A stretch of 64,000 bases of DNA. Origin: Fusibacter paucivorans. GTDB lineage: Bacteria; Bacillota; Clostridia; Peptostreptococcales; Acidaminobacteraceae. A program made the translations under genes and the position numbers. The stretch lies in assembly GCF_018390735.1 (NCBI RefSeq), contig NZ_JAHBCL010000025.1, positions 1 through 64,000 on the forward strand, written 5' to 3'. Each line of letters starts with the position of its first letter. The first letter of the stretch is position 1. Positions 1 to 64,000 of this stretch are shown piece by piece. The notes below the pieces were generated by a model that had not been told where the DNA came from, searched no databases, and saw only the letters and a list, made by a program, of their open reading frames with translations.

Positions 1-128
1 TCCTGGTGAGTAGTCAAAGCTACAGAATAAAATCAAAAGTACCACAGTATCTGAATGTATTATAGTCACAGATTAAAATGAAAGGAAAGTATGATGATTG
101 CTTCTATATTAATCATACAAGTATTAAA

Positions 129-662
129 ATGAAGATACAAAAAATGATTCTGTCGGCGATGTTTTTGGCGCTGGCAATGGCGCTGCCTTTTCTAACAGGA
201 CAAATTCCGCAGTTTGGCAGTATGCTTGCACCAATGCATATTCCCGTATTACTGTGCGGTTTTATTTGCGGGTGGCCGTATGGTCTCGCCGTGGGATTTA
301 TTGCACCGCTGTTGCGCTTTTTGATGTTTGGGATGCCTCCGATTTTTCCGACGGGTATTGCCATGGCATTTGAACTTGCAGTATATGGCGCTGTTGCAGG
401 CCTTATATACCATCGTTCAAAGCGATCTACTGCATCGCTTTACACAGCGCTTATTGGTGCAATGATTGCAGGTCGATTGGTTTGGGGAGTGGTGCGATTT
501 ATTTTAGCAAGTGCTTTTGGACTTGATTTTTCAATGGCAGTATTTCTGTCAGGCGCATTTTTTACGGCGATTCCTGGGATTATTGTTCAGCTTATTCTCA
601 TTCCGGCGATTGTCATTGCCGTTGAACGCCAAAACTTTTCCATACTGGAGAATCAGCACTAA
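129..662 (+). CDS. ECF-type transporter substrate-binding (S) component
   Basis: A very hydrophobic protein of about 178 residues with five to six membrane segments. It begins MKIQKMILSAMFLALAMALP, the usual opening of ECF-transporter S components (PF12822-like fold), which bind a vitamin or similar micronutrient in the membrane and share a common energising module (EcfT with two ATPases) encoded elsewhere. The substrate cannot be read from the sequence. An in-frame ATG at 78 would add 17 residues; I prefer 129 because the family opening starts there, but neither start has a clear ribosome-binding site. The kinase-like gene 60 bp downstream could act on the imported compound, which is inference. 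Family 0.75, substrate unknown. Confidence 0.72.
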   Translation: MKIQKMILSAMFLALAMALPFLTGQIPQFGSMLAPMHIPVLLCGFICGWPYGLAVGFIAPLLRFLMFGMPPIFPTGIAMAFELAVYGAVAGLIYHRSKRSTASLYTALIGAMIAGRLVWGVVRFILASAFGLDFSMAVFLSGAFFTAIPGIIVQLILIPAIVIAVERQNFSILENQH

Positions 663-723
663 ATAAGGTAATGATGCAATATTCTCATGTCTCAAAACAA
701 GCGAATAAGAAGGTGAAAAAGCG

Positions 724-1884
724 ATGAAGAAATCGAATGAATCGATAGCATTAAATGCACCTGTAAAACGGAAAGCACTGCAGATGCCGCCGCAGTTTAA
801 AGATGTCAGGCGCTATTTAAAAGAACAAGCAGACCTGCATCCGTCAATGCAGCCCCAAGATATGATTAAACTGTGCTACCAAATCACCTATGGTGCTGAG
901 CACCTTTTAACGGACTATGATGCGGCAAAGCATTATTTTGATCGAGAGGTTGACCAAATAAGAGAGACTGCCGAAAACGGTATGCTCCCGATTTTTGAAC
1001 GCATTTCCGATCATTATTGCAGGGTTAATCTCGTGCCGTGGTGTAGAAAAGGATTGCCGCCAGAATGGCTGTTTAGGATGTTCGCCGATACAATGCGAAC
1101 AGAGGCAAATGATGGTTATAAGCAGACGGTGTCGGAAGAACCGGTCATGGATCATCTCTTCAGAATTGTCGAATGGTTAATTGAAAAATCTCAGTTGCCT
1201 TTTTCAAACGCCGCTTGGGTTCAGGCGCTAAATGACTATCGTGATGCAGGCGGTGGGGCCGTTCATCACAGTGATGCTTACCGTGCAGCTGAAATGCCTT
1301 CTTATCGTCTTGTCAATGTGAAATATATGCGCTTAATGCCGCTGTTAGAAAAGCTAAACGCGTTGCCCGAAAAACGCGAAGCGCGCATCATTGCTATTGA
1401 TGGGCGCTCGGCCTCCGGCAAGTCAACCATGGCAGATCACCTCGCCAATGTTCTTAACGCAGGTGTTATTCATATGGACGACTTTTTCTTACCGGCTGAA
1501 CTACGGACAGCAGAACGCCTTTCTGAACCGGGGGGAAATGTTCATTATGAACGCTTTCAAGAAGAAGTGCTGATGAACATACAAAGTCCACAGGCGTTTG
1601 ACTATCAGACTTTTGACTGTTCGGTTATGAAGCCGGGTGTACAGCGTATCGTCAAAACGTCTAAATGGCGTATCGTCGAAGGGGCATACAGCCATCACCC
1701 CATTTTTGGCGATTACTGCGATATTCGCGTTTTCAGCGATGTTGCACCGGATGAACAGCTAAGGCGCATTGAAAAACGCAACGGTTCAGAATGGGCGAAG
1801 GTGTTTGCAGATAAGTGGATTCCCATGGAAGAACAGTATTTTAAGCACTTTGGGTTGCCAAGTGAGCGTGACCTCTTGTTGTAA
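724..1884 (+). CDS. Two-domain protein with C-terminal uridine-kinase-like P-loop NTPase
   Basis: A 386-residue protein. The N-terminal half (about 25-215) is an alpha-helical domain I cannot assign. The C-terminal part holds a Walker A P-loop, GRSASGKST, near residues 227-235, followed by VIHMDDFFLP, the arrangement of uridine kinase/phosphoribulokinase-type enzymes in which the Asp pair after the second strand helps bind the phosphoryl acceptor. It probably phosphorylates a small hydroxylated metabolite or nucleoside; the substrate is unknown. The ribosome-binding site AGAAGGTG precedes ATG 724. It lies 61 bp after the ECF S component in the same direction, so import and phosphorylation may be coupled. 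Uridine kinase proper is about 210 residues, so the long N-terminal domain is unusual. Confidence 0.65.
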   Translation: MKKSNESIALNAPVKRKALQMPPQFKDVRRYLKEQADLHPSMQPQDMIKLCYQITYGAEHLLTDYDAAKHYFDREVDQIRETAENGMLPIFERISDHYCRVNLVPWCRKGLPPEWLFRMFADTMRTEANDGYKQTVSEEPVMDHLFRIVEWLIEKSQLPFSNAAWVQALNDYRDAGGGAVHHSDAYRAAEMPSYRLVNVKYMRLMPLLEKLNALPEKREARIIAIDGRSASGKSTMADHLANVLNAGVIHMDDFFLPAELRTAERLSEPGGNVHYERFQEEVLMNIQSPQAFDYQTFDCSVMKPGVQRIVKTSKWRIVEGAYSHHPIFGDYCDIRVFSDVAPDEQLRRIEKRNGSEWAKVFADKWIPMEEQYFKHFGLPSERDLLL

Positions 1885-1911
1885 GCATGCGATAAACGAA
1901 AATGTAACGTG

Positions 1912-1936
1912 CTTGGACTCACCAAGACATTTTTTC
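1912..1936 (+). terminator. Weak possible terminator after the kinase-like gene
   Basis: Short stem CTTGG/CCAAG (1912-1916, 1922-1926) with a 5-base loop, followed by ACA and six T. The stem is only 5 bp, so this is tentative. The remaining 1885-2112 gap between convergent genes shows nothing else. Confidence 0.3.
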
Positions 1937-2112
1937 ACAGTTTTCATCAAGCGGGTCATTTAACTTTTCATTAAGCTATTGATTAGGCATTGCTAAAAAG
2001 TTTATAGTCTGCATTGATGGGTAATTTCCTTAGGCAAAAGATTTGTCAGCGCATGGTTGATGATGTAACAGCCAGATTGTTTACAACGCCACTGCCACCG
2101 CCGCTCAGAGCG

Positions 2113-2763
2113 TTAGGATTTAATGCGAACGCCTTTAACCAGCAGATAGAAGCCGAGGTAAATTTCATTGGTCATGATCAAGATACCAAAGATCATTTTC
2201 ATCGAAGGGTTGATCATGGAAAGCAGAACGCCTATAAGGGCGATGTAACCCCAAATGGCAATATACTTTGGTAAGATTTCCGACTTTAACAACAATGTGT
2301 AAAAGATCAAGCCGCTTGAGACAAACATCGCGACGTAGATATAAGCCCAGAAAAAGGTGCGGGCTTCTGTAAGGACGGTCCAGATCACCTGAAAGTTACT
2401 GCTGTCAATTGCCTGATGTGATAATGCGGCAATAAAAGTGGGGATAAAAGCAATGAGGATCAACATGGCGCCTTCTGCGCTGCGCAATGTCAGATAACCT
2501 ACGGCGATTGCTGGACGTTTCGCTTTAAGCAGTGGGTAAAAAGCGGTTGCGATGCCAATGACGCCAAAGGCGTTGATCAGTTCGAGCAATGACGCTGCGA
2601 CGAGTGTTTGTTGATTGGCAAGTATAATTGCCTGTGATGCGCCTTCTGCAATGGTTTGATTGATGAGCATGCCCCCTGAAATACTTGTCACCATGCACAG
2701 CAAGTACATGAGCCCAGCGAAACGGACTTGATTGATGGGGGTGGCTGTATTCGTTGTTTGCAT
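2113..2763 (-). CDS. DUF4386-family membrane protein
   Basis: A 216-residue integral membrane protein with about six hydrophobic segments. The pattern near the start (FAGLMYLLCMVTSISGG), the central LLKAKRPAIAVGYLTLRSAEG and the end (IYLGFYLLVKGVR) match the DUF4386 family, a group of unknown function common in Gram-positive bacteria. The ribosome-binding site (GGAGG, minus strand, about 2771) supports the start. It is divergent from a TetR regulator across a 207-bp gap carrying paired operators, so it is the likely target of that repressor, as for many TetR-controlled membrane efflux or stress proteins. That link is inference from context. Confidence 0.72.
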   Translation of the reverse strand: MQTTNTATPINQVRFAGLMYLLCMVTSISGGMLINQTIAEGASQAIILANQQTLVAASLLELINAFGVIGIATAFYPLLKAKRPAIAVGYLTLRSAEGAMLILIAFIPTFIAALSHQAIDSSNFQVIWTVLTEARTFFWAYIYVAMFVSSGLIFYTLLLKSEILPKYIAIWGYIALIGVLLSMINPSMKMIFGILIMTNEIYLGFYLLVKGVRIKS

Positions 2764-2841
2764 GAAAAGCCTCCTGTCAGTAATTAAAAGATCAAGATGC
2801 TGAATTTTTCAATGCATCTTGTCATAGATGAATTTATTCAT

Positions 2842-2896
2842 TATACTAAACGGTATAGTATAATTTGTCAATACAAATTGAACTATACCGTTTAGT
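2842..2896. promoter_or_regulatory. Paired TetR-type operators in divergent promoter region
   Basis: Two copies of the imperfect palindrome ACTAAACGGTATAGT lie in opposite orientation at 2845-2859 and 2882-2896, centres 37 bp apart. Between them AATTTGT (2862-2868) and ACAAATT (2873-2879) share the same centre, so 2846-2895 is almost one continuous 50-bp dyad. This is the expected layout for binding of two TetR-family dimers. It lies between the DUF4386 gene and the TetR gene and overlaps the promoter elements of the former. Confidence 0.75.
2843..2871 (-). promoter_or_regulatory. Sigma-A promoter for the DUF4386 gene
   Basis: On the minus strand TTGACA (2871-2866), a 17-base spacer and TAGTAT (2848-2843). 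The -10 element lies inside the left TetR operator, so repressor binding would block it. A TATAAT on the plus strand (2859-2864) may serve the TetR gene but lacks a good -35. Confidence 0.6.
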
Positions 2897-2970
2897 TTAT
2901 TTTTTAACAGGACTTCTCATGACATTTGAGGTTTTGTAAGCGTACATCAATGAATGCATTGGAGGTAGTG

Positions 2971-3588
2971 ATGTCTGAAGACAATAAGCAAGTTCGAAAG
3001 CGGAAATTATCAGAACAAAAACGCAGTGCCATTATAGCGGGGGCTATTCAAATATTTACAGAAAAGGGTTTTGAGGCTTCCAGCATGGATAAAATTGCCG
3101 AAGCTGCAGGCGTTTCAAAAATCACAGTTTATAATCACTTTCAGAGTAAAGAAAACCTCTTTCAAGAAATTGTCGCAGATTTTGTAAGGCAAGGCAGTGA
3201 AAAGAAACCCATCGCTTACGATTCTTCGCGAAGCCTCGAATCACAGTTGCTGGATTTTATCAATGCAGAACGATATTGGGTTAGCGAGCCGGAGCAGCGG
3301 GGCCTTTCAAAGCTCTTAACTTCAGTTTACTTGAACAATATGGATTTTGTCATCGAGACGATGTCGCGGCGTCCCTTTCATCAGGATTTCATGGCATGGC
3401 TAAAGGCAGCTAAAGCGGACGGTAAATTGTGTTATGATTCAGAAAAGCTTACTGCACAAATCTTTTACGGTATGATCGAAGGCTGTTTGACTTGGAATGC
3501 ATTATTGACGGATGGAGAGAGTTTAAAGGGGACGGAATCACTGACTGATGAAATCATCAATACTTTTTTAGTTCGGTATCGCTGTTGA
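2971..3588 (+). CDS. TetR/AcrR-family transcriptional repressor
   Basis: A 205-residue regulator. The N-terminal tetracycline-repressor HTH domain is clear: AIIAGAIQIFTEKGFEASSMD, then IAEAAGVSKITVYNHFQSKENLF (recognition helix VSKITVYNHF). The C-terminal helical domain (about 70-205) should bind a ligand and mediate dimerisation; it is not diagnostic. ATG 2971 is chosen because GGAGG at 2961-2965 sits 5 bases upstream; an in-frame ATG at 2926 has no such site. It is divergent from the DUF4386 membrane protein and probably represses it and itself through the paired operators between them. Confidence 0.88.
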   Translation: MSEDNKQVRKRKLSEQKRSAIIAGAIQIFTEKGFEASSMDKIAEAAGVSKITVYNHFQSKENLFQEIVADFVRQGSEKKPIAYDSSRSLESQLLDFINAERYWVSEPEQRGLSKLLTSVYLNNMDFVIETMSRRPFHQDFMAWLKAAKADGKLCYDSEKLTAQIFYGMIEGCLTWNALLTDGESLKGTESLTDEIINTFLVRYRC

Positions 3589-3679
3589 TTGGCGTGCACA
3601 ATCATGCATGAAGCGGCAGCATTATGCTAATATAAATGCTTTCGCCATAATCAATGTATTATTTGGAAGACGGACATAA

Positions 3680-3722
3680 AAAGAGCACCCCCTTTTGATT
3701 GCGAAAGGCAGGGTGCTGTTTT
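3680..3722. terminator. Bidirectional intrinsic terminator
   Basis: Stem AGCACCC (3684-3690) with GGGTGCT (3711-3717), extended by CCTTT/AAAGG inside. A run of A precedes it and T follows, so it can serve both the TetR gene and the convergent 405-residue gene. Confidence 0.8.
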
Positions 3723-3787
3723 ATTAAACGCAAGCTTTACGCTGATTACAGTAGCGTATTGACAAGAACATTTGATTGTCGATTTGT

Positions 3788-5005
3788 TTATTTGCTAGTT
3801 AGACCGGTATGCTCTAATGTTTTTTCAATGGCACTGAAGTAGGTTTTATAGATGCCCGTCAGTCTGATGGATGCTTGGTCACCGCTTAGCATTCCGATAA
3901 CCGCCATGATAAACTGACGGTCTTCCTCATTTAATATAGCCTGATCAATAGTTGAAACACGCACGAGGACATCCAATGCGAGTTTTACTGCCTTAAACTG
4001 AGCAAAGCGCGTGATAATGGCGACAAAGAGCATAAAGAAATAGTCAGCTTCTTTTTCGAGCAGCTTCGCGAGCCGTATGCAACGGCTGTAACCTTCAACA
4101 AAGGCATTGACATCAAATGGCATTTCAGGTGTCCATTCATTTGATACGCGGTTGAAGTAGTATGCGATGAAAAGGTAGGCATAAAATGGGTCTTCGCCGA
4201 GTCGGGCATCAAGTGTCGTGCTAAGATACGTAGAAAGCGGTGTCGTCATCATAAGCCGATAGAATCCAATGTAACGGTTGATCACCTCAAGCGATTGTAA
4301 TGACCCTAAATGTTCTTGATACTGCGTGTTGGAGACAAAGTAAGCAAATAGTAAGTAAGCCTCGGACTCATTTAGGGCGTTAAGTGCCAGTTCCGCTTCT
4401 TTTGATTCGTTTTTTTGTAAAGCTTCCTCGGGCGCTGTTATTTGATTGATCAGCGTGAGCAGGTGATTGTCAATGATGGCTTTAAGATGCTTTTTTGATA
4501 TTTTCGCTTCCCAAAAGATCTCAGTGTTTGACAGTCCTTCTAAATAGCCATTGAGTACGGTGCCAAAAGCGATGTTGCGTGATTTAAGAAGATCCACCAG
4601 TATCATGAGCTGATTGGCGGATTCCCATTTATACAACATCCAGAAATGAGAGGATATCAGCGTAAACAGTAAATTGATATCGCTGCGTTCTGCTGCAAAG
4701 TAAATCAGATTGATGAGGCTGTATTTATATTCGACAAATGTGTCATAATCTTTGATTTTAGAGATCCTTGATTGATAATAGGCAACGATGACGGCATATT
4801 CAGAATCACTAGGTTCTCGATGTACAAAATGCGTTTTATCGAGTGAAAAGTAGACACGTCCGTTTTCATCTTCTACTTCTGAGATGATCCCTTTTTTTAC
4901 ATAAACATGGTATTGATCGAGACAGTGAATTTTTTCATAGAAAAAGTCCAAAGGTAAATAGTAATCAAAACAGTTCAAGATTGATAGTTTTTTTGGAATA
5001 CTCAT
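3788..5005 (-). CDS. Uncharacterised 405-residue alpha-helical protein
   Basis: No family recognised. The protein is soluble, rich in aromatic and acidic residues, and appears almost entirely alpha-helical, with regularly spaced helices from about residue 70 to 395 that could be a TPR-like or HEAT-like solenoid. There is no signal peptide, membrane segment or obvious catalytic motif. Its ATG overlaps the stop of the upstream winged-helix gene as ATGA (5005-5002), so the two are translationally coupled and probably function together, for example as a regulator and partner. That role is inference. Confidence 0.6.
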   Translation of the reverse strand: MSIPKKLSILNCFDYYLPLDFFYEKIHCLDQYHVYVKKGIISEVEDENGRVYFSLDKTHFVHREPSDSEYAVIVAYYQSRISKIKDYDTFVEYKYSLINLIYFAAERSDINLLFTLISSHFWMLYKWESANQLMILVDLLKSRNIAFGTVLNGYLEGLSNTEIFWEAKISKKHLKAIIDNHLLTLINQITAPEEALQKNESKEAELALNALNESEAYLLFAYFVSNTQYQEHLGSLQSLEVINRYIGFYRLMMTTPLSTYLSTTLDARLGEDPFYAYLFIAYYFNRVSNEWTPEMPFDVNAFVEGYSRCIRLAKLLEKEADYFFMLFVAIITRFAQFKAVKLALDVLVRVSTIDQAILNEEDRQFIMAVIGMLSGDQASIRLTGIYKTYFSAIEKTLEHTGLTSK

Positions 5006-5706
5006 AGTGTTGCTCCGGCAACGTTTTGATTTTGACTGATGCGCTTGCGGTATTTATTGGCATAGCGCTGTTGCTTAGAACCAAGTTCCCTTTGGTGGAT
5101 GGCTTTAGGCATTGTGTCGACACTCGTTTCCAGACGTTGTGCCTGAAGGTGCTCATCAATGAGGTCGTTTATTTTAAGTGCCTCAACTTCACGCTGTTTT
5201 ATTTTCTTTAAATATTTTTCGTAGAGCGCCCGACCATAAGGTGAGAGCTTTATATAATGGCGGTTGGCAATTCTGACAATGATAAAATAATCTTCATATC
5301 GCGGATCGTGCAGCAAATCACTAAAGGTTGCTTTAGGAATGGCCAGTTCTTTTGATAATTCATTTTGCGAAAGTGAATGATCCTGATCATAAAGAAATGC
5401 TACAGTGCGGCGAAATTTCGGCGCTTCAAAAACTTTAATAATGTCAAAGTCTTTATGATATCGCTGTTTTGATGCGAGAATATCTTCAAGACAACGGATA
5501 TAACCTGCGCGATACCCGTCGGAATTAATAAGCTCTTGATGGCGTTCTAATCGGATGCGCTTTTTACGAAAGTAGTCAATTTGACGAACAATGGCTTCCA
5601 GATCGTTGTTTGAGACATAATCAATGATGTAATTGCGGATGTCATCAGTTTCCTTTAATGCAAGGATCGTTTCGATCTCACGTTGCGTCAATGCTAAGGT
5701 GTTCAT
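5002..5706 (-). CDS. Winged-helix DNA-binding protein of unknown role
   Basis: A protein of 234 residues from ATG 5706, chosen because AGAGG lies just upstream; longer in-frame starts up to 5835 run through the promoter. An N-terminal helical, charged region (1-110) with FRKKRIRLERHQELI is followed by a winged helix at about 115-175: SLSQNELSKELAIPKATFSDLL is the HTH and a beta-hairpin wing follows (YFIIVRIANRHYIKLSPYG). The C-terminus is basic (KQQRYANKYRKRI). It is the first gene of a coupled pair with the 405-residue protein. It resembles MarR-type winged helices only in fold; no target is visible. Confidence 0.62.
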   Translation of the reverse strand: MNTLALTQREIETILALKETDDIRNYIIDYVSNNDLEAIVRQIDYFRKKRIRLERHQELINSDGYRAGYIRCLEDILASKQRYHKDFDIIKVFEAPKFRRTVAFLYDQDHSLSQNELSKELAIPKATFSDLLHDPRYEDYFIIVRIANRHYIKLSPYGRALYEKYLKKIKQREVEALKINDLIDEHLQAQRLETSVDTMPKAIHQRELGSKQQRYANKYRKRISQNQNVAGATL

Positions 5707-5751
5707 AAGATAACCTCTTTCTAGTAATGTTCGAAATTGTTCGGTTATTAT

Positions 5752-5780
5752 ATTATATACTATTTTCAAAGGTGCTTCAA
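5752..5780 (-). promoter_or_regulatory. Sigma-A promoter of the winged-helix gene pair
   Basis: TTGAAG (minus strand 5780-5775), 17-base spacer, TATAAT (5757-5752), about 45 bp before ATG 5706. Good match and spacing, and it supports the shorter start of the gene. Confidence 0.7.
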
Positions 5781-5903
5781 ACATTTTAATGTAAATTGTT
5801 GTTAAATTAAAACGATTATTGGTGACAACAGGCAAATCGTTTAAAGCAATGAGATAGTTTTCGCAATGATCAAAGGATAAAAGCAGCTGTGAAGGTTTCT
5901 ATT

Positions 5904-6164
5904 TCAATACGGTACTTCTAATTTTGAACGCATGCTTTCCAATGGTGTGTCGTCAATCGATATGACCTTTAAAGAGGCTTTATCCATGAAAAAAATGTCC
6001 CCGTTTTCATCACATACGGCAACCACTTCGGCCTTGCCCTCTTCTTCATTTGGCAGCAAATTGCCGCCAAAAAAACTGGGGCGCGTTGCTTTATACATAC
6101 CGAATCCGGTACCAAGCAAGAAAAATCTGCGTTTTGTTGTTTTGAGTTCAACGATAATGGCCAT
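5904..6164 (-). CDS. Small conserved-looking hypothetical protein (86 aa)
   Basis: Family not recognised. ATG 6164 is preceded by AAGGAG at good spacing, which favours this strand over the overlapping plus-strand ORF at 5932-6186. The N-terminal MAIIVELKTTKRRFFLLGTG and the VVAVCDENGDIFFMDKASLK strand pattern suggest a small, beta-rich, soluble domain. Gly/Phe-rich SFFGGNLLP in the middle could be a loop or ligand site. It sits alone between the nitrilase-like gene and the winged-helix pair, all in the same direction, which may indicate one functional cluster. Confidence 0.5.
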   Translation of the reverse strand: MAIIVELKTTKRRFFLLGTGFGMYKATRPSFFGGNLLPNEEEGKAEVVAVCDENGDIFFMDKASLKVISIDDTPLESMRSKLEVPY

Positions 6165-6197
6165 TTTATACTCCTTAGCTAAGTAGATAGATTAGTA

Positions 6198-6224
6198 TTT
6201 GCGGCTGTTAATCATAGCCGCAAA
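6198..6224. repeat. Inverted repeat hairpin upstream of the 86-aa gene
   Basis: TTTGCGGCT (6198-6206) and AGCCGCAAA (6216-6224), 9-bp perfect arms, 9-base loop, no T run. It lies in the 5' region of the 86-aa gene and after the nitrilase-like gene, so it could be an operator or mRNA-stability hairpin. Confidence 0.5.
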
Positions 6225-6334
6225 ATTGGCTTAAAATGAAAAGTGAGATGCATTCATAGCGATTAAAGATAATTGAAGCCTTTGACAGCTTTATTTTGTC
6301 ACGATCGTCTGAATTAAAATTTAGATTTAATATC

Positions 6335-6379
6335 AAGATTGCCAAAATCAAGATTGCTAAAATCAAGGCTGCCAAAATT
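6335..6379. repeat. Three tandem 15-bp repeats
   Basis: AAGATTGCCAAAATC is repeated at 6335, 6350 and 6365, the last two copies with one and three changes. The array covers the stop codon of the nitrilase-like gene, so slippage here would alter its C-terminus or 3' end. Confidence 0.7.
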
Positions 6380-8015
6380 GATCGAACTGGACAGCTTTTT
6401 TTGAAAACTTAAGGACTTGATAACATACATCGTGTTGACAGATATATTGTTCCTTTGGGGTGTTTATGCGTCCGCATTGATCAAAGCAGTTATTGGCTTC
6501 AAAATAAACAAAGTCATCAGCGGATGTAGAAGCTGCATGAGAACGTAGTACTGGCGAACAGGCGAGTCCTGTGGTCGAGTGACCGTCCGCTATGCGGTAG
6601 GCGCAAACGTTAGCTAAAACGGACATGGTTCCAAATTCTTTTGCCATCGCCTTGGCACGGCTTTCAAAGAGATCTATTTTTCCGGTAAAAAGTGGTGAAA
6701 AGAAAAAATCCACGCCCATGGATAGGCAGATGTCGCGGATTTCGTCAATGAGGTAATCTACGCAAATAATGTTGCTGATTCTGCCGAACCCCGGTATTTC
6801 AAGTAACTTAATCGTCCGCGGGAGATTAGCCAGATCCAGACCTTCCGTACACCCTTCTAAAGTGAAATCAAGTGCACGGTGAAAAGCGTTCAGCTTGCTC
6901 TGTGAATACAGTTCAATGCCGGAGCCGGTAATAACCGTAGACTTGTTTTCACGATTTTCCCAGATACTGCCGAAAATAATGAGTTTGATATGATGAAGCG
7001 ATTCAATTTTTTCGTCTAGAATAGCTTCTTTTAAAGCGTTGGTACATGTCATTTCTGGGAAAATAGCGATATCGACTGTGTCTTGATCCATGGCGTCAAG
7101 AGTGTGGAAAAGTCTACTTTTGGCACAGTCGTAATCAGAGAGACCTGTAATAAAAAACTGATTCGACTCATTATAAGAAGTGTAAAACTTACCCGATGCC
7201 AAATGAGAAAAGCCAATATGAACAGTCTCGTTTTCTTTAAGCTTGCCCAGCTTTTTCAAATCGTAATCAGAAGTGACTCTAAGCTCAACTTCATAATCAG
7301 AGGTTAATTCGACGATATTGAAATTGGCTAAGATCACTTTTAAAGAAGAGCCTCTGTATGCTGAGGGACGATTGTTTAAGCGATAGTTGTAATTGCTGTA
7401 AGCAGAAGTATGGTAAAGGCGATATGCGTTTCGCCGCAGTGTATTTAGAGGCTGCACGATAACAGTCTCGTCTTTTGGCACTGCGTTTTCTAAAGCGAGT
7501 TTATTGTAACTGCCATAGGTTTCATCCATTAAGTAGATGATCGAAAAAACCATCACCGCAAGGTATTCTTTGTATTTTACCAGCATATGACGCCACTTTG
7601 ACAATTTCCGAAAAGCGATTAAATCTTCTATATCCATCAAGAGGGCATCACTGTTGATGGTTGTGAGGTCGAATATGGAATTGGCGCCACCCTTTGTTGC
7701 GCCATCATGTGGTGTTTCATCTGTGCAAGACACAGACTCATCTTTTGATGTTGATGAAGGCGTTAGCTTTATGGGTGAGGCAAAAATTTCTCGAAGTATG
7801 TATAAATCTTTAAAAGATGTATTGAGCTTGCACTGATGAATATAATCGGCAAAGAGTGTTTCATAGCGGTTGGCGATTAAGTAGAGTTCGAGAAATAAAT
7901 CGTATTGATTGTCGAAGACAGCTTGCTCAATGCTTTTTAAATCATTCTCAAGTGATTGCGTGCGCTTTAGTTTGTAAGTGCTCTTTTCAGTAGGCGTATT
8001 GTCTGGCTTCATCAT
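6363..8015 (-). CDS. Nitrilase-superfamily (carbon-nitrogen hydrolase) protein with long N-terminal domain
   Basis: A 550-residue protein. The C-terminal part (about 270-500) carries the Glu-Lys-Cys triad of the nitrilase superfamily: Glu321 in IAIFPEMT, Lys374 in YSQSKLNAF and Cys418 in NIICVDYL, each at the end of a predicted strand. The first 265 residues are helical and match no family I know; GSYNKLALENAVPKDE lies near the middle. The enzyme should cleave a non-peptide C-N bond or act as an acyltransferase; the substrate is unknown. Start MM at 8015/8012 follows GGAG. Nitrilase domains fused to extra N-terminal domains occur in some defence proteins, but no reverse transcriptase or other defence gene is seen here. 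Strong on fold, open on function. Confidence 0.62.
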   Translation of the reverse strand: MMKPDNTPTEKSTYKLKRTQSLENDLKSIEQAVFDNQYDLFLELYLIANRYETLFADYIHQCKLNTSFKDLYILREIFASPIKLTPSSTSKDESVSCTDETPHDGATKGGANSIFDLTTINSDALLMDIEDLIAFRKLSKWRHMLVKYKEYLAVMVFSIIYLMDETYGSYNKLALENAVPKDETVIVQPLNTLRRNAYRLYHTSAYSNYNYRLNNRPSAYRGSSLKVILANFNIVELTSDYEVELRVTSDYDLKKLGKLKENETVHIGFSHLASGKFYTSYNESNQFFITGLSDYDCAKSRLFHTLDAMDQDTVDIAIFPEMTCTNALKEAILDEKIESLHHIKLIIFGSIWENRENKSTVITGSGIELYSQSKLNAFHRALDFTLEGCTEGLDLANLPRTIKLLEIPGFGRISNIICVDYLIDEIRDICLSMGVDFFFSPLFTGKIDLFESRAKAMAKEFGTMSVLANVCAYRIADGHSTTGLACSPVLRSHAASTSADDFVYFEANNCFDQCGRINTPKEQYICQHDVCYQVLKFSKKAVQFDQFWQP

Positions 8016-8082
8016 TAAAAGATCTCCGTTTGATTATTTTGAAGCTTACTGATTGTGTGTTTTACGGGTTTTTTACGAAATG

Positions 8083-8197
8083 AGGAAATTACATCATTTA
8101 AACTTTAATCTTTTCACGACAAAATGGACGATCTTTTATGGCGAAAATGCAACACACTGTCGAGAAGGATCATCGAAAGATCATTATGTAATTTCCT
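8083..8197. repeat. Dispersed palindromic element, copy A (115 bp)
   Basis: Perfect 12-bp terminal inverted repeats, AGGAAATTACAT (8083-8094) and ATGTAATTTCCT (8186-8197), with inner CGACA/TGTCG. Shares both ends with copies at 10914-11030 and 59613-59729. No ORF. With the terminator at 8295 it accounts for the 8016-8342 gap. Confidence 0.75.
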
Positions 8198-8294
8198 TAA
8201 ACGTTTAAAAGTGAAAACATCGTATCATAAAAGAAGGGAATTGGCAATATAAGCCATTTTGGCAGATAAACACCAATGGTTTTTCTTAATAGAG

Positions 8295-8336
8295 CAAAAA
8301 ATAAAGACACCCGCTCTTCGAAAGAGTGATGCCTTT
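8295..8336 (-). terminator. Intrinsic terminator of the XRE gene
   Basis: On the minus strand, an imperfect stem of about 15 bp closed by a CTTTCGAAG apex, followed by TTTATTTTTT. It starts 7 bp after the stop of the XRE regulator. Confidence 0.75.
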
Positions 8337-8342
8337 GCATTT

Positions 8343-8726
8343 TTATTTTGGTTCATGTAATTGCAGTGTTAAGAGCATATCAATATAATCAATCACTTTT
8401 GCTTTGGAATCAGAAGATAATTTCATGTACTTTTCATGCAGACCGATCTCATAGGGCAATGCTGTTTCTGCTGCAGTCATCGCGGATTGAAAATCATTAC
8501 TGTCAATTTGAAACTTTTTCATTTGATCGGAGAGCCCCAAAATAAAATCAGCCGAAACATCGTAAAGCAAAATAAGCGCTTTCACGGTTTCAGGATCGGG
8601 TGAAGTCGCATTGTTTTCATATCTCGAAAGGGATTTATTGTTAAGATTAATGGCCTTGTAAACATCAAGCTGTGTAAGGCCCGCCTGTTCACGCGCTTTG
8701 CGCAGGCGTTCTCCAAAAGTGAGCAT
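8343..8726 (-). CDS. XRE-family transcriptional regulator
   Basis: A 127-residue protein. Residues 4-62 form a Cro/C1-type HTH: FGERLRKAREQAGLTQLDVY, then AINLNNKSLSRYENNATSPD (recognition helix NKSLSRYE), then LYDVSADFILG. The C-terminal 65 residues are helical and may dimerise. It is divergent from a small membrane-peptide gene across two near-identical palindromes, one exactly filling the spacer of the opposing promoter, so it is very likely the repressor of that promoter. It has its own terminator. Such repressor/small membrane peptide pairs recall stress or toxin modules, which is inference. Confidence 0.85.
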   Translation of the reverse strand: MLTFGERLRKAREQAGLTQLDVYKAINLNNKSLSRYENNATSPDPETVKALILLYDVSADFILGLSDQMKKFQIDSNDFQSAMTAAETALPYEIGLHEKYMKLSSDSKAKVIDYIDMLLTLQLHEPK

Positions 8727-8805
8727 ATGGGATACCTCTATCGTACTATTATAGAGGGTTTCCCAATTTTCAAGAACACATTTCTCAAAAAAGTAGAATA
8801 ATACG

Positions 8806-8860
8806 TTGAAATCTCAATTGTTGAGATGTATAATAATATCATAATTCTCAATTAATGAGA
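8806..8860 (+). promoter_or_regulatory. Promoter with twin XRE operators
   Basis: TTGAAA (8806-8811), a 17-base spacer and TATAAT (8829-8834) form a near-consensus sigma-A promoter. The spacer contains the palindrome TCTCAATTGTTGAGA (8812-8826); a second copy, TCTCAATTAATGAGA, lies at 8846-8860 over the probable transcription start. Centres are 34 bp apart. This is a textbook repressor arrangement for the divergent XRE protein. Confidence 0.8.
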
Positions 8861-8880
8861 ACGATGGGAGGTGAAACCAT

Positions 8881-8904
8881 TTGCAATATCAAATGACAGA
8901 CTGA
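8881..8904 (+). CDS. Possible 7-codon leader ORF before the membrane peptide
   Basis: TTG at 8881 follows a strong GGGAGGTG (8866-8873) at 7-base spacing and reads MQYQMTD before TGA. It may be a translational leader coupling to the next ORF 14 bases downstream. There is no coding evidence beyond the ribosome-binding site. Confidence 0.3.
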   Translation: MQYQMTD

Positions 8905-8918
8905 AAGGATCGTGACGG

Positions 8919-9047
8919 ATGGCAAAAGTTGGACTGATAAGTGTTGAAATGCCAAAGGCAGTTCTGATACTGTGTGTGGTCATTGTCATTTGGGTTGCCT
9001 GTTGTGAAATAGGAGAAGCGTTTCGCAAATATTTTGACGAAAAGTGA
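8919..9047 (+). CDS. 42-residue single-span membrane peptide
   Basis: ATG 8919 follows AAGGA (8905-8909). The product starts MAKVGLISVEMPK, has one hydrophobic span (about residues 14-30, AVLILCVVIVIWVACC) and ends with a charged tail (EIGEAFRKYFDEK). It lies directly behind the XRE-controlled promoter, so expression is probably repressed until induction. Size, topology and control resemble small stress peptides or toxins of type I/II-like modules, but no homologue is recognised. The alternative is a chance ORF; the promoter, operators and ribosome-binding site argue against that. Confidence 0.55.
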   Translation: MAKVGLISVEMPKAVLILCVVIVIWVACCEIGEAFRKYFDEK

Positions 9048-9055
9048 TTTTGCGA

Positions 9056-9172
9056 TTGGGGCAAAGCGCCAAGCATAAAGACGACCAAAAACATGACCCA
9101 AACATGGCGATGAATACGACGAGGGGAATACATATTATAGTGAAGATTAAATTTGAAAGATGCAATTTTGTC
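9056..9172 (-). repeat. Dispersed palindromic element, degenerate copy E
   Basis: On the minus strand from 9172, AAAATTGCATCTTTCAAATT matches the left end of copy B almost base for base. The right half is too diverged to place with confidence. Minus-strand ORFs here are by-products of the repeat. Confidence 0.45.
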
Positions 9173-9232
9173 AAATGCTAACAATTAAAATGTTTATTAT
9201 TTAATCATTCGTAAAAAGTAAAATGAGGATGC

Positions 9233-9297
9233 AAATGAACCTATACAAATTTTGGGCTATTATAAAATGATAGCCCAAAATTTGTATAGGTTCATTT
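9233..9297. repeat. Perfect 28-bp inverted repeat with 9-base loop
   Basis: Arms 9233-9260 and 9270-9297 are exact reverse complements (28 of 28), loop TATAAAATG. A few T follow the right arm. It could be a strong bidirectional terminator/insulator or a hairpin-type mobile remnant; no second copy is seen in the window. Confidence 0.8.
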
Positions 9298-9423
9298 TTC
9301 ATCAAGATTCCAGTGAATGCAATGCTTTCAGGTGATCGGTTTCACTCTGTGAAATTTCACTCTGCAAAAAAACGATAACCCTTCATCATTTTTTTTAAAA
9401 TTATTATAATCCGTTCATTCAAA

Positions 9424-9452
9424 TTGAAGCGGGCATCTAAATATGTTATTAT
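9424..9452 (+). promoter_or_regulatory. Probable promoter of the DAHP synthase gene
   Basis: TTGAAG (9424-9429), 17-base spacer, TATTAT (9447-9452). This leaves a leader of about 215 bases before the start codon; I see no T-box or riboswitch in it. Confidence 0.5.
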
Positions 9453-9677
9453 TCGATATACTTTCATACAGAAAGGTTTTGAAAAAAATCCGATACTTAT
9501 TTATGAACGATTGGACACATTTTCAATTTTATATTTGTGTCGAACAAAGCCATAACGTTGAAGACCAAAATCAAAATGTATATTGAATAAAATGAAGGAG
9601 TATATAATCCAGAGTGATCGTGTATCGAGGAATATGAAGATCTAGTCATTAAGCCATGTGGATTATAGTGTGAAGCG

Positions 9678-10703
9678 ATGAGTTACAAATACATTAATAA
9701 ATTACCAACACCGGAAGAAATTAAGACACTTATTCCACTTTCAAAAGCATTGATTGAGCACAAGCGTATAAGGGATGCCTCTGTCAAGGCTATTTTTGAA
9801 TGCAAAGATGATCGGTTGCTCGTTATTATCGGCCCTTGCTCCGCAGATGATGAAAAAGCGGTGCTTGAATACACGATGAAGCTGGCAAAGGTTCAGGAAC
9901 GCGTTAAGGAAAAGTTGATTTTAATGCCGCGTGTTTATACCAATAAACCTCGAACAACTGGTGAAGGGTATAAGGGGATTATGCATCAGCCAGACCCGTC
10001 AGCAGATCCCAATATATCGAAAGGGATACAGGCAGTGAGACAATTGCATGTTAAGGTGATGGCGGAATCAGGGCTTACAGCAGCAGATGAAATGCTCTAT
10101 CCCAATAATTATCCATATCTTGATGATGTGTTAAGTTATGTAGCCGTTGGCGCCCGATCTGTTGAGAATCAACAGCACCGTTTGATGGTCAGCGGTATGG
10201 ATGTGCCGGCAGGCATGAAAAATCCAACGAGTGGTGACTTACCAGTGACGATTAATTCAATAAAAGCTGCACAGTTGCCGCATACGTTTATCTATAATGG
10301 CCATGAAGTTGAGACGACGGGAAATCCGCTTGCACATGCGATGTTAAGGGGGGCTGTCAATCAATATGGTCGCAATATTCCCAATTATCATTACGAGGAC
10401 TTACTGTATTTTTCGAAAATTTACCTTGAGTCAAAGTTGCAGCTGCCATCGCTGATTGTCGATACCAACCATGCGAACAGCATGAAGCGATTTGATGAAC
10501 AGCCTCGGATCGCCATGGAAGTCTTGAGGAGTATGCATCATGACGATTCCATTAGACGACTGGTAAAAGGCTTTCTCATTGAAAGTTATCTCTTGGATGG
10601 TCGACAAGATACTCAGAGCGAGTATGGCAAGTCGATTACAGATGCTTGCCTCGGGTGGGAGAAAAGCGAAGACCTTATTTATCGCATAGCCGATTCGTTT
10701 TAA
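9678..10703 (+). CDS. aroG: 3-deoxy-7-phosphoheptulonate (DAHP) synthase, AroG type
   Basis: Condenses phosphoenolpyruvate with erythrose 4-phosphate, the first step of the shikimate pathway to aromatic amino acids. The 341-residue length and motifs match the class I alpha (AroF/G/H) enzymes: VIIGPCSADDEKA (about 50-62), MPRVYTNKPRTTGEGYKG (PEP/metal site, about 93-110), AVGARSVENQQHR, and a C-terminal DTNHANSMKRFDEQ that corresponds to the metal-binding DCSHGNS region. There is no chorismate mutase domain. The start follows only a weak ribosome-binding site (GTGTGAAG). It is monocistronic, with its own promoter and a strong terminator. Feedback type (Phe, Tyr or Trp) cannot be told. Confidence 0.93.
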   Translation: MSYKYINKLPTPEEIKTLIPLSKALIEHKRIRDASVKAIFECKDDRLLVIIGPCSADDEKAVLEYTMKLAKVQERVKEKLILMPRVYTNKPRTTGEGYKGIMHQPDPSADPNISKGIQAVRQLHVKVMAESGLTAADEMLYPNNYPYLDDVLSYVAVGARSVENQQHRLMVSGMDVPAGMKNPTSGDLPVTINSIKAAQLPHTFIYNGHEVETTGNPLAHAMLRGAVNQYGRNIPNYHYEDLLYFSKIYLESKLQLPSLIVDTNHANSMKRFDEQPRIAMEVLRSMHHDDSIRRLVKGFLIESYLLDGRQDTQSEYGKSITDACLGWEKSEDLIYRIADSF

Positions 10704-10865
10704 ATTGAGGCCAGTCAGTATCCATTGCGACTGGAAACATGATGTGCAGAACATTTGAATACAAAGGAGCAATGCAAGGGGCAGCAAGTAAAATTCGAAT
10801 GTAAAGAAACGGATTTCTACAATAGCAAATCGAAAATTGCATTTAAAAATAACAAATCTAAAACG

Positions 10866-10909
10866 AAAAAACGATCTCATCGGCTTTTGCAGCCGAAGAG
10901 ATCGTTTTT
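10866..10909 (+). terminator. Strong intrinsic terminator after aroG
   Basis: AAAAACGATCT pairs with AGATCGTTTTT, with an inner TCGGCT/AGCCGA stem. It is symmetrical enough to work in both directions. A plus-strand ORF running through it (10755-11099) is not real. Confidence 0.85.
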
Positions 10910-10913
10910 ATAT

Positions 10914-11030
10914 GAGAAAATTGCATCATTCAAATTTGAATCTTTTTACAGCGAGTGGCATTATATCCATAAGACAAAAACGCAGCCAGCTTTCGTGAAG
11001 GATCAACGAATGGTAATGATGCCGTTATCG
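10914..11030. repeat. Dispersed palindromic element, copy B (117 bp)
   Basis: Left end AAAATTGCATCATTCAAATT, right part TTCGTGAAGGATCAACGAAT, both matching copy A in order and spacing. It lies just beyond the aroG terminator. With that terminator it explains the 10704-11150 gap. Confidence 0.7.
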
Positions 11031-11150
11031 CAAATATTTATATGGAAGATAATACAAGTACCAAATTCGGCAAATATTGTTAGAACAACTAATGATTGAT
11101 GGTGTCATTGATTAAGCCCGAAGATACCGACAGTTTAAAAAGCAGCTTTT

Positions 11151-11522
11151 TTATTCAGATAAAGCAGCTACGGCTTCATCAATCGTCGATTTGAAACAAA
11201 TTTGACGGCCTTGGTTGCACTCGTAAATAAAATCACGAAGTGCCTTGCTGTCATATTGACTAAAATCGCCGACAATACCAACGCGCATGTTGTAATTAAC
11301 AAATTTTTGAAGCAATGCACCTGCAAATTTTGTGCGTAAGTTGAAGAATTGATCGCCTAAACTGATACTGTGGAAAATGATGCCGTCGCCGCCATCGTAA
11401 TAACGGGCTGTTGCCATTAAATCAAGCGCAGATTGAACATCTTCAACGCTGACGTCAGGTGAAACGACGGTAAACGATTTTGAATGTTTTTTTATAATTT
11501 GCACAATTTCACCTGCTTTCAT
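11151..11522 (-). CDS. DUF4180 domain protein
   Basis: A 123-residue soluble protein. IIFHSISLGDQFFNLRTKFAGA followed by LLQKFVNYNMRVGIVGDFSQY is characteristic of DUF4180, a family of unknown function often found beside regulators and hydrolases. Its start overlaps the end of the upstream alpha/beta hydrolase gene by 14 bp, so the two are co-translated. No catalytic residues can be proposed. Confidence 0.8.
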   Translation of the reverse strand: MKAGEIVQIIKKHSKSFTVVSPDVSVEDVQSALDLMATARYYDGGDGIIFHSISLGDQFFNLRTKFAGALLQKFVNYNMRVGIVGDFSQYDSKALRDFIYECNQGRQICFKSTIDEAVAALSE

Positions 11523-12396
11523 TTAAAAATGGCATGATGTATTCAGCAGCGGATGTAATCGTGTGTGCGCCTTCTATTGACTTAACCATCGCATGCGGTA
11601 CCAATGTCTTTAGCCGATTGGCAGCGGCCTCGGGATTGAGTGTCATATCGCCGTCTGCCATGACACACAAGACGGGCATGGAAAGATTTCGCATCTGAGA
11701 ATCCGGCAAAATCGGCAATTCGCCTGTCATGGGTATAAAATGCGTCATAATGAGGGTCATAAATTCAAGAACCTCTTTTGGCAACGTGCTGGTATCCATC
11801 ACGGCATCGATTATGCTTGCTGAATCAGAAACAAGTTGTTCTGTATTCGGACTCTTAGCATTGTTATCAATGGCTAACGAAGCGGTACGATCAGTAAAAG
11901 ACTGATCAGGCGGTACGATACCGGAAGATGCCAATAAAATAAGTGCATCTGTTCTTTTTGGATATGCTGCCGCATAGTGCAGTGCCAGCCAGCCGCCCAT
12001 CGAATTGCCGATGATGATGGCTTTGGTAACCGCTAGACTATTGAGGACTTCGTCCAGCCATTGTGTGTATTCGCCATTTTCGAAATTGAGGCGGATAGCT
12101 TCACTGTTGCCTGGTTCGCCGAGCCAATCAATGGCATAAAGATGGTAGTGGCTTACAAGTAAAGGCATATCAGCAAGCCAAGCGGCACTGTTGCTGCATG
12201 AGCCATGCAGTAGGATCATGACTGGATTTTGAGGCACGCCTGCTTCCAGTACGAATGTTTCACCGTATGATGTTGCGAGATGATGCTGCTTAAACGGCAA
12301 CGGCGTGATAATTTGATTGTAATAATCCCTAATGAGTTGTTGACCTTCTTTGGATCGAAAAACAGTCCTATGATTAAACTGGTTTTGTGAATTCAT
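11509..12396 (-). CDS. Alpha/beta-fold hydrolase
   Basis: A 295-residue hydrolase. The oxyanion-hole HG is in MILLHGSCSNS (about 60-70), the nucleophile is Ser132 in GNSMGG, the acid is probably Asp in VMADGDMTLNPEA (about 240), and the His is in EGAHTITSA (about 273). That completes a catalytic triad, so it is likely active as an esterase or related enzyme. There is no signal peptide, so it is cytoplasmic. Substrate unknown. It is translationally coupled to the DUF4180 gene. Confidence 0.85.
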   Translation of the reverse strand: MNSQNQFNHRTVFRSKEGQQLIRDYYNQIITPLPFKQHHLATSYGETFVLEAGVPQNPVMILLHGSCSNSAAWLADMPLLVSHYHLYAIDWLGEPGNSEAIRLNFENGEYTQWLDEVLNSLAVTKAIIIGNSMGGWLALHYAAAYPKRTDALILLASSGIVPPDQSFTDRTASLAIDNNAKSPNTEQLVSDSASIIDAVMDTSTLPKEVLEFMTLIMTHFIPMTGELPILPDSQMRNLSMPVLCVMADGDMTLNPEAAANRLKTLVPHAMVKSIEGAHTITSAAEYIMPFLNESR

Positions 12397-12523
12397 TTAT
12401 TGCCTCCTGTGATAATGGTTTGCAGCTGCTGTTTTAGCGCGTGCTGCGGTCATGGCAAATCTGAGTGATATGGAATCGCGTTGAGGCACAGAAGACATTA
12501 TTTAGACCGAGAAACCGAATGCT

Positions 12524-12982
12524 TTAAAGCGGTGGGGTTTCAATAAGCCGGTCGATGGCTTCCAAGATGGTGGCGACAAATTTTAGCCCTCCCCATAATG
12601 TAATGCGAACTGTATTTTCAGGCTCAATAAACTGTGCATGCATTGAAGCGCGACCCATTTCAGGTGGTTTGACATTCATGGTTGCCTGAAGGGTGTTAAT
12701 AATGCGTATAGCCTCATCACGGTGTAAAACGTTTATATCGACGACAGATGATACACTGACGCGTTCAGAATCAGTTGTCGTTTGTGCATGATAAGCTGGA
12801 AGTGTGGTCTTTTCAGCACGATCACCTTCCGTAAAAATGCTTAAATCGTGTCCTGAAACACGCCAGCTTTTACCGATTTTAGTCGCTTTGAGCTTTCCCT
12901 CTCGGATATAGCGCTGAATGGTTTTCGGATGCATATCAAGCATTTCAGCAATTTGTTCAACGTTGTAATAGGTATTATTCAT
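12524..12982 (-). CDS. Excisionase/MerR-type helix-turn-helix protein
   Basis: A 152-residue protein. The N-terminal 50 residues are an excisionase-family HTH (YNVEQIAEMLDMHPKTIQRY, then IREGKLKATKIGKSWRVSGHD). The C-terminal half (about 80-152) is a compact domain of unknown function with a strand pattern (ENTVRITLWGGLKFVATILE). It is probably a transcription factor rather than a phage excisionase, because no integrase is near. AGGAG precedes the ATG. Repeats AGGAATAATAAG upstream may be its own operator. It lies before the hydrolase gene in the same direction, with 127 bp between, and may regulate it. Confidence 0.75.
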   Translation of the reverse strand: MNNTYYNVEQIAEMLDMHPKTIQRYIREGKLKATKIGKSWRVSGHDLSIFTEGDRAEKTTLPAYHAQTTTDSERVSVSSVVDINVLHRDEAIRIINTLQATMNVKPPEMGRASMHAQFIEPENTVRITLWGGLKFVATILEAIDRLIETPPL

Positions 12983-13050
12983 TTAGGAGCTCCTTATTGT
13001 TCCTTTTGATGGTATATTAGCAGCAAATTTGAGAAAAGTCAAGTGAAAAT

Positions 13051-13083
13051 AGGAATAATAAGAAATAAATAGGAATAATAAGG
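13051..13083. repeat. Direct repeats upstream of the HTH gene
   Basis: AGGAATAATAAG occurs at 13051-13062 and again at 13071-13082, a 20-bp period (two helical turns). A related AAGGAACAATAAGGA is on the opposite strand close to the start codon. A candidate autoregulatory operator. Nothing else is seen in 13084-13360. Confidence 0.5.
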
Positions 13084-13368
13084 AACGGATAGAAGTAATG
13101 AAGAATTTTGCGGAACGGTTGTGATAAAATGGCTCCTTGGGATCATTATTAATGCGCTTTTGACACAAAACATAACGAGTGAGGCGCATATTGGTATAAA
13201 TGAGACGATGCATCGTTTAAAGGTCTTGCACAAGTAATGATAAGGCGCACATAAGTGAAACGTGTTCGCTGCAAGAAGATAAAATTGACAAATTACTTTA
13301 AAATCGACCAGTGTGATTCTTTGTCCAGATTCCATAAATTATTATCAGTACACAGGATGGATGTCATG

Positions 13369-13397
13369 TGGACAAAGACTGGTATCTGTGGTAGTAT
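13369..13397 (+). promoter_or_regulatory. Promoter of the cobalamin riboswitch transcript
   Basis: TGGACA (13369-13374), 17-base spacer, TAGTAT (13392-13397), just upstream of the riboswitch. Confidence 0.6.
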
Positions 13398-13418
13398 GAG
13401 GGTGTAATTTCATATGGT

Positions 13419-13602
13419 GTTTTGGTGCACTGCTCAAGTGATAATAGGGAATCAGGTTAAATGCCTGAACAGTCCTGCTGCCGTGATGACCGAGCCTCTT
13501 TCTCAATGCCACTGAATTCTTTTGGGAAGGCGAAAGAAGCGTTGACGTCTAAGTCGGAAAACCTGCCAAAACTGACGCCGTGGTCGATGTCACGGCTACT
13601 GT
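13419..13602 (+). promoter_or_regulatory. Cobalamin (adenosylcobalamin) riboswitch
   Basis: The conserved core elements appear in order: GGTGC, AATAGGGAATCAGGT, ACAGTCCTGCTGCCGTGA, TGCCACTG, GGGAAGGCGAAAG and the B12-box-like AAGTCGGAAAACCTGCC. A GCCGTG/CACGGC hairpin follows (13576-13600), the expected kissing-loop partner. With the terminator downstream this should shut off B12 uptake when cobalamin is plentiful. Confidence 0.92.
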
Positions 13603-13652
13603 AACCTCACAGGGACTTGAGGTGTATGGTTTATGGAAGCATCCATGAATTT

Positions 13653-13688
13653 TATGCTTTGGTCTTTGTTGACCGAAGCATTTTTTTA
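13653..13688 (+). terminator. Riboswitch expression-platform terminator
   Basis: ATGCTTTGGTC/GACCGAAGCAT stem (one G-U pair) followed by seven T, 110 bp before btuF. This is the OFF structure of the riboswitch. Confidence 0.85.
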
Positions 13689-13799
13689 ATATACAGAAGC
13701 TTTTCAAGAGAAGCGTTTTCGAAGAAAAAGCGGGTTGAAAAGCGGTTTTTGACGGCAGTCAAAAATCTTACTGAGAAAATAATTTGTAGGAGATAGCGG

Positions 13800-14813
13800 A
13801 TGAAAATGAAACATAAACAATGGGTAGTGTTATTACTGGCTTTTCTGCTCACCTTTTCACTTGCAGGATGTGCAGGGGATAGTGCGACGGGAAGCGTATC
13901 AGGCGATAATGCAGCAGAGGCAACCGGATCGGAGACCGCCACAGCGGATTCAGCCGAAACAACTGTTTCGGATACAACAGCCACACCGACAAAGGATCGA
14001 GCAGGTTATGATATTGAAGTGCCGGAAAACGTTAACAGCATTATTACCATGGCGCCTTCTATCACACAGGTTATTGTCGATCTTGGGTTAGGGGATGAGC
14101 TCGTTGCCATTGATGCCTATTCATCAGATATAGAAGGACTGCCATCGGATCTTCCGCAATTTGATATTATGAATCCCGATGCAGAAAGTATTATTGCACT
14201 CAAACCGGATATTGTCTTTGCATCCGGCATGAGCCAATCGGACGGTACCGATCCATTTAAACCGCTGAAAGACGTTGGAATCTGCATTATCTATATTCCG
14301 TCCAGCGACAGTATTCAGTCCATAAAAGATGATATTACATTTATTGGCGCAGTAACGGGAAAAACTGATGAAGGCCAAGTGCTTATTGACAATATGGAAA
14401 CGGCCATTGAGCGCATCGCGGCGATTGGTGCCACCATTCCGGATTCGGAAAAGAAAACGGTATATTTCGAGATTGCACCGGCACCAAACATCTATAGTTT
14501 TGGCAAAGGCGTCTTCTTAGATGAAATGATAAACATTATTGGCGCTAAAAATGCTTTTGAAGACAGTGATAGCTGGATTGGACTTTCAGAAGAGGTGGTC
14601 ATCAATGCCGATCCTGACATTATCATGACCAATGTTGACTATGTTGACAAACCGCTTGAAACGATTAAATCGAGAGCGGGATGGACAGAAATGAAAGCCA
14701 TTAAGAATAACGACGTTTATATGATTGACAATATGAGCAGTTCGCTGCCGAATCATCATATTATTAAGGCGCTGGAGGAGATGGGCAAAGCGGTGTACCC
14801 GGATAAATTTTGA
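13800..14813 (+). CDS. btuF: Cobalamin ABC transporter substrate-binding lipoprotein
   Basis: A 337-residue secreted lipoprotein. A lipobox LAGC ending at Cys24 anchors it to the membrane, followed by a Ser/Thr/Ala/Glu-rich linker to about residue 62. The rest is a type III periplasmic-binding fold (about 65-335), with IITMAPSITQVIVDLGLGDELVA near its start, MNPDAESIIALKPDIVFAS, and a C-terminal LEEMGKAVYPDKF. The family binds B12, heme or siderophore; the riboswitch in front points to cobalamin or its precursors. It hands the ligand to BtuC/BtuD. Its stop overlaps the btuC start. Confidence 0.88.
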   Translation: MKMKHKQWVVLLLAFLLTFSLAGCAGDSATGSVSGDNAAEATGSETATADSAETTVSDTTATPTKDRAGYDIEVPENVNSIITMAPSITQVIVDLGLGDELVAIDAYSSDIEGLPSDLPQFDIMNPDAESIIALKPDIVFASGMSQSDGTDPFKPLKDVGICIIYIPSSDSIQSIKDDITFIGAVTGKTDEGQVLIDNMETAIERIAAIGATIPDSEKKTVYFEIAPAPNIYSFGKGVFLDEMINIIGAKNAFEDSDSWIGLSEEVVINADPDIIMTNVDYVDKPLETIKSRAGWTEMKAIKNNDVYMIDNMSSSLPNHHIIKALEEMGKAVYPDKF

Positions 14814-15853
14814 ATCAATTTGAAAAAAGACGTCATGTGAAGCGGCATATGCTTTTAGCGCTAATGGTCAGTGTCATCATCGTTGTACTGGCCATTGGAC
14901 TGGGCAGCGTCTACATTCCACCGGGCGACGTGACGAACATTTTAATTTCAAAGGTGCTGCATATTGCACCGCGTGCGGATATTGAAGCCGTAACGCAGTC
15001 CATTCTATGGAAAATTCGGGTACCGAGAGCACTCTTGGCATTTGTCGTCGGTGCGGCACTTGCTGTCAGCGGTACGATTATGCAGTCTGTATTAAAGAAT
15101 CCCTTGGCATCTTCCTTTACACTGGGTGTTTCCTCAGGTGCAGCACTTGGTGCCAGCGCCGTAATGGTCTTTGGCCTTTACTTGCCGGTAATCGGCGTGT
15201 TGACGCTGCCGCTCGTCGGGTTTCTATGCGGCCTGCTAACGGTTTTTCTGGCCATTGGCTTTGCGTCAAAACTCGATGAAAATATGGAAAATCAGACGAT
15301 TATTCTCGTTGGGATGGTGATGTCGCTCTTTGTCAATGCGCTTTTGACCATTATCGTCTCCATGTCTGATGAACATATGCCGGAGGTAATTTATTGGCAA
15401 ATGGGTAGTTTTTCGCTGAAAGACTGGTCCAATGTCATCATCCTTTTGCCAATTGTCATCGTTGGGACCATCGTTACCATGCGCTATGCACATGAACTCG
15501 ACATCATGTCCTTTGGTGAAGATCATGCGAGAGCGATGGGAATTGAAATCAAACATGTCAAACTGTTTTTAATTGCAATGGCCGCTTTGCTGACGGGGAG
15601 TGCGATCTCCTTCGTGGGGGTCATTGGCTTTATTGATCTAATATCACCACATTTTGCGAGGCGGATTTTTGGTTCGTCACATAAGTATCTCGTGCCGATG
15701 TCCGCGCTTTTTGGCGGCTCGCTTATGGTTATTTCGGACTTGATCGCAAGGACGATTATTGCGCCTTCTGAACTGCCTGTAGGCGCTGTTACCGCACTCA
15801 TTGGCGCACCGTTTTTTGCCTTTGTATTTTTTTCAAAAAGAAAGAAGGGGTAG
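14810..15853 (+). CDS. btuC: Cobalamin ABC transporter permease
   Basis: A 347-residue polytopic membrane protein of the FecCD/BtuC family with about ten helices. WKIRVPRALLAFVVGAALAVSG and the substrate-pathway region IMQSVLKNPLASSFTLG are characteristic; the loop near GVIGFIDLISPHFARRIFG contacts the ATPase. The start is probably TTG 14810, overlapping the btuF stop as TTGA; a later ATG at 14849 is possible and would lose the basic N-terminus. It forms the translocation channel as a dimer. Confidence 0.9.
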   Translation: MNQFEKRRHVKRHMLLALMVSVIIVVLAIGLGSVYIPPGDVTNILISKVLHIAPRADIEAVTQSILWKIRVPRALLAFVVGAALAVSGTIMQSVLKNPLASSFTLGVSSGAALGASAVMVFGLYLPVIGVLTLPLVGFLCGLLTVFLAIGFASKLDENMENQTIILVGMVMSLFVNALLTIIVSMSDEHMPEVIYWQMGSFSLKDWSNVIILLPIVIVGTIVTMRYAHELDIMSFGEDHARAMGIEIKHVKLFLIAMAALLTGSAISFVGVIGFIDLISPHFARRIFGSSHKYLVPMSALFGGSLMVISDLIARTIIAPSELPVGAVTALIGAPFFAFVFFSKRKKG

Positions 15854-15854
15854 T

Positions 15855-16661
15855 ATGTTTAGCATCCAGAATGTCTCAGCCGGATATAATGGCGTCGACG
15901 TCATTCACGACATTAATATAGACGTTCGTGAAAATGAAAATATTTGCATTCTCGGGCCAAATGGCTGCGGCAAGAGTACACTGTTGAAAGCAATGACGGG
16001 ATTAATTGGCTATAAAGGTCAAATTCTGCTGGATGGTGTGGACATTGCTACGATGAAACGCAAAGAGATTGCAAAGAACATCGCCATGATGAGTCAGATC
16101 TCATCCATTTATTTCTCATATTCTGTGTATGAAACCGTTATGCTCGGCAGATATAATCATATGAAAAAGGGCTTTTTTAAAGAGCCTTCCCAATACGATA
16201 AAGAATTTGTCATGCATTGTATGGATATTGTCGGCGTGTCGGATATTGGCGAAAAACAAATTACGGAACTTTCAGGCGGACAGCTTCAACGCGTCTTTTT
16301 AGCGCGAACACTGGCACAGGATCCTCGTATTATCCTCTTGGATGAACCGACGAATCACTTGGACTTGAAGCATCAAACCGAATTAATGCAATACCTTCAA
16401 GCCTGGTCAAAACAGGATGGGCATACCGTTATCGGCGTGATGCACGATATTAACCTTGCGCTTCAGCTCAGTGATCGAGCTGTATTTATGAGTGACGGGA
16501 AATTGATATCCGACGGCTCAATGGCACAGACGGTGAATGGTGATTTGATGCAGAGGGTTTATGGGATGGATGTCGTTGGCTATATGCAGGATTCGTATCA
16601 GATGTGGACGGAAATTGCATCAGATAAGGCGAAAAAGCCGCGCATACATCGTGTTGTATAG
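15855..16661 (+). CDS. btuD: Cobalamin ABC transporter ATP-binding protein
   Basis: A 268-residue ATPase with Walker A GPNGCGKST (about 33-41), Q-loop MMSQISSIYFSYS, signature LSGGQLQR, Walker B IILLDEPTNHLDL and switch His in GVMHDIN. ATG 15855 (MFSIQNVSAGYNG) is chosen, with GAAGGGG upstream and one base after the btuC stop; longer starts lie inside btuC. It powers B12 import with BtuC and BtuF. A C-terminal tail ends in basic residues (KAKKPRIHRVV). Confidence 0.92.
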   Translation: MFSIQNVSAGYNGVDVIHDINIDVRENENICILGPNGCGKSTLLKAMTGLIGYKGQILLDGVDIATMKRKEIAKNIAMMSQISSIYFSYSVYETVMLGRYNHMKKGFFKEPSQYDKEFVMHCMDIVGVSDIGEKQITELSGGQLQRVFLARTLAQDPRIILLDEPTNHLDLKHQTELMQYLQAWSKQDGHTVIGVMHDINLALQLSDRAVFMSDGKLISDGSMAQTVNGDLMQRVYGMDVVGYMQDSYQMWTEIASDKAKKPRIHRVV

Positions 16662-16855
16662 GATGGTCGTGTGATGTCATGCCGTGGCAGTAATTACGTA
16701 ACTAATAATGAACATTGATTAATCATCCTTCAATGCTTAGAATGCAGTTTTCGGCATAAATAATAGCACAGATGGTGATCCTACAGAATGTTTGCGTGAC
16801 AATATTCAGAAAGATTGAGCTTGTATGCTCGTTAATGGGTTATATAATGATGAAA

Positions 16856-16883
16856 CAGCCTTCGAGAGAGGGCTGCTTTTTTT
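16856..16883 (+). terminator. Intrinsic terminator downstream of the btu operon
   Basis: CAGCCTTC/GAGGGCTG stem with GAGA loop, then CTTTTTTT. It lies about 195 bp after btuD; nothing else is recognised in 16662-16855. Confidence 0.75.
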
Positions 16884-16916
16884 ATCATACATAGCCTATA
16901 TAGGTTGGAAGCGAAT

Positions 16917-17168
16917 TTATAAAGATGCTTTTAAACTGTCATACAACCAATTGACAACGTTTACAGCATCCTGATCAGCAGAAGTGGTATTGCCGGGGAA
17001 TTCCGTTACCATCAAGCCACTAATACGGTGATCCTTTAAAGTGATCCCAGAAGACTTTTGAGATCGCTAGGTGACAAAGCCGGCATGGTGTAATATGGCA
17101 GGCGCTTTTTCTGTTCCTGACATAAGTGCGCCGTAATTAGCAGGAATACCTGCAAACAAAATTTTCAT
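16917..17168 (-). pseudogene. Remnant of an arginase/agmatinase-family gene
   Basis: On the minus strand a well-placed GGGAGA and ATG (17168) open MKILFAGIPANYGALMSGTE then KAPAILHHAGFVT, the usual start of ureohydrolase-family proteins (small-molecule name motif GxPxxYG...GxxxAP). An in-frame TAG follows at codon 34. After it, in the same frame, comes HRISGLMVTEFPGN and NVVNWLYDSLKASL to a TAA, like the family's C-terminal EV/TEF strand and last helix. The 200 or so residues between, with the metal-binding DAHxD motifs, are missing. So this is a gene with an internal deletion and a stop. Family assignment is moderate because only the ends remain. Confidence 0.55.
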
Positions 17169-17197
17169 AATTGTCTCCCGTATTTAGTAAAATCATA

Positions 17198-17216
17198 TTT
17201 AGTATGTTACACTAAA
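17198..17216. promoter_or_regulatory. Imperfect palindrome between arginase remnant and CGNR gene
   Basis: TTTAGTATGTTACACTAAA: outer 6-bp arms TTTAGT/ACTAAA are perfect. A further half site TTTAGTAA lies at 17183-17190. Candidate operator of the divergent CGNR regulator. Confidence 0.5.
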
Positions 17217-17273
17217 AATAATACCAATTTTCAACGTAACAATTAATAATGGGTTTAGGAGGTTACAGATGGT

Positions 17274-17789
17274 ATGTATACGCGTAGCTTTGATTTAGTG
17301 AATACCTTTTGGTATTTAGAATATGAAAAAATTGAAGAACTTGATAATTTGCAGTGGCTCAACACATACTTGCTGCCGCCGGAAGACCAACTGGATACAA
17401 TTTCAGAAGAAGCGTTAACTGTTTTAAAAGAACTTAGGCAGTTTGCGCGTGATTTGTTTGACGGCAATATTTCGGAGGATGTGACGGCGAAATTAAATGG
17501 CTATTTAGCCGGAACACCTTATTATCCTAGGATTGAAGAAACCAGCAATGGAAGCCGCATCACATTTAAGCCAAATGGTGACGGCGTGGCGAAGCTCTTG
17601 ACAGATGTTGCACTAGAACTGGCAACGTTATTAACAGAGGAACAGATATCATCTATCAAACGGTGCCAAAATGAGGCGTGCGGATATTACTTTCTTGATA
17701 ACAGTAAGAATCAAAGCCGAAAGTTTTGTTCCAAGAAGTGCAATAGTCTCATCAAAACACGAAATTTCAGGGCGCGCCATAAAACCTAG
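17274..17789 (+). CDS. CGNR zinc-finger regulator (ABATE-type)
   Basis: A 171-residue protein. An N-terminal helical ABATE-like domain (SFDLVNTF near the start) is followed by a C-terminal CGNR zinc finger at about 130-171: Cys in RCQNEACGYYFLD, then SKNQSRKFCSKKCNSL and RNFRARHKT. In canonical members the second pair reads CGNR; here it is CNSL, a variation. The four Cys for zinc are kept. The family is taken to be stress-linked transcription factors. AGGAGG at 17257-17262 lies 11 bases before this ATG. It is divergent from the arginase-family remnant, which may have been its target. Confidence 0.82.
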   Translation: MYTRSFDLVNTFWYLEYEKIEELDNLQWLNTYLLPPEDQLDTISEEALTVLKELRQFARDLFDGNISEDVTAKLNGYLAGTPYYPRIEETSNGSRITFKPNGDGVAKLLTDVALELATLLTEEQISSIKRCQNEACGYYFLDNSKNQSRKFCSKKCNSLIKTRNFRARHKT

Positions 17790-17816
17790 GAATTGATATT
17801 GCTTGGCTAAATGACA

Positions 17817-17845
17817 TTGCGCATGGTGCCGGCATACGGTATCAT
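17817..17845 (+). promoter_or_regulatory. Possible promoter of the sigma-54 activator gene
   Basis: TTGCGC (17817-17822), 17-base spacer, TATCAT (17840-17845), about 40 bp before the TTG start. Confidence 0.4.
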
Positions 17846-17886
17846 TAAGATGTAAAAAGCATAGATGAATACACTGGAGGTGTGCG

Positions 17887-19866
17887 TTGCCGTCGAAAAA
17901 ATTACATCAAGAGACAGAAAAATACCGAAAAGCTTGGGAAAAGTACGTGGCAACCGGTCTCGTTGCGGATCCAACAATGCGGAAGATTATTATTGCATCG
18001 TGGCGGCGCAGTAGAGCCTATGGGGTTGATCCTCATTCAACTTCCCTTGAAATAGAGCTGACGGGCGAACGCTTTCAACAGCGTCGAGAAGCCTTTAAAC
18101 CAATTTTAGATATAGCACTGCCCTTTATGGAGAGTATTTACAATGCAGTCGGTGAGAGTGGTATGATTATCAGTTTTTCTGATGCCAATGGTTATATTTT
18201 AGAGCGTATTGGTGCCGACAATGTTTTTTCAGAGCTTCAGCGTTTCAGAGGCATGAATCTATCTGAAGAGCGAATGGGTACCAATGCCATTGCACTTGCG
18301 CTAAAAAAAGGTATGGCATTGCAAGTCATCGGCGCAGAGCATTTCAATGTAGTATTCCATAATAAAACCACATCAGCGGCGCCGATTAAAGATATTGACG
18401 GCAATATCCTCGGCGTCTTGAGTGTTTCCGGAACTTGTGAAACCGTTCACCCGCATACGCTTGGCATGGTGCTCGCATCGGCGCTGGCGATTGAACACGA
18501 AATACGTCTGAAACAAATTAATGATGACTTAACCATTGCCAACGAGCATTTGGATGCGATTATGCAGTCGATTTCCGAAGGGATTATTACTGTCAATGAT
18601 GCTGGGGTTATTACGGATTCTAATTTGCATGCCAGAAAAGTGATGCGGCGCTCCTTAGATGAGCTGGTTGGCAAAACGCTGGATCAAGTGATAAAGAATC
18701 CCGTTTTCGATTTTATTACGCAATTATCTGCGAATGAAGAGCGCGAAGTTCAGTATTATGCCAACGGCAGAAAGAAAACACTTTTGGTTTCATCAAAGCC
18801 AATCTATGCACAAGATAAGACATTAAAGGAATATCTGTTGATATTTAGGGAAACAAAGCGCGTTTATTCACAGGTAAACAAGCTGTTCGGTTCAAAAGCC
18901 ATTTATACTTTTGACGATATCCTGGGTGAAAGCAAGGAAATTCAGGATGCCATTCGCATGGCGAAACTGGTTTCGGCAACCGATGCGACGATTTTGCTGC
19001 ACGGTGAGAGCGGTACGGGCAAGGAAATGTTCGCGCAGGGGATTCATAATGCTTCTCAGCGTAAAAATCATTCATTTGTCTTTATTAACTGTGGTGCAAT
19101 TCCGCGGGATCTGGTTGCCAGTGAACTCTTCGGTTATGTAGAAGGTGCCTTTACCAGTGCGCGTAAGGGCGGCAATCCCGGAAAATTTGAGCTCGCAGAT
19201 GGCGGAACGCTTTTTCTCGATGAGATTGGCGATATGCCGCTTGACACACAGGCCAATCTGCTGCGTGTCCTCGAGACCAAAGAAGTTGTGCGGGTTGGCG
19301 GCAATGAAGTGATCCCCGTGGACGTTCGCGTGATTGCGGCAACCCATAAAGACCTTGCAGCAGAAGTAGAAAAGGGCAACTTTAGAAGCGACTTGTTCTA
19401 CAGGCTCAATGTTATGCCGATTAAGACACCGTCGCTGCGTGAACGCCGTGAAGATATCAAAAAATTGATAAACCGATTTTATTCGCAGTTTGTTAACCGT
19501 GATGACCAACGGCTCCTTATTGACGAGAGTTTTTACCTTCAAATGATGCAGTACGATTGGCCCGGCAATGTCAGAGAACTTCAAAACGTGATGCAGCTCG
19601 TTACGAATATTGTCGGTGAGGGCGAATATCTGTCAAGTAAACATCTCCCAATCTATGTAAAAGATGCGTTGGGTGCATCATCACAGCTTCCGCAGCAGAT
19701 TTCAGGAGAGCTGACGCGCGTCAGTCCGCTGAGCGTTGTTGAACGACAAGCGATTCTTAAAGCGCTTGATGCAGCGGACAACAACCTTGCCAAGGCAGCT
19801 AAATTGTTAGAAATAGGCCGCAGTACCCTTTATCGAAAAATTGAAAAATACGATATTAAGCTTTGA
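17887..19866 (+). CDS. AcoR-type sigma-54-dependent transcriptional activator
   Basis: A 659-residue enhancer-binding protein. Order: N-terminal SRRAYGVDP-like segment (about 38-50), GAF-type sensor (about 65-205), PAS domain (about 215-320), AAA+ ATPase (about 340-575) and a Fis-type HTH (about 630-659, AKAAKLLEIGRSTLYRKIEK). Walker A is GESGTGKE (about 373) and Walker B GTLFLDEIGDM. The sigma-54 contact loop is GAFTSA (about 420) instead of GAFTGA, a variant known in AcoR-like proteins. The start is TTG 17887 behind GGAGG. Directly downstream are three dyads and a -24/-12 promoter before the antiporter operon, so that operon is the likely target. The signal sensed is unknown. Confidence 0.9.
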   Translation: MPSKKLHQETEKYRKAWEKYVATGLVADPTMRKIIIASWRRSRAYGVDPHSTSLEIELTGERFQQRREAFKPILDIALPFMESIYNAVGESGMIISFSDANGYILERIGADNVFSELQRFRGMNLSEERMGTNAIALALKKGMALQVIGAEHFNVVFHNKTTSAAPIKDIDGNILGVLSVSGTCETVHPHTLGMVLASALAIEHEIRLKQINDDLTIANEHLDAIMQSISEGIITVNDAGVITDSNLHARKVMRRSLDELVGKTLDQVIKNPVFDFITQLSANEEREVQYYANGRKKTLLVSSKPIYAQDKTLKEYLLIFRETKRVYSQVNKLFGSKAIYTFDDILGESKEIQDAIRMAKLVSATDATILLHGESGTGKEMFAQGIHNASQRKNHSFVFINCGAIPRDLVASELFGYVEGAFTSARKGGNPGKFELADGGTLFLDEIGDMPLDTQANLLRVLETKEVVRVGGNEVIPVDVRVIAATHKDLAAEVEKGNFRSDLFYRLNVMPIKTPSLRERREDIKKLINRFYSQFVNRDDQRLLIDESFYLQMMQYDWPGNVRELQNVMQLVTNIVGEGEYLSSKHLPIYVKDALGASSQLPQQISGELTRVSPLSVVERQAILKALDAADNNLAKAAKLLEIGRSTLYRKIEKYDIKL

Positions 19867-19888
19867 TGAGCATAAATCCATCAGAAAA

Positions 19889-19968
19889 TGCATCGTTTTG
19901 ATACATGTGTATCGAATCGATGCATTGTTTTTTCCTTAGATTAGCGAAATATGCATCGTTTTGATACA
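19889..19968. promoter_or_regulatory. Three activator-binding dyads (enhancer)
   Basis: The 17-bp motif TGYATCGNNNYGATRCA occurs at 19889-19905, 19908-19924 and 19952-19968, 170-250 bp before the predicted start of the antiporter transcript. Position, symmetry and number fit upstream activator sites of the sigma-54 regulator encoded just before. A weak GGCC..GGC hairpin with T runs (20024-20043) could end the regulator transcript. Confidence 0.78.
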
Positions 19969-20110
19969 TAAAGCTAAATTGTCTGAAAAATCTATCGGGA
20001 ATCACATGCATTTCAATGGCCTTTTAGGGCTTTTTTTGTTTTTTTGGATACAGGTATTTCAACTGTCGAGACGGTTTTCAACTATTTTGTAGGCATGTGC
20101 GCCTTTAATT

Positions 20111-20126
20111 TGGCATCAATATTGCG
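20111..20126 (+). promoter_or_regulatory. Sigma-54 (-24/-12) promoter of the antiporter operon
   Basis: TGGCATCAATATTGCG against consensus TGGCAYRNNNNTTGCW: the GG and GC dinucleotides are exactly 12 bp apart. Start of transcription would be near 20137, about 30 bp before the first gene. No competing sigma-A promoter is obvious. Confidence 0.78.
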
Positions 20127-20167
20127 AGTTATATATAACGTGTAATCAATGAGGGGAGGTGGCAACT

Positions 20168-20647
20168 GTGAAGAATATCATCATGGAAATCATCGTGCTG
20201 TCAGTGTTTTTTCTGGTATTGAGTGAGAAGCTGACACTTGTCAACATGCTTGTCGCAATAATCATTGCAACGGCTGTTATCACCTTTAAAGATCAGCGCG
20301 GCAATGTGTCACGTTATCTTTCACCGTCTTTGGCATTAAAGTGGATTGCTTATCTGGGCATCTTGTTTTTTGAAGTCGTCAAAGCGAATTTTCAAGTGGC
20401 AGCTATTGCACTTTCAAAAAATATGGATGTTGCACCTGAAGTCATTCCTTTTGAAAGTGTGCTGCACGATCCGTGGCTTTTGACGATACTCGCCAATTCC
20501 ATAACATTGACACCTGGTACAATGACCGTCACGATGACGGGGAACCGGCTTCGGGTGCATTGCCTTAACAGACGGTATGCAGAGGGGCTTAAAGGAATGC
20601 ATATGGAGAAACTGCTTCATGAAATAGAAGGGGAATTAAATGGATAG
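20168..20647 (+). CDS. mrpE: Mrp/Mbh-type antiporter subunit E (MbhA-like)
   Basis: A 159-residue protein with an N-terminal pair of membrane helices and the MnhE/MrpE signature: PFESVLHDPWLLTILANSIT then LTPGTMTVTM. Part of a multisubunit cation/proton antiporter in the cytoplasmic membrane. GTG 20168 is preferred, 8 bases after GGGGAGG; GTG 20159 overlaps that site. First gene of a ten-gene operon with overlapping ends, transcribed from the sigma-54 promoter. It overlaps the next gene by 8 bp. Confidence 0.88.
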   Translation: MKNIIMEIIVLSVFFLVLSEKLTLVNMLVAIIIATAVITFKDQRGNVSRYLSPSLALKWIAYLGILFFEVVKANFQVAAIALSKNMDVAPEVIPFESVLHDPWLLTILANSITLTPGTMTVTMTGNRLRVHCLNRRYAEGLKGMHMEKLLHEIEGELNG

Positions 20648-20987
20648 ATTTTATATGGTAGCGATCATTTTTTTGGCAGTTACCATTAGCCTGTGTATGG
20701 TTCGCGTTATCAAAGGGCCGACAAGAGGCGATCGGATTATTGGTATAAATATTATTGGGACAAAGACGATGGTGATTATCGCGCTGATCTCATTTTTGAT
20801 GAAGGAAGTTTATTTTATTGATGTCGTACTCGTCTATGCATTGATTTCTTTCATTGGTTCTTTTGCTGTGGCTAGAGAGCTTGACGATGATGGCGAAGCA
20901 TTTCCAGATGGCTTGTTTGACGATGATTTTTCGGCAGACGGCAAGATGGAAGCTGTTGCAATAGTCGAGGAGGCATCAAATGATTAA
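20640..20987 (+). CDS. mrpF: Mrp/Mbh-type antiporter subunit F (MbhB-like)
   Basis: A 115-residue protein with three membrane helices. VRVIKGPTRGDRIIGINIIGTK and DVVLVYALISFIGSFAVAREL are the MnhF/MrpF pattern. The tail after residue 85 is unusually acidic (ELDDDGEAFPDGLFDDDFS), longer than in typical MrpF of about 90 residues. Overlaps mrpE and mrpG by 8 bp each. Confidence 0.88.
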   Translation: MDRFYMVAIIFLAVTISLCMVRVIKGPTRGDRIIGINIIGTKTMVIIALISFLMKEVYFIDVVLVYALISFIGSFAVARELDDDGEAFPDGLFDDDFSADGKMEAVAIVEEASND

Positions 20988-21267
20988 TGTACTTTCGATG
21001 ATTTTAATCGGATTTGGCCTGTTTTTCTTCTTTGTGGGAACCGTTGGCGTTTTACGATTTCCAGACGCATTGACCCGGGCGCACGGTGCTGCAAAATGTG
21101 ATACATTAGGCGCCGTCCTAAGCATTTTGGGATTGATTCTACAGGCGGGATTTACAGTCGCCGCCTTGAAGCTTGTACTCGTCATTCTATTTTTATGGAC
21201 GGCGAATCCAACGGCAACACATGTAATCGCAAAGGCAATTTATCGAAATCGGCATCAGGAGGAGTAG
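20980..21267 (+). CDS. mrpG: Mrp/Mbh-type antiporter subunit G (MbhC-like)
   Basis: A 95-residue protein with three helices. FFFVGTVGVLRFPDALTRAH then GAAKCDTLGAVLSILGL is the conserved MnhG/MrpG motif, and LWTANPTATHVIAKAIYR closes it. A small structural subunit of the antiporter complex. It ends 3 bp before the next gene. Confidence 0.9.
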   Translation: MINVLSMILIGFGLFFFFVGTVGVLRFPDALTRAHGAAKCDTLGAVLSILGLILQAGFTVAALKLVLVILFLWTANPTATHVIAKAIYRNRHQEE

Positions 21268-21270
21268 GCC

Positions 21271-21510
21271 GTGGATGTTTTTAATATTATGGTACTGGCG
21301 ATTATGATTGCCGGTGCTGTCGCAGCAGCTAGGACAAAAAACTTATTGGGTGCCGTCATTATCTTTATGGTGTATTCGCTGATGATGGCTATCTTATGGC
21401 AGCGCATGAATGCACCGGATCTCGCTATAACAGAAGCGGCAGTTGGTGCCGGGATTACTTCTATTCTGTTTATCGTCACACTTCGAAAAATTAAGGGGAT
21501 GAAAAAATGA
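21271..21510 (+). CDS. MbhD-like subunit (C-terminal MrpA segment, DUF4040)
   Basis: A 79-residue, three-helix protein. MNAPDLAITEAAVGAGITSI is the DUF4040/MbhD motif that in Bacillus is part of the C-terminus of the large MrpA. Here it is a separate gene, as in archaeal mbh and mrp-like operons. GTG start behind GGAGG. The Asp/Glu pair in the motif lies within a membrane helix and is thought to belong to a proton or cation path. Confidence 0.82.
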   Translation: MDVFNIMVLAIMIAGAVAAARTKNLLGAVIIFMVYSLMMAILWQRMNAPDLAITEAAVGAGITSILFIVTLRKIKGMKK

Positions 21511-21794
21511 AACCAATCGTAGCAACGCTTTTAACTGTATGCTTTATAGGATTCTTATTACTGGCCGTCGTCGAAATGCCTGCCGTGGGGGCGGATAGTC
21601 TGCCAATGCATAATGAAGTAATGGACAAGTATGTCGACGACGCCATTGAGGATACCGGAGCGATTAATATTGTTGCGGCGATTATTTTAGACTACAGAGC
21701 TTTTGACACTTTCGTTGAAGCCTCTGTCATTTTTACAGCACTCGTCTGTATTTTGATTGTATTGAAAAGGAGTGGATCACGGTATGAAAAGTAG
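21507..21794 (+). CDS. MbhE-like subunit
   Basis: A 95-residue protein with an N-terminal helix, an extracellular loop (about 25-50) and a C-terminal helix. AAIILDYRAFDTFVEASVIF then TALVCILIV is the MbhE pattern, homologous to the last part of MrpA (also seen at the MrpB N-terminus). The start overlaps the previous stop as ATGA. With the preceding gene it replaces the C-terminal part of a fused MrpA. Confidence 0.8.
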   Translation: MKPIVATLLTVCFIGFLLLAVVEMPAVGADSLPMHNEVMDKYVDDAIEDTGAINIVAAIILDYRAFDTFVEASVIFTALVCILIVLKRSGSRYEK

Positions 21795-22221
21795 TATTGC
21801 TAAACACGTTTCGGGTTTGCTGTTACCATTTGTTCAGGTTTTTGGGATCTACGTTATTTTGTTTGGTCATTTGTCGCCGGGGGGCGGCTTTGCAGGGGGG
21901 AGTATTCTAGGTGCAAGTATGATCTTGTATCGTTTTGTCTACGGTGCGGAAGCTTCGGACCGTAAATTCAAGTACCATTATATGTTGAAAATCGCATGTA
22001 CAGCACTTATTTTTTACGGATTGATCAAAGGCTATGTCTTTGTCGGCGCCTTTTTAGGTTGGCATAATCCCGTCGGGACGGGAACGGTTGGTTCGCTTTT
22101 CAGCGGCGGTTTTATTATGCCGCTGAACGTGCTCGTCGGTGCGGTCGTTGCCATAACATTCTATTTTATTGCAACTTTATTTGAAGAAGGGGATTTTGGC
22201 AATGCAGACCCTCATCAATAA
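21784..22221 (+). CDS. mrpB: Mrp-type antiporter subunit B (MbhF-like)
   Basis: A 145-residue protein with four helices. FVQVFGIYVILFGHLSPGGG followed by FAGGSILGASMILYRF is the MnhB/MrpB signature. ATG 21784 is preferred: AAAGGAG ends at 21772 and a longer ORF from GTG 21772 overlaps that site. It overlaps the previous gene by 11 bp. Confidence 0.9.
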   Translation: MKSSIAKHVSGLLLPFVQVFGIYVILFGHLSPGGGFAGGSILGASMILYRFVYGAEASDRKFKYHYMLKIACTALIFYGLIKGYVFVGAFLGWHNPVGTGTVGSLFSGGFIMPLNVLVGAVVAITFYFIATLFEEGDFGNADPHQ

Positions 22222-22564
22222 TTACATGTTTGTCGGTGCCGTTATCATGTTCGGCATCGGCTTTATGATTTTACTTTTACACAATAATCTCATTAAGAAA
22301 ATAATTGGCATGAATATTATGGATACGTCCATATTCCTGCTCTTTGTCTCGCTGGGGTATATTGACGGCAAGGAAGCGCCAATTATCGTTGGCGGCGTGC
22401 TGCATCATAACGGTTACGTCAATCCTATCCCAACAGGGCTGATGCTGACCGGAATCGTTGTAGCCGTGAGTATGACTGCTTTTATGCTGGCGCTTACTAT
22501 TAAACTTTATGAGTTGTACGGCACAATTGAATTAGATGAAATACAAAATATTCGAGGTGGATGA
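22202..22564 (+). CDS. mrpC: Mrp-type antiporter subunit C (MbhG/NuoK-like)
   Basis: A 120-residue, three-helix NuoK homologue. NNLIKKIIGMNIMDTSIFLL is the conserved core, and NPIPTGLMLTGIVVAVSMTA is typical of MrpC. ATG 22202 is chosen behind GAAGGGG. It overlaps mrpB by 20 bp and mrpD by 4 (ATGA). Confidence 0.9.
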   Translation: MQTLINNYMFVGAVIMFGIGFMILLLHNNLIKKIIGMNIMDTSIFLLFVSLGYIDGKEAPIIVGGVLHHNGYVNPIPTGLMLTGIVVAVSMTAFMLALTIKLYELYGTIELDEIQNIRGG

Positions 22565-24087
22565 TTATGCTACAATGCTTAACCCTAGTCACTCATAACA
22601 CGGCATCACCTAATCTCGTCAAGCTGATCCCATTGGTTTCAATCATGCTGTTGATGCTCAGCGCTTTTATCATGCCGCTGCTGAAGAAGAAGCGGCACCT
22701 CTTCGGGCTTACCGGGGGCGCATTGGCAATACTGATGGTTCTGTCATTCGTGAATGTCGCTTATATCTACCAAAATGGCGGTTATTATTTTGACATTGGT
22801 CATTTTCCGGCGCCGTTTGGCATTTCGCTGCGTATTGGTGAAATTGAAAGTCTGATTGCACTGTTGTTTGCCATTGTTGATCTGATGGTCACTTGGTACG
22901 CTTACTATAGTTTGGAAAAGGAAATCAAAGAAAGCCGCATTGCCTTTTTTCATACGATGAATCTTTTACTGCTGGCGTCTTTGTTGGGCATCGTCTTTAC
23001 CAATGACGTATTCAACGGCTTTGTCTTTTTGGAAGTGAGCACACTGGCTGCCTGCGGTATAATTGTCGTCAAAGATAAGAAAACAAATATTAAAGCGGGC
23101 CTTAAATACTTGATTTTGAGTTCGCTCGGTTCCGGCCTCGTGCTGATGGGAATTGCCTTTATCTATTCACTTTCAGGTCATTTGAGTATGGATTATATTC
23201 ACGAAGCGATGATTGCCAATTTAGACGGCAAACAAAACACGATTCTTATCAGTGTTATCCTCTTTACGGTTGGTTTGGGAATCAAAGGAGCAATGTTCCC
23301 GCTTCACATATGGCTGCCGGATGCGCATGCTTCTGCGCCGAGTCCGTCAAGTGCCATTCTCTCTGCACTGGTGATTAAAGCACCAGTTATCTTTCTAATC
23401 AAAGTGTTCTATAAAGTCTATGGCACGCAAATCATTCATGAAACAGTTATTCTGGATCTTGTTCTGCTGTTTGGCGTTATGGGCATGATCTTCGGTTCGC
23501 TTTTCGCGCGATCTCAAAAAGAACTAAAGCGTATGATTGCGTATTCAAGCGTCGCTCAAATGGGTTATATTTTCTTTGCCATTGGCATTGGCAATACACT
23601 TGGCGTCGTCATGGCCATTTACCATATCGTTGCACATGCACTCACAAAGTCGAGCTTATTCTTAGCGGCGGGTTCATTTATTGAACAGACGGGCTTTAAA
23701 CATATTGAAGATTTTAGGGGCATTGGTAAAGAAATGCCGGTCACTCTTGGTATTTTTACCGTTAGTGGTCTATCCATGATTGGTATTCCCGTACTGCCGG
23801 GGTTTATCAGCAAGTGGAATTTGGCAATGGCATCCATACAAAGTGATAAACTCTATTTGCTTATCTTTTTGCTTATCAGCAGTTTGCTTAACGCCAGTTA
23901 TTATTTTCCGATTATTATCAATGGTTACTTTGGAGAAGAAAACCTCGATGGCAAAGTCTTTCTTTCCAAGAGCAAACCGATCAAACAGCTTTTACCACTG
24001 ATAATCTTGACAGTACTGATGGTACTCGTAGGATTTTTCTCAGGCAGTCTCATTGAATTTATTGAACGCGGCGTCTATACGGTATAA
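22561..24087 (+). CDS. mrpD: Mrp-type antiporter subunit D, first copy (MbhH/NuoN-like)
   Basis: A 508-residue membrane protein of the proton-translocating NuoL/M/N family with about 14 helices. The catalytic Glu is in FVFLEVSTLAACG (helix 5), the Lys in GLGIKGAMFPLHIWLPDAHA, and the later Lys in SALVIKAPVIFL. These residues form the proton half-channel, so the subunit looks functional. Two in-frame ATGs at 22561 and 22567 are possible. It is a core antiporter subunit. Confidence 0.9.
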   Translation: MIMLQCLTLVTHNTASPNLVKLIPLVSIMLLMLSAFIMPLLKKKRHLFGLTGGALAILMVLSFVNVAYIYQNGGYYFDIGHFPAPFGISLRIGEIESLIALLFAIVDLMVTWYAYYSLEKEIKESRIAFFHTMNLLLLASLLGIVFTNDVFNGFVFLEVSTLAACGIIVVKDKKTNIKAGLKYLILSSLGSGLVLMGIAFIYSLSGHLSMDYIHEAMIANLDGKQNTILISVILFTVGLGIKGAMFPLHIWLPDAHASAPSPSSAILSALVIKAPVIFLIKVFYKVYGTQIIHETVILDLVLLFGVMGMIFGSLFARSQKELKRMIAYSSVAQMGYIFFAIGIGNTLGVVMAIYHIVAHALTKSSLFLAAGSFIEQTGFKHIEDFRGIGKEMPVTLGIFTVSGLSMIGIPVLPGFISKWNLAMASIQSDKLYLLIFLLISSLLNASYYFPIIINGYFGEENLDGKVFLSKSKPIKQLLPLIILTVLMVLVGFFSGSLIEFIERGVYTV

Positions 24088-24138
24088 GCATGACAATTAA
24101 TAGATTAAAAATTGCAGTCTGAGAAAACGGAGTCTTAA

Positions 24139-25794
24139 ATGGAAAAATTGGGCATGATTCTGCCGTTGCTAGTCCCCATAATCGGGGCGCTCTTTATTGT
24201 CAATAAACGGCTGATTAGTGATAAAAATCTTACAAAAGTAGTTGCCGTAACGGTCATTATCAATTTTATATGTGTCGTGTACTCATTGTTTTTCAATGAT
24301 CTGACAGCGGTACATATCTTAAAGGTCAATGCCTTTCTCGATATTTACTTTAAAGTTGATCAATTGACGCGCGTGTTCAGCTTACTGGCGTCTTCGCTAT
24401 GGGTGCTTACAGCATTTTATGCTTTTGCATACATGGATCATGAAAAACGCCATCGCCAGTTTTACACGTTTTTTACCCTTACTTTAGCGGTTATTATGGG
24501 TGTTGCCTATTCCGGCAACCTGTTTACGCTCTATGGCTACTATGAACTCTTAACGCTTTGTACTTTGCCGCTGGTGATACATCCGGGAACGGCAGAAGCG
24601 CTTCAAAGCGGGAAAAAGTACATTATTTATTCCTTCGGCGGCGCCACGTTGGTCGTTCTCGGGATGATGATGCTCTATGCCGTTACAGGAGATATGAGTT
24701 TTATGGCGCATGGTATTGTGGACTTGTCGCTCATCGAAGGGAATCGCGATTTGCTTAAATGGAGTTATCTTGCCATGTTCTTGGGGTTTGGCGTCAAAGC
24801 TGCGCTGGTACCGTTCCATTCATGGCTGCCGAATGCCATGGTAGCGCCGACGCCTGTCAGTGCACTACTGCATGCGGTAGCTGTTGTCAAGAGCGGTGTG
24901 TTTTCACTGATTAGGATGACCTACTTTATTTTTGGGACACAAACCGTTATGGCGCTGGATGTCACAAAATACTTAATGCCGTTTGTCGTCGTGACAATCG
25001 TCATGGGCTCTTTGTTGGCGCTGCATCAGGATCACTTGAAAAGACGTTTGGCTTATTCGACAATTTCGCAGCTTGGCTATATTTTACTCGGGATTCTCAT
25101 GCTGACGCCTAATGGCCTATTGGGTGCCATGCTGCATCTTATCAACCATGCGGTGATTAAAATTACGCTCTTTTTTGTCGTCGGTGCGATTACACACATG
25201 ACGCATTTCAAGTATATTCATCAGATTAGAGGGATCGGTAAACAGATGCCCGTTACCATGATTTGTTTTACCGTTGCCGCCATTTCGCTCGTCGGTATTC
25301 CGCCGACGAACGGATTTGTCAGCAAGTGGTTCTTAGGACTTGGAGCGCTTAATATCGGTAATTTTCTCTATATTATTATTTTGCTGCTCAGTGCCTTCTT
25401 TACAGCAGGTTATCTGCTGCCAATTTCGGTGACGTCTTTCTTTGTATCCAGTAAGTCTGAGCCTCATGAGCGAGATGCCTATCAATCGAATCATGAAACC
25501 TTACACGAAGTGAGTGATGACAGCGTACGAGAGATTACGCATGAAATGGCAAAGGACACGATACACGAAACTGCGCACGAAACTGAGAATAAAACTTTGC
25601 GCAACGAAATGGTTGCGGCGGAGTTTTCAGAAGATGGTGAAGCGGAGTCAACAGACGCGAAGCCAATAAAATTAGAGCCGCCGAAAGGCATGCTTTATCC
25701 AATCGTACTATTAACCGTCGTTATCGTAGGACTCGGTATTTTTCCGAATCCCATTATCAATTTTCTCGGCGGCGTTATTCAAGATGCTTTTTAG
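24139..25794 (+). CDS. Second NuoN/MrpD-like antiporter subunit with charged loop
   Basis: A 551-residue antiporter subunit. Glu in LYGYYELLTLCTLPL, Lys in GFGVKAALVPFHSWLPNA, and Lys in AVAVVKSGVFSL keep the proton channel. Between the last two helices there is an extra hydrophilic loop (about residues 436-515) rich in Glu, His and Thr, with repeated HETxHE-like units (TIHETAHETENKT). Such a loop is not part of the family and may face the cytoplasm; a metal or regulatory role is speculative. The gap to mrpD is 51 bp. Confidence 0.85.
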   Translation: MEKLGMILPLLVPIIGALFIVNKRLISDKNLTKVVAVTVIINFICVVYSLFFNDLTAVHILKVNAFLDIYFKVDQLTRVFSLLASSLWVLTAFYAFAYMDHEKRHRQFYTFFTLTLAVIMGVAYSGNLFTLYGYYELLTLCTLPLVIHPGTAEALQSGKKYIIYSFGGATLVVLGMMMLYAVTGDMSFMAHGIVDLSLIEGNRDLLKWSYLAMFLGFGVKAALVPFHSWLPNAMVAPTPVSALLHAVAVVKSGVFSLIRMTYFIFGTQTVMALDVTKYLMPFVVVTIVMGSLLALHQDHLKRRLAYSTISQLGYILLGILMLTPNGLLGAMLHLINHAVIKITLFFVVGAITHMTHFKYIHQIRGIGKQMPVTMICFTVAAISLVGIPPTNGFVSKWFLGLGALNIGNFLYIIILLLSAFFTAGYLLPISVTSFFVSSKSEPHERDAYQSNHETLHEVSDDSVREITHEMAKDTIHETAHETENKTLRNEMVAAEFSEDGEAESTDAKPIKLEPPKGMLYPIVLLTVVIVGLGIFPNPIINFLGGVIQDAF

Positions 25795-25806
25795 GGGGTG
25801 ACGCAT

Positions 25807-27888
25807 ATGAATCTCATGCTAATAATCCTGCTGGTTCCTTTTTTGGGCGCGTTTATAGGTTATTATCTCGGCTATAAAAATGAAAAGTTTCGAAATGTAT
25901 TCAATATTTTGTTGACAGCAGTAGAACTGCTGTTAATTATCATGCTTTATCAAACGGTCAAAGAAGGTCCCATCGAGTATGTGATGCCCAATATTATGGG
26001 AACGGGATTGCATCTCAAAGTTGATATTATGCGTTATGCGATGTTGTTTATTTCAGGCCTTGCATGGTTTTTGGCAACGATGTATTCAACACAGTATTTG
26101 ATTAAAAAGAAAAATAGAAACCGTTATTACTTTTTCTTTATGCTGACCTATGCAACGACGCTCGGCATCTTTATGTCCGAAAATCTGCTCAATATGTTTA
26201 CTTTTTTTGAAGGGATGTCATTGACTTCCTATGCATTGGTCATCCACGATGAAGACCGTTATAGCCACGATGCGGGCAAATCATACTTGGGCATGGCGAT
26301 TGCCGGCGGCATGGTAATGCTCTTTGGTATTTTAATGGAATTTGATTATACCGGGACACTGGACATTGGTGATATGGGAGCTATCTTACCAACGCTAGGT
26401 CCTGTAAAATATGTTATTGCACTGTTGATTATGTTTGGCTTTATGATTAAAGCCAGTGTTTTCCCACTTCATACGTGGCTGCCAAAGGCTTATCCAGCAG
26501 CGCCGACGCCATCCAGTGCGATTTTGAGTGGTATATTGTTAAAAACAGGCCTCTTTGGCATTATTATTATATTGGTGGAGATGATGGGTTCGGATCCGTA
26601 TCTTTCGATGCTAATTTATGCTTTAGGTCTGATTAACATCTATTTAGGCGGTATTCTTGCCATGCTGCAACGAAATATTAAACGCATTATTGCTTACAGC
26701 AGTATGAGCCAGACTGGTTTTATGCTTATGGGGATTGGTCTCGTAGGTATTTTAGGTGAATCCGGTGGTGTTGCACTAGTGGGCACCATTTTATACATGA
26801 TCAATCATGCCTTTTTTAAAATTCTGCTATTCTTTGGCGCAGGGATTATCTATATGATTCTCGGTGAACTCAGTATTAATAAGATTAGTGGGTTTGGCAG
26901 AAATAAGCAGAAGCTAAAGGTGTTCTTCCTCATTGGCGTTCTCGGTGTCGCGGGCATGCCGGGTCTGAGCGGTTTTATTTCGAAGACGCTGGTTCATGAG
27001 GCGATTATAGAAGCTTATCATCACACGCATTTTATGTTCTTCAAAGTGTCCGAATGGCTTTTCCTTATAGGTGGCGGCTTAACAGTGGCCTATATGCTCA
27101 AACTGTTCATTGCCGTTTTCGTGGAAAAGAATGATGCTTTTCATGGACAGTTTGCAGAACAGGTTCATAAGCGTGCTTTGCTGCCAATGGGTGTCCTTGC
27201 AGCCTTGATCGTTTTGCTGGGTGTCATGCCCAATACGATTATTGCGCCGCTGTCGCTCTATGCACATGAAATCGGCATGGAAATGCCGTCTCATCTATCG
27301 CTTTTTAATGCGACGACCATTGGGTATGCGGTTATTTCTTTCGTCGTTGGCGGTGTGTTGTATGCTGCTGTCATCCGACGTAAACTCTATGTTATGGATG
27401 AAGCGGAAGGTCGCCGTATTTTTGTGAATCCGTCGCTTTCATGGATTTCGATCGAATCGGATATTTTTGTTCCTGTTATGCAAATTGCCTATATTTTGTT
27501 TAGCTTCATTTTTAAAATCATCGATAATGGTCTTTTATGGATTGCTCAAAAGTCGTCGGAGTTCTTTGGCGGTATTGCTAAGATTGATGCAGAGGCGGCT
27601 CTAAATGGCACTTACAGGCAAATTGTAACGCATACAGAACATGCGATTGAAGATGTGCGCCATAAACGGCAGCATCAGACGGAAGCTATTCTTGAAACCG
27701 TTTCAGAAAAACGTGAACAGGCACAGATTTATACATCCATTAGCCCTGAAATTGAGGCAATTGCAAAGTTAAAGCTTAAATTTGGACAAATACAGCGAAC
27801 CGCTTCAGGCATTACCAGCGCGATCTTTATGTTTGCCTTTGTCGTCGTTTTTAGCATGATCTTCATCTACTATTTTGGACATCAGTAA
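25807..27888 (+). CDS. Large NuoL/MrpA-like antiporter subunit
   Basis: A 693-residue subunit, the longest of the three. Conserved residues: Glu in FTFFEGMSLTSYALV, Lys in GFMIKASVFPLHTWLPKAYP, Lys in GILLKTGLFG, and HAFFKILLFFGAG. After about 500 residues of core it has a long soluble stretch with a helical charged segment (about 590-660) and a final membrane helix, recalling the NuoL C-terminal arm. ATG 25807 follows AGGGGG at 9 bases; GTG 25798 is less likely. It lacks the MrpA C-terminal domains, which are the separate genes at 21271 and 21507. Confidence 0.87.
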   Translation: MNLMLIILLVPFLGAFIGYYLGYKNEKFRNVFNILLTAVELLLIIMLYQTVKEGPIEYVMPNIMGTGLHLKVDIMRYAMLFISGLAWFLATMYSTQYLIKKKNRNRYYFFFMLTYATTLGIFMSENLLNMFTFFEGMSLTSYALVIHDEDRYSHDAGKSYLGMAIAGGMVMLFGILMEFDYTGTLDIGDMGAILPTLGPVKYVIALLIMFGFMIKASVFPLHTWLPKAYPAAPTPSSAILSGILLKTGLFGIIIILVEMMGSDPYLSMLIYALGLINIYLGGILAMLQRNIKRIIAYSSMSQTGFMLMGIGLVGILGESGGVALVGTILYMINHAFFKILLFFGAGIIYMILGELSINKISGFGRNKQKLKVFFLIGVLGVAGMPGLSGFISKTLVHEAIIEAYHHTHFMFFKVSEWLFLIGGGLTVAYMLKLFIAVFVEKNDAFHGQFAEQVHKRALLPMGVLAALIVLLGVMPNTIIAPLSLYAHEIGMEMPSHLSLFNATTIGYAVISFVVGGVLYAAVIRRKLYVMDEAEGRRIFVNPSLSWISIESDIFVPVMQIAYILFSFIFKIIDNGLLWIAQKSSEFFGGIAKIDAEAALNGTYRQIVTHTEHAIEDVRHKRQHQTEAILETVSEKREQAQIYTSISPEIEAIAKLKLKFGQIQRTASGITSAIFMFAFVVVFSMIFIYYFGHQ

Positions 27889-28034
27889 ACACCTTCTATA
27901 CGGTAATCGCAAGCGATAGACGGCATAAAAACATGGCGGTCTTTAAAAACTTGTGAACATTTCTTGAATTTTCAAATTAACTATACTAATTTACTAGGAA
28001 TTGTATTATAATGTCTGTAGTGGAGGTGAGCATT

Positions 28035-28346
28035 ATGTATATTGCGACGAATAAAGAAACATGCGACAAGATTAGAGAAGTCTTGGCAGCTCAAGCGGAT
28101 AAACCTCAAAATATTAGAGTTTTTATCGCGGGTATGGCTTGCAGCGGTCCGAGCTTTGGCCTTGGCTTAGATAACATCAATGACGAAGATGTTACAGAAA
28201 TCGTTGAAGGTGTTAATTTTGTACTTGAAAAATCAGTATTTGACAGCGTTGGCGAAATCAAAGTAGAGTGGGTCGGCAACGGTTATTCGGTTCAGCCGGT
28301 AAACGTTCAGCCATCTGCATGTGGTTCTTGCTCTAGCTGTGGCTAA
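28035..28346 (+). CDS. HesB/IscA-like protein, Cys form
   Basis: A 103-residue protein of the HesB-like family (relative of A-type Fe-S carriers). CDKIREVLAAQADKPQNIRV leads to FIAGMACSGPSFGLGLD with Cys36, the key residue, and the C-terminus ends CGSCSSCG, further likely metal ligands. ATG 28035 is chosen: GGAGGTGAG lies directly before it, and the longer ORF from 28011 runs through that site. A TATAAT at 28007-28012 may be its -10 box. It is followed by a terminator and then a paralogue in which Cys36 is replaced by UGA. The function is probably Fe-S or selenium-related redox chemistry. Confidence 0.85.
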   Translation: MYIATNKETCDKIREVLAAQADKPQNIRVFIAGMACSGPSFGLGLDNINDEDVTEIVEGVNFVLEKSVFDSVGEIKVEWVGNGYSVQPVNVQPSACGSCSSCG

Positions 28347-28356
28347 CAAAAATAAG

Positions 28357-28385
28357 ACGACGATCTGATGCGTCGTTTTTTTTTC
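28357..28385 (+). terminator. Terminator between the two HesB-like genes
   Basis: ACGACG (28357-28362) pairs with CGTCGT (28371-28376), followed by a run of nine or more T. Confidence 0.85.
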
Positions 28386-28416
28386 AAAAAAATACCCCCC
28401 CACACGCGGGTTTCGC

Positions 28417-28445
28417 TTTTGTTTCACTCAGAAGTAGGGTATAAT
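28417..28445 (+). promoter_or_regulatory. Promoter of the selenoprotein gene
   Basis: TATAAT at 28440-28445; weak -35 TTTTGT at 28417-28422 with a 17-base spacer. Needed because a terminator separates the two paralogues. Confidence 0.45.
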
Positions 28446-28477
28446 AATTTAAGGTTGTTTTTGAAGGAGGTAGCACG

Positions 28478-28768
28478 ATGTACTTTAAATGTGATGGTGA
28501 TACCTGCGATAAAATCAGGGAGGTCCTTGAAAAACAAAAGGACAAACCGCAAAATGTTAGGATTTATATCGCGGGAATGGGTTGAGGCGGCCCAAATTTT
28601 GGTCTAGGTCTAGATCATTTGGGTGAAGAAGATATTCAAGAAAATATCGGTGGCGTCAATTTTATAATGGAAAAATACTTGTTCGATACTGTCGGGAGAG
28701 TTGAAATCAGATGGAATGGCTATGGCTATTCGATTTATGCCGATGGCGTTGGCGCAAGCAGCTGTTAG
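28478..28768 (+). CDS. HesB-like selenoprotein (in-frame UGA at codon 36)
   Basis: Reading from ATG 28478 (AAGGAGG 7 bases upstream) through one TGA gives a 96-residue protein that aligns without gaps to the HesB-like protein just upstream. Shared stretches are CDKIREVL, DKPQN, IAGM, GLGLD, GVNF and EK. The TGA (28583-28585) is codon 36, exactly where the paralogue has Cys36: GMG-U-GGPNFG against GMA-C-SGPSFG. After it the frame stays open for 60 codons with conserved residues, ending SSC. A hairpin fitting a bacterial SECIS follows the TGA at once. HesB-like selenoproteins are a described group. The alternative, a nonsense pseudogene, is disfavoured by the conservation and the hairpin. Routine ORF callers would miss or split it. 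Confidence 0.85.
28586..28626 (+). promoter_or_regulatory. Predicted bacterial SECIS element
   Basis: Directly after the UGA, CCCAAAT (28591-28597) pairs with ATTTGGG (28617-28623), and GGTCTA (28601-28606) pairs with TAGATC (28611-28616; one G-U) around a GGTC loop. The apex AGGTCT equals that of the E. coli fdhF SECIS, as I recall it. Loop distance from the UGA, about 22 bases, is in the usual range. It would recruit SelB for selenocysteine insertion. Confidence 0.75.
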
Positions 28769-28801
28769 AAAAAGTTGACCCTAATAGAACAGAAAAGCAT
28801 G

Positions 28802-28838
28802 AAAAGAGCGAACATCAAAATGATGGCGCTCTTTTTTT
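28802..28838 (+). terminator. Terminator after the selenoprotein gene
   Basis: AAAAGAGCG pairs with CGCTCTTTT, with an inner CATC/GATG pairing and seven T. It may also serve the convergent pullulanase gene. Confidence 0.82.
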
Positions 28839-28897
28839 ATACATATATTTCAACGATCAAGTATACAGTTGCTTTGCTGTGAAAAGCTGCAAAAGTA

Positions 28898-30871
28898 TCA
28901 AATGTTGAGAAGGATATCGCCGTCGGTTAATGGCGAGAATTTATAAATAGCCGAACTGAATCGCGGTACTTTGATCAAGTGATGTGTTTGATGTTCCACT
29001 TGATAGGGCTCATAACGCACACCGCTTTCATCAAAGATCAGTTCGATTTTTAAATACTCAAGCGGTATTTTCTGCTGATAAGACGCGCAAAGCTGTCCCA
29101 TGATTTCTGAGATGGAGAGAATGAGTTCCGATGGCTGCGCATTGTGAACAATAAAGAGACACTTGTAATCATCGGTTTCTTCACCAAGTATGCTCATGGC
29201 GATGACATTGGTCCGATGGCCGATGTGTTCCGTGCGATCATATATTTTAACGCGCTTTCGAATGGCTTCAGCAGAATGCAGGCTAAAGCATTTCATTTTT
29301 TTTCGGAAGGTGATTAAGTCTCTCACATATAAGTAAAAAGCATAATGGGTCATTTTCTCATCCCAATGCAATGCATTAATGGCTAAATCGGCATTATAGG
29401 AATTATGATTACCATTTTTACTGCGAAGGAATTCATTACCTTCGTGAATGAATGGGATTCCCTGTGCCATGAGCAGCAAGTTAAAGGCAAGTTTGTTAAG
29501 GCGAATGAGATCGTCTTCGTTGCCAGTGGGATTGGTTTTTTGAAGCTTGTCATAAAGGATGAGATTATCATGCGAGTTAATGTAATTCACGGTTTCGCTG
29601 GGTGATGTCGTAAAACCAATAAATTTTGGATCATAGGGAATGGAACCCAGCAGTCCAATCTGAGTTCGGTATTTTAAATCTAAGTTGCCTTGTAGAAAGC
29701 CATACCCGTAGCCGTCATTATCGCCTTTGATGGCATCTCTGAATTCGTCATTAAAGAGTGCGAATCCCTTATTGCACTGTGCACCGCGGAATAGGCGCTT
29801 CGAATCGGCAAGGGTTGACAAACCGCCCATCCAGGGTTCGCCGTAAATGAGGATGCCCGGATTGATATCTGACAGCGTTTTTTGAATCAGTACCAGTGTA
29901 TCCATGTCGATCAATGCCATTAAGTCAAATCGAAAGCCGTCAATATGGTATTCTTCCACCCAGTAACGCAATGATTCGAGTATGAACTTTTGAACCATCG
30001 GATTTTCCGATGCCAGCTCATTACCGCAGCCGGAGCCATTTGAAAACTTGCCGTCTTTTGTCATGCGGTAATAATAACCAGGCGCAAGAATGTTGAAATT
30101 GGCATGTTTGCTCCTATACGTATGGTTGTAAACGACGTCCATAATAACGCGCATGCCCTTTTGGTGCAAGGTCTGAATAAGTGATTTCAATTCGGTAATG
30201 CGAGAGATAGGGTCCTGTGGATCAGTGGCATAGCTGCCTTCCGGCGTATTGTAATGTTCAGGATCATATCCCCAGTTATAAGCATTTAAATCTTCGCTGA
30301 GTTCATCAACGGATATAAAGTCGTACACAGGCATTAAGTGAACGTGCGTAATGCCGAGGTCTACAAGATGGTCGAGGCCGGTTGCATAACCTTCGTAGGC
30401 GGTATTCTCTTCACATAAGCCTAGGTATTTCCCCGGGAAGGATGACTTAGCCGTTGGATCGGCCGTATAGTCTTTAATATGCAATTCATATAAAATCGCT
30501 TCTGTATGCGGCATTGGCGGCAATGGCAAATCGTCAGCCCATCCCTCGGGATTAGTCTTTTGAAGATCAACGATGGCACCTCGTGTTCCGTTAGCGCTAG
30601 TTGATGTGGCATATGGGTCGGTGATTTCATCTCGATCGTCTATGATAAAGGTATAATAGTAGCCATGGTAGTCACCTGCCAGCGTAATGCTGTAGACGCC
30701 GTCAGTGTCCTTTAGCATTTTATGAAGTGTTCTTTGAAGTACTTTGGGATGATCGTACAGTGCTAATTTGACATCGTTGACCGTGGGTGCCCATACGTTG
30801 ACGGTAAGCTGTTTAGGCGTATAGATGACGCCCAATTTTTTAGTTGTTATGGGAAAGGTCACTTCGTTCAT
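28898..30871 (-). CDS. pulA: Type I pullulanase (alpha-1,6 debranching)
   Basis: A 657-residue GH13 enzyme that cleaves alpha-1,6 branches of glycogen or pullulan. It has an N-terminal CBM48-like domain (about 10-95) and a catalytic barrel with the type I marker YNWGYDPEHYN. Catalytic residues: nucleophile Asp in GFRFDLMALID, acid Glu in LIYGEPWMGG, and HD in INSHDNLILYDK. There is no signal peptide, so it acts inside the cell on glycogen. ATG 30871 follows AAGGAG; the longer ORF to 30916 has none. Last gene of the glycogen cluster; with GlgP it degrades glycogen. Confidence 0.93.
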   Translation of the reverse strand: MNEVTFPITTKKLGVIYTPKQLTVNVWAPTVNDVKLALYDHPKVLQRTLHKMLKDTDGVYSITLAGDYHGYYYTFIIDDRDEITDPYATSTSANGTRGAIVDLQKTNPEGWADDLPLPPMPHTEAILYELHIKDYTADPTAKSSFPGKYLGLCEENTAYEGYATGLDHLVDLGITHVHLMPVYDFISVDELSEDLNAYNWGYDPEHYNTPEGSYATDPQDPISRITELKSLIQTLHQKGMRVIMDVVYNHTYRSKHANFNILAPGYYYRMTKDGKFSNGSGCGNELASENPMVQKFILESLRYWVEEYHIDGFRFDLMALIDMDTLVLIQKTLSDINPGILIYGEPWMGGLSTLADSKRLFRGAQCNKGFALFNDEFRDAIKGDNDGYGYGFLQGNLDLKYRTQIGLLGSIPYDPKFIGFTTSPSETVNYINSHDNLILYDKLQKTNPTGNEDDLIRLNKLAFNLLLMAQGIPFIHEGNEFLRSKNGNHNSYNADLAINALHWDEKMTHYAFYLYVRDLITFRKKMKCFSLHSAEAIRKRVKIYDRTEHIGHRTNVIAMSILGEETDDYKCLFIVHNAQPSELILSISEIMGQLCASYQQKIPLEYLKIELIFDESGVRYEPYQVEHQTHHLIKVPRFSSAIYKFSPLTDGDILLNI

Positions 30872-30985
30872 CAAATAACTCCTTTTACTGTCGCGTACAG
30901 GGCACAAAATATCCATAGACGCGAAGGGGAATGGTTTTAAAAATGATTAAAGATACTGCATTAAGGTACTATTATGTTATGTCAA

Positions 30986-33427
30986 TTACAATTTGAAATC
31001 AAGTAATTTCTTTTGTACATTCCAAATACTCGTCGCATAGCGCTCAATGGTGTAGTCTGCCGAGAATGCACCGGAACAGGCGATGTTGGCGAGCGACATT
31101 TTGCTCCACTGATACTTGTCACGGTATATTTCAGCGATTCGTTCCTGTGCAAGGCGATAGGATTCGAAATCCTTTAAAATAAAGAATTCGTCATTAAAAC
31201 GCAGCAGCCTGTCTGCAATGGGAATGAATTCATCTTTTGGCACCGGTAGGTAACCGTTGACGAGTTCATCAATGACAGCTTTAAGATCAGGACTGTTGTT
31301 GTAAATTTCATAGGCGTTGTAATGACCGTTTTGATAGTAGTCGTAAACTTCTTCAACTTTTAGGCCAAAGAGAATAATGTTGCTTTCGCCCACTTCATTC
31401 ATAATTTCAACATTGGCACCATCGAGTGTTGCCAGTGTTACAGCACCGTTCATCATAAATTTCATATTGCCGGTACCCGAAGCTTCTTTTGAAGCTGTGG
31501 AAATTTGCTCGCTGACATCTGCCGCGGGAATCATATGGCTTGCTAGTGAAACACCGTAGTTTGGCAGGAAGACGACTTTCAGTTTATCCTTAATGCTCTT
31601 GTCGTTGTTGATGACAGAACCAACTGTATTGATGAGCTTGATAATTTGTTTGGCAACATAATAGCTAGGTGCCGACTTGCCGGCAAAGACGAAAACGCGC
31701 GGCGGAATATCCAGATTAGGATTTTCTTTGAGCTGGCGATAAAGGTGCATCACGTGCAGGATATTCAAATGCTGGCGCTTGTATTCGTGAATACGTTTTG
31801 CCTGCATATCGAAAATGGCATATGGATCGACGACAATCCCTTGCTTATCTTTAATGTATTTCGCGAGATTCTCTTTGTTCTGATGCTTTATTTCAAATAG
31901 GTCATCAAGGAATGACTTGTCATCACGGTATTTCAGTAAATCCCTTAACACGCGAGGATTTTTCTTAAAGCCATCGCCGATCGTATCGCCAATAAGTTTA
32001 GTAAGGCCCGGATTGGCATTTAAGAGCCAGTGACGGTGCATAATGCCATTGGTCTTGTTGTTGAAACGCTCAGGGTAAATATCGTAGAAAACTTTGAGTT
32101 CTTTGTTTTTTAAAATCTCTGTGTGCAGTTTAGCAACGCCGTTAATGCTGTGAGACCCAATAATGGAGAGATGCGCCATGCGCACCATGCCGTCATAGAT
32201 AATATGCATGGCACTCAGATGGTTGGGATCAGTAATATGATAGACATTGATCAGGTCCTCAGTGAAACGCCTTTCGATCTCTTCAATAATCATGGTAATG
32301 CGCGGGAGCAAATCCCTGAGCATGTAGAGCGGCCATTTTTCAAGCGCTTCAGCCATAATGGTATGGTTGGTGTACGAAATGCACTGCGTTGTGATTTTCC
32401 ACGCTTCTTCCCAGGTCATTTCTTCTTCATCAAGCAAAATGCGCATGAGTTCTGGAATTGCCAGAGCCGGATGCGTATCATTAATATGAATGGCGACGAA
32501 TTCGGCGAATCGATTGATGCCCACATTCATTTTCTTATAAGTATTGAAAATACTCTGAATACCTGCGGATACAAAGAAATACTCTTGCTTGAGCCTAAGC
32601 AGCTTACCCTCATCATAGGCATCGTTTGGATAGAGGATTTGTGTAATGATTTCGACGGAATGTTTTTTCTCAAAAGCACTTAGATAGTTCCCTTTGGAAA
32701 AGTTTTCAAAGTCGAAAATATCGTCGATTTCTTCAGCTGACCAGAGCCGTAAAGTATTTACCGTATTGTTTTCAAATCCCAGAATAGGCGTGTCATACGG
32801 AACTGCACGAACAGCATCGTAATTGACGAGCTCGAATTTGAGGCGTTCGCCGTCCATATGGGTTTCAACGTGGCCGTTGTATTTAACGATAACCGCTTTG
32901 TTGTTTCGCTTATATTCCCAGACATTGTTGTTGACCAGCCAACGATCGGGGAATTCCACTTGATAGCCATCGATGATGCGCTGTTCAAAGAGGCCGTTTT
33001 TATAGCGAATGCCGCAGCCGTGTCCCGGAATGGAAATAGAACTCATGGCATCGAGAAATCCTGCGGCGAGACGGCCAAGACCGCCATTGCCAAGTCCTTG
33101 GTCTACTTCGACTTCTAGAATGTCATCGATGTCGATGTCGAGGCTTCTGAGGCCATCTTTTACAATTTCATAGATCCCCAGATAATTGAGATTGTTTTCC
33201 ATGAATTTCCCTGTGAGAAATTCCATTGAAAAATAATAAATTTGTTTCACTTGCTCCGTTCGGTAGGTGGAGTTGGTATTGGCCCATAAGTTGCCGATAT
33301 ACTCCTTAACCATTTCTCCAAGCGCTGTGTAGCGCTCAAGTGCTGTCGTCTCATTAATCTGACGTGCTGTTGATGATTTGATTTGAGCTATGTAGTCTTG
33401 TTTAAATTCAGCTATGGTAAGTTTCAT
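30986..33427 (-). CDS. glgP: Glycogen phosphorylase
   Basis: An 813-residue enzyme that releases glucose 1-phosphate from glycogen ends using phosphate and PLP. The PLP lysine motif EASGTGNMKFMMNGA lies near residues 650-665, and GLGNGGLGRLAAGFLDAM (about 110-127) is the N-terminal substrate loop. Full length for the family. AAAGGAG precedes ATG 33427. An intrinsic terminator sits between glgA and this gene, so the degradative pair glgP-pulA may be expressed at a different level from the biosynthetic genes. Confidence 0.95.
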   Translation of the reverse strand: MKLTIAEFKQDYIAQIKSSTARQINETTALERYTALGEMVKEYIGNLWANTNSTYRTEQVKQIYYFSMEFLTGKFMENNLNYLGIYEIVKDGLRSLDIDIDDILEVEVDQGLGNGGLGRLAAGFLDAMSSISIPGHGCGIRYKNGLFEQRIIDGYQVEFPDRWLVNNNVWEYKRNNKAVIVKYNGHVETHMDGERLKFELVNYDAVRAVPYDTPILGFENNTVNTLRLWSAEEIDDIFDFENFSKGNYLSAFEKKHSVEIITQILYPNDAYDEGKLLRLKQEYFFVSAGIQSIFNTYKKMNVGINRFAEFVAIHINDTHPALAIPELMRILLDEEEMTWEEAWKITTQCISYTNHTIMAEALEKWPLYMLRDLLPRITMIIEEIERRFTEDLINVYHITDPNHLSAMHIIYDGMVRMAHLSIIGSHSINGVAKLHTEILKNKELKVFYDIYPERFNNKTNGIMHRHWLLNANPGLTKLIGDTIGDGFKKNPRVLRDLLKYRDDKSFLDDLFEIKHQNKENLAKYIKDKQGIVVDPYAIFDMQAKRIHEYKRQHLNILHVMHLYRQLKENPNLDIPPRVFVFAGKSAPSYYVAKQIIKLINTVGSVINNDKSIKDKLKVVFLPNYGVSLASHMIPAADVSEQISTASKEASGTGNMKFMMNGAVTLATLDGANVEIMNEVGESNIILFGLKVEEVYDYYQNGHYNAYEIYNNSPDLKAVIDELVNGYLPVPKDEFIPIADRLLRFNDEFFILKDFESYRLAQERIAEIYRDKYQWSKMSLANIACSGAFSADYTIERYATSIWNVQKKLLDFKL

Positions 33428-33443
33428 ATAAACCGCTCCTTTG

Positions 33444-33466
33444 AAAAAAGGACATCGGTGATGTCC
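33444..33466 (-). terminator. Intercistronic terminator between glgA and glgP
   Basis: On the minus strand GGACATC-ACC-GATGTCC is followed by TTTTTT. It lies 18 bp before the glgP start and probably causes partial termination. Confidence 0.7.
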
Positions 33467-33481
33467 TATCGTTGAGTTTGG

Positions 33482-34921
33482 CTAACTTATACCCAAAATT
33501 TTTAAATATATCGCCAAGTATTCTTTAGACGAACGCTTCCAGCTGTGATCGGCTTTCATTGCCTGTTTCATCAGCTGATGCCAAGCGTTTTGATCCTGAT
33601 ATGCGGTTAAGGCGTCTTTGATGGTAAAGAGCAGTTCATGTGCATTGTAGTTTAAAAAGCCGAAGCCGGTTCCTTCACCGGTGTATTTGTTATACGGTAA
33701 AATTGTGTCGCGAAGTCCGCCGATTTGTCTCACGACGGGGATGGTGCCGTATTGCAGTGCAATGAGCTGACTGAGGCCGCAGGGTTCAAAGAGTGATGGC
33801 ATAAGGAAAATATCTGAGCCGGCATAAATGGCATGAGACTCGTATTGGTCAAAGTAAATGCGCGCCGCTATCTTTCCCGGATACCGATACTGATAATACT
33901 TAAACATATCTTCATAGCGTTTTTCACCGGTACCGAGCACTAGAAACTGAATATCGAGCTCAAGCAGTTCATCCAGAATGCATTCGATGAGATCAAGACC
34001 TTTCATATCGGCGAGGCGTGTGACCATTGAGAGCATGGGCACATTGGCATCCACCGGTAAGCCGTATTTAACCTGAAGGTACATTTTAATTTCCTTTTTG
34101 CGCTTTAAGCTTCGCAAATCGTAATTAACGGGAATATTCTGATCTTTTTTCGGACTGTAAAGATCTGTGTCAATGCCGTTGACAATGCCATAGAGTTTAT
34201 CCTGATATTTCTGAATGACGCCTTCCAGATTTTCACCAAAATACGGATAGGCTATTTCTTCTGCATAGCTTTTTGAAACGGTGGTGACGGCATCGGAGAA
34301 AACGATGCCGCCTTTGATCAAATTGATATTTTCATAAAATTTGAGGCCGTCATCTGAAAAATAGGACATTGGCAACCCTAACAGATCGCCAAGGACATAG
34401 GGATCAAAGATTCCCTGATAGCGTAGGTTGTGTATGGTAAAAACACTTTTGATCCCCTGATAAAAGTCGTCGTGTTTGCCGTAAAAATTCAGCAATGTGT
34501 TGACGGCTGCCGTATGCCAGTCGTTGGTATGAATGATATCCGGCTTCATGTTTAAATGCTTCATAGCAGCCAGCACGGCTTTCGAAAAATAAATGTAGCG
34601 TTCAGCATCATCGCCGTTGCCGTAGAGCTGGTGGCGTTTAAAGTAGAATTCGTTGTCAATAAAGAAATAGGAAACACCTTCATAAATCAGGTGAAAAATG
34701 CCGACATATTGCGTACGCCATCCTAAATCGACACTGGTGGAACCGGCAAAAGTCATCTCTTTGCGATATTCAGGTGCAATTTTAGCATGGAGCGGCAAAT
34801 AAACGGTAACATTGAGCTGACTGCTGTTAAGTGCTTTTGGCAGTGAACCAGCAACATCGGCAAGGCCTCCGGTTTTGGCAAAGGGTGCTGCTTCAGACGC
34901 GATGAATGCAATTTGAATCAT
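33482..34921 (-). CDS. glgA: Glycogen synthase (ADP-glucose)
   Basis: A 479-residue GT5 glycosyltransferase that adds glucose from ADP-glucose to glycogen. The N-terminal KTGGLADVAGSLPKAL (about 16-31) is the nucleotide-sugar site; the C-terminal domain has LFEPCGLSQLIALQYGTIPV with the catalytic Glu. The normal length is about 480. Its start overlaps the glgD stop as TGATG, so the two are coupled. Confidence 0.95.
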   Translation of the reverse strand: MIQIAFIASEAAPFAKTGGLADVAGSLPKALNSSQLNVTVYLPLHAKIAPEYRKEMTFAGSTSVDLGWRTQYVGIFHLIYEGVSYFFIDNEFYFKRHQLYGNGDDAERYIYFSKAVLAAMKHLNMKPDIIHTNDWHTAAVNTLLNFYGKHDDFYQGIKSVFTIHNLRYQGIFDPYVLGDLLGLPMSYFSDDGLKFYENINLIKGGIVFSDAVTTVSKSYAEEIAYPYFGENLEGVIQKYQDKLYGIVNGIDTDLYSPKKDQNIPVNYDLRSLKRKKEIKMYLQVKYGLPVDANVPMLSMVTRLADMKGLDLIECILDELLELDIQFLVLGTGEKRYEDMFKYYQYRYPGKIAARIYFDQYESHAIYAGSDIFLMPSLFEPCGLSQLIALQYGTIPVVRQIGGLRDTILPYNKYTGEGTGFGFLNYNAHELLFTIKDALTAYQDQNAWHQLMKQAMKADHSWKRSSKEYLAIYLKILGIS

Positions 34922-36054
34922 CAGAGCGCCTCCTTGGAAATAACAGATTGCTTGCCGGCGACAAATGGGCTGGCGTGATCGCCCATCAATGAGATTCCCT
35001 CTTCGACGCGTGTTCGCTTATCGAGAATCACGTGATTGAGCGTTACCCCGCGGCGAATGACTGATTTTTGCATGACGATGGCATTTTTAATCTCTGCACC
35101 TTTTTCAACGCGAACACCCCTAAAAAGAATGGCGTTCTCTACTGTACCGTCAATTTGACAGCCATTGGCGACAAAGGCATTTTTCACATGTGCATTGTCT
35201 TTGTAATAGGCTGACGGTTCATCTTTAACCTTCGTAAAAATCTGTCCGTTCTTAAAAAAGAGTTCCGTTGCGATCTCAGGATTTAAGATATCAAAGTTGG
35301 CATCGAAGTAATTGCGAACGTTATTGATGCACGCTACATAGCCGTCAAACTGGTAAGTGTGAACCTTGTAGCGGTGCAGTAGATTGAAAACCGCTTGTTT
35401 GAGGAAGTTGGCCGACCCCTGTTCAATGGCTTCAAAGAGTATATCGAAATAGACTTCTTTTTTCATAAAATACATTTCCAGCGAGAGATTGAACGTATCT
35501 TCTTTACCGAGATTCGTGCCAACACTTTTGAAGGTGCCGTTATCGTTGAGATAGATTTTATCACAGCCGATGTAGCGGAATGAATCATCGGTCACCCGCT
35601 TATAAACCAAGGAAATATCCGCACCTGAATTGACGAAGTCCCAGTAGGCATCATTAAGGTCAATATTGGCCAGCATATATGATTTCGAGAGCAGCAAGTG
35701 CTCTTGTTTTGCAAATTTGATGAAATTTGAATTCTGATAGAAGAGGTCGAGATCGCCCATGCGCTTATAGGTCGACGTGTAATCATAGGTTGGTGTAAAG
35801 AGAAAGAGCCCGTTAAGTTTTCGGTCCAGATCCCATGGCTTTCCGGAACCGAGGTGATCCATAACAGAACGAACCTTGTTGCCGGTAAAGACACCGATGC
35901 CTGAGATACCGCTGTTGACCATGTTGGAAAGCATAAAGTCAATAATGCGGTACCGTCCGCCAAAAGGCAGCATGGACGTCGGCCTACTCTGACATAGGAC
36001 GCCGAAATTTGTATCGATTTCACTTAAGTTGATAATGCCTAAACAGTTATTCAT
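34921..36054 (-). CDS. glgD: Glucose-1-phosphate adenylyltransferase, GlgD subunit
   Basis: A 377-residue paralogue of GlgC. It keeps the fold (MLPFGGRYRIIDFMLSNMVN) but the pyrophosphorylase glycine loop GGQGSRL is replaced by INLSEIDTNFG, so it is the regulatory or weakly active partner found in clostridia and bacilli. A left-handed beta-helix is at the C-terminus (about 280-377). It forms a heterotetramer with GlgC. Start behind GGAGGTGAC. It lies 11 bp after glgC. Confidence 0.94.
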   Translation of the reverse strand: MNNCLGIINLSEIDTNFGVLCQSRPTSMLPFGGRYRIIDFMLSNMVNSGISGIGVFTGNKVRSVMDHLGSGKPWDLDRKLNGLFLFTPTYDYTSTYKRMGDLDLFYQNSNFIKFAKQEHLLLSKSYMLANIDLNDAYWDFVNSGADISLVYKRVTDDSFRYIGCDKIYLNDNGTFKSVGTNLGKEDTFNLSLEMYFMKKEVYFDILFEAIEQGSANFLKQAVFNLLHRYKVHTYQFDGYVACINNVRNYFDANFDILNPEIATELFFKNGQIFTKVKDEPSAYYKDNAHVKNAFVANGCQIDGTVENAILFRGVRVEKGAEIKNAIVMQKSVIRRGVTLNHVILDKRTRVEEGISLMGDHASPFVAGKQSVISKEAL

Positions 36055-36065
36055 ATGTCACCTCC

Positions 36066-37202
36066 CTAGGATTCAATGATTTTGGATTTGCTGATGAGAT
36101 ACACGTTGTCATCTTCAGCATCGCCAATAGAACTGCCTGCCTTAATCACGACGTTTTCCATAATCACGGCATTGTAAACAACTGCATCTTCTTCAATGAC
36201 GGCACCGGGCAGAACGACACAATTGTGAATTTTGGCGCCCGGTTTAATCGTGATTTCACTAAAGAGGACTGAATGGCAGACATCGCCTTCAATAAAGCAA
36301 CCTTCGTTGATAAGTGAGTTCCTGACAGAAGCATTGCACGCGACAAAATGAGGCGGCAAGTGACGATTGCGCGTATAGATCTTCCATTTTCGATCATAGA
36401 GATTGAGGGTGTTGTCCTGCGACAGCAAGTCCATATTGGCTTCCCAGTAGCTTCGGATGGTACCGACATCTTTCCAGTAGCCGTCAAAACGGTAGGCGAC
36501 GAGTTTCTTACCATCATCATTTAATTTCGGAATCACATCTTTGCCAAAGTCATTGGACGAATTTTGGTCTTTCTCATCGGCAACGAGATATTTTCGGAGG
36601 GTCTTCCAATTAAAAATATAGATGCCCATGGAGGCGAGGTTTGATTTGGCATTTTTGGGTTTTTCTTCAAAAGCGACAATGGTGTCTGTGTCATCGACGT
36701 TGATGATCCCGAAACGGGATGTTTCTTCCCATGGTACTTCGATGACGGATATCGTGACCTCTGCTTTTTTGGCTTCGTGAAAGTCAAGCATTTTTGAATA
36801 ATCCATTTTGTAGATGTGATCGCCGGAGAGAATGAGCACGTATTCAGGATCGAGTTCATCAATATAGGATATGTTTTCAAAGATGGCATTAGCAGTGCCC
36901 TTATACCACCTGCCGCCCTTTTCACTGGTATAGGGCGGCAGAACCCGAACACCGCCGATTCGACGATCCAAGTCCCAAGAACCGCCGATGCCAATGTGGG
37001 AGTTCAATCGATACGGTTTGTACTGTGTTAGGATTCCAACATCAAAAATACCTGAGTTGGAACAGTTGCTGAGCGGGAAATCAATGATGCGATACTTGCC
37101 GCCAAACGGGACGGCGGGTTTTGCAATGTCTTTTGTCAATAATTTCAGCCTTGATCCTTGCCCGCCAGCCAACAGCATGGCGATCATTTTGCCTTCTTTC
37201 AT
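36066..37202 (-). CDS. glgC: Glucose-1-phosphate adenylyltransferase, catalytic subunit
   Basis: A 378-residue enzyme that makes ADP-glucose from ATP and glucose 1-phosphate, the committed step of glycogen synthesis. [16 protein letters not shown] (about 8-23) is the nucleotide loop, then [39 protein letters not shown] carries the sugar-phosphate site. Its ribosome-binding site GGAGGG lies within the end of glgB, 3 bp separating the genes. Confidence 0.95.
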
Positions 37203-37205
37203 ATG

Positions 37206-39137
37206 CTAGCCCTCCTTGTACTTTAAGTATAATCCGCCAAAGGCAGGTAATGTAATTCTAAGCGCGTGAAAGCGATGGTGCATAAGTTCTTTCTTGGAAC
37301 GGTAATGCGTTGGGTAATGATCCTTTGGATTGCCGGTAAATACGTGACTTTGTGTATTGAGTATGACGTCGTAAGTGCCGGGTATTGTAACGCCGACAGG
37401 ATAATTTTCCCTGAGTACAGGTGTAAAGTTAAAGATGAGCACCATACGTTCACCAGATTTGTCAATGCGTTCAAAGGAGATAATGCTTTCGTTGGCATTG
37501 TCAACTTCAACCCACTCATAGCCCTTGTGATCGACATCGAGTTCATAGAGGCAAGTTTCATTTTGGTACAGTTGATTCAGCGTTTGGACATATTCGTGCA
37601 TGGCGCGATGAGCAGGATAGTCCAGCAGGTGCCAATCCAGTGCCTGCCATTCATTCCACTCAATAAACTGACCGAATTCACCGCCCATAAAGACGAGTTT
37701 TTTGCCGGGGTGGGCAAACATGTAGGCGTACAGCAACCGAAGGTTTGCAAATTTTTCATCATAAGTCCCCGGCATTTTGCTGAGCAGTGAACGCTTGCCG
37801 TGGACGACTTCGTCATGGCTGAGCGGTAAAATGAAATTTTCGGAAAAAGCATAGGTAATCGAAAAGGTCAATGCCTTATGAAATCCTTTGCGGTAGACTG
37901 GATCAAGTGTCATGTATTCGAGAATATCGTTCATCCAGCCCATGTTCCACTTATAATTAAAGCCGAGTCCGCCGTCATTAACTGGTTTTGTCACCATAGG
38001 CCAAGAAGTGGATTCTTCAGCAATCATTAAAGTATTTGGATAATGTTCAAAAATGACTTGATTCAGTTTTTTAATAAATGCAATCGCTTCTAAGTGCTCA
38101 ATACCGCCGTATTTGTTTTTTAACAGTTTGCCGCCGAAATTCAAGTAGAGCATATAGGCGACAGCATCGACGCGCATGCCGTCAATGTGATAATAATCGT
38201 GCCAGTAAAGTGCGTTGGAAATGAGAAAACTTATGACTTCTGGCTTGCCATAGTCAAAATTTGCCGTTCCCCACTGATCGTTGTGAGCCAGTTCGTAATC
38301 GTCTGATTCAAACGTTGGTGAACCGTCAAAATAATAAAGACCGTGTTCATCTTTGCAGTAATGTCCCGGCACCCAATCCAGAATGACGCCGATGCCCGCC
38401 TGATGACACTGATCTATAAAGTACATGAAGTCCTTTGGCGTGCCAAAGCGCGAGGTGGGTGCGAAATAACCAGTCGCTTGATAACCCCATGAACCGTCAA
38501 AGGGATGCTCCATAATGGGCATCAATTCAATATGAGTATAGCCTAAGTGCTTGACATAGGGAATAAGCGCTTCGGCTAAATCATGGTAACTGTATTGAGC
38601 GCCGTCTGCCTTTTTACGCCAAGACAGCAGATTGACTTCATAAATGCTCAAGGGATTTCGATAAAGATCGTTTGCGCCCTTAGCCGCTGCCCAAAGGTCG
38701 TCATGCCAATGATAACCGTTTATGTCATAGTACTTTGACGCGGTTTTAGGGCGCTCCTCTGCATGAAATGCATAGGGATCTGCCTTATAGAGGACATCGC
38801 CATGCTGTCCTTCTATTTTGTATTTGTAAGCGTCAAAAAGCTGAACATTCGGTACGCAGATTTGCCAAAGTCCGCTTTTGCCAATGCGCTGCATTGGCAG
38901 ATTGAATTCATTCCAGTGATTAAAATCACCAATCAGATGAATGGCTTTGGCATGAGGTGCCCAAACGACAAAACGAACGGCATCAATATGAAAGCGCTGA
39001 AGCGGGTGAGCACCGAGAAATTCGTGGCTCTTGTAAAAAGTACCTTCATGGAAGAGATGTGTGTCCAGTTCACCTTCATTGAGATAAAAATAGCCTTTTT
39101 CGCGTATGTACAGGTTGATTTCATCAGGTGCTTGCAT
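37206..39137 (-). CDS. glgB: 1,4-alpha-glucan branching enzyme
   Basis: A 643-residue GH13 enzyme that introduces alpha-1,6 branches into glycogen. It has a CBM48 domain (about 45-130, RFVVWAPHAKAIHLIGDFNH), then the barrel with nucleophile Asp in DGMRVDAVAYMLYL, Glu in LMIAEESTSWP and HDE in LPLSHDEVVHGKRS. ATG 39137 follows AAAGGAGG at 6 bases; TTG 39140 is less likely. First biosynthetic gene of the cluster, 59 bp after the LysR gene. Confidence 0.94.
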   Translation of the reverse strand: MQAPDEINLYIREKGYFYLNEGELDTHLFHEGTFYKSHEFLGAHPLQRFHIDAVRFVVWAPHAKAIHLIGDFNHWNEFNLPMQRIGKSGLWQICVPNVQLFDAYKYKIEGQHGDVLYKADPYAFHAEERPKTASKYYDINGYHWHDDLWAAAKGANDLYRNPLSIYEVNLLSWRKKADGAQYSYHDLAEALIPYVKHLGYTHIELMPIMEHPFDGSWGYQATGYFAPTSRFGTPKDFMYFIDQCHQAGIGVILDWVPGHYCKDEHGLYYFDGSPTFESDDYELAHNDQWGTANFDYGKPEVISFLISNALYWHDYYHIDGMRVDAVAYMLYLNFGGKLLKNKYGGIEHLEAIAFIKKLNQVIFEHYPNTLMIAEESTSWPMVTKPVNDGGLGFNYKWNMGWMNDILEYMTLDPVYRKGFHKALTFSITYAFSENFILPLSHDEVVHGKRSLLSKMPGTYDEKFANLRLLYAYMFAHPGKKLVFMGGEFGQFIEWNEWQALDWHLLDYPAHRAMHEYVQTLNQLYQNETCLYELDVDHKGYEWVEVDNANESIISFERIDKSGERMVLIFNFTPVLRENYPVGVTIPGTYDVILNTQSHVFTGNPKDHYPTHYRSKKELMHHRFHALRITLPAFGGLYLKYKEG

Positions 39138-39195
39138 CAAACGCCTCCTTTAGACCTAATCGCATAACATATGTGTTGAAGGATCCATTTTATAT

Positions 39196-40122
39196 TTAAT
39201 CCATACTTTTGCTTAACACAGCCAAAAACTTTTGTGCCGCAATTGACAGCGGCTTGTTGTTGCTTGTGATAATGCCGATTTCAGTTTCGGGAATACGTTC
39301 GATGGTTTTGATTCGACAAAGTCTGCCATTGGCGATTTCATCTGTTGCAACGGTTGAATTGACAAATCCTACGCCCATATTAGCCTTAACTGCTTCAAGG
39401 ATAACTTCAATAGAGCCAAACTCAAAGGAGGGTGTTAGCGCTAAACCGTGAGCTTCGTAGAACTTTTCCAAAATGATGCGCGTCGTCGAATGTTCTTCGA
39501 GACAAATGACTGGATGTTCATTAATTTCACTGAGCTTGACGCTTCTGCTAATGAGTTCGGCAGTGTCGGGGTGACAGATAAAAATATTTTCATTGGTGAT
39601 AAAATGTCTCACGTCAATGCCTTCATATGTTTGATCCGGATTGATGTTGATAATGGCAATATCAATTTGGCCTGTTTTCAGCAGTGCCACGGATTTAGGC
39701 GATGGTCTGTTGTTAACGGCGATTTTGACGCGCGGATATTGACTGTGGAACGCTTTAATGTACGGCATGAGATGATACCTTGAAATGGTATCGCTTGCGC
39801 CGATGAAAATCGTGCCCTCATCAAGCGACTTGATGCTGGACAGCGTATTTTCCGCAGAACGAATAAAATTGAAGGCTTTTTCAACGTGTTCATACAGCAT
39901 TTCACCTTCAAAAGTGAGTCTGATCGTACGGCCTTGCCGATAAAATAAGTTAACCCCCAGTTGGCCTTCCAGCGATTTGATGGCTTGACTCACTGCGGAT
40001 TGTGTGACATGGAGTTTTTCTGCTGCTTTTGAAAAATTGAGTGCGCTGGCAGCATAATAAAAGATTTTATATAATTCGAAATTAACGTTAGCCTGGTAAT
40101 GGAAATGTGTATCAAAGGACAT
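39196..40122 (-). CDS. LysR-family transcriptional regulator
   Basis: A 308-residue regulator. The N-terminal winged helix is clear: FYYAASALNFSKAAEKLHVT then QSAVSQAIKSLEGQLGVNLF. The C-terminal LysR substrate-binding domain (about 90-300) has GTIFIGASDTISRYHLMPY, as in CysB/CbbR-type members. ATG 40122 follows GGGAGG; the longer ORF from 40161 has none. Unusually it is co-directional with and just upstream of glgB rather than divergent; it may regulate the glycogen operon or the secreted-protein gene on its other side. Confidence 0.88.
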   Translation of the reverse strand: MSFDTHFHYQANVNFELYKIFYYAASALNFSKAAEKLHVTQSAVSQAIKSLEGQLGVNLFYRQGRTIRLTFEGEMLYEHVEKAFNFIRSAENTLSSIKSLDEGTIFIGASDTISRYHLMPYIKAFHSQYPRVKIAVNNRPSPKSVALLKTGQIDIAIININPDQTYEGIDVRHFITNENIFICHPDTAELISRSVKLSEINEHPVICLEEHSTTRIILEKFYEAHGLALTPSFEFGSIEVILEAVKANMGVGFVNSTVATDEIANGRLCRIKTIERIPETEIGIITSNNKPLSIAAQKFLAVLSKSMD

Positions 40123-40173
40123 GATGCCTCCCGTTTGGTCGGAATGATACGAAAAATTCATATCTTAATTATT

Positions 40174-40203
40174 ATTATACCAACCTTACAACATTTATAA
40201 CAA
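40174..40203 (-). promoter_or_regulatory. Promoter of lysR (and possibly the glg operon)
   Basis: On the minus strand TTGTTA, 18-base spacer, TATAAT. A 7-bp hairpin CGCAATT/AATTGCG (40275-40294) and a plus-strand TATAAT (40327-40332, for the 2256-residue gene) share the 40123-40405 gap. Confidence 0.5.
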
Positions 40204-40405
40204 CTGTCAGTTGGGGTTTTTCATGTGTTTTTTACAAAACATGACATTTGGGTGAGCAGGATTGTTATTTTTCACGCAATTCTGTTAAATTGCGCAATAC
40301 AGGCATCTTTTGGACGTTTTTTTTGGTATAATAGTACTACGAAAAAAATGGGAAATAAGGGGTAAATAATAGAAAATTAAAAATTGAAGCGTTAGGAGGG
40401 GTTTC

Positions 40406-43400
40406 GTGAAACGAAAGGCAGTTTTCTTGACTTTGGGCGTATTGATTGTCCTAGTGTCGTTGCAGATGGCATTTGCCGTTACATACAGAACAGCAACGGT
40501 CGTTGAAGTGACAGGGACAGTATCGATCCTTAAGTCGGGCGGTGAAAAGGCGGTTACGCCTACAGAAGAGATGACGCTCGAGCATGGTGATCGTATCATT
40601 ACCGGGAAAAATTCATCAATTTCATTAAAAATTGATGAGGACAAATACATCAAAGTAGGTGAGAAGACCTATATGAGTTTGTCTGAACTGATGGAGGATG
40701 CAGAGAGCGGTACATCAACTAATATTAAGCTATTTACCGGACAGGTCTGGGCATCGCTGACCAAACCACTGGGCAGTTCGGAAACGTTTGAAATTGAAAC
40801 GCCGACGGCGGTTATGGGTGCCAAGGGAACAAAGTTCATGGTCAAATACGTCATTGAAAAGAATGATGATGATGACAACTATGACGGGACGACTGAGCTG
40901 GTGGTCTTGGAAGGGACAGTCAGTATGAAGACTGAAGTTCAGCATCCGGGAACCGGTGAAGGAGCCGGTGAAGATACCGGCGAAGGCACTGGTGAAGGTA
41001 CCGGGACTCAAGTGCCTGCGGATGGCAGACAAGAAGTCGAGATTATGGTTCATCAGAATCAGGAAATAAAAGTGAATGCCAAACTCATGCAGCGCGTTGC
41101 GGAAGAAATTGAGCGCGTAATCAATGAAGGTGCGAAAATAGAAGAGATCAATATTCAGGAAGTCGTTGAAAAATCAGCGGCTGTCGAGAATGTTAAAGTC
41201 GAAAATCTCGATTTGTTCGTCCTTGAAATTATTGAAGAGGACCCAGAAGAGTACGGTGATGAACTGACAGATAAATTGCCGGATGTCATCAAACAAAAAC
41301 AACAGGAAGCTCAAGATCAAGATGATGAAGAGGATGCGCCAATTGACGGATCGGGTATTATCTACGATGATGACAAGGATGATGATGCACCGTCCGGCGG
41401 CAATACCAGCACGGGTTCAGACGACGACACGACGGTAACACAAGTCAGACTCTATAGTGCCAATACCGTTGATGCGGATAAAGATGGCATCGTCGATTAC
41501 GTGGCGCTCTATTTCAATATCGCCGTCGACGATTCAAGCTTTGACGGCACGGTTGCCAAAGCACTTTCATCAAATGTACTTGGCACGCTGGCAGGCTCAA
41601 CACTTGCTGATATGACGCATACAGACGTTGTGGATACAGCGGATGACAACATTGTTTATCTGGCGCTCAATCCAAAGAGTGAAACGGCGAATACGGCGGC
41701 AACAGACACGTTGAATATTAATGGTGCTGGTATGATTGATGCGCTGAACGGTACGATTCTCAATGCTCAGTCAATCACTGTGACAGATGGTGCGGCGCCG
41801 CGTATTCAAAAAGTTGTTGCCAATTTAAATGGTGATGCATCCGATTCGATGCTGGTGATAACCATGTCAGAAAAGTTGAATGAAGCGGGATTGCCTGATA
41901 TTTTAGAGCACATTCAATTAACAACTGGCGGGGCCTACAGCATTAAAGAACTTGAAACAGTCGACTGGTCAAAGACTGCGATCGATCAGGTTGAGAATAC
42001 CGTTACAATTAAACCACTTCCGAAAGCTGTCAAATCAGCACTGGCTAACATGGCGGCAGATACGGTCTATTTTGACAGTGTCATCATCTCGGATGATGGC
42101 GGCAATACAACCGATATTGGCAATGCCGCCATCCAGATTGATCAAGTGACACAGGATACTGCACCTGCATATATTCAGTCCGTTTCGGCAGTAGAAGTGC
42201 CATATGAAAACGGTGCAGAATTTTTTGGGGCATTGGCACTTGAAGAAACGACACCACCGGTTTACCAAGAAACGGTATACCATGTGACCCTGTCGCTTTC
42301 AGACTATCTCAGCGATTCGAGTGTGGCTGTGGCGATGGATTTAGCATCGTGGATTGACGGAAGCGGTGTCAACGGCGGCTGTTATCCTGAAAACATGGTT
42401 TATAACGATGAAGACCCGGCGGCAATAACGCTGTCATTTGACTTGGCGTTCTATGGTTTGTCGCCAATGACGGGCGATCAAATAAAATTGTCACTGCAAT
42501 CGCTGGATGATCTCACGGGAACACCGCTGCGATTTGGGTCGGAGACTTCATACGACAATGCTTTTGATCTTATTTTCGGGGAAAACAGCACTTTTGAAGC
42601 AAAAGCGCCTTCGGATGAAGTTGCCTATGTAGAAATTGAAAAAATCATGACGAGAGATGAAGATGCCGATGGCTTTGTCGATCTACTTGAAATTAAATTT
42701 ACAGAAGCGGTTGACGATTTGTCTTATAGTGGGACTGACACAACGCTTTACCTAGATGGTACGGTTGGAACGCTTAGCAGTGCGTCACTTTATAAAGCGG
42801 GGTCCGGCAGCTTTGCGGATACGGCGAACGATAATGTCATCTTCATAAAAGTCAATGAAAGTACGGAAACATATAATACGCAGTTAACAGATAAGTGCTA
42901 CTTTGGTGATGCTGTTATTAAAGCGTTATCCGGAAAAGCATTGAAAGCTTACCCGGATGGATTTGCCGTAATGGACGGTGCGCCGCCGCAAATCGTTGGC
43001 GTTTCAGCTTTCCTCGATGGCGATGCACAAGATAAGCACCTCGTCGTACTGCTTTCCGAACCGGTTACGAAAACAGATGCTAAGACATTCTTTGCAAATG
43101 CATCAATTGGGACGACATCATATGGCACTTATGAGACAGGGATTGCTTTTGATGCCAATACAGTGGCTTCAATAACGGAAACGGGCAATGCCTACGATAT
43201 CACTCATCTTAATACAGCGGTGATTGAAGCACTTGCAAATGGGGGCGTCTATTTATATTTAAAAGATGGTTTGACCGTTTATGATGCGCTAGGCAACTAC
43301 ATGGCCGTTGACGGTGTTTATACGGTGAACACGATGAGTGCGGATATGGCGCCAACATCAGTTGCTGTCGATAAAATTACCTATTTAGACGGTTATTACC

Positions 43401-46400
43401 ATGTGACGCTGACGCTTTCAGATCTCATTGATCAAAGCCTTCTCAGTGATTACAAAGCAAGTGAAGATATCATCGATGGGGATATGATGTATGCACCTTA
43501 CTTAAGTGATGTCCGTTATTCAGACATGTCTAGTGCGGCTTTATCGTTGACGTATGATCTTTCGATTTACGGTGAAGGCCTTTACAGCGGCAGTGCATTT
43601 ACCATTGATCTGACGGGGTTAAAGGATATGCATGGCCGACCGCTCTATTATGCGTATGATGACAAAGCACAGACCTCTATTCGCTTTGTCTACCAAGACG
43701 GAACATTTGTAGAAGCACCGCCAATCAGTTTTGCCTTACAGCGCGTCGAAACATGTGATATCAACGCCGATGGTTATATTGATCATTTAAAGTTTATCTT
43801 TAATAAAGATGTCAAAGATATTAGCTATGCAGGTGAAAGCCGCATCAGTATGACGAATCAGTCAATCGGCAGCCTAGACACGGGATCAATTGCCAATGTT
43901 CTGGGTGATGAAACAGACGATGAGGTCATCTATTTAACTGTGAGCAATCTCGATGGTATCAATACGGATGCATCGGGAATGCTTGATATTGCTGCGGGGA
44001 TGATTAATTCTATTGATGGTGATGTGTTGTCTGGCTATAGCGATGGTTTTGTTATTTCAGACGGGGTCGCACCGATCTTCACGGGCTTTGATGTGAGCTT
44101 TGGGCAAGGTGTTGCTGACAGCTTTGTCGAATTGACTTTTTCAGAACCTGTGACTGCAATAGGGACAGATGCGCCTACGGCGAAAAACCTTTTTGAAAAT
44201 TACGTTGGCATCGGCACACAGACGACGACAGATTATGCATCGTCGATGAATCCAACATGGAATGCGGTAACTTTTAGTGAGAATATGGATAAAACAACGT
44301 TTACGGCGAAAGGACTTGGGATTGATGCCATTGCGGCGATGGTTGAAAGCGGTAAAGTGGATGTTTACGGTTCAGATGCTTTATCAACATGGGACAGTGC
44401 CGGCAATAAAATGGATTATCTGAGCCTTAAGATTTCAAGAACACTGCCGACGGCTTATCCTACTTATTTAAACAGTGTCAGCGTTACGCCGATCACACCA
44501 CTCAGTGAATACAATCTAAAAATAAGTTTTAGCAATTACTTGGATACGCAAAGTTCGCAAGAGGTGTTTTACAATGCCCTGAGTGATTATGCAACGCTAA
44601 AATTAAGTCATGGAACGGGGACGTTGATCTGTGACAACTTACAGGACTTTAACCAGACAGATGTTAGTACGACGTTAAAACTAAAAATTGACACCGGCAC
44701 ACTGACAGCAGGTGATACCATTGCCATCGATCTATCGGCACTGAAAGATGTTTTTAAAAATGGTGTGCTTTATCATCGTGTGATGCCGATACAAGATCAA
44801 ATCTATTTCAAGTTTGACGGTACGACATTTGTTGAATCGCCTTTGCCGACAGCGAGCACTTTAAAACTGATTGGTAGTAAAACGTTGGATACCAACTATG
44901 ACGGCATGATCGACCGATTAGCACTAACATTTAGCGAAGCAGTGAATGATCTTAGTTTTAAATCTGACAAGTCAGTTGCTTTGAGTAACGGTGCAGTTGG
45001 GACGCTATTATTCGATGGTGCTCTCAAAATAGATACTGAATATAGTGCAGATGTTGATAATGACGATACCGTTTATTTGGTGGTAGACAATGCCAATATA
45101 GGTGTCAATACCGGTGCAACCGGTTCAATATATCTTCAAGATGAAGGTCTCTTCGCGGCGTTGGCAGATGATAGTAACCTTTCAATTTCTGATGAAACGG
45201 GTGTTGCCATGACAGATGGTTCAGCACCGCAATTGGTGTCTACAAAAGTCGTTCTCGGTAAAAGTGCGGAAGAAAACAGCATTGAGCTGACCTTCTCTGA
45301 ACCGTTATACACCTATGACTGTTGCGATCTTTCCATCTCAAATGCAGCGATGACCACGAGCGCAATATTTGAAGTGATGCGCGTCGGAGATGATTCGACA
45401 CTTGGCTATGATACAGCGCATCCAGTCGCGCTTGCGGATACAGAGATGTCAAAATACGGCAATAGCTATTTAATCAAGGGACTGCCATCTAATACAGTAG
45501 ACGTCCTAATGAAGATGGGTGTGGCGCTTATCTACTACCCTGATACCTTAAAGCTAAAGGACCAGGCTGGACTTTATACGACGGGAACGTGGATGCAGGC
45601 CGCTGCCAGTTTTACACTCGAGACAGCAAAACCAACGATCGAGAGCGTTAAGAGCGTCAATGTGTTAACTGGAAGTGCATATGATATTGTTCTAAAGATG
45701 GATCAGTATATGTCCTATGATACGGCGGATGCGACATTTGTAAGCAATATTGGCGAGTATGTCACTGCGAATACTTCAGAAAGCTATGTCTTACTTTCCG
45801 GTGAAATTTCAAATGATACAGCATCAACGGTTACGGCAACAGTACACGTGGAACTCGATACAGGCATGCTTTATCCGGGTGATATGATTAGTATCAATGT
45901 TGCTGATCTACAGGATGTCTATGGCAGAAACTTTGTCTATCTATACAATGAAACGCCACAGTCGAAGATCTTCATGGTCTATGATGGTGAAGATCTTATC
46001 GAAATGGGTGATCCTGAAACGACGAGTTTTGACATTATAAATGTCAGCACACTTGATTTTGACAGCGATGGCTGCATTGACTATTTAAAAGTCAAATTTA
46101 ATTTGCCGGTAAGCGATATGAGTTATATTTATACCGATGGTTATGCACCGACGATTAGCGGCATCGAATCCGTAACAATTATGGAAACAGACATTGGTAC
46201 AGGACAATATGACGGTTCTCTGGACAAAATGAATGATGACGTGATTCTCGTGCCGCTGGACAGGATGACATACGATCCTGATACAGGCAGCACGGGATCA
46301 CTGGCCTTCTCAAATAACGGCTGGATTTCGGCGTTAAACGGTGCAGTGCTTCAAAGTGCCGGAAAAAGTTATGACATTGATGATGGCGCTTCGCCGGTTA

Positions 46401-47176
46401 TTTTGGGAACAGACGTGCGTTTTGACGATGTGCCTGAGTATAATACGATGACAATTGTTTGCAGCGAGACGCTGGCAGCGCCGGAAGGTTATGGTACTGC
46501 GGCTGAAATGCTCTTTGAGGCCATGCGCATACGCAATGACAGCGAAGTGCCTTTAAATTATGAAACGGCAGTACCACCGGATACAAACGGCAGTCTATTT
46601 GTTGATTCCGGCAGTAATGCAGTGATCCATGGACTTTCAAGAGAACTGACGGCGACAATACTGGATGTCGGGTATTTAGAAAGTTATTTCCCATCTGAAT
46701 TAGCCGTGTACGATGCCGCAGGCAACCCGCTTCATACGAGAGAAGAATATTTCTATGAAATGGCAGTTCAGGCACCACCAACCTATGTTTATACAGCTGA
46801 GACGGTGCCGATGACAACATCGTCGGTTTATAAAATTACCATTCCGGTAGAAAATTACATGTCCGATGCGTCAGAGGCATATGTTGCCAGCTTGACGAGC
46901 AATGGTTTCCTGACGGAAGTAGGCTTCGCAGGCGGTGTTATAGAACCGCTGACAACCGTGACGCTGGATAATGAAACGGCAGATGATATCGCTATTAACA
47001 TCGAAATAAACCTTGGGGGCGCTTTGATCATGGAAAGTGATTATATTGTCGTACCGATTCATTATTTCACGGATATATTTGGCAATGTGATCTTGTATAA
47101 AGATTATTCAGTAACGCACGTTGATATGGGATTGCTCTATCAAATGGGTGAATGGGTTCCATTCCCACTTGATTAA
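40406..47176 (+). CDS. Giant secreted protein: FecR domain plus five long repeats
   Basis: A 2256-residue protein, GTG start behind GGAGGGG. A signal peptide (about 1-25, ending MAFA) is followed by a FecR-type domain (about 30-190, with TPTAVMGAKGTKFMV), a Gly/Glu/Thr linker, a helical acidic segment and an Asp-rich linker to about 350. Then come five units of about 375 residues. Each opens with a Ca-binding-like loop DxDxDGxxD and a strand (for example DADKDGIVDYVALYF at about 355, then about 748, 1115, 1490 and 1880), continues with a DGxxP...fSE segment and ends with a P-rich strand module before a DLxxLxD line. There is no LPXTG or SLH anchor; it ends GEWVPFPLD. Likely an extracellular adhesin or scaffold; function unknown. 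Confidence 0.75.
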   Translation: MKRKAVFLTLGVLIVLVSLQMAFAVTYRTATVVEVTGTVSILKSGGEKAVTPTEEMTLEHGDRIITGKNSSISLKIDEDKYIKVGEKTYMSLSELMEDAESGTSTNIKLFTGQVWASLTKPLGSSETFEIETPTAVMGAKGTKFMVKYVIEKNDDDDNYDGTTELVVLEGTVSMKTEVQHPGTGEGAGEDTGEGTGEGTGTQVPADGRQEVEIMVHQNQEIKVNAKLMQRVAEEIERVINEGAKIEEINIQEVVEKSAAVENVKVENLDLFVLEIIEEDPEEYGDELTDKLPDVIKQKQQEAQDQDDEEDAPIDGSGIIYDDDKDDDAPSGGNTSTGSDDDTTVTQVRLYSANTVDADKDGIVDYVALYFNIAVDDSSFDGTVAKALSSNVLGTLAGSTLADMTHTDVVDTADDNIVYLALNPKSETANTAATDTLNINGAGMIDALNGTILNAQSITVTDGAAPRIQKVVANLNGDASDSMLVITMSEKLNEAGLPDILEHIQLTTGGAYSIKELETVDWSKTAIDQVENTVTIKPLPKAVKSALANMAADTVYFDSVIISDDGGNTTDIGNAAIQIDQVTQDTAPAYIQSVSAVEVPYENGAEFFGALALEETTPPVYQETVYHVTLSLSDYLSDSSVAVAMDLASWIDGSGVNGGCYPENMVYNDEDPAAITLSFDLAFYGLSPMTGDQIKLSLQSLDDLTGTPLRFGSETSYDNAFDLIFGENSTFEAKAPSDEVAYVEIEKIMTRDEDADGFVDLLEIKFTEAVDDLSYSGTDTTLYLDGTVGTLSSASLYKAGSGSFADTANDNVIFIKVNESTETYNTQLTDKCYFGDAVIKALSGKALKAYPDGFAVMDGAPPQIVGVSAFLDGDAQDKHLVVLLSEPVTKTDAKTFFANASIGTTSYGTYETGIAFDANTVASITETGNAYDITHLNTAVIEALANGGVYLYLKDGLTVYDALGNYMAVDGVYTVNTMSADMAPTSVAVDKITYLDGYYHVTLTLSDLIDQSLLSDYKASEDIIDGDMMYAPYLSDVRYSDMSSAALSLTYDLSIYGEGLYSGSAFTIDLTGLKDMHGRPLYYAYDDKAQTSIRFVYQDGTFVEAPPISFALQRVETCDINADGYIDHLKFIFNKDVKDISYAGESRISMTNQSIGSLDTGSIANVLGDETDDEVIYLTVSNLDGINTDASGMLDIAAGMINSIDGDVLSGYSDGFVISDGVAPIFTGFDVSFGQGVADSFVELTFSEPVTAIGTDAPTAKNLFENYVGIGTQTTTDYASSMNPTWNAVTFSENMDKTTFTAKGLGIDAIAAMVESGKVDVYGSDALSTWDSAGNKMDYLSLKISRTLPTAYPTYLNSVSVTPITPLSEYNLKISFSNYLDTQSSQEVFYNALSDYATLKLSHGTGTLICDNLQDFNQTDVSTTLKLKIDTGTLTAGDTIAIDLSALKDVFKNGVLYHRVMPIQDQIYFKFDGTTFVESPLPTASTLKLIGSKTLDTNYDGMIDRLALTFSEAVNDLSFKSDKSVALSNGAVGTLLFDGALKIDTEYSADVDNDDTVYLVVDNANIGVNTGATGSIYLQDEGLFAALADDSNLSISDETGVAMTDGSAPQLVSTKVVLGKSAEENSIELTFSEPLYTYDCCDLSISNAAMTTSAIFEVMRVGDDSTLGYDTAHPVALADTEMSKYGNSYLIKGLPSNTVDVLMKMGVALIYYPDTLKLKDQAGLYTTGTWMQAAASFTLETAKPTIESVKSVNVLTGSAYDIVLKMDQYMSYDTADATFVSNIGEYVTANTSESYVLLSGEISNDTASTVTATVHVELDTGMLYPGDMISINVADLQDVYGRNFVYLYNETPQSKIFMVYDGEDLIEMGDPETTSFDIINVSTLDFDSDGCIDYLKVKFNLPVSDMSYIYTDGYAPTISGIESVTIMETDIGTGQYDGSLDKMNDDVILVPLDRMTYDPDTGSTGSLAFSNNGWISALNGAVLQSAGKSYDIDDGASPVILGTDVRFDDVPEYNTMTIVCSETLAAPEGYGTAAEMLFEAMRIRNDSEVPLNYETAVPPDTNGSLFVDSGSNAVIHGLSRELTATILDVGYLESYFPSELAVYDAAGNPLHTREEYFYEMAVQAPPTYVYTAETVPMTTSSVYKITIPVENYMSDASEAYVASLTSNGFLTEVGFAGGVIEPLTTVTLDNETADDIAINIEINLGGALIMESDYIVVPIHYFTDIFGNVILYKDYSVTHVDMGLLYQMGEWVPFPLD

Positions 47177-47211
47177 AATGGCGACGGAAATCGATCATAG
47201 GAGAATAAAGG

Positions 47212-48648
47212 ATGAAAAGAAAAGGAAAAATCATACTGCTTTTATCACTGTTGACGGTTTTGGTGCTTCAAAGCAGTTTTGCGGCGGAGGTCTCAAGAAG
47301 CTTTGATGCAACAGCCGTTGCCCTCAGTGATGTCTATAACGGGCTTAATCAGCCATATGGCATAGAGGTCATGGACGATGGTGTCATTTACATTGCAGAT
47401 ACGTATAACAACATGATTAAAAAACTCGAAAATGGCAAACTGACAGTTGTTGCCGGGTATTATGAAGGCAAGAACAGCCTTGGTTTTCCATTGGGTGGGT
47501 TAAAGGATGGCGATGCGCTGACCGCGGCATTTAATAAGCCCAGGGATATCTGTGTGGCAGAGGATGGCACGATCTATGTTGCCGATTCTCAAAATCATGC
47601 CATTCGAAAAATTAAGGATGGCACGGTAACGACACTTGCCGGAACCGGTGAAGCAGGTGACAGCGTGGGGCTTGGCAGAACGACGCGCTTTAATCTACCA
47701 ACTGCAATTGCCATCGGCGGTGACGGCAAACTCTATGTTGCCGATACGCTGAACAATAAGATCAAAGTATTGGATACCAATGGCAAAAGCAGCGAATTGG
47801 CGCTGACGTCAACTGACAATGCTAACCGTCTCAATGAGCCAAGCGATCTGTATTTTGATGATGACGGTACACTTTATATTGTTGACAGCGGTAATCAATG
47901 CATTAAAAAAGTCGTTGACGGCACTGCTTCAATTATTGCAGGCGGGAAAGTATACGCACTTGATGAGGCGGGTTATGCACCACAGGGATTTGTCGACGGC
48001 TTGGCGAGTTTGGCTAAGTTTAATTTCCCAAAAGGTATGACGATGGATGACCGCGGCAATCTCTATATTGCAGATACATGGAACAATGCAATTCGCGTTT
48101 TGATGGTCGATAATCGAGTGGTCACACTGGCTGGCAATACGATGCCGGGCAATGTGGTGGGCACACTTGATAAAGCAGCTTTTGATGCACCGATTAGCCT
48201 TGATTATGCAAATGAAAAACTTTATATTACGGATCGCTGGAATAACGAAATTAAACAAATTAACGTTAACCCAAGTGCGTCGGAAATGCAGTTAGGTACG
48301 CTCTATCTCAAACAGCAGATCGATGCTAATGCGATTGAAGCTGATGAGGCGTCGCTCTGGTATAACGGTGAGAAAATCCTTGGGGATGCATCGGTGATGT
48401 TTAAAGATGATGTCGCTTGGGTGCCGTTAAAAGCGGCGGCGACGGCGCTTGGTTATAATGTCTCGTGGGATTCTACTGTTGGTGCTGTTGTTTTAACCTC
48501 TGGGGATACGGTTCAGCATGTTTCTCAGAGCAATGGTCTCTATCTGGAAAACGGCAAGAGTTATGTTAAGACGGAAGACCTCGATTTACTGCTGCACCAT
48601 ACAATTCAAAAGATACCAACCTTAAAGGCAGTCGTTATTCTGCCGTAA
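47212..48648 (+). CDS. Secreted NHL-repeat protein with copper-amine-oxidase-like stalk domain
   Basis: A 478-residue exported protein. A signal peptide (about 1-24, ending SSFA) is followed by six NHL-type propeller repeats (about 45-350) of the form GIEVMDDGVIYIADTYNNMI with KKL. The C-terminal about 90 residues (WYNGEKILGDASVMFKDDVA then WVPLKAAATALGYNVSW) form a Cu_amine_oxidN1-like domain common in clostridial cell-surface proteins. Good ribosome-binding site AGGAG before ATG 47212, 35 bp after the giant protein, so one operon is likely. It may bind surface partners of that protein. Confidence 0.82.
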   Translation: MKRKGKIILLLSLLTVLVLQSSFAAEVSRSFDATAVALSDVYNGLNQPYGIEVMDDGVIYIADTYNNMIKKLENGKLTVVAGYYEGKNSLGFPLGGLKDGDALTAAFNKPRDICVAEDGTIYVADSQNHAIRKIKDGTVTTLAGTGEAGDSVGLGRTTRFNLPTAIAIGGDGKLYVADTLNNKIKVLDTNGKSSELALTSTDNANRLNEPSDLYFDDDGTLYIVDSGNQCIKKVVDGTASIIAGGKVYALDEAGYAPQGFVDGLASLAKFNFPKGMTMDDRGNLYIADTWNNAIRVLMVDNRVVTLAGNTMPGNVVGTLDKAAFDAPISLDYANEKLYITDRWNNEIKQINVNPSASEMQLGTLYLKQQIDANAIEADEASLWYNGEKILGDASVMFKDDVAWVPLKAAATALGYNVSWDSTVGAVVLTSGDTVQHVSQSNGLYLENGKSYVKTEDLDLLLHHTIQKIPTLKAVVILP

Positions 48649-48675
48649 TGATAATCTGTAAACGCATAAATAGTA

Positions 48676-48728
48676 ACCTGTGGCTCTTCTGTGTATTGTT
48701 TAGACGCAAGTGCCACGGGTTTTCTTTT
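48676..48728 (+). terminator. Terminator after the NHL-protein gene
   Basis: ACCTGTGGC (48676-48684) pairs with GCCACGGGT (48712-48720), one G-U, followed by TTTCTTTT. Confidence 0.65.
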
Positions 48729-48782
48729 GCGTTGAACAAAGATGTATTAGTACAGCTAATGAAAATCATTATAAACATTAAT

Positions 48783-48811
48783 TTCACTTAAGAATAGAAC
48801 TGTGCTATGAT
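48783..48811 (+). promoter_or_regulatory. Possible purL promoter
   Basis: TTCACT, 17-base spacer, TATGAT. The leader then carries the 48829 hairpin. No purine riboswitch is recognised in 48649-48984. Confidence 0.4.
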
Positions 48812-48828
48812 GAGGTATGAAGTGACTG

Positions 48829-48859
48829 CAATCGCCGCATTCTCTGAAGACGGCGATTG
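48829..48859 (+). repeat. Leader hairpin upstream of purL
   Basis: CAATCGCCG and CGGCGATTG, perfect 9-bp arms with 13-base loop, no T run after it. Possible mRNA control structure. Confidence 0.5.
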
Positions 48860-48984
48860 GTATCGTGTAAAAATGGCGAAAAGTTGAAAGCGTGATGAAT
48901 TGCCATGTCGTAAATAGATCCTCAAATAGCCGATTGATAAAGACGAGGCTGTTGAGAACGTAATCGAGCAATAGGAGGCTGAAA

Positions 48985-51900
48985 ATGGTTACGAGAATTA
49001 TGGTTGAGAAGAAAAACGGGTTCAATGTAGAGGCACTCGGCATGTTGAATGATATTAAAGCGACATTGCACATGCCTGCACTGGAACGTGTACGCGTCAT
49101 AAACTGCTATGATATTGAAGATGTCGAGACAGCGAATATGCCGCTAATTACCCAGTCGGTGCTCTCAGAGCCAAATGTGGATGTCATTGTACCATCGCTT
49201 GAGCTCGCATCCAATATGCGCGCCTTTAGAATGGCATTGCTGCCCGGACAGTTCGACCAAAGGGCGGATTCGGCGGCACAGTGTATTGAACTCGTAACCC
49301 TTGAAGCTAGACCGGAACTCATTGCTTCTAAAATGATTGTTTTAGAGGGTGTGCTGACTGATGAAGACTTTTTGAAAATCAAGCAGTACCTCATTAACCC
49401 AGTTGAGTCACATGAAGTAGCGATGGCAGTTCCTGAACACGTTGGCATGACAATGGAAGTGCCCGCATCGGTTGCAACTGTAGAGGGATTTGCGGCGATG
49501 GATTCAGATGCACTTGAAACTTATCGTCAACAGATGGGGTTTGCCATGACCATTGGTGACCTCGGACACGTACAGCAGTATTTTAAAGAGGAAGCAAAGC
49601 GAAATCCTACGGTGACAGAACTCAAAGTTATTGATACGTATTGGTCGGATCACTGCCGCCATACCACATTTTTAACCGAAATTACAGATATTCATATAGA
49701 AGAAAGCCTTTATACGACACCGGTTCAGAAAGCGTACGATGCTTATTGCAGCATGCGGTCATCACTTGGCATCGAAGGTCGAAAAGCGCAGTCGCTGATG
49801 GATTTGGCAACCATCAACACAAAGGCGCTGCGTGCAAAGGGCGGGCTTCAGGATTTAGATGTATCCGATGAAATCAACGCCTGCAGTATTGAAATCGATG
49901 TGGATGTCAATGGCGTTAAAGAACCATGGCTCCTGATGTTTAAGAACGAAACACATAATCACCCAACGGAAATCGAACCATTCGGCGGGGCGGCGACTTG
50001 CCTCGGTGGTGCTATTCGCGATCCGCTTTCAGGGCGCAGCTATGTTTACCAAAGCATGCGCGTCACAGGGGCGGCTGATCCAAGGGTGCCATTTGAAGAA
50101 ACGCTGGACGGCAAATTGCCGCAAAAAGTGATTACGCAGAAAGCGGCAGCTGGTTTTAGTGCCTATGGCAATCAAATTGGCCTTGCAACAGGCCATGTTG
50201 CAGAAGTCTATGATCCGGATTTTGTGGCAAAGCGCATGGAAGTTGGTGCCGTGGTGGGCGCAGCGCCAAAAGCCAATGTCGTCAGAGAAGTACCCGCAGC
50301 GGGTGATATCATTTTGCTGGTAGGCGGCAGAACGGGTCGTGACGGCATTGGTGGGGCAACGGGCTCATCCAAAGAGCATACGGAAGACAGTTTGATGAGC
50401 TGCGGCGCGGAAGTTCAGAAGGGGAATGCACCGGTTGAGCGTAAAATACAGCGTTTATTTAGAATTCCAGAACTCGCGAGGATGATTAAACGATGCAATG
50501 ACTTTGGTGCAGGCGGTGTTTCAGTCGCCATTGGCGAACTGGCAGACAGCCTTGAAATCAATTTGGATGCCGTAACGAAAAAGTATGAAGGACTCGACGG
50601 AACTGAAATTGCGATTTCTGAATCGCAGGAACGGATGGCGGTCGTCGTTGCACCGGAGGATGTTGAGCGTTTTCAATCTTTCTGTGCGAATGAGAACCTT
50701 GAAGTCAAGGAAGTCGCAAAGGTAACGGATACCGGGCGGCTGATCATGAAATGGCGCGGCGAAGAAATTTTAAACCTTTCGAGAGCCTTTTTAGATACCA
50801 ATGGCGTCAAGGGTCAGACGAGCATTATCGTTGAGAAACCCGATGATGTCAGTTATTTTGATACCTTTTCACAGCAGCATGAACGCCTTGAAACCATTTG
50901 GCTCGACATGCTTTCTGATCTCAATTGCTGTTCTCAAAAGGGACTTGTTGAACGCTTTGACAATACCATTGGTGCTGGGACTGTTCTGTTGCCGTTTGGC
51001 GGCAACACACAACAGACGCCGGCGCAGGTTATGGTTGCAAAATTGCCGCTTTTAAATGGAGAGACAGATACGGTTTCTATGATGAGCTACGGCTATGATC
51101 CTAAAATCGGCAAATGGTCGCCTTTCCACGGCGGCATGTATGCCGTACTCGATTCAATTGCCAAATTGGTCGCGGCGGGTGCAGATTATCAAAAGATTAG
51201 ACTTTCACTACAGGAATATTTTGAAAAACTAGGTGAGAACCCGACAAAATGGGGCAAGCCTTTTAGTGCACTATTAGGGGCTTCTTATGTACAGACACAG
51301 TTTGAAACAGCGGCGATCGGCGGCAAAGATTCGATGTCCGGAACGTTTAAGGCGGTCAATGTACCGCCGACGCTGATCTCCTTTGCCGTGGCAGCCGGAA
51401 ACGCAGGCGATATTGTAACCCCTGAGCTCAAACAATCCGGCAATGTACTGCTCTATTTGGAAGCTGGTCGCGATCACGCCGCTGTACCTGCATTTGAATC
51501 GATCAAAGCAGCCTATCAATGTTACCATGAGCAATTGCTGAAAGGTCGTGTACAGTCCGCACATACCGTTGGCTATGGCGGGATTGCCGTGGCTGTTTCT
51601 AAAATGAGCTTTGGCAACGGGGTTGGTCTATCACTGATGGATTGTGCAAAGCCGCATTTATTTGAGCCGGCTTATGGCGGCATTGTCTTTGAAGTAAAGG
51701 CAGAAGATGTACCGCATTTTGATGCCGCATACTTTCTGAAAATCGGGGAAACCATTCAGGAGCCCGTTATTAAACTGAGCGAAATGCAGCTTCCCATTGA
51801 TCGTGCATTGGCAGCTTGGTCAAAACCGCTGCAAAGTATCTTTCCGGAAATTCACAAAGGTGAAGGCCATGCGGGCACACATGATTTTGTGAATCAGACT

Positions 51901-52725
51901 TTTATAAAGTCAAGTTTTAAAGCGGCATCGCCGAAAGTCTTTATACCGGCATTCCCGGGTACAAACTGTGAGTGGGATACGCAAATCGCCTTTGAAAAAG
52001 CGGGCGCGACGCCACTGCCGTTCCTCTTCAAGAACTTAAGTAAACAAGCCATTGTCGACTCGCTTGATGAAATGGTCAAATTAATCGACAGTGCGCAGAT
52101 GATAGCCCTGCCGGGTGGATTTAGTGCCGGCGACGAACCGGAGGGTTCGGGAAAATTCATTGCATCAGTCTTTAGAAATCCCAATGTTGCCGAAGCGGTC
52201 ATGAGGTTGATATATGAGCGGGATGGCCTTGTTATTGGCATCTGCAATGGTTTTCAGGCGCTGATTAAACTCGGCCTGCTGCCTTATGGGGATATTCGAA
52301 CCCTTGATGATGATTCGCCGACGCTGACATTTAACAAGATCGGCCGTCACGTTGCAAAACTTACGCCGGTTCGCGTTGCATCTACACTTTCACCGTGGCT
52401 TTATGAAGCCAATGTAGGTGATGTGGTTCAAACGGCATTTTCACACGGTGAAGGAAGATTTTATGCAAGTGATGCGTGGGTAAGGCGTCTTTCGGAAAAT
52501 GGTCAAATTGCAACACAGTATGTCGATCTCAGCGGTCGCCCTACTTATGATGGTCATTTTAACATTAACGGTTCTGTTGAGGCCATTGAAGGGATTACCT
52601 CTGCAAATGGGCGCATACTTGGAAAAATGGGGCACTCAGAACGTATTGGTAAACATCTTTACAAAAATATTTATGGTGAAAAAGATTTGAAAATCTTCAA
52701 ATCAGGTGTCAATTATTTTAAATAA
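48985..52725 (+). CDS. purL: Phosphoribosylformylglycinamidine synthase, single-chain
   Basis: A 1246-residue enzyme for the ATP- and glutamine-dependent fourth step of purine synthesis (FGAR to FGAM). The first 1000 residues are the synthetase (SDHCRHTTF near 215-223, HNHPTEIEPFGGAATCLGG), and the last 260 the glutaminase: FIPAFPGTNCEWD, GGFSAGDEPEGSGKF and the nucleophile Cys in GICNGFQALIKLG. It is the long clostridial type in which synthetase and amidase are fused, so no separate purQ or purS is needed. AGGAGG precedes ATG 48985. It is apart from the other pur genes. Confidence 0.95.
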   Translation: MVTRIMVEKKNGFNVEALGMLNDIKATLHMPALERVRVINCYDIEDVETANMPLITQSVLSEPNVDVIVPSLELASNMRAFRMALLPGQFDQRADSAAQCIELVTLEARPELIASKMIVLEGVLTDEDFLKIKQYLINPVESHEVAMAVPEHVGMTMEVPASVATVEGFAAMDSDALETYRQQMGFAMTIGDLGHVQQYFKEEAKRNPTVTELKVIDTYWSDHCRHTTFLTEITDIHIEESLYTTPVQKAYDAYCSMRSSLGIEGRKAQSLMDLATINTKALRAKGGLQDLDVSDEINACSIEIDVDVNGVKEPWLLMFKNETHNHPTEIEPFGGAATCLGGAIRDPLSGRSYVYQSMRVTGAADPRVPFEETLDGKLPQKVITQKAAAGFSAYGNQIGLATGHVAEVYDPDFVAKRMEVGAVVGAAPKANVVREVPAAGDIILLVGGRTGRDGIGGATGSSKEHTEDSLMSCGAEVQKGNAPVERKIQRLFRIPELARMIKRCNDFGAGGVSVAIGELADSLEINLDAVTKKYEGLDGTEIAISESQERMAVVVAPEDVERFQSFCANENLEVKEVAKVTDTGRLIMKWRGEEILNLSRAFLDTNGVKGQTSIIVEKPDDVSYFDTFSQQHERLETIWLDMLSDLNCCSQKGLVERFDNTIGAGTVLLPFGGNTQQTPAQVMVAKLPLLNGETDTVSMMSYGYDPKIGKWSPFHGGMYAVLDSIAKLVAAGADYQKIRLSLQEYFEKLGENPTKWGKPFSALLGASYVQTQFETAAIGGKDSMSGTFKAVNVPPTLISFAVAAGNAGDIVTPELKQSGNVLLYLEAGRDHAAVPAFESIKAAYQCYHEQLLKGRVQSAHTVGYGGIAVAVSKMSFGNGVGLSLMDCAKPHLFEPAYGGIVFEVKAEDVPHFDAAYFLKIGETIQEPVIKLSEMQLPIDRALAAWSKPLQSIFPEIHKGEGHAGTHDFVNQTFIKSSFKAASPKVFIPAFPGTNCEWDTQIAFEKAGATPLPFLFKNLSKQAIVDSLDEMVKLIDSAQMIALPGGFSAGDEPEGSGKFIASVFRNPNVAEAVMRLIYERDGLVIGICNGFQALIKLGLLPYGDIRTLDDDSPTLTFNKIGRHVAKLTPVRVASTLSPWLYEANVGDVVQTAFSHGEGRFYASDAWVRRLSENGQIATQYVDLSGRPTYDGHFNINGSVEAIEGITSANGRILGKMGHSERIGKHLYKNIYGEKDLKIFKSGVNYFK

Positions 52726-52790
52726 GGAATTTGCATCATTCAAATATTAATCCATTTACGACATCAAAATGACGCTTAATTGTCGCATAA
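52724..52790. repeat. Dispersed palindromic element, truncated copy C
   Basis: AAGGAATTTGCATCATTCAA then ATTTACGACA match the left half of copies A, B and D; ATTGTCGCAT follows after a shortened middle. The right end is not recognisable. It begins at the purL stop. Confidence 0.6.
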
Positions 52791-52825
52791 TTTTAAAAAA
52801 ATGTCTTTAGGACATATGATATGAT

Positions 52826-52861
52826 AAAAAGAGATTCTTTTATAGTTGGAATCTCTTTTTG
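52826..52861 (+). terminator. Terminator after purL
   Basis: AAAAAGAGATTC and GAATCTCTTTTT, 12-bp perfect arms, 11-base loop. An extended -10 (TGTTATAAT, 52926-52934) for the next gene follows in the rest of the 52726-53048 gap. Confidence 0.85.
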
Positions 52862-53048
52862 CTTGAAATGTATTTGCGGTCAATAAAAGCGTGTTGCATT
52901 TGCTGCTGTCTGTAAAAATGCAGTTTGTTATAATGTGATAATTGAATGAAAAATGCGCATGGCGGAAAGGTTTTCCATATAAGCGTCTCTCCCAAAAGGT
53001 TCTTAATGGAAAGGATGCCTGCGAAAGACAAAGTAAATTGGAGGTCAT

Positions 53049-53849
53049 ATGAAATGGAAAGCAATACCTATTGCAATGATGCTTATGACCATGAGCTTAA
53101 CGGCATCGTTTGCAAATGAGGTGACTTTGGTAACAAACGATCAGATGATTGAAAATGAAAATATGATCATTCTGAGAGACGACATACTCTATGCAAGTGT
53201 CTCAGAAATGGGAGCGCACTTTGGCTCAACAGTACGCTGGCTGGATGTGGCAAAACTAGCGGTTATCAACATAGGCGAACATTATTATAGCTTTGGCATT
53301 GATACGGCGAGCGCCTTGATGGACCAAAACGGTATTGAACTCTCTCAACCGACGCGGATGGAAGATAATCTGCTCTATGTTCCACTTGACGATTTAATGC
53401 GATGGTATGGTGTTTCAGGAACGTGGACACCGGAGACACTGACATATGCTCTGAGTTCGACGGCATTCCAGTATGATGAGGCTGAGATTAAAGTGCCTAG
53501 TTATACAGATGAAGATCTGCTGTGGCTAGCGAGGATTGTAGACGTAGAAACAGGGGATGCAACGGTGTTTAAGCGCATGGCGGTTGCCAATGTGGTTTTA
53601 AACCGCGTCAAGAGCGAACGCTTTCCCAATACCATCTATGAGGTTATTTTTCAGTCTGGTCAGTTTCCGCCATCAAAGCGCGACAGCTTTCCAACGCTGA
53701 CGCCAAAGGCGAACAGTATGATTGCTGCGAAGCGCGCACTCGAGGGCGAGAATAACATTGAGACGTGTTTGTTTTTCAATAACAGACCATTTTCGAGCAA
53801 GTCGGATGATTTTTACCAGCTGATTGAAGGCGATTATTTTTATAATTAG
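53049..53849 (+). CDS. Cell-wall hydrolase, SleB family, with copper-amine-oxidase-like domain
   Basis: A 266-residue exported protein. Signal peptide about 1-22 (ending ASFA); an N-terminal Cu_amine_oxidN1-like domain (about 25-125, with VSEMGAHFGSTVRW); and a C-terminal Hydrolase_2/SleB domain (about 150-266): LARIVDVETGD carries the catalytic Glu, then VANVVLNRVKSERFPNTIYE and FQSGQFPPSK. It is predicted to cleave peptidoglycan as a lytic transglycosylase, as in spore germination or growth. Start has GGAGG 4 bases upstream. Monocistronic. Confidence 0.88.
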   Translation: MKWKAIPIAMMLMTMSLTASFANEVTLVTNDQMIENENMIILRDDILYASVSEMGAHFGSTVRWLDVAKLAVINIGEHYYSFGIDTASALMDQNGIELSQPTRMEDNLLYVPLDDLMRWYGVSGTWTPETLTYALSSTAFQYDEAEIKVPSYTDEDLLWLARIVDVETGDATVFKRMAVANVVLNRVKSERFPNTIYEVIFQSGQFPPSKRDSFPTLTPKANSMIAAKRALEGENNIETCLFFNNRPFSSKSDDFYQLIEGDYFYN

Positions 53850-53920
53850 CATCAACGGTATCAACAGTTCATTAATGTGATAAAGTTATTGGCTATTTGA
53901 ATAGCATTATGATATGTACG

Positions 53921-53964
53921 AAAAAAGGTTTGAGGTGCCATAGGGCGGTTTCAAATCTTTTTTT
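53921..53964 (+). terminator. Terminator after the SleB-family gene
   Basis: AAAAAAGGTTTGA pairs with TCAAATCTTTTTT (one G-U), then T run. Confidence 0.78.
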
Positions 53965-54098
53965 GATATGGCTGCCTGCTGGCTTTTGACATTTTAGTTC
54001 TCAAAAGGAAGTGCATATGGTATACTGAATATAGAACATACGTTCTTGTTTTTCTTGAAAAATGATTTACAATGTCTTTGGCATGGAGGCTAATGCTA

Positions 54099-55382
54099 AT
54101 GGAAATTTATGAAAAGCTCAGGATATTAGCGGATGCGGCAAAATATGACGTTTCTTGTTCATCAAGCGGTCATCAGCGCGGCAATGCCAACAAGCAGCTG
54201 GGGTCAACGGCAGCAGCAGGTATTTGTCACAGTTGGAGCGAGGACGGGCGCTGTATTTCACTGCTAAAAATTTTGTATACCAATCAATGTATTTACAATT
54301 GTGCTTACTGTGTTAATCGAAGTTCTAATGATGTGAAGCGAGCAGCTTTTACACCAGAAGAAGTGGTCTCGCTGACGATTAATTTCTATCGACGCAATTA
54401 CATAGAGGGGCTATTTTTAAGTTCGGGGATTATCAAGTCGCCTAATCATACAATGGAACAACTCATTGAAGTGGTCAAAAAGTTGCGAACGCGCGAAGGC
54501 TTTAATGGCTATATTCATCTAAAAGGCATCCCGGGTGCTGATGAGAGCCTTATCAACGAAGCGGGTTTATATGTCGATAGAATGAGTTATAATCTTGAAT
54601 TGCCGACGACCAAGGGGTTGAGACTGCTCGCGCCGGACAAGGAACGAAAGCAGATTATTATGCCGATGCAGCAAGTGCGCGATCAAATGATTGCGCATCG
54701 CGATATGAAAAAACACTTGAAGTCAACGCCGTCTTTTATTCCAGCAGGGCAGTCAACACAGATGATTGTGGGGGCTACAGACGAAACTGACTATCATATT
54801 ATCAAGATCGCAGAGGCAATGTATCGTCGGTTGGCTTTGAAGCGCGTTTACTACTCTGCTTTTGTCCCCGGCAGTACGCATCCGGCTGTGGTTGAGCGAG
54901 GACGACCGCCGCTGAATAGAGAGCACAGGATTTATCAAGCAGACTGGCTGCTGCGATTTTATGGTTTTAAAGCGGATGAAATTTTAACACCAGATCAGCC
55001 GCAGCTCGATTTGCTCCTCGATCCCAAATGCCAATGGGCACTTAACCACATGGCGTATTTCCCAATGGAAGTTAATCGCGTTTCCTATGGAGCCTTACTT
55101 CGAATTCCGGGAATTGGGGTGACGTCTGCGAGACGGATTGTCAATGCGAGACGATTTTCAGCGCTCGCTTATGATGATTTGAAGGGGATTGGCGTTGTTC
55201 TGAAGCGTGCGAAATATTTTATTACCTGTAATGGAAAATACTGTGGTGACGGCGATGTTGAACCGGTATACTTGAGGCAGAAACTCCTTGAACCGCCAAA
55301 ACCGGAACAGCTAACGCTCTATCAGACACATCCGGAAGTATTTGATGAAAGTGAGGCGACAATTCGTGGTTTACTTACATGA
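54099..55382 (+). CDS. Radical SAM protein, putative DNA modification/repair
   Basis: A 427-residue radical SAM enzyme. The Fe-S/SAM motif CIYNCAYC is at about residues 67-74, preceded by KILYTNQ. The C-terminus carries a helix-hairpin-helix (LLRIPGIGVTSARRIVNARR, about 330-350), a DNA-binding element. This is the family annotated as putative DNA modification/repair protein, always paired with a DNA-glycosylase-like gene, here the next one. ATG 54099 follows GGAGG at 9 bases; longer starts at 54072 and 54093 place that site inside the gene. The reaction is not established. Confidence 0.88.
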   Translation: MEIYEKLRILADAAKYDVSCSSSGHQRGNANKQLGSTAAAGICHSWSEDGRCISLLKILYTNQCIYNCAYCVNRSSNDVKRAAFTPEEVVSLTINFYRRNYIEGLFLSSGIIKSPNHTMEQLIEVVKKLRTREGFNGYIHLKGIPGADESLINEAGLYVDRMSYNLELPTTKGLRLLAPDKERKQIIMPMQQVRDQMIAHRDMKKHLKSTPSFIPAGQSTQMIVGATDETDYHIIKIAEAMYRRLALKRVYYSAFVPGSTHPAVVERGRPPLNREHRIYQADWLLRFYGFKADEILTPDQPQLDLLLDPKCQWALNHMAYFPMEVNRVSYGALLRIPGIGVTSARRIVNARRFSALAYDDLKGIGVVLKRAKYFITCNGKYCGDGDVEPVYLRQKLLEPPKPEQLTLYQTHPEVFDESEATIRGLLT

Positions 55383-56106
55383 CGGCAGTTTCGAAGGTAT
55401 TCTGTCTGGAATCTATAAAATGTTTCATGCAAAGGCCAAGATCGACGAAGGTAAACTATACGAAGCATCTGTATACCAGCAGTCTTTTTTTGAATTGACT
55501 TTAAATGTCGAAACCGAACGTGAAAATGCGCATCGCGTTGCAAGCAGCATCTATGAATCGTTTGGACACGAGGGGTTTAAGTACGTCTATTATGCTTATT
55601 TAGCAGAGGATGATTCATATGGAACACTGCTGTTTCGAAGCCTTAAGCAGGCGTATAAGATTGGGCATCAAGCTTTTGACGCCTTGGGTGTTGAAGATAT
55701 ACGATTGCTGACGCAAATGGCAAATAAAGTCAGTCGAGAATCGCATTTGCTTTTAGGGCTCTTACGGTTTGTGAAGTTGGAAAACGGCATTTATTATGCG
55801 CCCTTTGAACCGACGCAAAATGTTATCAGCATCTTGGCACAGCACTTTGAAGAACGATTAGCCGATCAAGTGTGGGTGATTCACGATACGAAACGCGGTA
55901 TCGGTGCTTTTTACGATAAAACGCAGTATCATCTGGCACCGTTAAATAGCTTCGAAAGCCTTCAATACGCACGTGATGAAGTCGCATTTCAATCTCTATG
56001 GAAGGACTATGTAAAACATATTGCCATTGAAGCGCGACGCAACCTTCCTCTACAGAGACAGCATATGCCAAAAAAATATTGGCAATTTTTGACGGAAATG
56101 AAGTAA
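55366..56106 (+). CDS. Partner of the radical SAM gene (TIGR03915-type DNA metabolism protein)
   Basis: A 246-residue protein starting at GTG 55366 (VVYLHDGSFEGILSGIY), inside the end of the radical SAM gene, with GAGG 9 bases upstream; ATG 55345 is an alternative. The opening HDGSFEGILSGIY and later LLGLLRFVKLENGIYYAPFE and FIIHDTKR-like segment (VWVIHDTKRGIGAFYD) define the family linked to these radical SAM genes and often fused to a uracil-DNA-glycosylase domain. No such extra domain is present here. Overlap of 17 bp indicates translational coupling and a joint job. Confidence 0.85.
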   Translation: MVYLHDGSFEGILSGIYKMFHAKAKIDEGKLYEASVYQQSFFELTLNVETERENAHRVASSIYESFGHEGFKYVYYAYLAEDDSYGTLLFRSLKQAYKIGHQAFDALGVEDIRLLTQMANKVSRESHLLLGLLRFVKLENGIYYAPFEPTQNVISILAQHFEERLADQVWVIHDTKRGIGAFYDKTQYHLAPLNSFESLQYARDEVAFQSLWKDYVKHIAIEARRNLPLQRQHMPKKYWQFLTEMK

Positions 56107-56130
56107 AAATTTACTAAATAGAGTTTTGCA

Positions 56131-56164
56131 AAAACAATAATTTACTAAAATTATTGTTTTTTAT
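56131..56164 (+). terminator. AT-rich terminator after the radical SAM pair
   Basis: AAAACAATAATTT (56131-56143) and AAATTATTGTTTT (56148-56160), 13-bp perfect arms, then T. Confidence 0.78.
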
Positions 56165-56182
56165 TTGATTTAGCGCTATGAT
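56154..56182 (+). promoter_or_regulatory. Possible galE promoter
   Basis: TTGTTT (56154-56159), 17-base spacer, TATGAT (56177-56182); overlaps the terminator's right arm. Confidence 0.4.
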
Positions 56183-56251
56183 GGGTATAGGAAACAATAA
56201 GGATTTGCCATAAATGGCAAACAGATGATAAATTTACATGGAGGTAAAGAA

Positions 56252-57241
56252 ATGATTCTAATATTAGGTGGTGCCGGTTATATTGGTAGCCATGCAGTCA
56301 GAATGATTTTAGATCAGGGAGAAGAAGTGGTCGTCGTAGATAATCTCGTTACAGGTCATCGTGCGGCAGTAGATGAACGCGCCATTTTCTACCCTATCGA
56401 TATCCGTGACGAAGCAGCGCTCAGCGCTGTATTTGATAAATATAAGATTGATGTAGTACTCCACTTTTGTGCCAGCTCGCTGGTTGGAGAATCGATGGCG
56501 AATCCACTAAAATATTTTGAGAACAATGCTCACGGTGCGATGGTACTTTTAAAAGTTATGAAGGTACATGATGTAAAAGCCATTGTCTTTTCATCTACGG
56601 CAGCTGTCTACGGTGAACCGGTAAATGTTCCGATTATTGAAACTGCGGAAAACCTGCCGACGAATCCGTATGGTGAATCAAAGCTAATGATGGAGAAGAT
56701 GTTTAAATGGGCAGACGCCGCCTATGGTATCAAATATGTTTCGCTTCGGTATTTTAATGTTGCAGGTGCATTGCCGACAGGGGAAATCGGTGAAGCACAT
56801 ACGATTGAGACACACCTGATCCCGCTTGTTTTACAAGTGCCGCTCGGGAAACGTACAGCCATTGATATTTATGGTGACGATTATCCAACGAAAGACGGGA
56901 CTTGTATTCGGGATTATATCCATGTGGTTGATCTAATTGAAGCGCATATTGCCGCATTACGTTATTTAAGAGATGGCGGCGAGAGCGATTACTTCAATCT
57001 CGGCAGCGGTGATGGCTTTTCTGTAAAAGAAATCGTCAGCGTTGCGAGAACTGTTACAGGACACCCGATTCCGTCAAATCGAAAACCGAGACGTGCAGGG
57101 GATCCGGCGGTGCTGATCGCATCGTCAGAAAAGGCAAAGCAGAAACTGGGATGGCATCCTGAGCGAACAGATATTCATACAATTATTGAAGATGCTTGGC
57201 GTTGGCACAAACAAAACCCGGCGGGTTATGATGTGAAATAA
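56252..57241 (+). CDS. galE: UDP-glucose 4-epimerase
   Basis: A 329-residue short-chain dehydrogenase-type epimerase that interconverts UDP-galactose and UDP-glucose. NAD-binding LILGGAGYIGSHAV (about 3-16), catalytic Ser/Tyr/Lys in VFSSTAAVYGEP and NPYGESKLMMEK, substrate region SLRYFNVAGA. ATG 56252 is chosen (GGAGG 8 bases upstream) over 56225. First gene of a galactose operon in which the kinase and transferase are broken (57253-57602) and the epimerase galM is kept. With no GalK/GalT it probably supplies UDP-Gal for surface glycans. Confidence 0.94.
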   Translation: MILILGGAGYIGSHAVRMILDQGEEVVVVDNLVTGHRAAVDERAIFYPIDIRDEAALSAVFDKYKIDVVLHFCASSLVGESMANPLKYFENNAHGAMVLLKVMKVHDVKAIVFSSTAAVYGEPVNVPIIETAENLPTNPYGESKLMMEKMFKWADAAYGIKYVSLRYFNVAGALPTGEIGEAHTIETHLIPLVLQVPLGKRTAIDIYGDDYPTKDGTCIRDYIHVVDLIEAHIAALRYLRDGGESDYFNLGSGDGFSVKEIVSVARTVTGHPIPSNRKPRRAGDPAVLIASSEKAKQKLGWHPERTDIHTIIEDAWRWHKQNPAGYDVK

Positions 57242-57252
57242 GAGGTGAAATA

Positions 57253-57456
57253 ATGAATCTGATGGCACAATTCAAAGCGATTTTCGGCGATAGTGAAGCG
57301 GATCATGCCATTCGACTGAACTGTGACACCCTTCAATACGATCAGATTACTTCGGCACTTGGTGACTATCGCATTGTCATCATCAATACGAATAAAAAAC
57401 GCGGACTTGTCGATTCTGAATACAATGCACGCAGAAGAGAGTGCGAGGCGGCGTGA
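57253..57456 (+). pseudogene. galK: Galactokinase remnant (deleted galK)
   Basis: An ATG with AGAGGTG upstream opens MNLMAQFKAIFGDSEA, like a galactokinase N-terminus, but jumps to DHAIRLNCDTLQYDQITSAL then DYRIVIINTNKKRGLVDSEY and NARRRECEAA, the mid-protein GalK region after the ATP loop. The N-terminal GRxNLIGEHTDY sugar-binding motif (about 130 residues) and everything after residue 67 are gone. So it cannot be active. A TGA follows. Confidence 0.8.
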
Positions 57457-57602
57457 CGGCAAGGGCAAGTGAGAAAATTGTGGATCTGTTTTTTCAGCAA
57501 GCAGTCGGCTTGAAATTTCAGTCGGTTCTGGAGGATGTGGGTGTCTTCAAAAGGAATCGAAAGGCGTTTGAAGCATTTTTGGATTTTGTATATCAGCCGT
57601 AA
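57457..57602 (+). pseudogene. galT: Galactose-1-phosphate uridylyltransferase C-terminal remnant
   Basis: In another frame, EKIVDLFFQQAVGLKFQSVL then EDVGVFKRNRKAFEAFLDFV ends in TAA; this is the C-terminus of the class II GalT of Gram-positive bacteria. All catalytic regions are missing. A deletion has joined the middle of galK to the tail of galT. Confidence 0.7.
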
Positions 57603-57631
57603 ACGACAAGACCGGGAAAAGGGGAGATGAT

Positions 57632-58651
57632 ATGGACATTATTCGAAAGCCAAATGTAAAATTATCGAGACGTCTGGGGTTTGAAGTGGAATCCATCACA
57701 CTCTTATCAGAGACAGGTGCTTCGCTGACGGCAATGAATTACGGCGGTATTATTGAAAAAATCATTATGCCGGATCGAAAGGGGCTGCTGGAGAATATTT
57801 TATTGAGTTATGACGATGTTCAAAGCTATTGTGAAAACCTTTATTATCTCAATGCCGCTATCGGCATGACGGCAGGTCGCATTGAAAACGGTCAGCTCAA
57901 TCTAGAAGGCGTCATCTACAGATTGGAGCGCAATCAAGGGGTGCACCACCTTCACGGCGGTTCAAAGGGGCTGCATCATCAACGCTGGCGTATTGACAGT
58001 GTTGAAAAGGGAACGAATGATGCATCCATTGTCTTTACATATTTTCATGAGCATTTATCAGATGGTTTTCCGGGTAACATGACGATTAAATTTCGTATTA
58101 CGTTGACCGAAGAACATCATGTCAAATTGTTCTTTGAAGCCGTTACGGATAGAATGGCACATATTAACCTGACGCATCATGGGTATTACAACTTATCTGG
58201 CAGACGCAATGCTGATGTTGGCGAACAGTACCTATTTGTCAATGCCAATCGCTATTATGAAATTGATGATGACGGCATACCGCAGATGACACCGTCGCCA
58301 TTAGGTGGTACACCTTATGACTTTCACAGAATGGTGCCGATTGCGCAAAGTTATCACGCTTTAACCAATGGCATTGATCATCCCTTTTGTCTGGAGCGAC
58401 CAGTTGCTGAGCAGGGCCCAGATGTTCTCTATGGTGATGAGACGTCAGGAAGATGGATGCAGCTTTCAACCAACCAAAATGCAGTGGTGATCTATACAAA
58501 TAATGGTGATTTTAAAAATCACCGCGGCATTTGCTTTGAAACACAAGCTGTTCCCAATACGGTTGTCAGCTTGATGCCGGGAGAAACTTACTGTCATGAG
58601 ACTGTAATGATCTTTGCATCAGATTTTGATAAAGAAAAATTTTATTTGTAA
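57632..58651 (+). CDS. galM: Aldose 1-epimerase (galactose mutarotase)
   Basis: A 339-residue enzyme that interconverts alpha- and beta-hexopyranoses. ETGASLTAMNYGGIIEKIIM (about 28-47) opens the beta-sandwich; the His pair is in QGVHHLHGGSKGL (about 108-120) and LTHHGYYNLSG, and the catalytic Glu is in GICFETQAVPN. Full length for the family. Ribosome-binding site GGGGAG before ATG 57632. Last gene of the galactose unit; intact although galK and galT are not. Confidence 0.92.
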   Translation: MDIIRKPNVKLSRRLGFEVESITLLSETGASLTAMNYGGIIEKIIMPDRKGLLENILLSYDDVQSYCENLYYLNAAIGMTAGRIENGQLNLEGVIYRLERNQGVHHLHGGSKGLHHQRWRIDSVEKGTNDASIVFTYFHEHLSDGFPGNMTIKFRITLTEEHHVKLFFEAVTDRMAHINLTHHGYYNLSGRRNADVGEQYLFVNANRYYEIDDDGIPQMTPSPLGGTPYDFHRMVPIAQSYHALTNGIDHPFCLERPVAEQGPDVLYGDETSGRWMQLSTNQNAVVIYTNNGDFKNHRGICFETQAVPNTVVSLMPGETYCHETVMIFASDFDKEKFYL

Positions 58652-58694
58652 TAATATAACATTGACATGATTTGCCGTTACCATTACAGTGGTC

Positions 58695-58740
58695 TAACCC
58701 GTTTTGCGAAGATAAGCTTCAGCAAGATGGGTTATTTCTA
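58695..58740 (+). terminator. Possible terminator after galM
   Basis: TAACCC/GGGTTA outer stem with inner TTGC-GAAG/CTTC-GCAA pairing; only a few T follow. Confidence 0.45.
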
Positions 58741-58851
58741 TTAAAGTTCGTGTTTTAAGCAGAAAAACCGAAAAGTTCAAATGACATTATTCGATATAAT
58801 GGATTTTATGTGAATAAAATAAAAATAGTTATTAAAATTATTCGTTTTTTA

Positions 58852-58880
58852 TTGACGTTGAGTTTAAAGTTTCTTATAAT
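58852..58880 (+). promoter_or_regulatory. Strong sigma-A promoter of the purE operon leader
   Basis: TTGACG (58852-58857), 17-base spacer, TATAAT (58875-58880). It drives a leader with a 29-codon ORF and an internal terminator. AAAAACGAATAAT on the minus strand (about 58837-58849) resembles a PurR box at 11 of 13 bases, tentative. Confidence 0.75.
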
Positions 58881-58943
58881 GTAGGCAGAAAGAAACGAGT
58901 TAAATAGTTTAATTCTGTTTGTGGATTTGCTTGGAGGAATAAA

Positions 58944-59033
58944 ATGTCGTCCCAAGGCGTTTCGATTTCACAACATAATATCCAGAAAATCATTTTGTGC
59001 CAATATCATATTGGTTTTATTATTGTGCCATAA
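58944..59033 (+). CDS. 29-residue leader peptide upstream of purE
   Basis: ATG 58944 follows GGAGG at 6 bases and encodes MSSQGVSISQHNIQKIILCQ then YHIGFIIVP. Its TAA (59031-59033) overlaps the left arm of a strong intrinsic terminator, the usual layout for transcription attenuation. No homologue is known to me; the peptide is not rich in one amino acid. The alternative is a chance ORF in a leader. Confidence 0.45.
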   Translation: MSSQGVSISQHNIQKIILCQYHIGFIIVP

Positions 59034-59064
59034 CCTTTTAGCGCTTGTGCTAAAAGGTTTTTTA
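59032..59064 (+). terminator. Leader terminator before purE
   Basis: AACCTTTTAGC (59032-59042) and GCTAAAAGGTT (59049-59059), 11-bp perfect arms, then TTTTTT. It stands 50 bp before purE, so transcription of the pur genes must read through it: a likely attenuator. Confidence 0.82.
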
Positions 59065-59115
59065 TGTTAGCAATCATTCTTTTTCAATAGGTTAGAAATG
59101 AATTTGGAGGCAAAG

Positions 59116-59607
59116 ATGAAAGTAGCAATTATTATGGGAAGCGATTCGGATTTTCCAGTCGTTGAAAAAGGACTCAATATTTTAAAAGAATTCGATGTGG
59201 AGACAGAAGTACGCGTTTTATCGGCGCACCGGACACCGCATCTCGCCATTCAGTTTGCTGAAAATGCTGAAGCGAATGGCTTCGAGGTTATTATTGGCGC
59301 AGCGGGAAAAGCGGCGCACTTGCCAGGTGTGTTGGCGGCAGTGACGCCGCTTCCGGTGATCGGGCTGCCGATTCTGTCATCGACACTTGACGGTTTGGAC
59401 TCGTTGCTCTCGATTGTTCAAATGCCATCGGGTATTCCAGTAGCGACAGTCGCGATTAATGGTGCAGAAAATGCGGCACTTCTGGCGATTGAGATGCTTT
59501 CAATTAAATATCCTGAGCTTCGGGAAAAGATTAAGGCATATAAGGAGACGCTTGCAGGCAGAGTACTTGATAAAGATGCCAAGTTACAAGAAAAGTTAAG
59601 AGGCTAA
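59116..59607 (+). CDS. purE: N5-carboxyaminoimidazole ribonucleotide mutase
   Basis: A 163-residue class I PurE that converts N5-CAIR to CAIR. The N-terminal IIMGSDSDFPV (about 5-15), SAHRTPHLAIQFA and IIGAAGKAAHLPGVLAAVTP are the conserved active-site elements. ATG 59116 is chosen (GGAGG 5 bases upstream) over 59098. Its partner PurK is not in the window. First structural gene of the purine operon. A palindromic element separates it from purC. Confidence 0.94.
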   Translation: MKVAIIMGSDSDFPVVEKGLNILKEFDVETEVRVLSAHRTPHLAIQFAENAEANGFEVIIGAAGKAAHLPGVLAAVTPLPVIGLPILSSTLDGLDSLLSIVQMPSGIPVATVAINGAENAALLAIEMLSIKYPELREKIKAYKETLAGRVLDKDAKLQEKLRG

Positions 59608-59612
59608 CACTT

Positions 59613-59729
59613 AAGGAAACGACACCATGATCTTTGAGTAATCCTACACGACAATGGGCTGTATCAGCGTTTTATTATAATAATACCGATTGTCGTAAAC
59701 AGGTTGCAATTTGAATGATGCAGTTTCCT
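59613..59729 (-). repeat. Dispersed palindromic element, copy D (117 bp)
   Basis: On the minus strand it starts AGGAAACTGCATCATTCAAA and ends AAAGATCATGGTGTCGTTTC CT-like, matching copy A end for end; inner ACGACAAT/ATTGTCGT arms are perfect. It sits inside the pur operon between purE and purC. Confidence 0.75.
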
Positions 59730-59816
59730 CGCTTATGAAAGTGGTATCCCGCCGATCTGAGGCTATTGATCATAGGGTCATACCGTATACATTTAACCAT
59801 TTCAGGAGGAAAAACA

Positions 59817-60521
59817 ATGGAAAAGTTAGAAATGTTATATGAAGGCAAAGCTAAAAGAGTATACAAAACACAGGATGCAGACTTATATGTTGTCGAGTAT
59901 AAAGATGATGCGACCGCATTTAACGGTGAAAAAAAGGGGACGATTGCTGATAAAGGCGTCGTCAATAATAAAATGAGTGCGCTGCTTTTTCAAATGCTTG
60001 AAGCAGAAGGTATTCCAACACACTTCGAATCACTTGTCAACGATCGCGAACAAATCGTAAAAGCTGTAAAAATACTGCCGCTTGAAGTCATCGTTCGAAA
60101 TGTAGCAGCGGGCTCGCTGGCAAAACGCCTTGGTTTGGAAGAGGGAACACCAATGGCAAAAACGGTACTGGAATTTTGCTACAAAGACGATGCACTCGGC
60201 GATCCGATGATCAACGATTACCATATTGCTGCAATTGAACTCGCAACGGAGGATCAAGTTGCGGCGATTAAGTCGATGGCCTTTAAAATCAATGATATCC
60301 TCTGCGCTTACTTTTTGGAACGCGGGCTAAAACTCATCGATTTCAAACTCGAATTTGGCGTCTTCAAAGGCGATGTTATACTCGCAGATGAAATTTCACC
60401 GGATACTTGCAGATTGTGGGATGCAGAGACAAATAAAAAAATGGACAAGGATAGATTTAGAAGAGATCTCGGTGATGTCGAGGCAACTTATCAGGAAGTA
60501 TTGGGTCGCCTGCAAAAATAA
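59817..60521 (+). CDS. purC: SAICAR synthase
   Basis: A 234-residue enzyme that ligates aspartate to CAIR with [16 protein letters not shown] (about 6-18) is the nucleotide loop; [20 protein letters not shown] and [15 protein letters not shown] are family signatures, and LIDFKLEFG the metal site. ATG 59817 follows AGGAGGA; the ORF from 59766 is longer only by leader sequence. Normal length. Confidence 0.94.
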
Positions 60522-60551
60522 GGCGACTGTTAAAGGATTGTGGAGGCATAA

Positions 60552-61967
60552 ATGGATTCAATATTTACGATGGATAAATTAAAGGAAGAGTGCGGGGTCA
60601 TTGGTATCTACGCGCCCGGACAGGAAAATATTTCACAGATGCTGTGCTTTGGATTGATCGCATTACAGCATCGCGGGCAGGAAAGTGCCGGCATTGCCGT
60701 ATTGAAAGATCGAAAAATGCAGTACTACAAAGAGATGGGATTGGTGCAGGAAGTCTTTAACAGCGAGATTTTAGATCGGCTTCCGGCTGATATCGGCGTC
60801 GGTCACGTTCGTTATTCGACGACAGGAGAAAGCTACGTCTCAAATGCCCAGCCGCTGGTGGTACGGTATAAAGGTGGCAGTATTGCACTCGCTCACAACG
60901 GTAATCTCGTCAATGCCAGTGTCATCAGGGATCGCCTTGAAGACGAGGGTTCCATATTCCAAACGTCCATCGATTCAGAGGTCATTGCAAATTTGATTGC
61001 CAAGAATTATCATCTCGGAATGAAAGAGGCGATTATTGAATCTGTTAAGGAGATCAGAGGCAGCTTTGCAATGGTTATCATTATTGACAACATGCTCATC
61101 GGCGTGCGTGATCCACATGGTCTGAGGCCGCTTTCGCTTGCAAAACTAAACGGCGGCTATGTTCTGGCATCTGAAACATGTGCTCATGACGTGGTCGGCG
61201 CAGAGTTTATTCGGGATATTGAACCAGGGGAAATTGTCGTCATTGATGATAACGGCATTGAATCCATTCAGTATGACAATATTGCACGCAAGGCACTCTG
61301 CTGCTTTGAATATGTTTATTTTGCCCGTCCGGACAGTATTATCGACGGCGTCAATGTCTACATGTCTCGAAAGGAAGCGGGCAGAATACTCGCGCGTGAA
61401 AATCCCGTTGAAGCGGATATGGTTATCGCGGTGCCCGATTCGGGAATTGCAGCGGCAATTGGCTATGCGGAAGAATCTGGTATCCCCTATGATACGGGAT
61501 TGATAAAGAATAAGTATATGGGTCGAACCTTTATTCAGCCGGATCAAAAGTCCAGAGAACTTGCCGTTAGACTTAAACTGAATGTCATGCGCGACAACAT
61601 TGAAGGGAAACGTCTTATCCTTATTGATGATTCAATCGTCAGGGGAACCACAAGCCGCCGAATTGTCAATATGCTCAAAGAAGCAGGGGCAAAAGAAGTG
61701 CATATTCGCGTCAGCTCCCCACCGGTTAAGCATTCTTGCTATTTCGGCATTGATACGCCTTCGCGCAAGCAGCTAGTGGGCGCAACCCATACACTGGAAC
61801 AAATTCGTGATATGATTGGTGCTGACAGCTTAGCTTATCTAACCGTTGACGGTCTTGTTAAGTCTATTGGCATGGCGAAATCAGAACTGTGCACTGCTTG
61901 TTTTAACGGGGATTATCCAATGGCGGTGCCGCAAGAGGGCAACAAGTATATTTTTGAAAAGTGCTAG
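60552..61967 (+). CDS. purF: Amidophosphoribosyltransferase
   Basis: A 471-residue enzyme for the first committed purine step (PRPP to phosphoribosylamine). The N-terminal propeptide MDSIFTMDKLKEE precedes CGVIGIY, whose Cys14 becomes the glutaminase nucleophile after cleavage, as in Bacillus PurF. The PRPP motif is LILIDDSIVRGTTSRRI (about 356-372). The C-terminal CTACFNGDYP and an earlier Cys match the 4Fe-4S ligands of Bacillus-type enzymes, which makes the protein oxygen-labile. GGAGG precedes ATG 60552. Confidence 0.95.
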   Translation: MDSIFTMDKLKEECGVIGIYAPGQENISQMLCFGLIALQHRGQESAGIAVLKDRKMQYYKEMGLVQEVFNSEILDRLPADIGVGHVRYSTTGESYVSNAQPLVVRYKGGSIALAHNGNLVNASVIRDRLEDEGSIFQTSIDSEVIANLIAKNYHLGMKEAIIESVKEIRGSFAMVIIIDNMLIGVRDPHGLRPLSLAKLNGGYVLASETCAHDVVGAEFIRDIEPGEIVVIDDNGIESIQYDNIARKALCCFEYVYFARPDSIIDGVNVYMSRKEAGRILARENPVEADMVIAVPDSGIAAAIGYAEESGIPYDTGLIKNKYMGRTFIQPDQKSRELAVRLKLNVMRDNIEGKRLILIDDSIVRGTTSRRIVNMLKEAGAKEVHIRVSSPPVKHSCYFGIDTPSRKQLVGATHTLEQIRDMIGADSLAYLTVDGLVKSIGMAKSELCTACFNGDYPMAVPQEGNKYIFEKC

Positions 61968-61988
61968 TGTTGAAAAGCGGATTAAATG

Positions 61989-62020
61989 ATGCGGTAATGT
62001 TATGAACAACATTGCCGCAT
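61989..62020 (+). repeat. Intercistronic hairpin between purF and purM
   Basis: ATGCGGTAATGTT (61989-62001) pairs with AACATTGCCGCAT (62008-62020), one G-U. A second hairpin TGTGAT/ATCACA follows at 62025-62049. No T run; a role in mRNA processing or control is possible in this 209-bp gap. Confidence 0.6.
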
Positions 62021-62176
62021 AGCTGTGATCATATAACGGTAATCACATAATTGGGCAGGCATTGTCCAAGTTATTTAATAATAAGCAAATCATTGCTGCA
62101 AAACGGCATTATTTATAATCGTCTAAAGAGACGGTTAAATGATTTTGAATATATGTTGAGGAGAGGACTGTCAAAC

Positions 62177-63214
62177 ATGGAAAACGGTAAACTTACCTAT
62201 GCGGATTCGGGCGTGGACGTCAAAGAAGGCGCACGTGCGGTAAACCTTATGAAAAAACACGTCAAGGAAACTTTTAACGGAGATGTCATTGGCGATCTCG
62301 GCAGCTTTGGCGGACTTTTGCGCTTGAGCGGCAAATTTGAAAGTCCCGTACTCGTTGCTGGGACTGATGGCGTTGGTACGAAATTAAAGATTGCTTTTAT
62401 GATGGATCAACACGATACCGTAGGTCAAGATCTCGTTGCCATGTGCGTCAATGATATTTTATGTCAGGGAGCCACACCGCTCTTTTTTTTGGACTATTTA
62501 GCGACTGGGCACATTGAAGCTGAGAAAATTGCAGACATTGTCAAAGGCGTGACAGATGGATGCAAACTTTCTGGAATGCCGCTCCTCGGCGGTGAAACAG
62601 CGGAGATGCCTGGTTTTTATCAAGCGAATGAATACGATATGGCGGGCTTTGCAGTAGGGGTTGTCGATGAATCGAAAATTGTTACCGGTCAGGGGATTAC
62701 TGAAGGCGATGTCCTAATTGGCCTTGCATCCAGCGGTGTGCATTCCAATGGCTTTTCGCTGGTACGGAAACTGTTCTTTGATAAACTAGGACTTGGTATT
62801 GATACATTTGTTGAAGCGCTCGACAGCACTGTTGGCGAAAGTTTGCTGGTGCCCACGAAAATTTATGTCAAGTCGATTTTGAATGTCCTCGACCAGATGA
62901 CGGTTAAAGGTATGGTGCACATGACTGGCGGCGGTTTCTATGAAAATATTCCCCGCATTATGCCGACGGGATTGGGTGTCGATATTACGCTCGGTTCTTG
63001 GCCAATGCTGCCAATTTTTGATTATATGATGGCAAAGGGCAATATCGCACTGGAAGAAATGTATGGTACATTCAATATGAGTATTGGCTATATACTCGTC
63101 GTTTCGCCGGAGCAGGTTGAAGAAACCCTTGAAATTTTAAATCAGACAAACGATAAAGGTTATGTGATCGGCAAAGTAACAGCAGCACATGGGGGCGTTG
63201 CATTATGCAAATAA
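62177..63214 (+). CDS. purM: Phosphoribosylformylglycinamidine cyclo-ligase
   Basis: A 346-residue AIR synthetase (FGAM to AIR). LTYADSGVDVKEGARAVNLM opens the family; VAGTDGVGTKLKIAF (about 58-72) and GGETAEMPGFY are the ATP and metal motifs, MTGGGFYENIPR is C-terminal. ATG 62177 (GAGGAGAGG upstream) starts the conserved sequence; the longer ORF from 62051 is leader. Confidence 0.94.
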   Translation: MENGKLTYADSGVDVKEGARAVNLMKKHVKETFNGDVIGDLGSFGGLLRLSGKFESPVLVAGTDGVGTKLKIAFMMDQHDTVGQDLVAMCVNDILCQGATPLFFLDYLATGHIEAEKIADIVKGVTDGCKLSGMPLLGGETAEMPGFYQANEYDMAGFAVGVVDESKIVTGQGITEGDVLIGLASSGVHSNGFSLVRKLFFDKLGLGIDTFVEALDSTVGESLLVPTKIYVKSILNVLDQMTVKGMVHMTGGGFYENIPRIMPTGLGVDITLGSWPMLPIFDYMMAKGNIALEEMYGTFNMSIGYILVVSPEQVEETLEILNQTNDKGYVIGKVTAAHGGVALCK

Positions 63215-63810
63215 AGCGACTTGCGGTTCTCGTGTCCGGCGGCGGCAGCAATTTACAAGCATTGATTGATGCCATCCAATCAGGGGAGATCTCAGCAAAA
63301 ATCGAACTCGTCATCTCTAATCGGGAGCAGGCATATGGATTGACGCGTGCGGCGCAAAACGGGATTGCAACCCACTACTTAGGCATTAAAAATTATCCTG
63401 ATTCCAATGCGCGTGCTGAAAAATTGAATACGCTGCTGGCGGCACATCAAATTGATTATGTCGTACTTGCAGGCTACTTGAGTATCTTAAAGCCGGAAAC
63501 GATTCGACAATACGAAGGCAGAATTGTCAATATTCACCCCTCGCTGATTCCGAAATATTGCGGTGAGGGGTTTTATGGACATCATGTGCATGAAGCGGTA
63601 CTGGCAAATGGGGAAAGTGAATCAGGCGCCACGACGCATTTTGTTGATGAAGGCGTTGACACTGGTAAAATTATTTATCAAGAGCGTGTCCCCGTACTAA
63701 AGGGAGATACAGTAGAGACATTGAGTGCACGCGTTCTAACAGTCGAGCATCAACTGATCGTTCGGACAGTTCGAGATTTGTGCTCGGGAAGTGTTAAGAC
63801 TTCGGAATGA
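63205..63810 (+). CDS. purN: Phosphoribosylglycinamide formyltransferase
   Basis: A 201-residue GAR transformylase using 10-formyl-tetrahydrofolate. LAVLVSGGGSNLQALIDAI (about 6-24) binds GAR phosphate; NIHPSLIPKYCGEGFYG carries the catalytic His, and HFVDEGVDTGKIIYQE the Asp. It overlaps purM by 10 bp, so it is coupled. Confidence 0.95.
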   Translation: MQIKRLAVLVSGGGSNLQALIDAIQSGEISAKIELVISNREQAYGLTRAAQNGIATHYLGIKNYPDSNARAEKLNTLLAAHQIDYVVLAGYLSILKPETIRQYEGRIVNIHPSLIPKYCGEGFYGHHVHEAVLANGESESGATTHFVDEGVDTGKIIYQERVPVLKGDTVETLSARVLTVEHQLIVRTVRDLCSGSVKTSE

Positions 63811-63929
63811 TTAAGCGGCTTCCTGAAACGAATGCATGATAAGAGTAACATTAAGGATAAAGACCATCGCCGTTATGAAATGCATAAAGCGACAGTACTG
63901 GCAAGCATAAAATGATGGAGTGATGAGCG

Positions 63930-63965
63930 ATGAAAGACAAATACAATTATAACGGTTATATGTGA
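63930..63965 (+). CDS. Possible 11-codon ORF before purH
   Basis: ATG 63930 with GGAG upstream encodes MKDKYNYNGYM, then TGA; purH starts 22 bp on. A leader or chance ORF. Confidence 0.2.
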   Translation: MKDKYNYNGYM

Positions 63966-63986
63966 CAGGATTTGAGGAGGTATCAA

Positions 63987-64000
63987 ATGGTTAAGCGAGC
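63987..64000 (+). CDS. purH: Start of purH (IMP cyclohydrolase/AICAR transformylase), cut by window end
   Basis: ATG 63987 with GAGGAGG 6 bases upstream opens MVKR, the usual purH beginning (MVKRALIS...), at the expected position after purN. Only four full codons are in the window, so assignment rests mainly on context. Confidence 0.6.

Follow-up and report, generated by a model that had tools for sequence, protein, structure and literature searches.

The genome of Fusibacter paucivorans contains a reading frame of 96 codons that is interrupted by a single TGA and that lies next to a homolog with cysteine at the same position. This locus raises the question whether the TGA encodes selenocysteine (Sec) and, if so, what a Sec and a Cys version of one protein might do side by side. 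It is located in the first 64,000 nucleotides of contig NZ_JAHBCL010000025.1 (assembly GCF_018390735.1), the stretch of DNA that was analysed as a whole and is here called the window. The following features are at issue:

28035..28346, + strand: Cys paralog (103 aa, Cys36, tail GSCSSCG)
28478..28768, + strand: HesB-like selenoprotein gene (96 aa, Sec at codon 36, ending in SSC), assigned by translation, alignment with the paralog and orthologs with one TGA in close genomes
28583..28585, + strand: in-frame TGA of codon 36, read as Sec and matching Cys35 of E. coli IscA in the alignment

A preliminary description of this DNA had proposed a HesB-like selenoprotein gene that is open but for one TGA at codon 36 and conserved beyond it up to an SSC end. 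Translation of 28478–28768 (+ strand) with TGA as U bore this out, as it yields 96 residues with the sole U at codon 36 and the C-terminus ...GASSC, followed by a TAG stop. Sec36 belongs to the motif GMG-U-GGP (UxGP type; U36-G-G-P), which is kept among the orthologs. A reassignment of TGA in the code of this genome was considered and rejected: of the 34 large window ORFs, 10 terminate in TGA, and since TGA is a normal stop here, the open frame is not merely due to a different code.

The Sec-gene orthologs of 11 other close genomes each have a single TGA, which occupies the same codon. A relative with a sense codon at this position or with random changes downstream was sought, but none of the close orthologs has a sense codon 36, and most of the changes beyond it are synonymous. 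The Sec gene of the window genome differs from that of a congener by 12 synonymous and 2 non-synonymous changes (7 and 2, respectively, after the TGA), and in six close pairs the dN/dS after the TGA is 0.06–0.14 and as a rule not above the value before it. These values indicate purifying selection on the codons that follow the TGA. This selection on the downstream half, together with the same single TGA in 11 other close genomes, excludes a chance arrangement. A tandem copy with a stop does resemble a fresh pseudogene, and the Sec copy is the faster evolving of the two, as the Cys copy is better conserved in 55 of 55 genome pairs (mean pairwise identity 85.0% versus 66.7%). One might thus take the Cys paralog to be the functional gene and the TGA copy to be its decaying duplicate, or the TGA as a sequencing error. 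However, the identical TGA occurs in independent assemblies of many species, other stops or frameshifts are absent, dN/dS is low after the TGA, and the SECIS hairpin described below is kept. With the TGA conserved, the SECIS retained and the downstream codons under selection, we rejected this explanation, which we consider hardly credible.

The assembly (4.43 Mb, 97.5% complete) was also searched for selA, selB, selC, and selD, the check proposed along with the original reading. Genes for all components were recovered: selA (511 bits), selB (352 bits), and selD (397 bits) are clustered on contig C4, and a tRNA-Sec gene, predicted by both ARAGORN and Rfam, is located on the same contig at a distance of about 6–10 kb. 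The Sec-decoding machinery expected alongside a HesB-like selenoprotein is thus encoded in this genome. The selD gene (L005 10478–11596, − strand) has an in-frame TGA of its own and is itself a selenoprotein gene (AGUAAK). Among relatives that are at least 90% complete and lack selB, none of 11 has a TGA-bearing homolog; in two less complete genomes (63% and 79%) such a homolog is present and selB was not detected. The selA gene was found in 21 of 21 further genomes checked, the genomes with the Sec/Cys pair included.

Besides this machinery, a structure that could direct Sec insertion is predicted immediately downstream of the TGA:

28590..28624, + strand: predicted bacterial SECIS hairpin with apical loop GGUC at 28607–28610, obtained by RNA folding under the model constraints of PMC13188914

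The bacterial SECIS model specifies a loop of 3–9 nt with a G in the first two loop positions, a spacing of 16–37 nt, and an MFE of at most −7.5 kcal/mol (PMC13188914). The hairpin of the window gene lies within these limits, with its GGUC apical loop 21 nt after the TGA and an MFE of −14.8. The best hairpin of each gene was compared with those of 200 synonymous recodings that followed the codon usage of unrelated window genes. For 60 Sec genes, the mean SECIS score was −5.8 versus −1.1 kcal/mol for the recodings and 39 of 60 had p ≤ 0.05, whereas 46 Cys genes averaged −0.4 versus −0.6 with 1 of 46 at this level; as the genes are related, the tests behind these counts are not independent. The window Sec gene alone is only moderately stronger than expected (−5.2 versus −1.5; 7/200 synonymous recodings), and comparison of its hairpin with dinucleotide shuffles gave 14–24/200. 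In 16 Sec genes of this branch GGTCTAGGTYTAGA is invariant, wobble bases included. Here the GLGL codons read GGT CTA GGT YTA with fixed wobble bases, which vary in the Cys genes; the Cys paralogs encode the identical FGLGLD peptide by other codons and have not kept the hairpin. A peptide whose coding sequence doubles as a SECIS only in the Sec copy provides a tidy natural control for SECIS selection. Judged by their nucleotide sequences, the Sec genes retain a predicted SECIS-type structure at synonymous sites far beyond what recoding would lead one to expect. With the Sec machinery present, a SECIS hairpin, and the TGA kept in every close ortholog, the proposed reading is well supported, and 28478–28768 almost certainly encodes a genuine selenoprotein of the HesB-like type already known.

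In size, fold, place of Sec, and motif the predicted protein is like the described HesB-like selenoproteins (TIGR01911/NF038090; UxGP), with which it also shares the occurrence in anaerobic Clostridia possessing the Sec trait (PMC13188914). It misses the curated cut-offs of both families, with 37 versus 66.35 bits for TIGR01911 (E 4e-9) and 44.9 versus 85 for NF038090 (E 1e-11), and has no Pfam match. Because of the missed cut-offs it is classed with the HesB-like selenoproteins only in the broad UxGP sense and is not filed as a member of TIGR01911 or NF038090. The preliminary description had seen here a gene lost by standard annotation, and the sub-cut-off NCBIfam scores, the lack of a Pfam match, and the stop inside the gene make such a loss plausible. 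The third HesB-like gene of this genome (L003 1450–1734; contig C43:7048–7251, − strand), which has its TGA in the motif GIGUGGP and adjoins a small glutaredoxin-like gene, likewise stays below the cut-offs of TIGR01911 and NF038090 (49.6 and 41) and obtained no score in the SECIS scan. It encodes a tail-less HesB-like selenoprotein, and the window gene occupies a separate branch of the tree.

The AF2 model of the Sec protein (pLDDT 91) matches SufA and IscA at Z scores of about 11, suggesting the IscA-like fold that is expected of an A-type carrier. In a profile alignment, Sec36 and Cys96 correspond to Cys35 and Cys99 of E. coli IscA, and they are the only Cys/Sec positions that are invariant over 56 homologs. 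On the other hand, the protein shares only 10–20% identity with IscA, SufA, and ErpA, has Sec in place of Cys, lacks the CGC tail, and misses the iscA, sufA, and erpA equivalog cut-offs. Of the three-Cys ligand set (C35, C99, and C101 in IscA) the Sec copy has counterparts only in its conserved U36 and C96; therefore, we do not claim A-type carrier status and infer that an IscA-fold-like ligand site is retained. The Cys copy keeps C36 and a CGSCSSC tail. The agreement of fold and ligand position with IscA, SufA, and ErpA would also fit a simpler explanation, according to which the pair would consist of ordinary A-type Fe-S cluster carriers, with Sec merely replacing Cys as a ligand and playing no separate redox role. 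This is conceivable, but we find it doubtful, as the Sec copy is devoid of the Cys-rich tail from which the remaining ligands come in both IscA and the Cys copy, and ends in a lone Cys, as do other HesB-like selenoproteins of these genomes.

Alignment of the two copies confirmed that the paralog has Cys36 and that there are no gaps up to this point. The copies are 54% identical and align without gaps on both sides of codon 36 until the Sec copy ends, beyond which the Cys paralog extends by its tail GSCSSCG. The pair had initially been regarded as a natural comparison of Sec and Cys chemistry. The side-by-side arrangement stands, but the comparison is not a clean one: 46% of the positions differ, the copies are distinguished at six sites that are fixed within each clade and by the C-terminal Cys tail, and the control regions usually differ as well. 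The order Cys-then-Sec, adjacent and on one strand, is found in 13 genomes (G000, G001, G009, G015, G017, G019, G020, G027, G029, G031, G035, G038, and G039), and in G037 both copies are at contig ends. In the Sec copy of G015 (L031/L060) the motif is degenerate, with URGL in place of UGGP. In G152 (L165, about 826–1143), the Sec gene is immediately followed by a HesB-like paralog with Ala at the Sec/Cys position (GVGADGP). The gene neighborhood gave no functional link, as the upstream neighbors vary and the commonest downstream neighbor is a convergent pullulanase-like gene. Elsewhere in the window, a cobalamin riboswitch is located at 13406–13584 (Rfam RF00174, 99.8 bits).

Three putative control elements surround the pair:

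27981..28012, + strand: conserved 32-nt element CTATACTAATTTACTAGGAATTGTATTATAAT 5' of the Cys gene, IscR type-1-like and overlapping a −10-like TATAAT, with a putative regulatory role
28354..28379, + strand: terminator-like hairpin with a T run, located between the Cys gene and the Sec gene
28440..28445, + strand: TATAAT, −10-like hexamer of a probable separate Sec-gene promoter, seen by eye and absent from the strict promoter scan

The distance between the two genes is 74–295 nt in most relatives. It shrinks to 30 nt in G031, and in G015 the Sec start overlaps the Cys-gene stop (TAATG), so that co-transcription of the pair is likely in these two genomes. Usually, promoters or terminators separate the control of the two copies, which therefore do not represent a clean Sec/Cys swap. 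Three genomes of one genus (L025, L026, and L027) share TCTTAGTCACTGTT, located about 20 nt upstream of the Sec gene's −10-like TATAAT. The element CTATACTAATTTACTAGGAATTGTATTATAAT is conserved upstream of the Cys gene across the group, G015 excepted. If at most one mismatch is allowed, the genome contains a single further copy, about 180–200 nt upstream of sufC (contig C5), and the iscR-iscS promoter has a similar stretch; the IscR of this genome is encoded on contig C3. A consensus for type-1 IscR sites is available (PMC3899308), and 15–19 of 25 positions match that of E. coli IscR in this AT-rich DNA, a scan result that on its own is not significant for most promoters. CTATACTAATTTACTAGGAATTGTATTATAAT is at most suggestive of an IscR-type operator of the Cys gene, and this copy might have joined the Fe-S (IscR/SUF) regulon.

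Methanococcus maripaludis also has Sec and Cys versions of one protein in a single genome; it switches between these isoforms, and its Cys isogenes are repressed by selenium through HrsM (PMC11097638). The copies of the Fusibacter type have diverged more than those of M. maripaludis and have no known selenium control. With this precedent, the separate promoters or intergenic terminator of most genomes and the recurrence of adjacent Sec/Cys pairs in the order could reflect mainly a selenium-dependent switch, in which the Sec gene would yield only a stub of 35 residues under selenium shortage, with the Cys gene acting as the back-up isoform. However, the fixed residue differences and the Cys tail indicate that the copies are not simple substitutes, the pair looks co-transcribed in G031 and G015, and the element preceding the Cys gene looks like a site of iron-sulfur and not of selenium control. 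We thus regard a switch of this kind as unlikely.

How the pair arose can be approached by phylogeny. In trees of about 105 columns the Cys copies and the Sec copies each form a clade of their own, and the two are sister clades, with several of the supports moderate. The nearest outgroups (L034; L032 and L033) are Sec genes that retain the Cys-rich tail, and parsimony therefore favors an ancestral Sec gene with such a tail that was duplicated before the Fusibacter group radiated. The upstream copy would then have exchanged Sec for Cys and retained the tail, and the downstream copy would have retained Sec, lost the tail, and evolved faster. A change from Sec to Cys within this family, in an organism that decodes Sec, is also known from the HesB-like protein of Desulfitobacterium hafniense, which contains a SECIS remnant (PMC1794560); here, however, a Sec copy has been retained next door. 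A Sec-containing HesB-like protein and duplication of a Sec ancestor, with the Cys twin as the sister copy, in our judgment very probably give the best joint explanation of the sequence evidence.

In the wider tree, the Sec/Cys label requires 12 changes, at least 9 of which are forced by well-supported branches. Further adjacent Sec/Cys pairs exist in G002/G022, G156/G158/G166/G239, G164/G188, and G227, and several of them join inside their own lineage with high support. The trees indicate that similar adjacent pairs have originated independently elsewhere in the order, and this recurrent origin was the least expected result of the analysis. No description of adjacent Sec/Cys HesB pairs and no paper linking Fusibacter with selenoproteins were found in a literature search that had most subscription papers outside its reach.

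According to the mechanism we propose, SelB with Sec-tRNA would insert Sec at UGA36, guided by the hairpin about 5–39 nt downstream, and the product would be a full-length HesB-like selenoprotein of 96 residues with the IscA/ErpA fold. Sec36 would take the place of the iron or Fe-S ligand Cys35 of IscA and might form with Cys96 a selenolate-thiolate site for either metal binding or selenenylsulfide cycling; the AF2 model has low confidence in the final residues (mean pLDDT about 50) and does not decide between the two. Most likely, the two copies now have related but distinct roles. More tentatively, and with considerable reservation, Sec HesB-like genes of Fusibacter-like bacteria and of other members of the order may repeatedly have been duplicated into Sec/Cys neighbors in which the Cys copy came under iron-sulfur control and the Sec copy acquired another role that is specific to selenium. 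This would amount to a recurrent division of labor and not to the provision of a back-up isoform. HesB-like selenoproteins became known two decades ago and, to our knowledge, have been assigned no function. Adjacent Sec and Cys copies that are usually under separate control and have arisen repeatedly offer a genetic handle on this function, as either copy is open to deletion and the selenium and iron dependence of the two copies can be compared within one organism.
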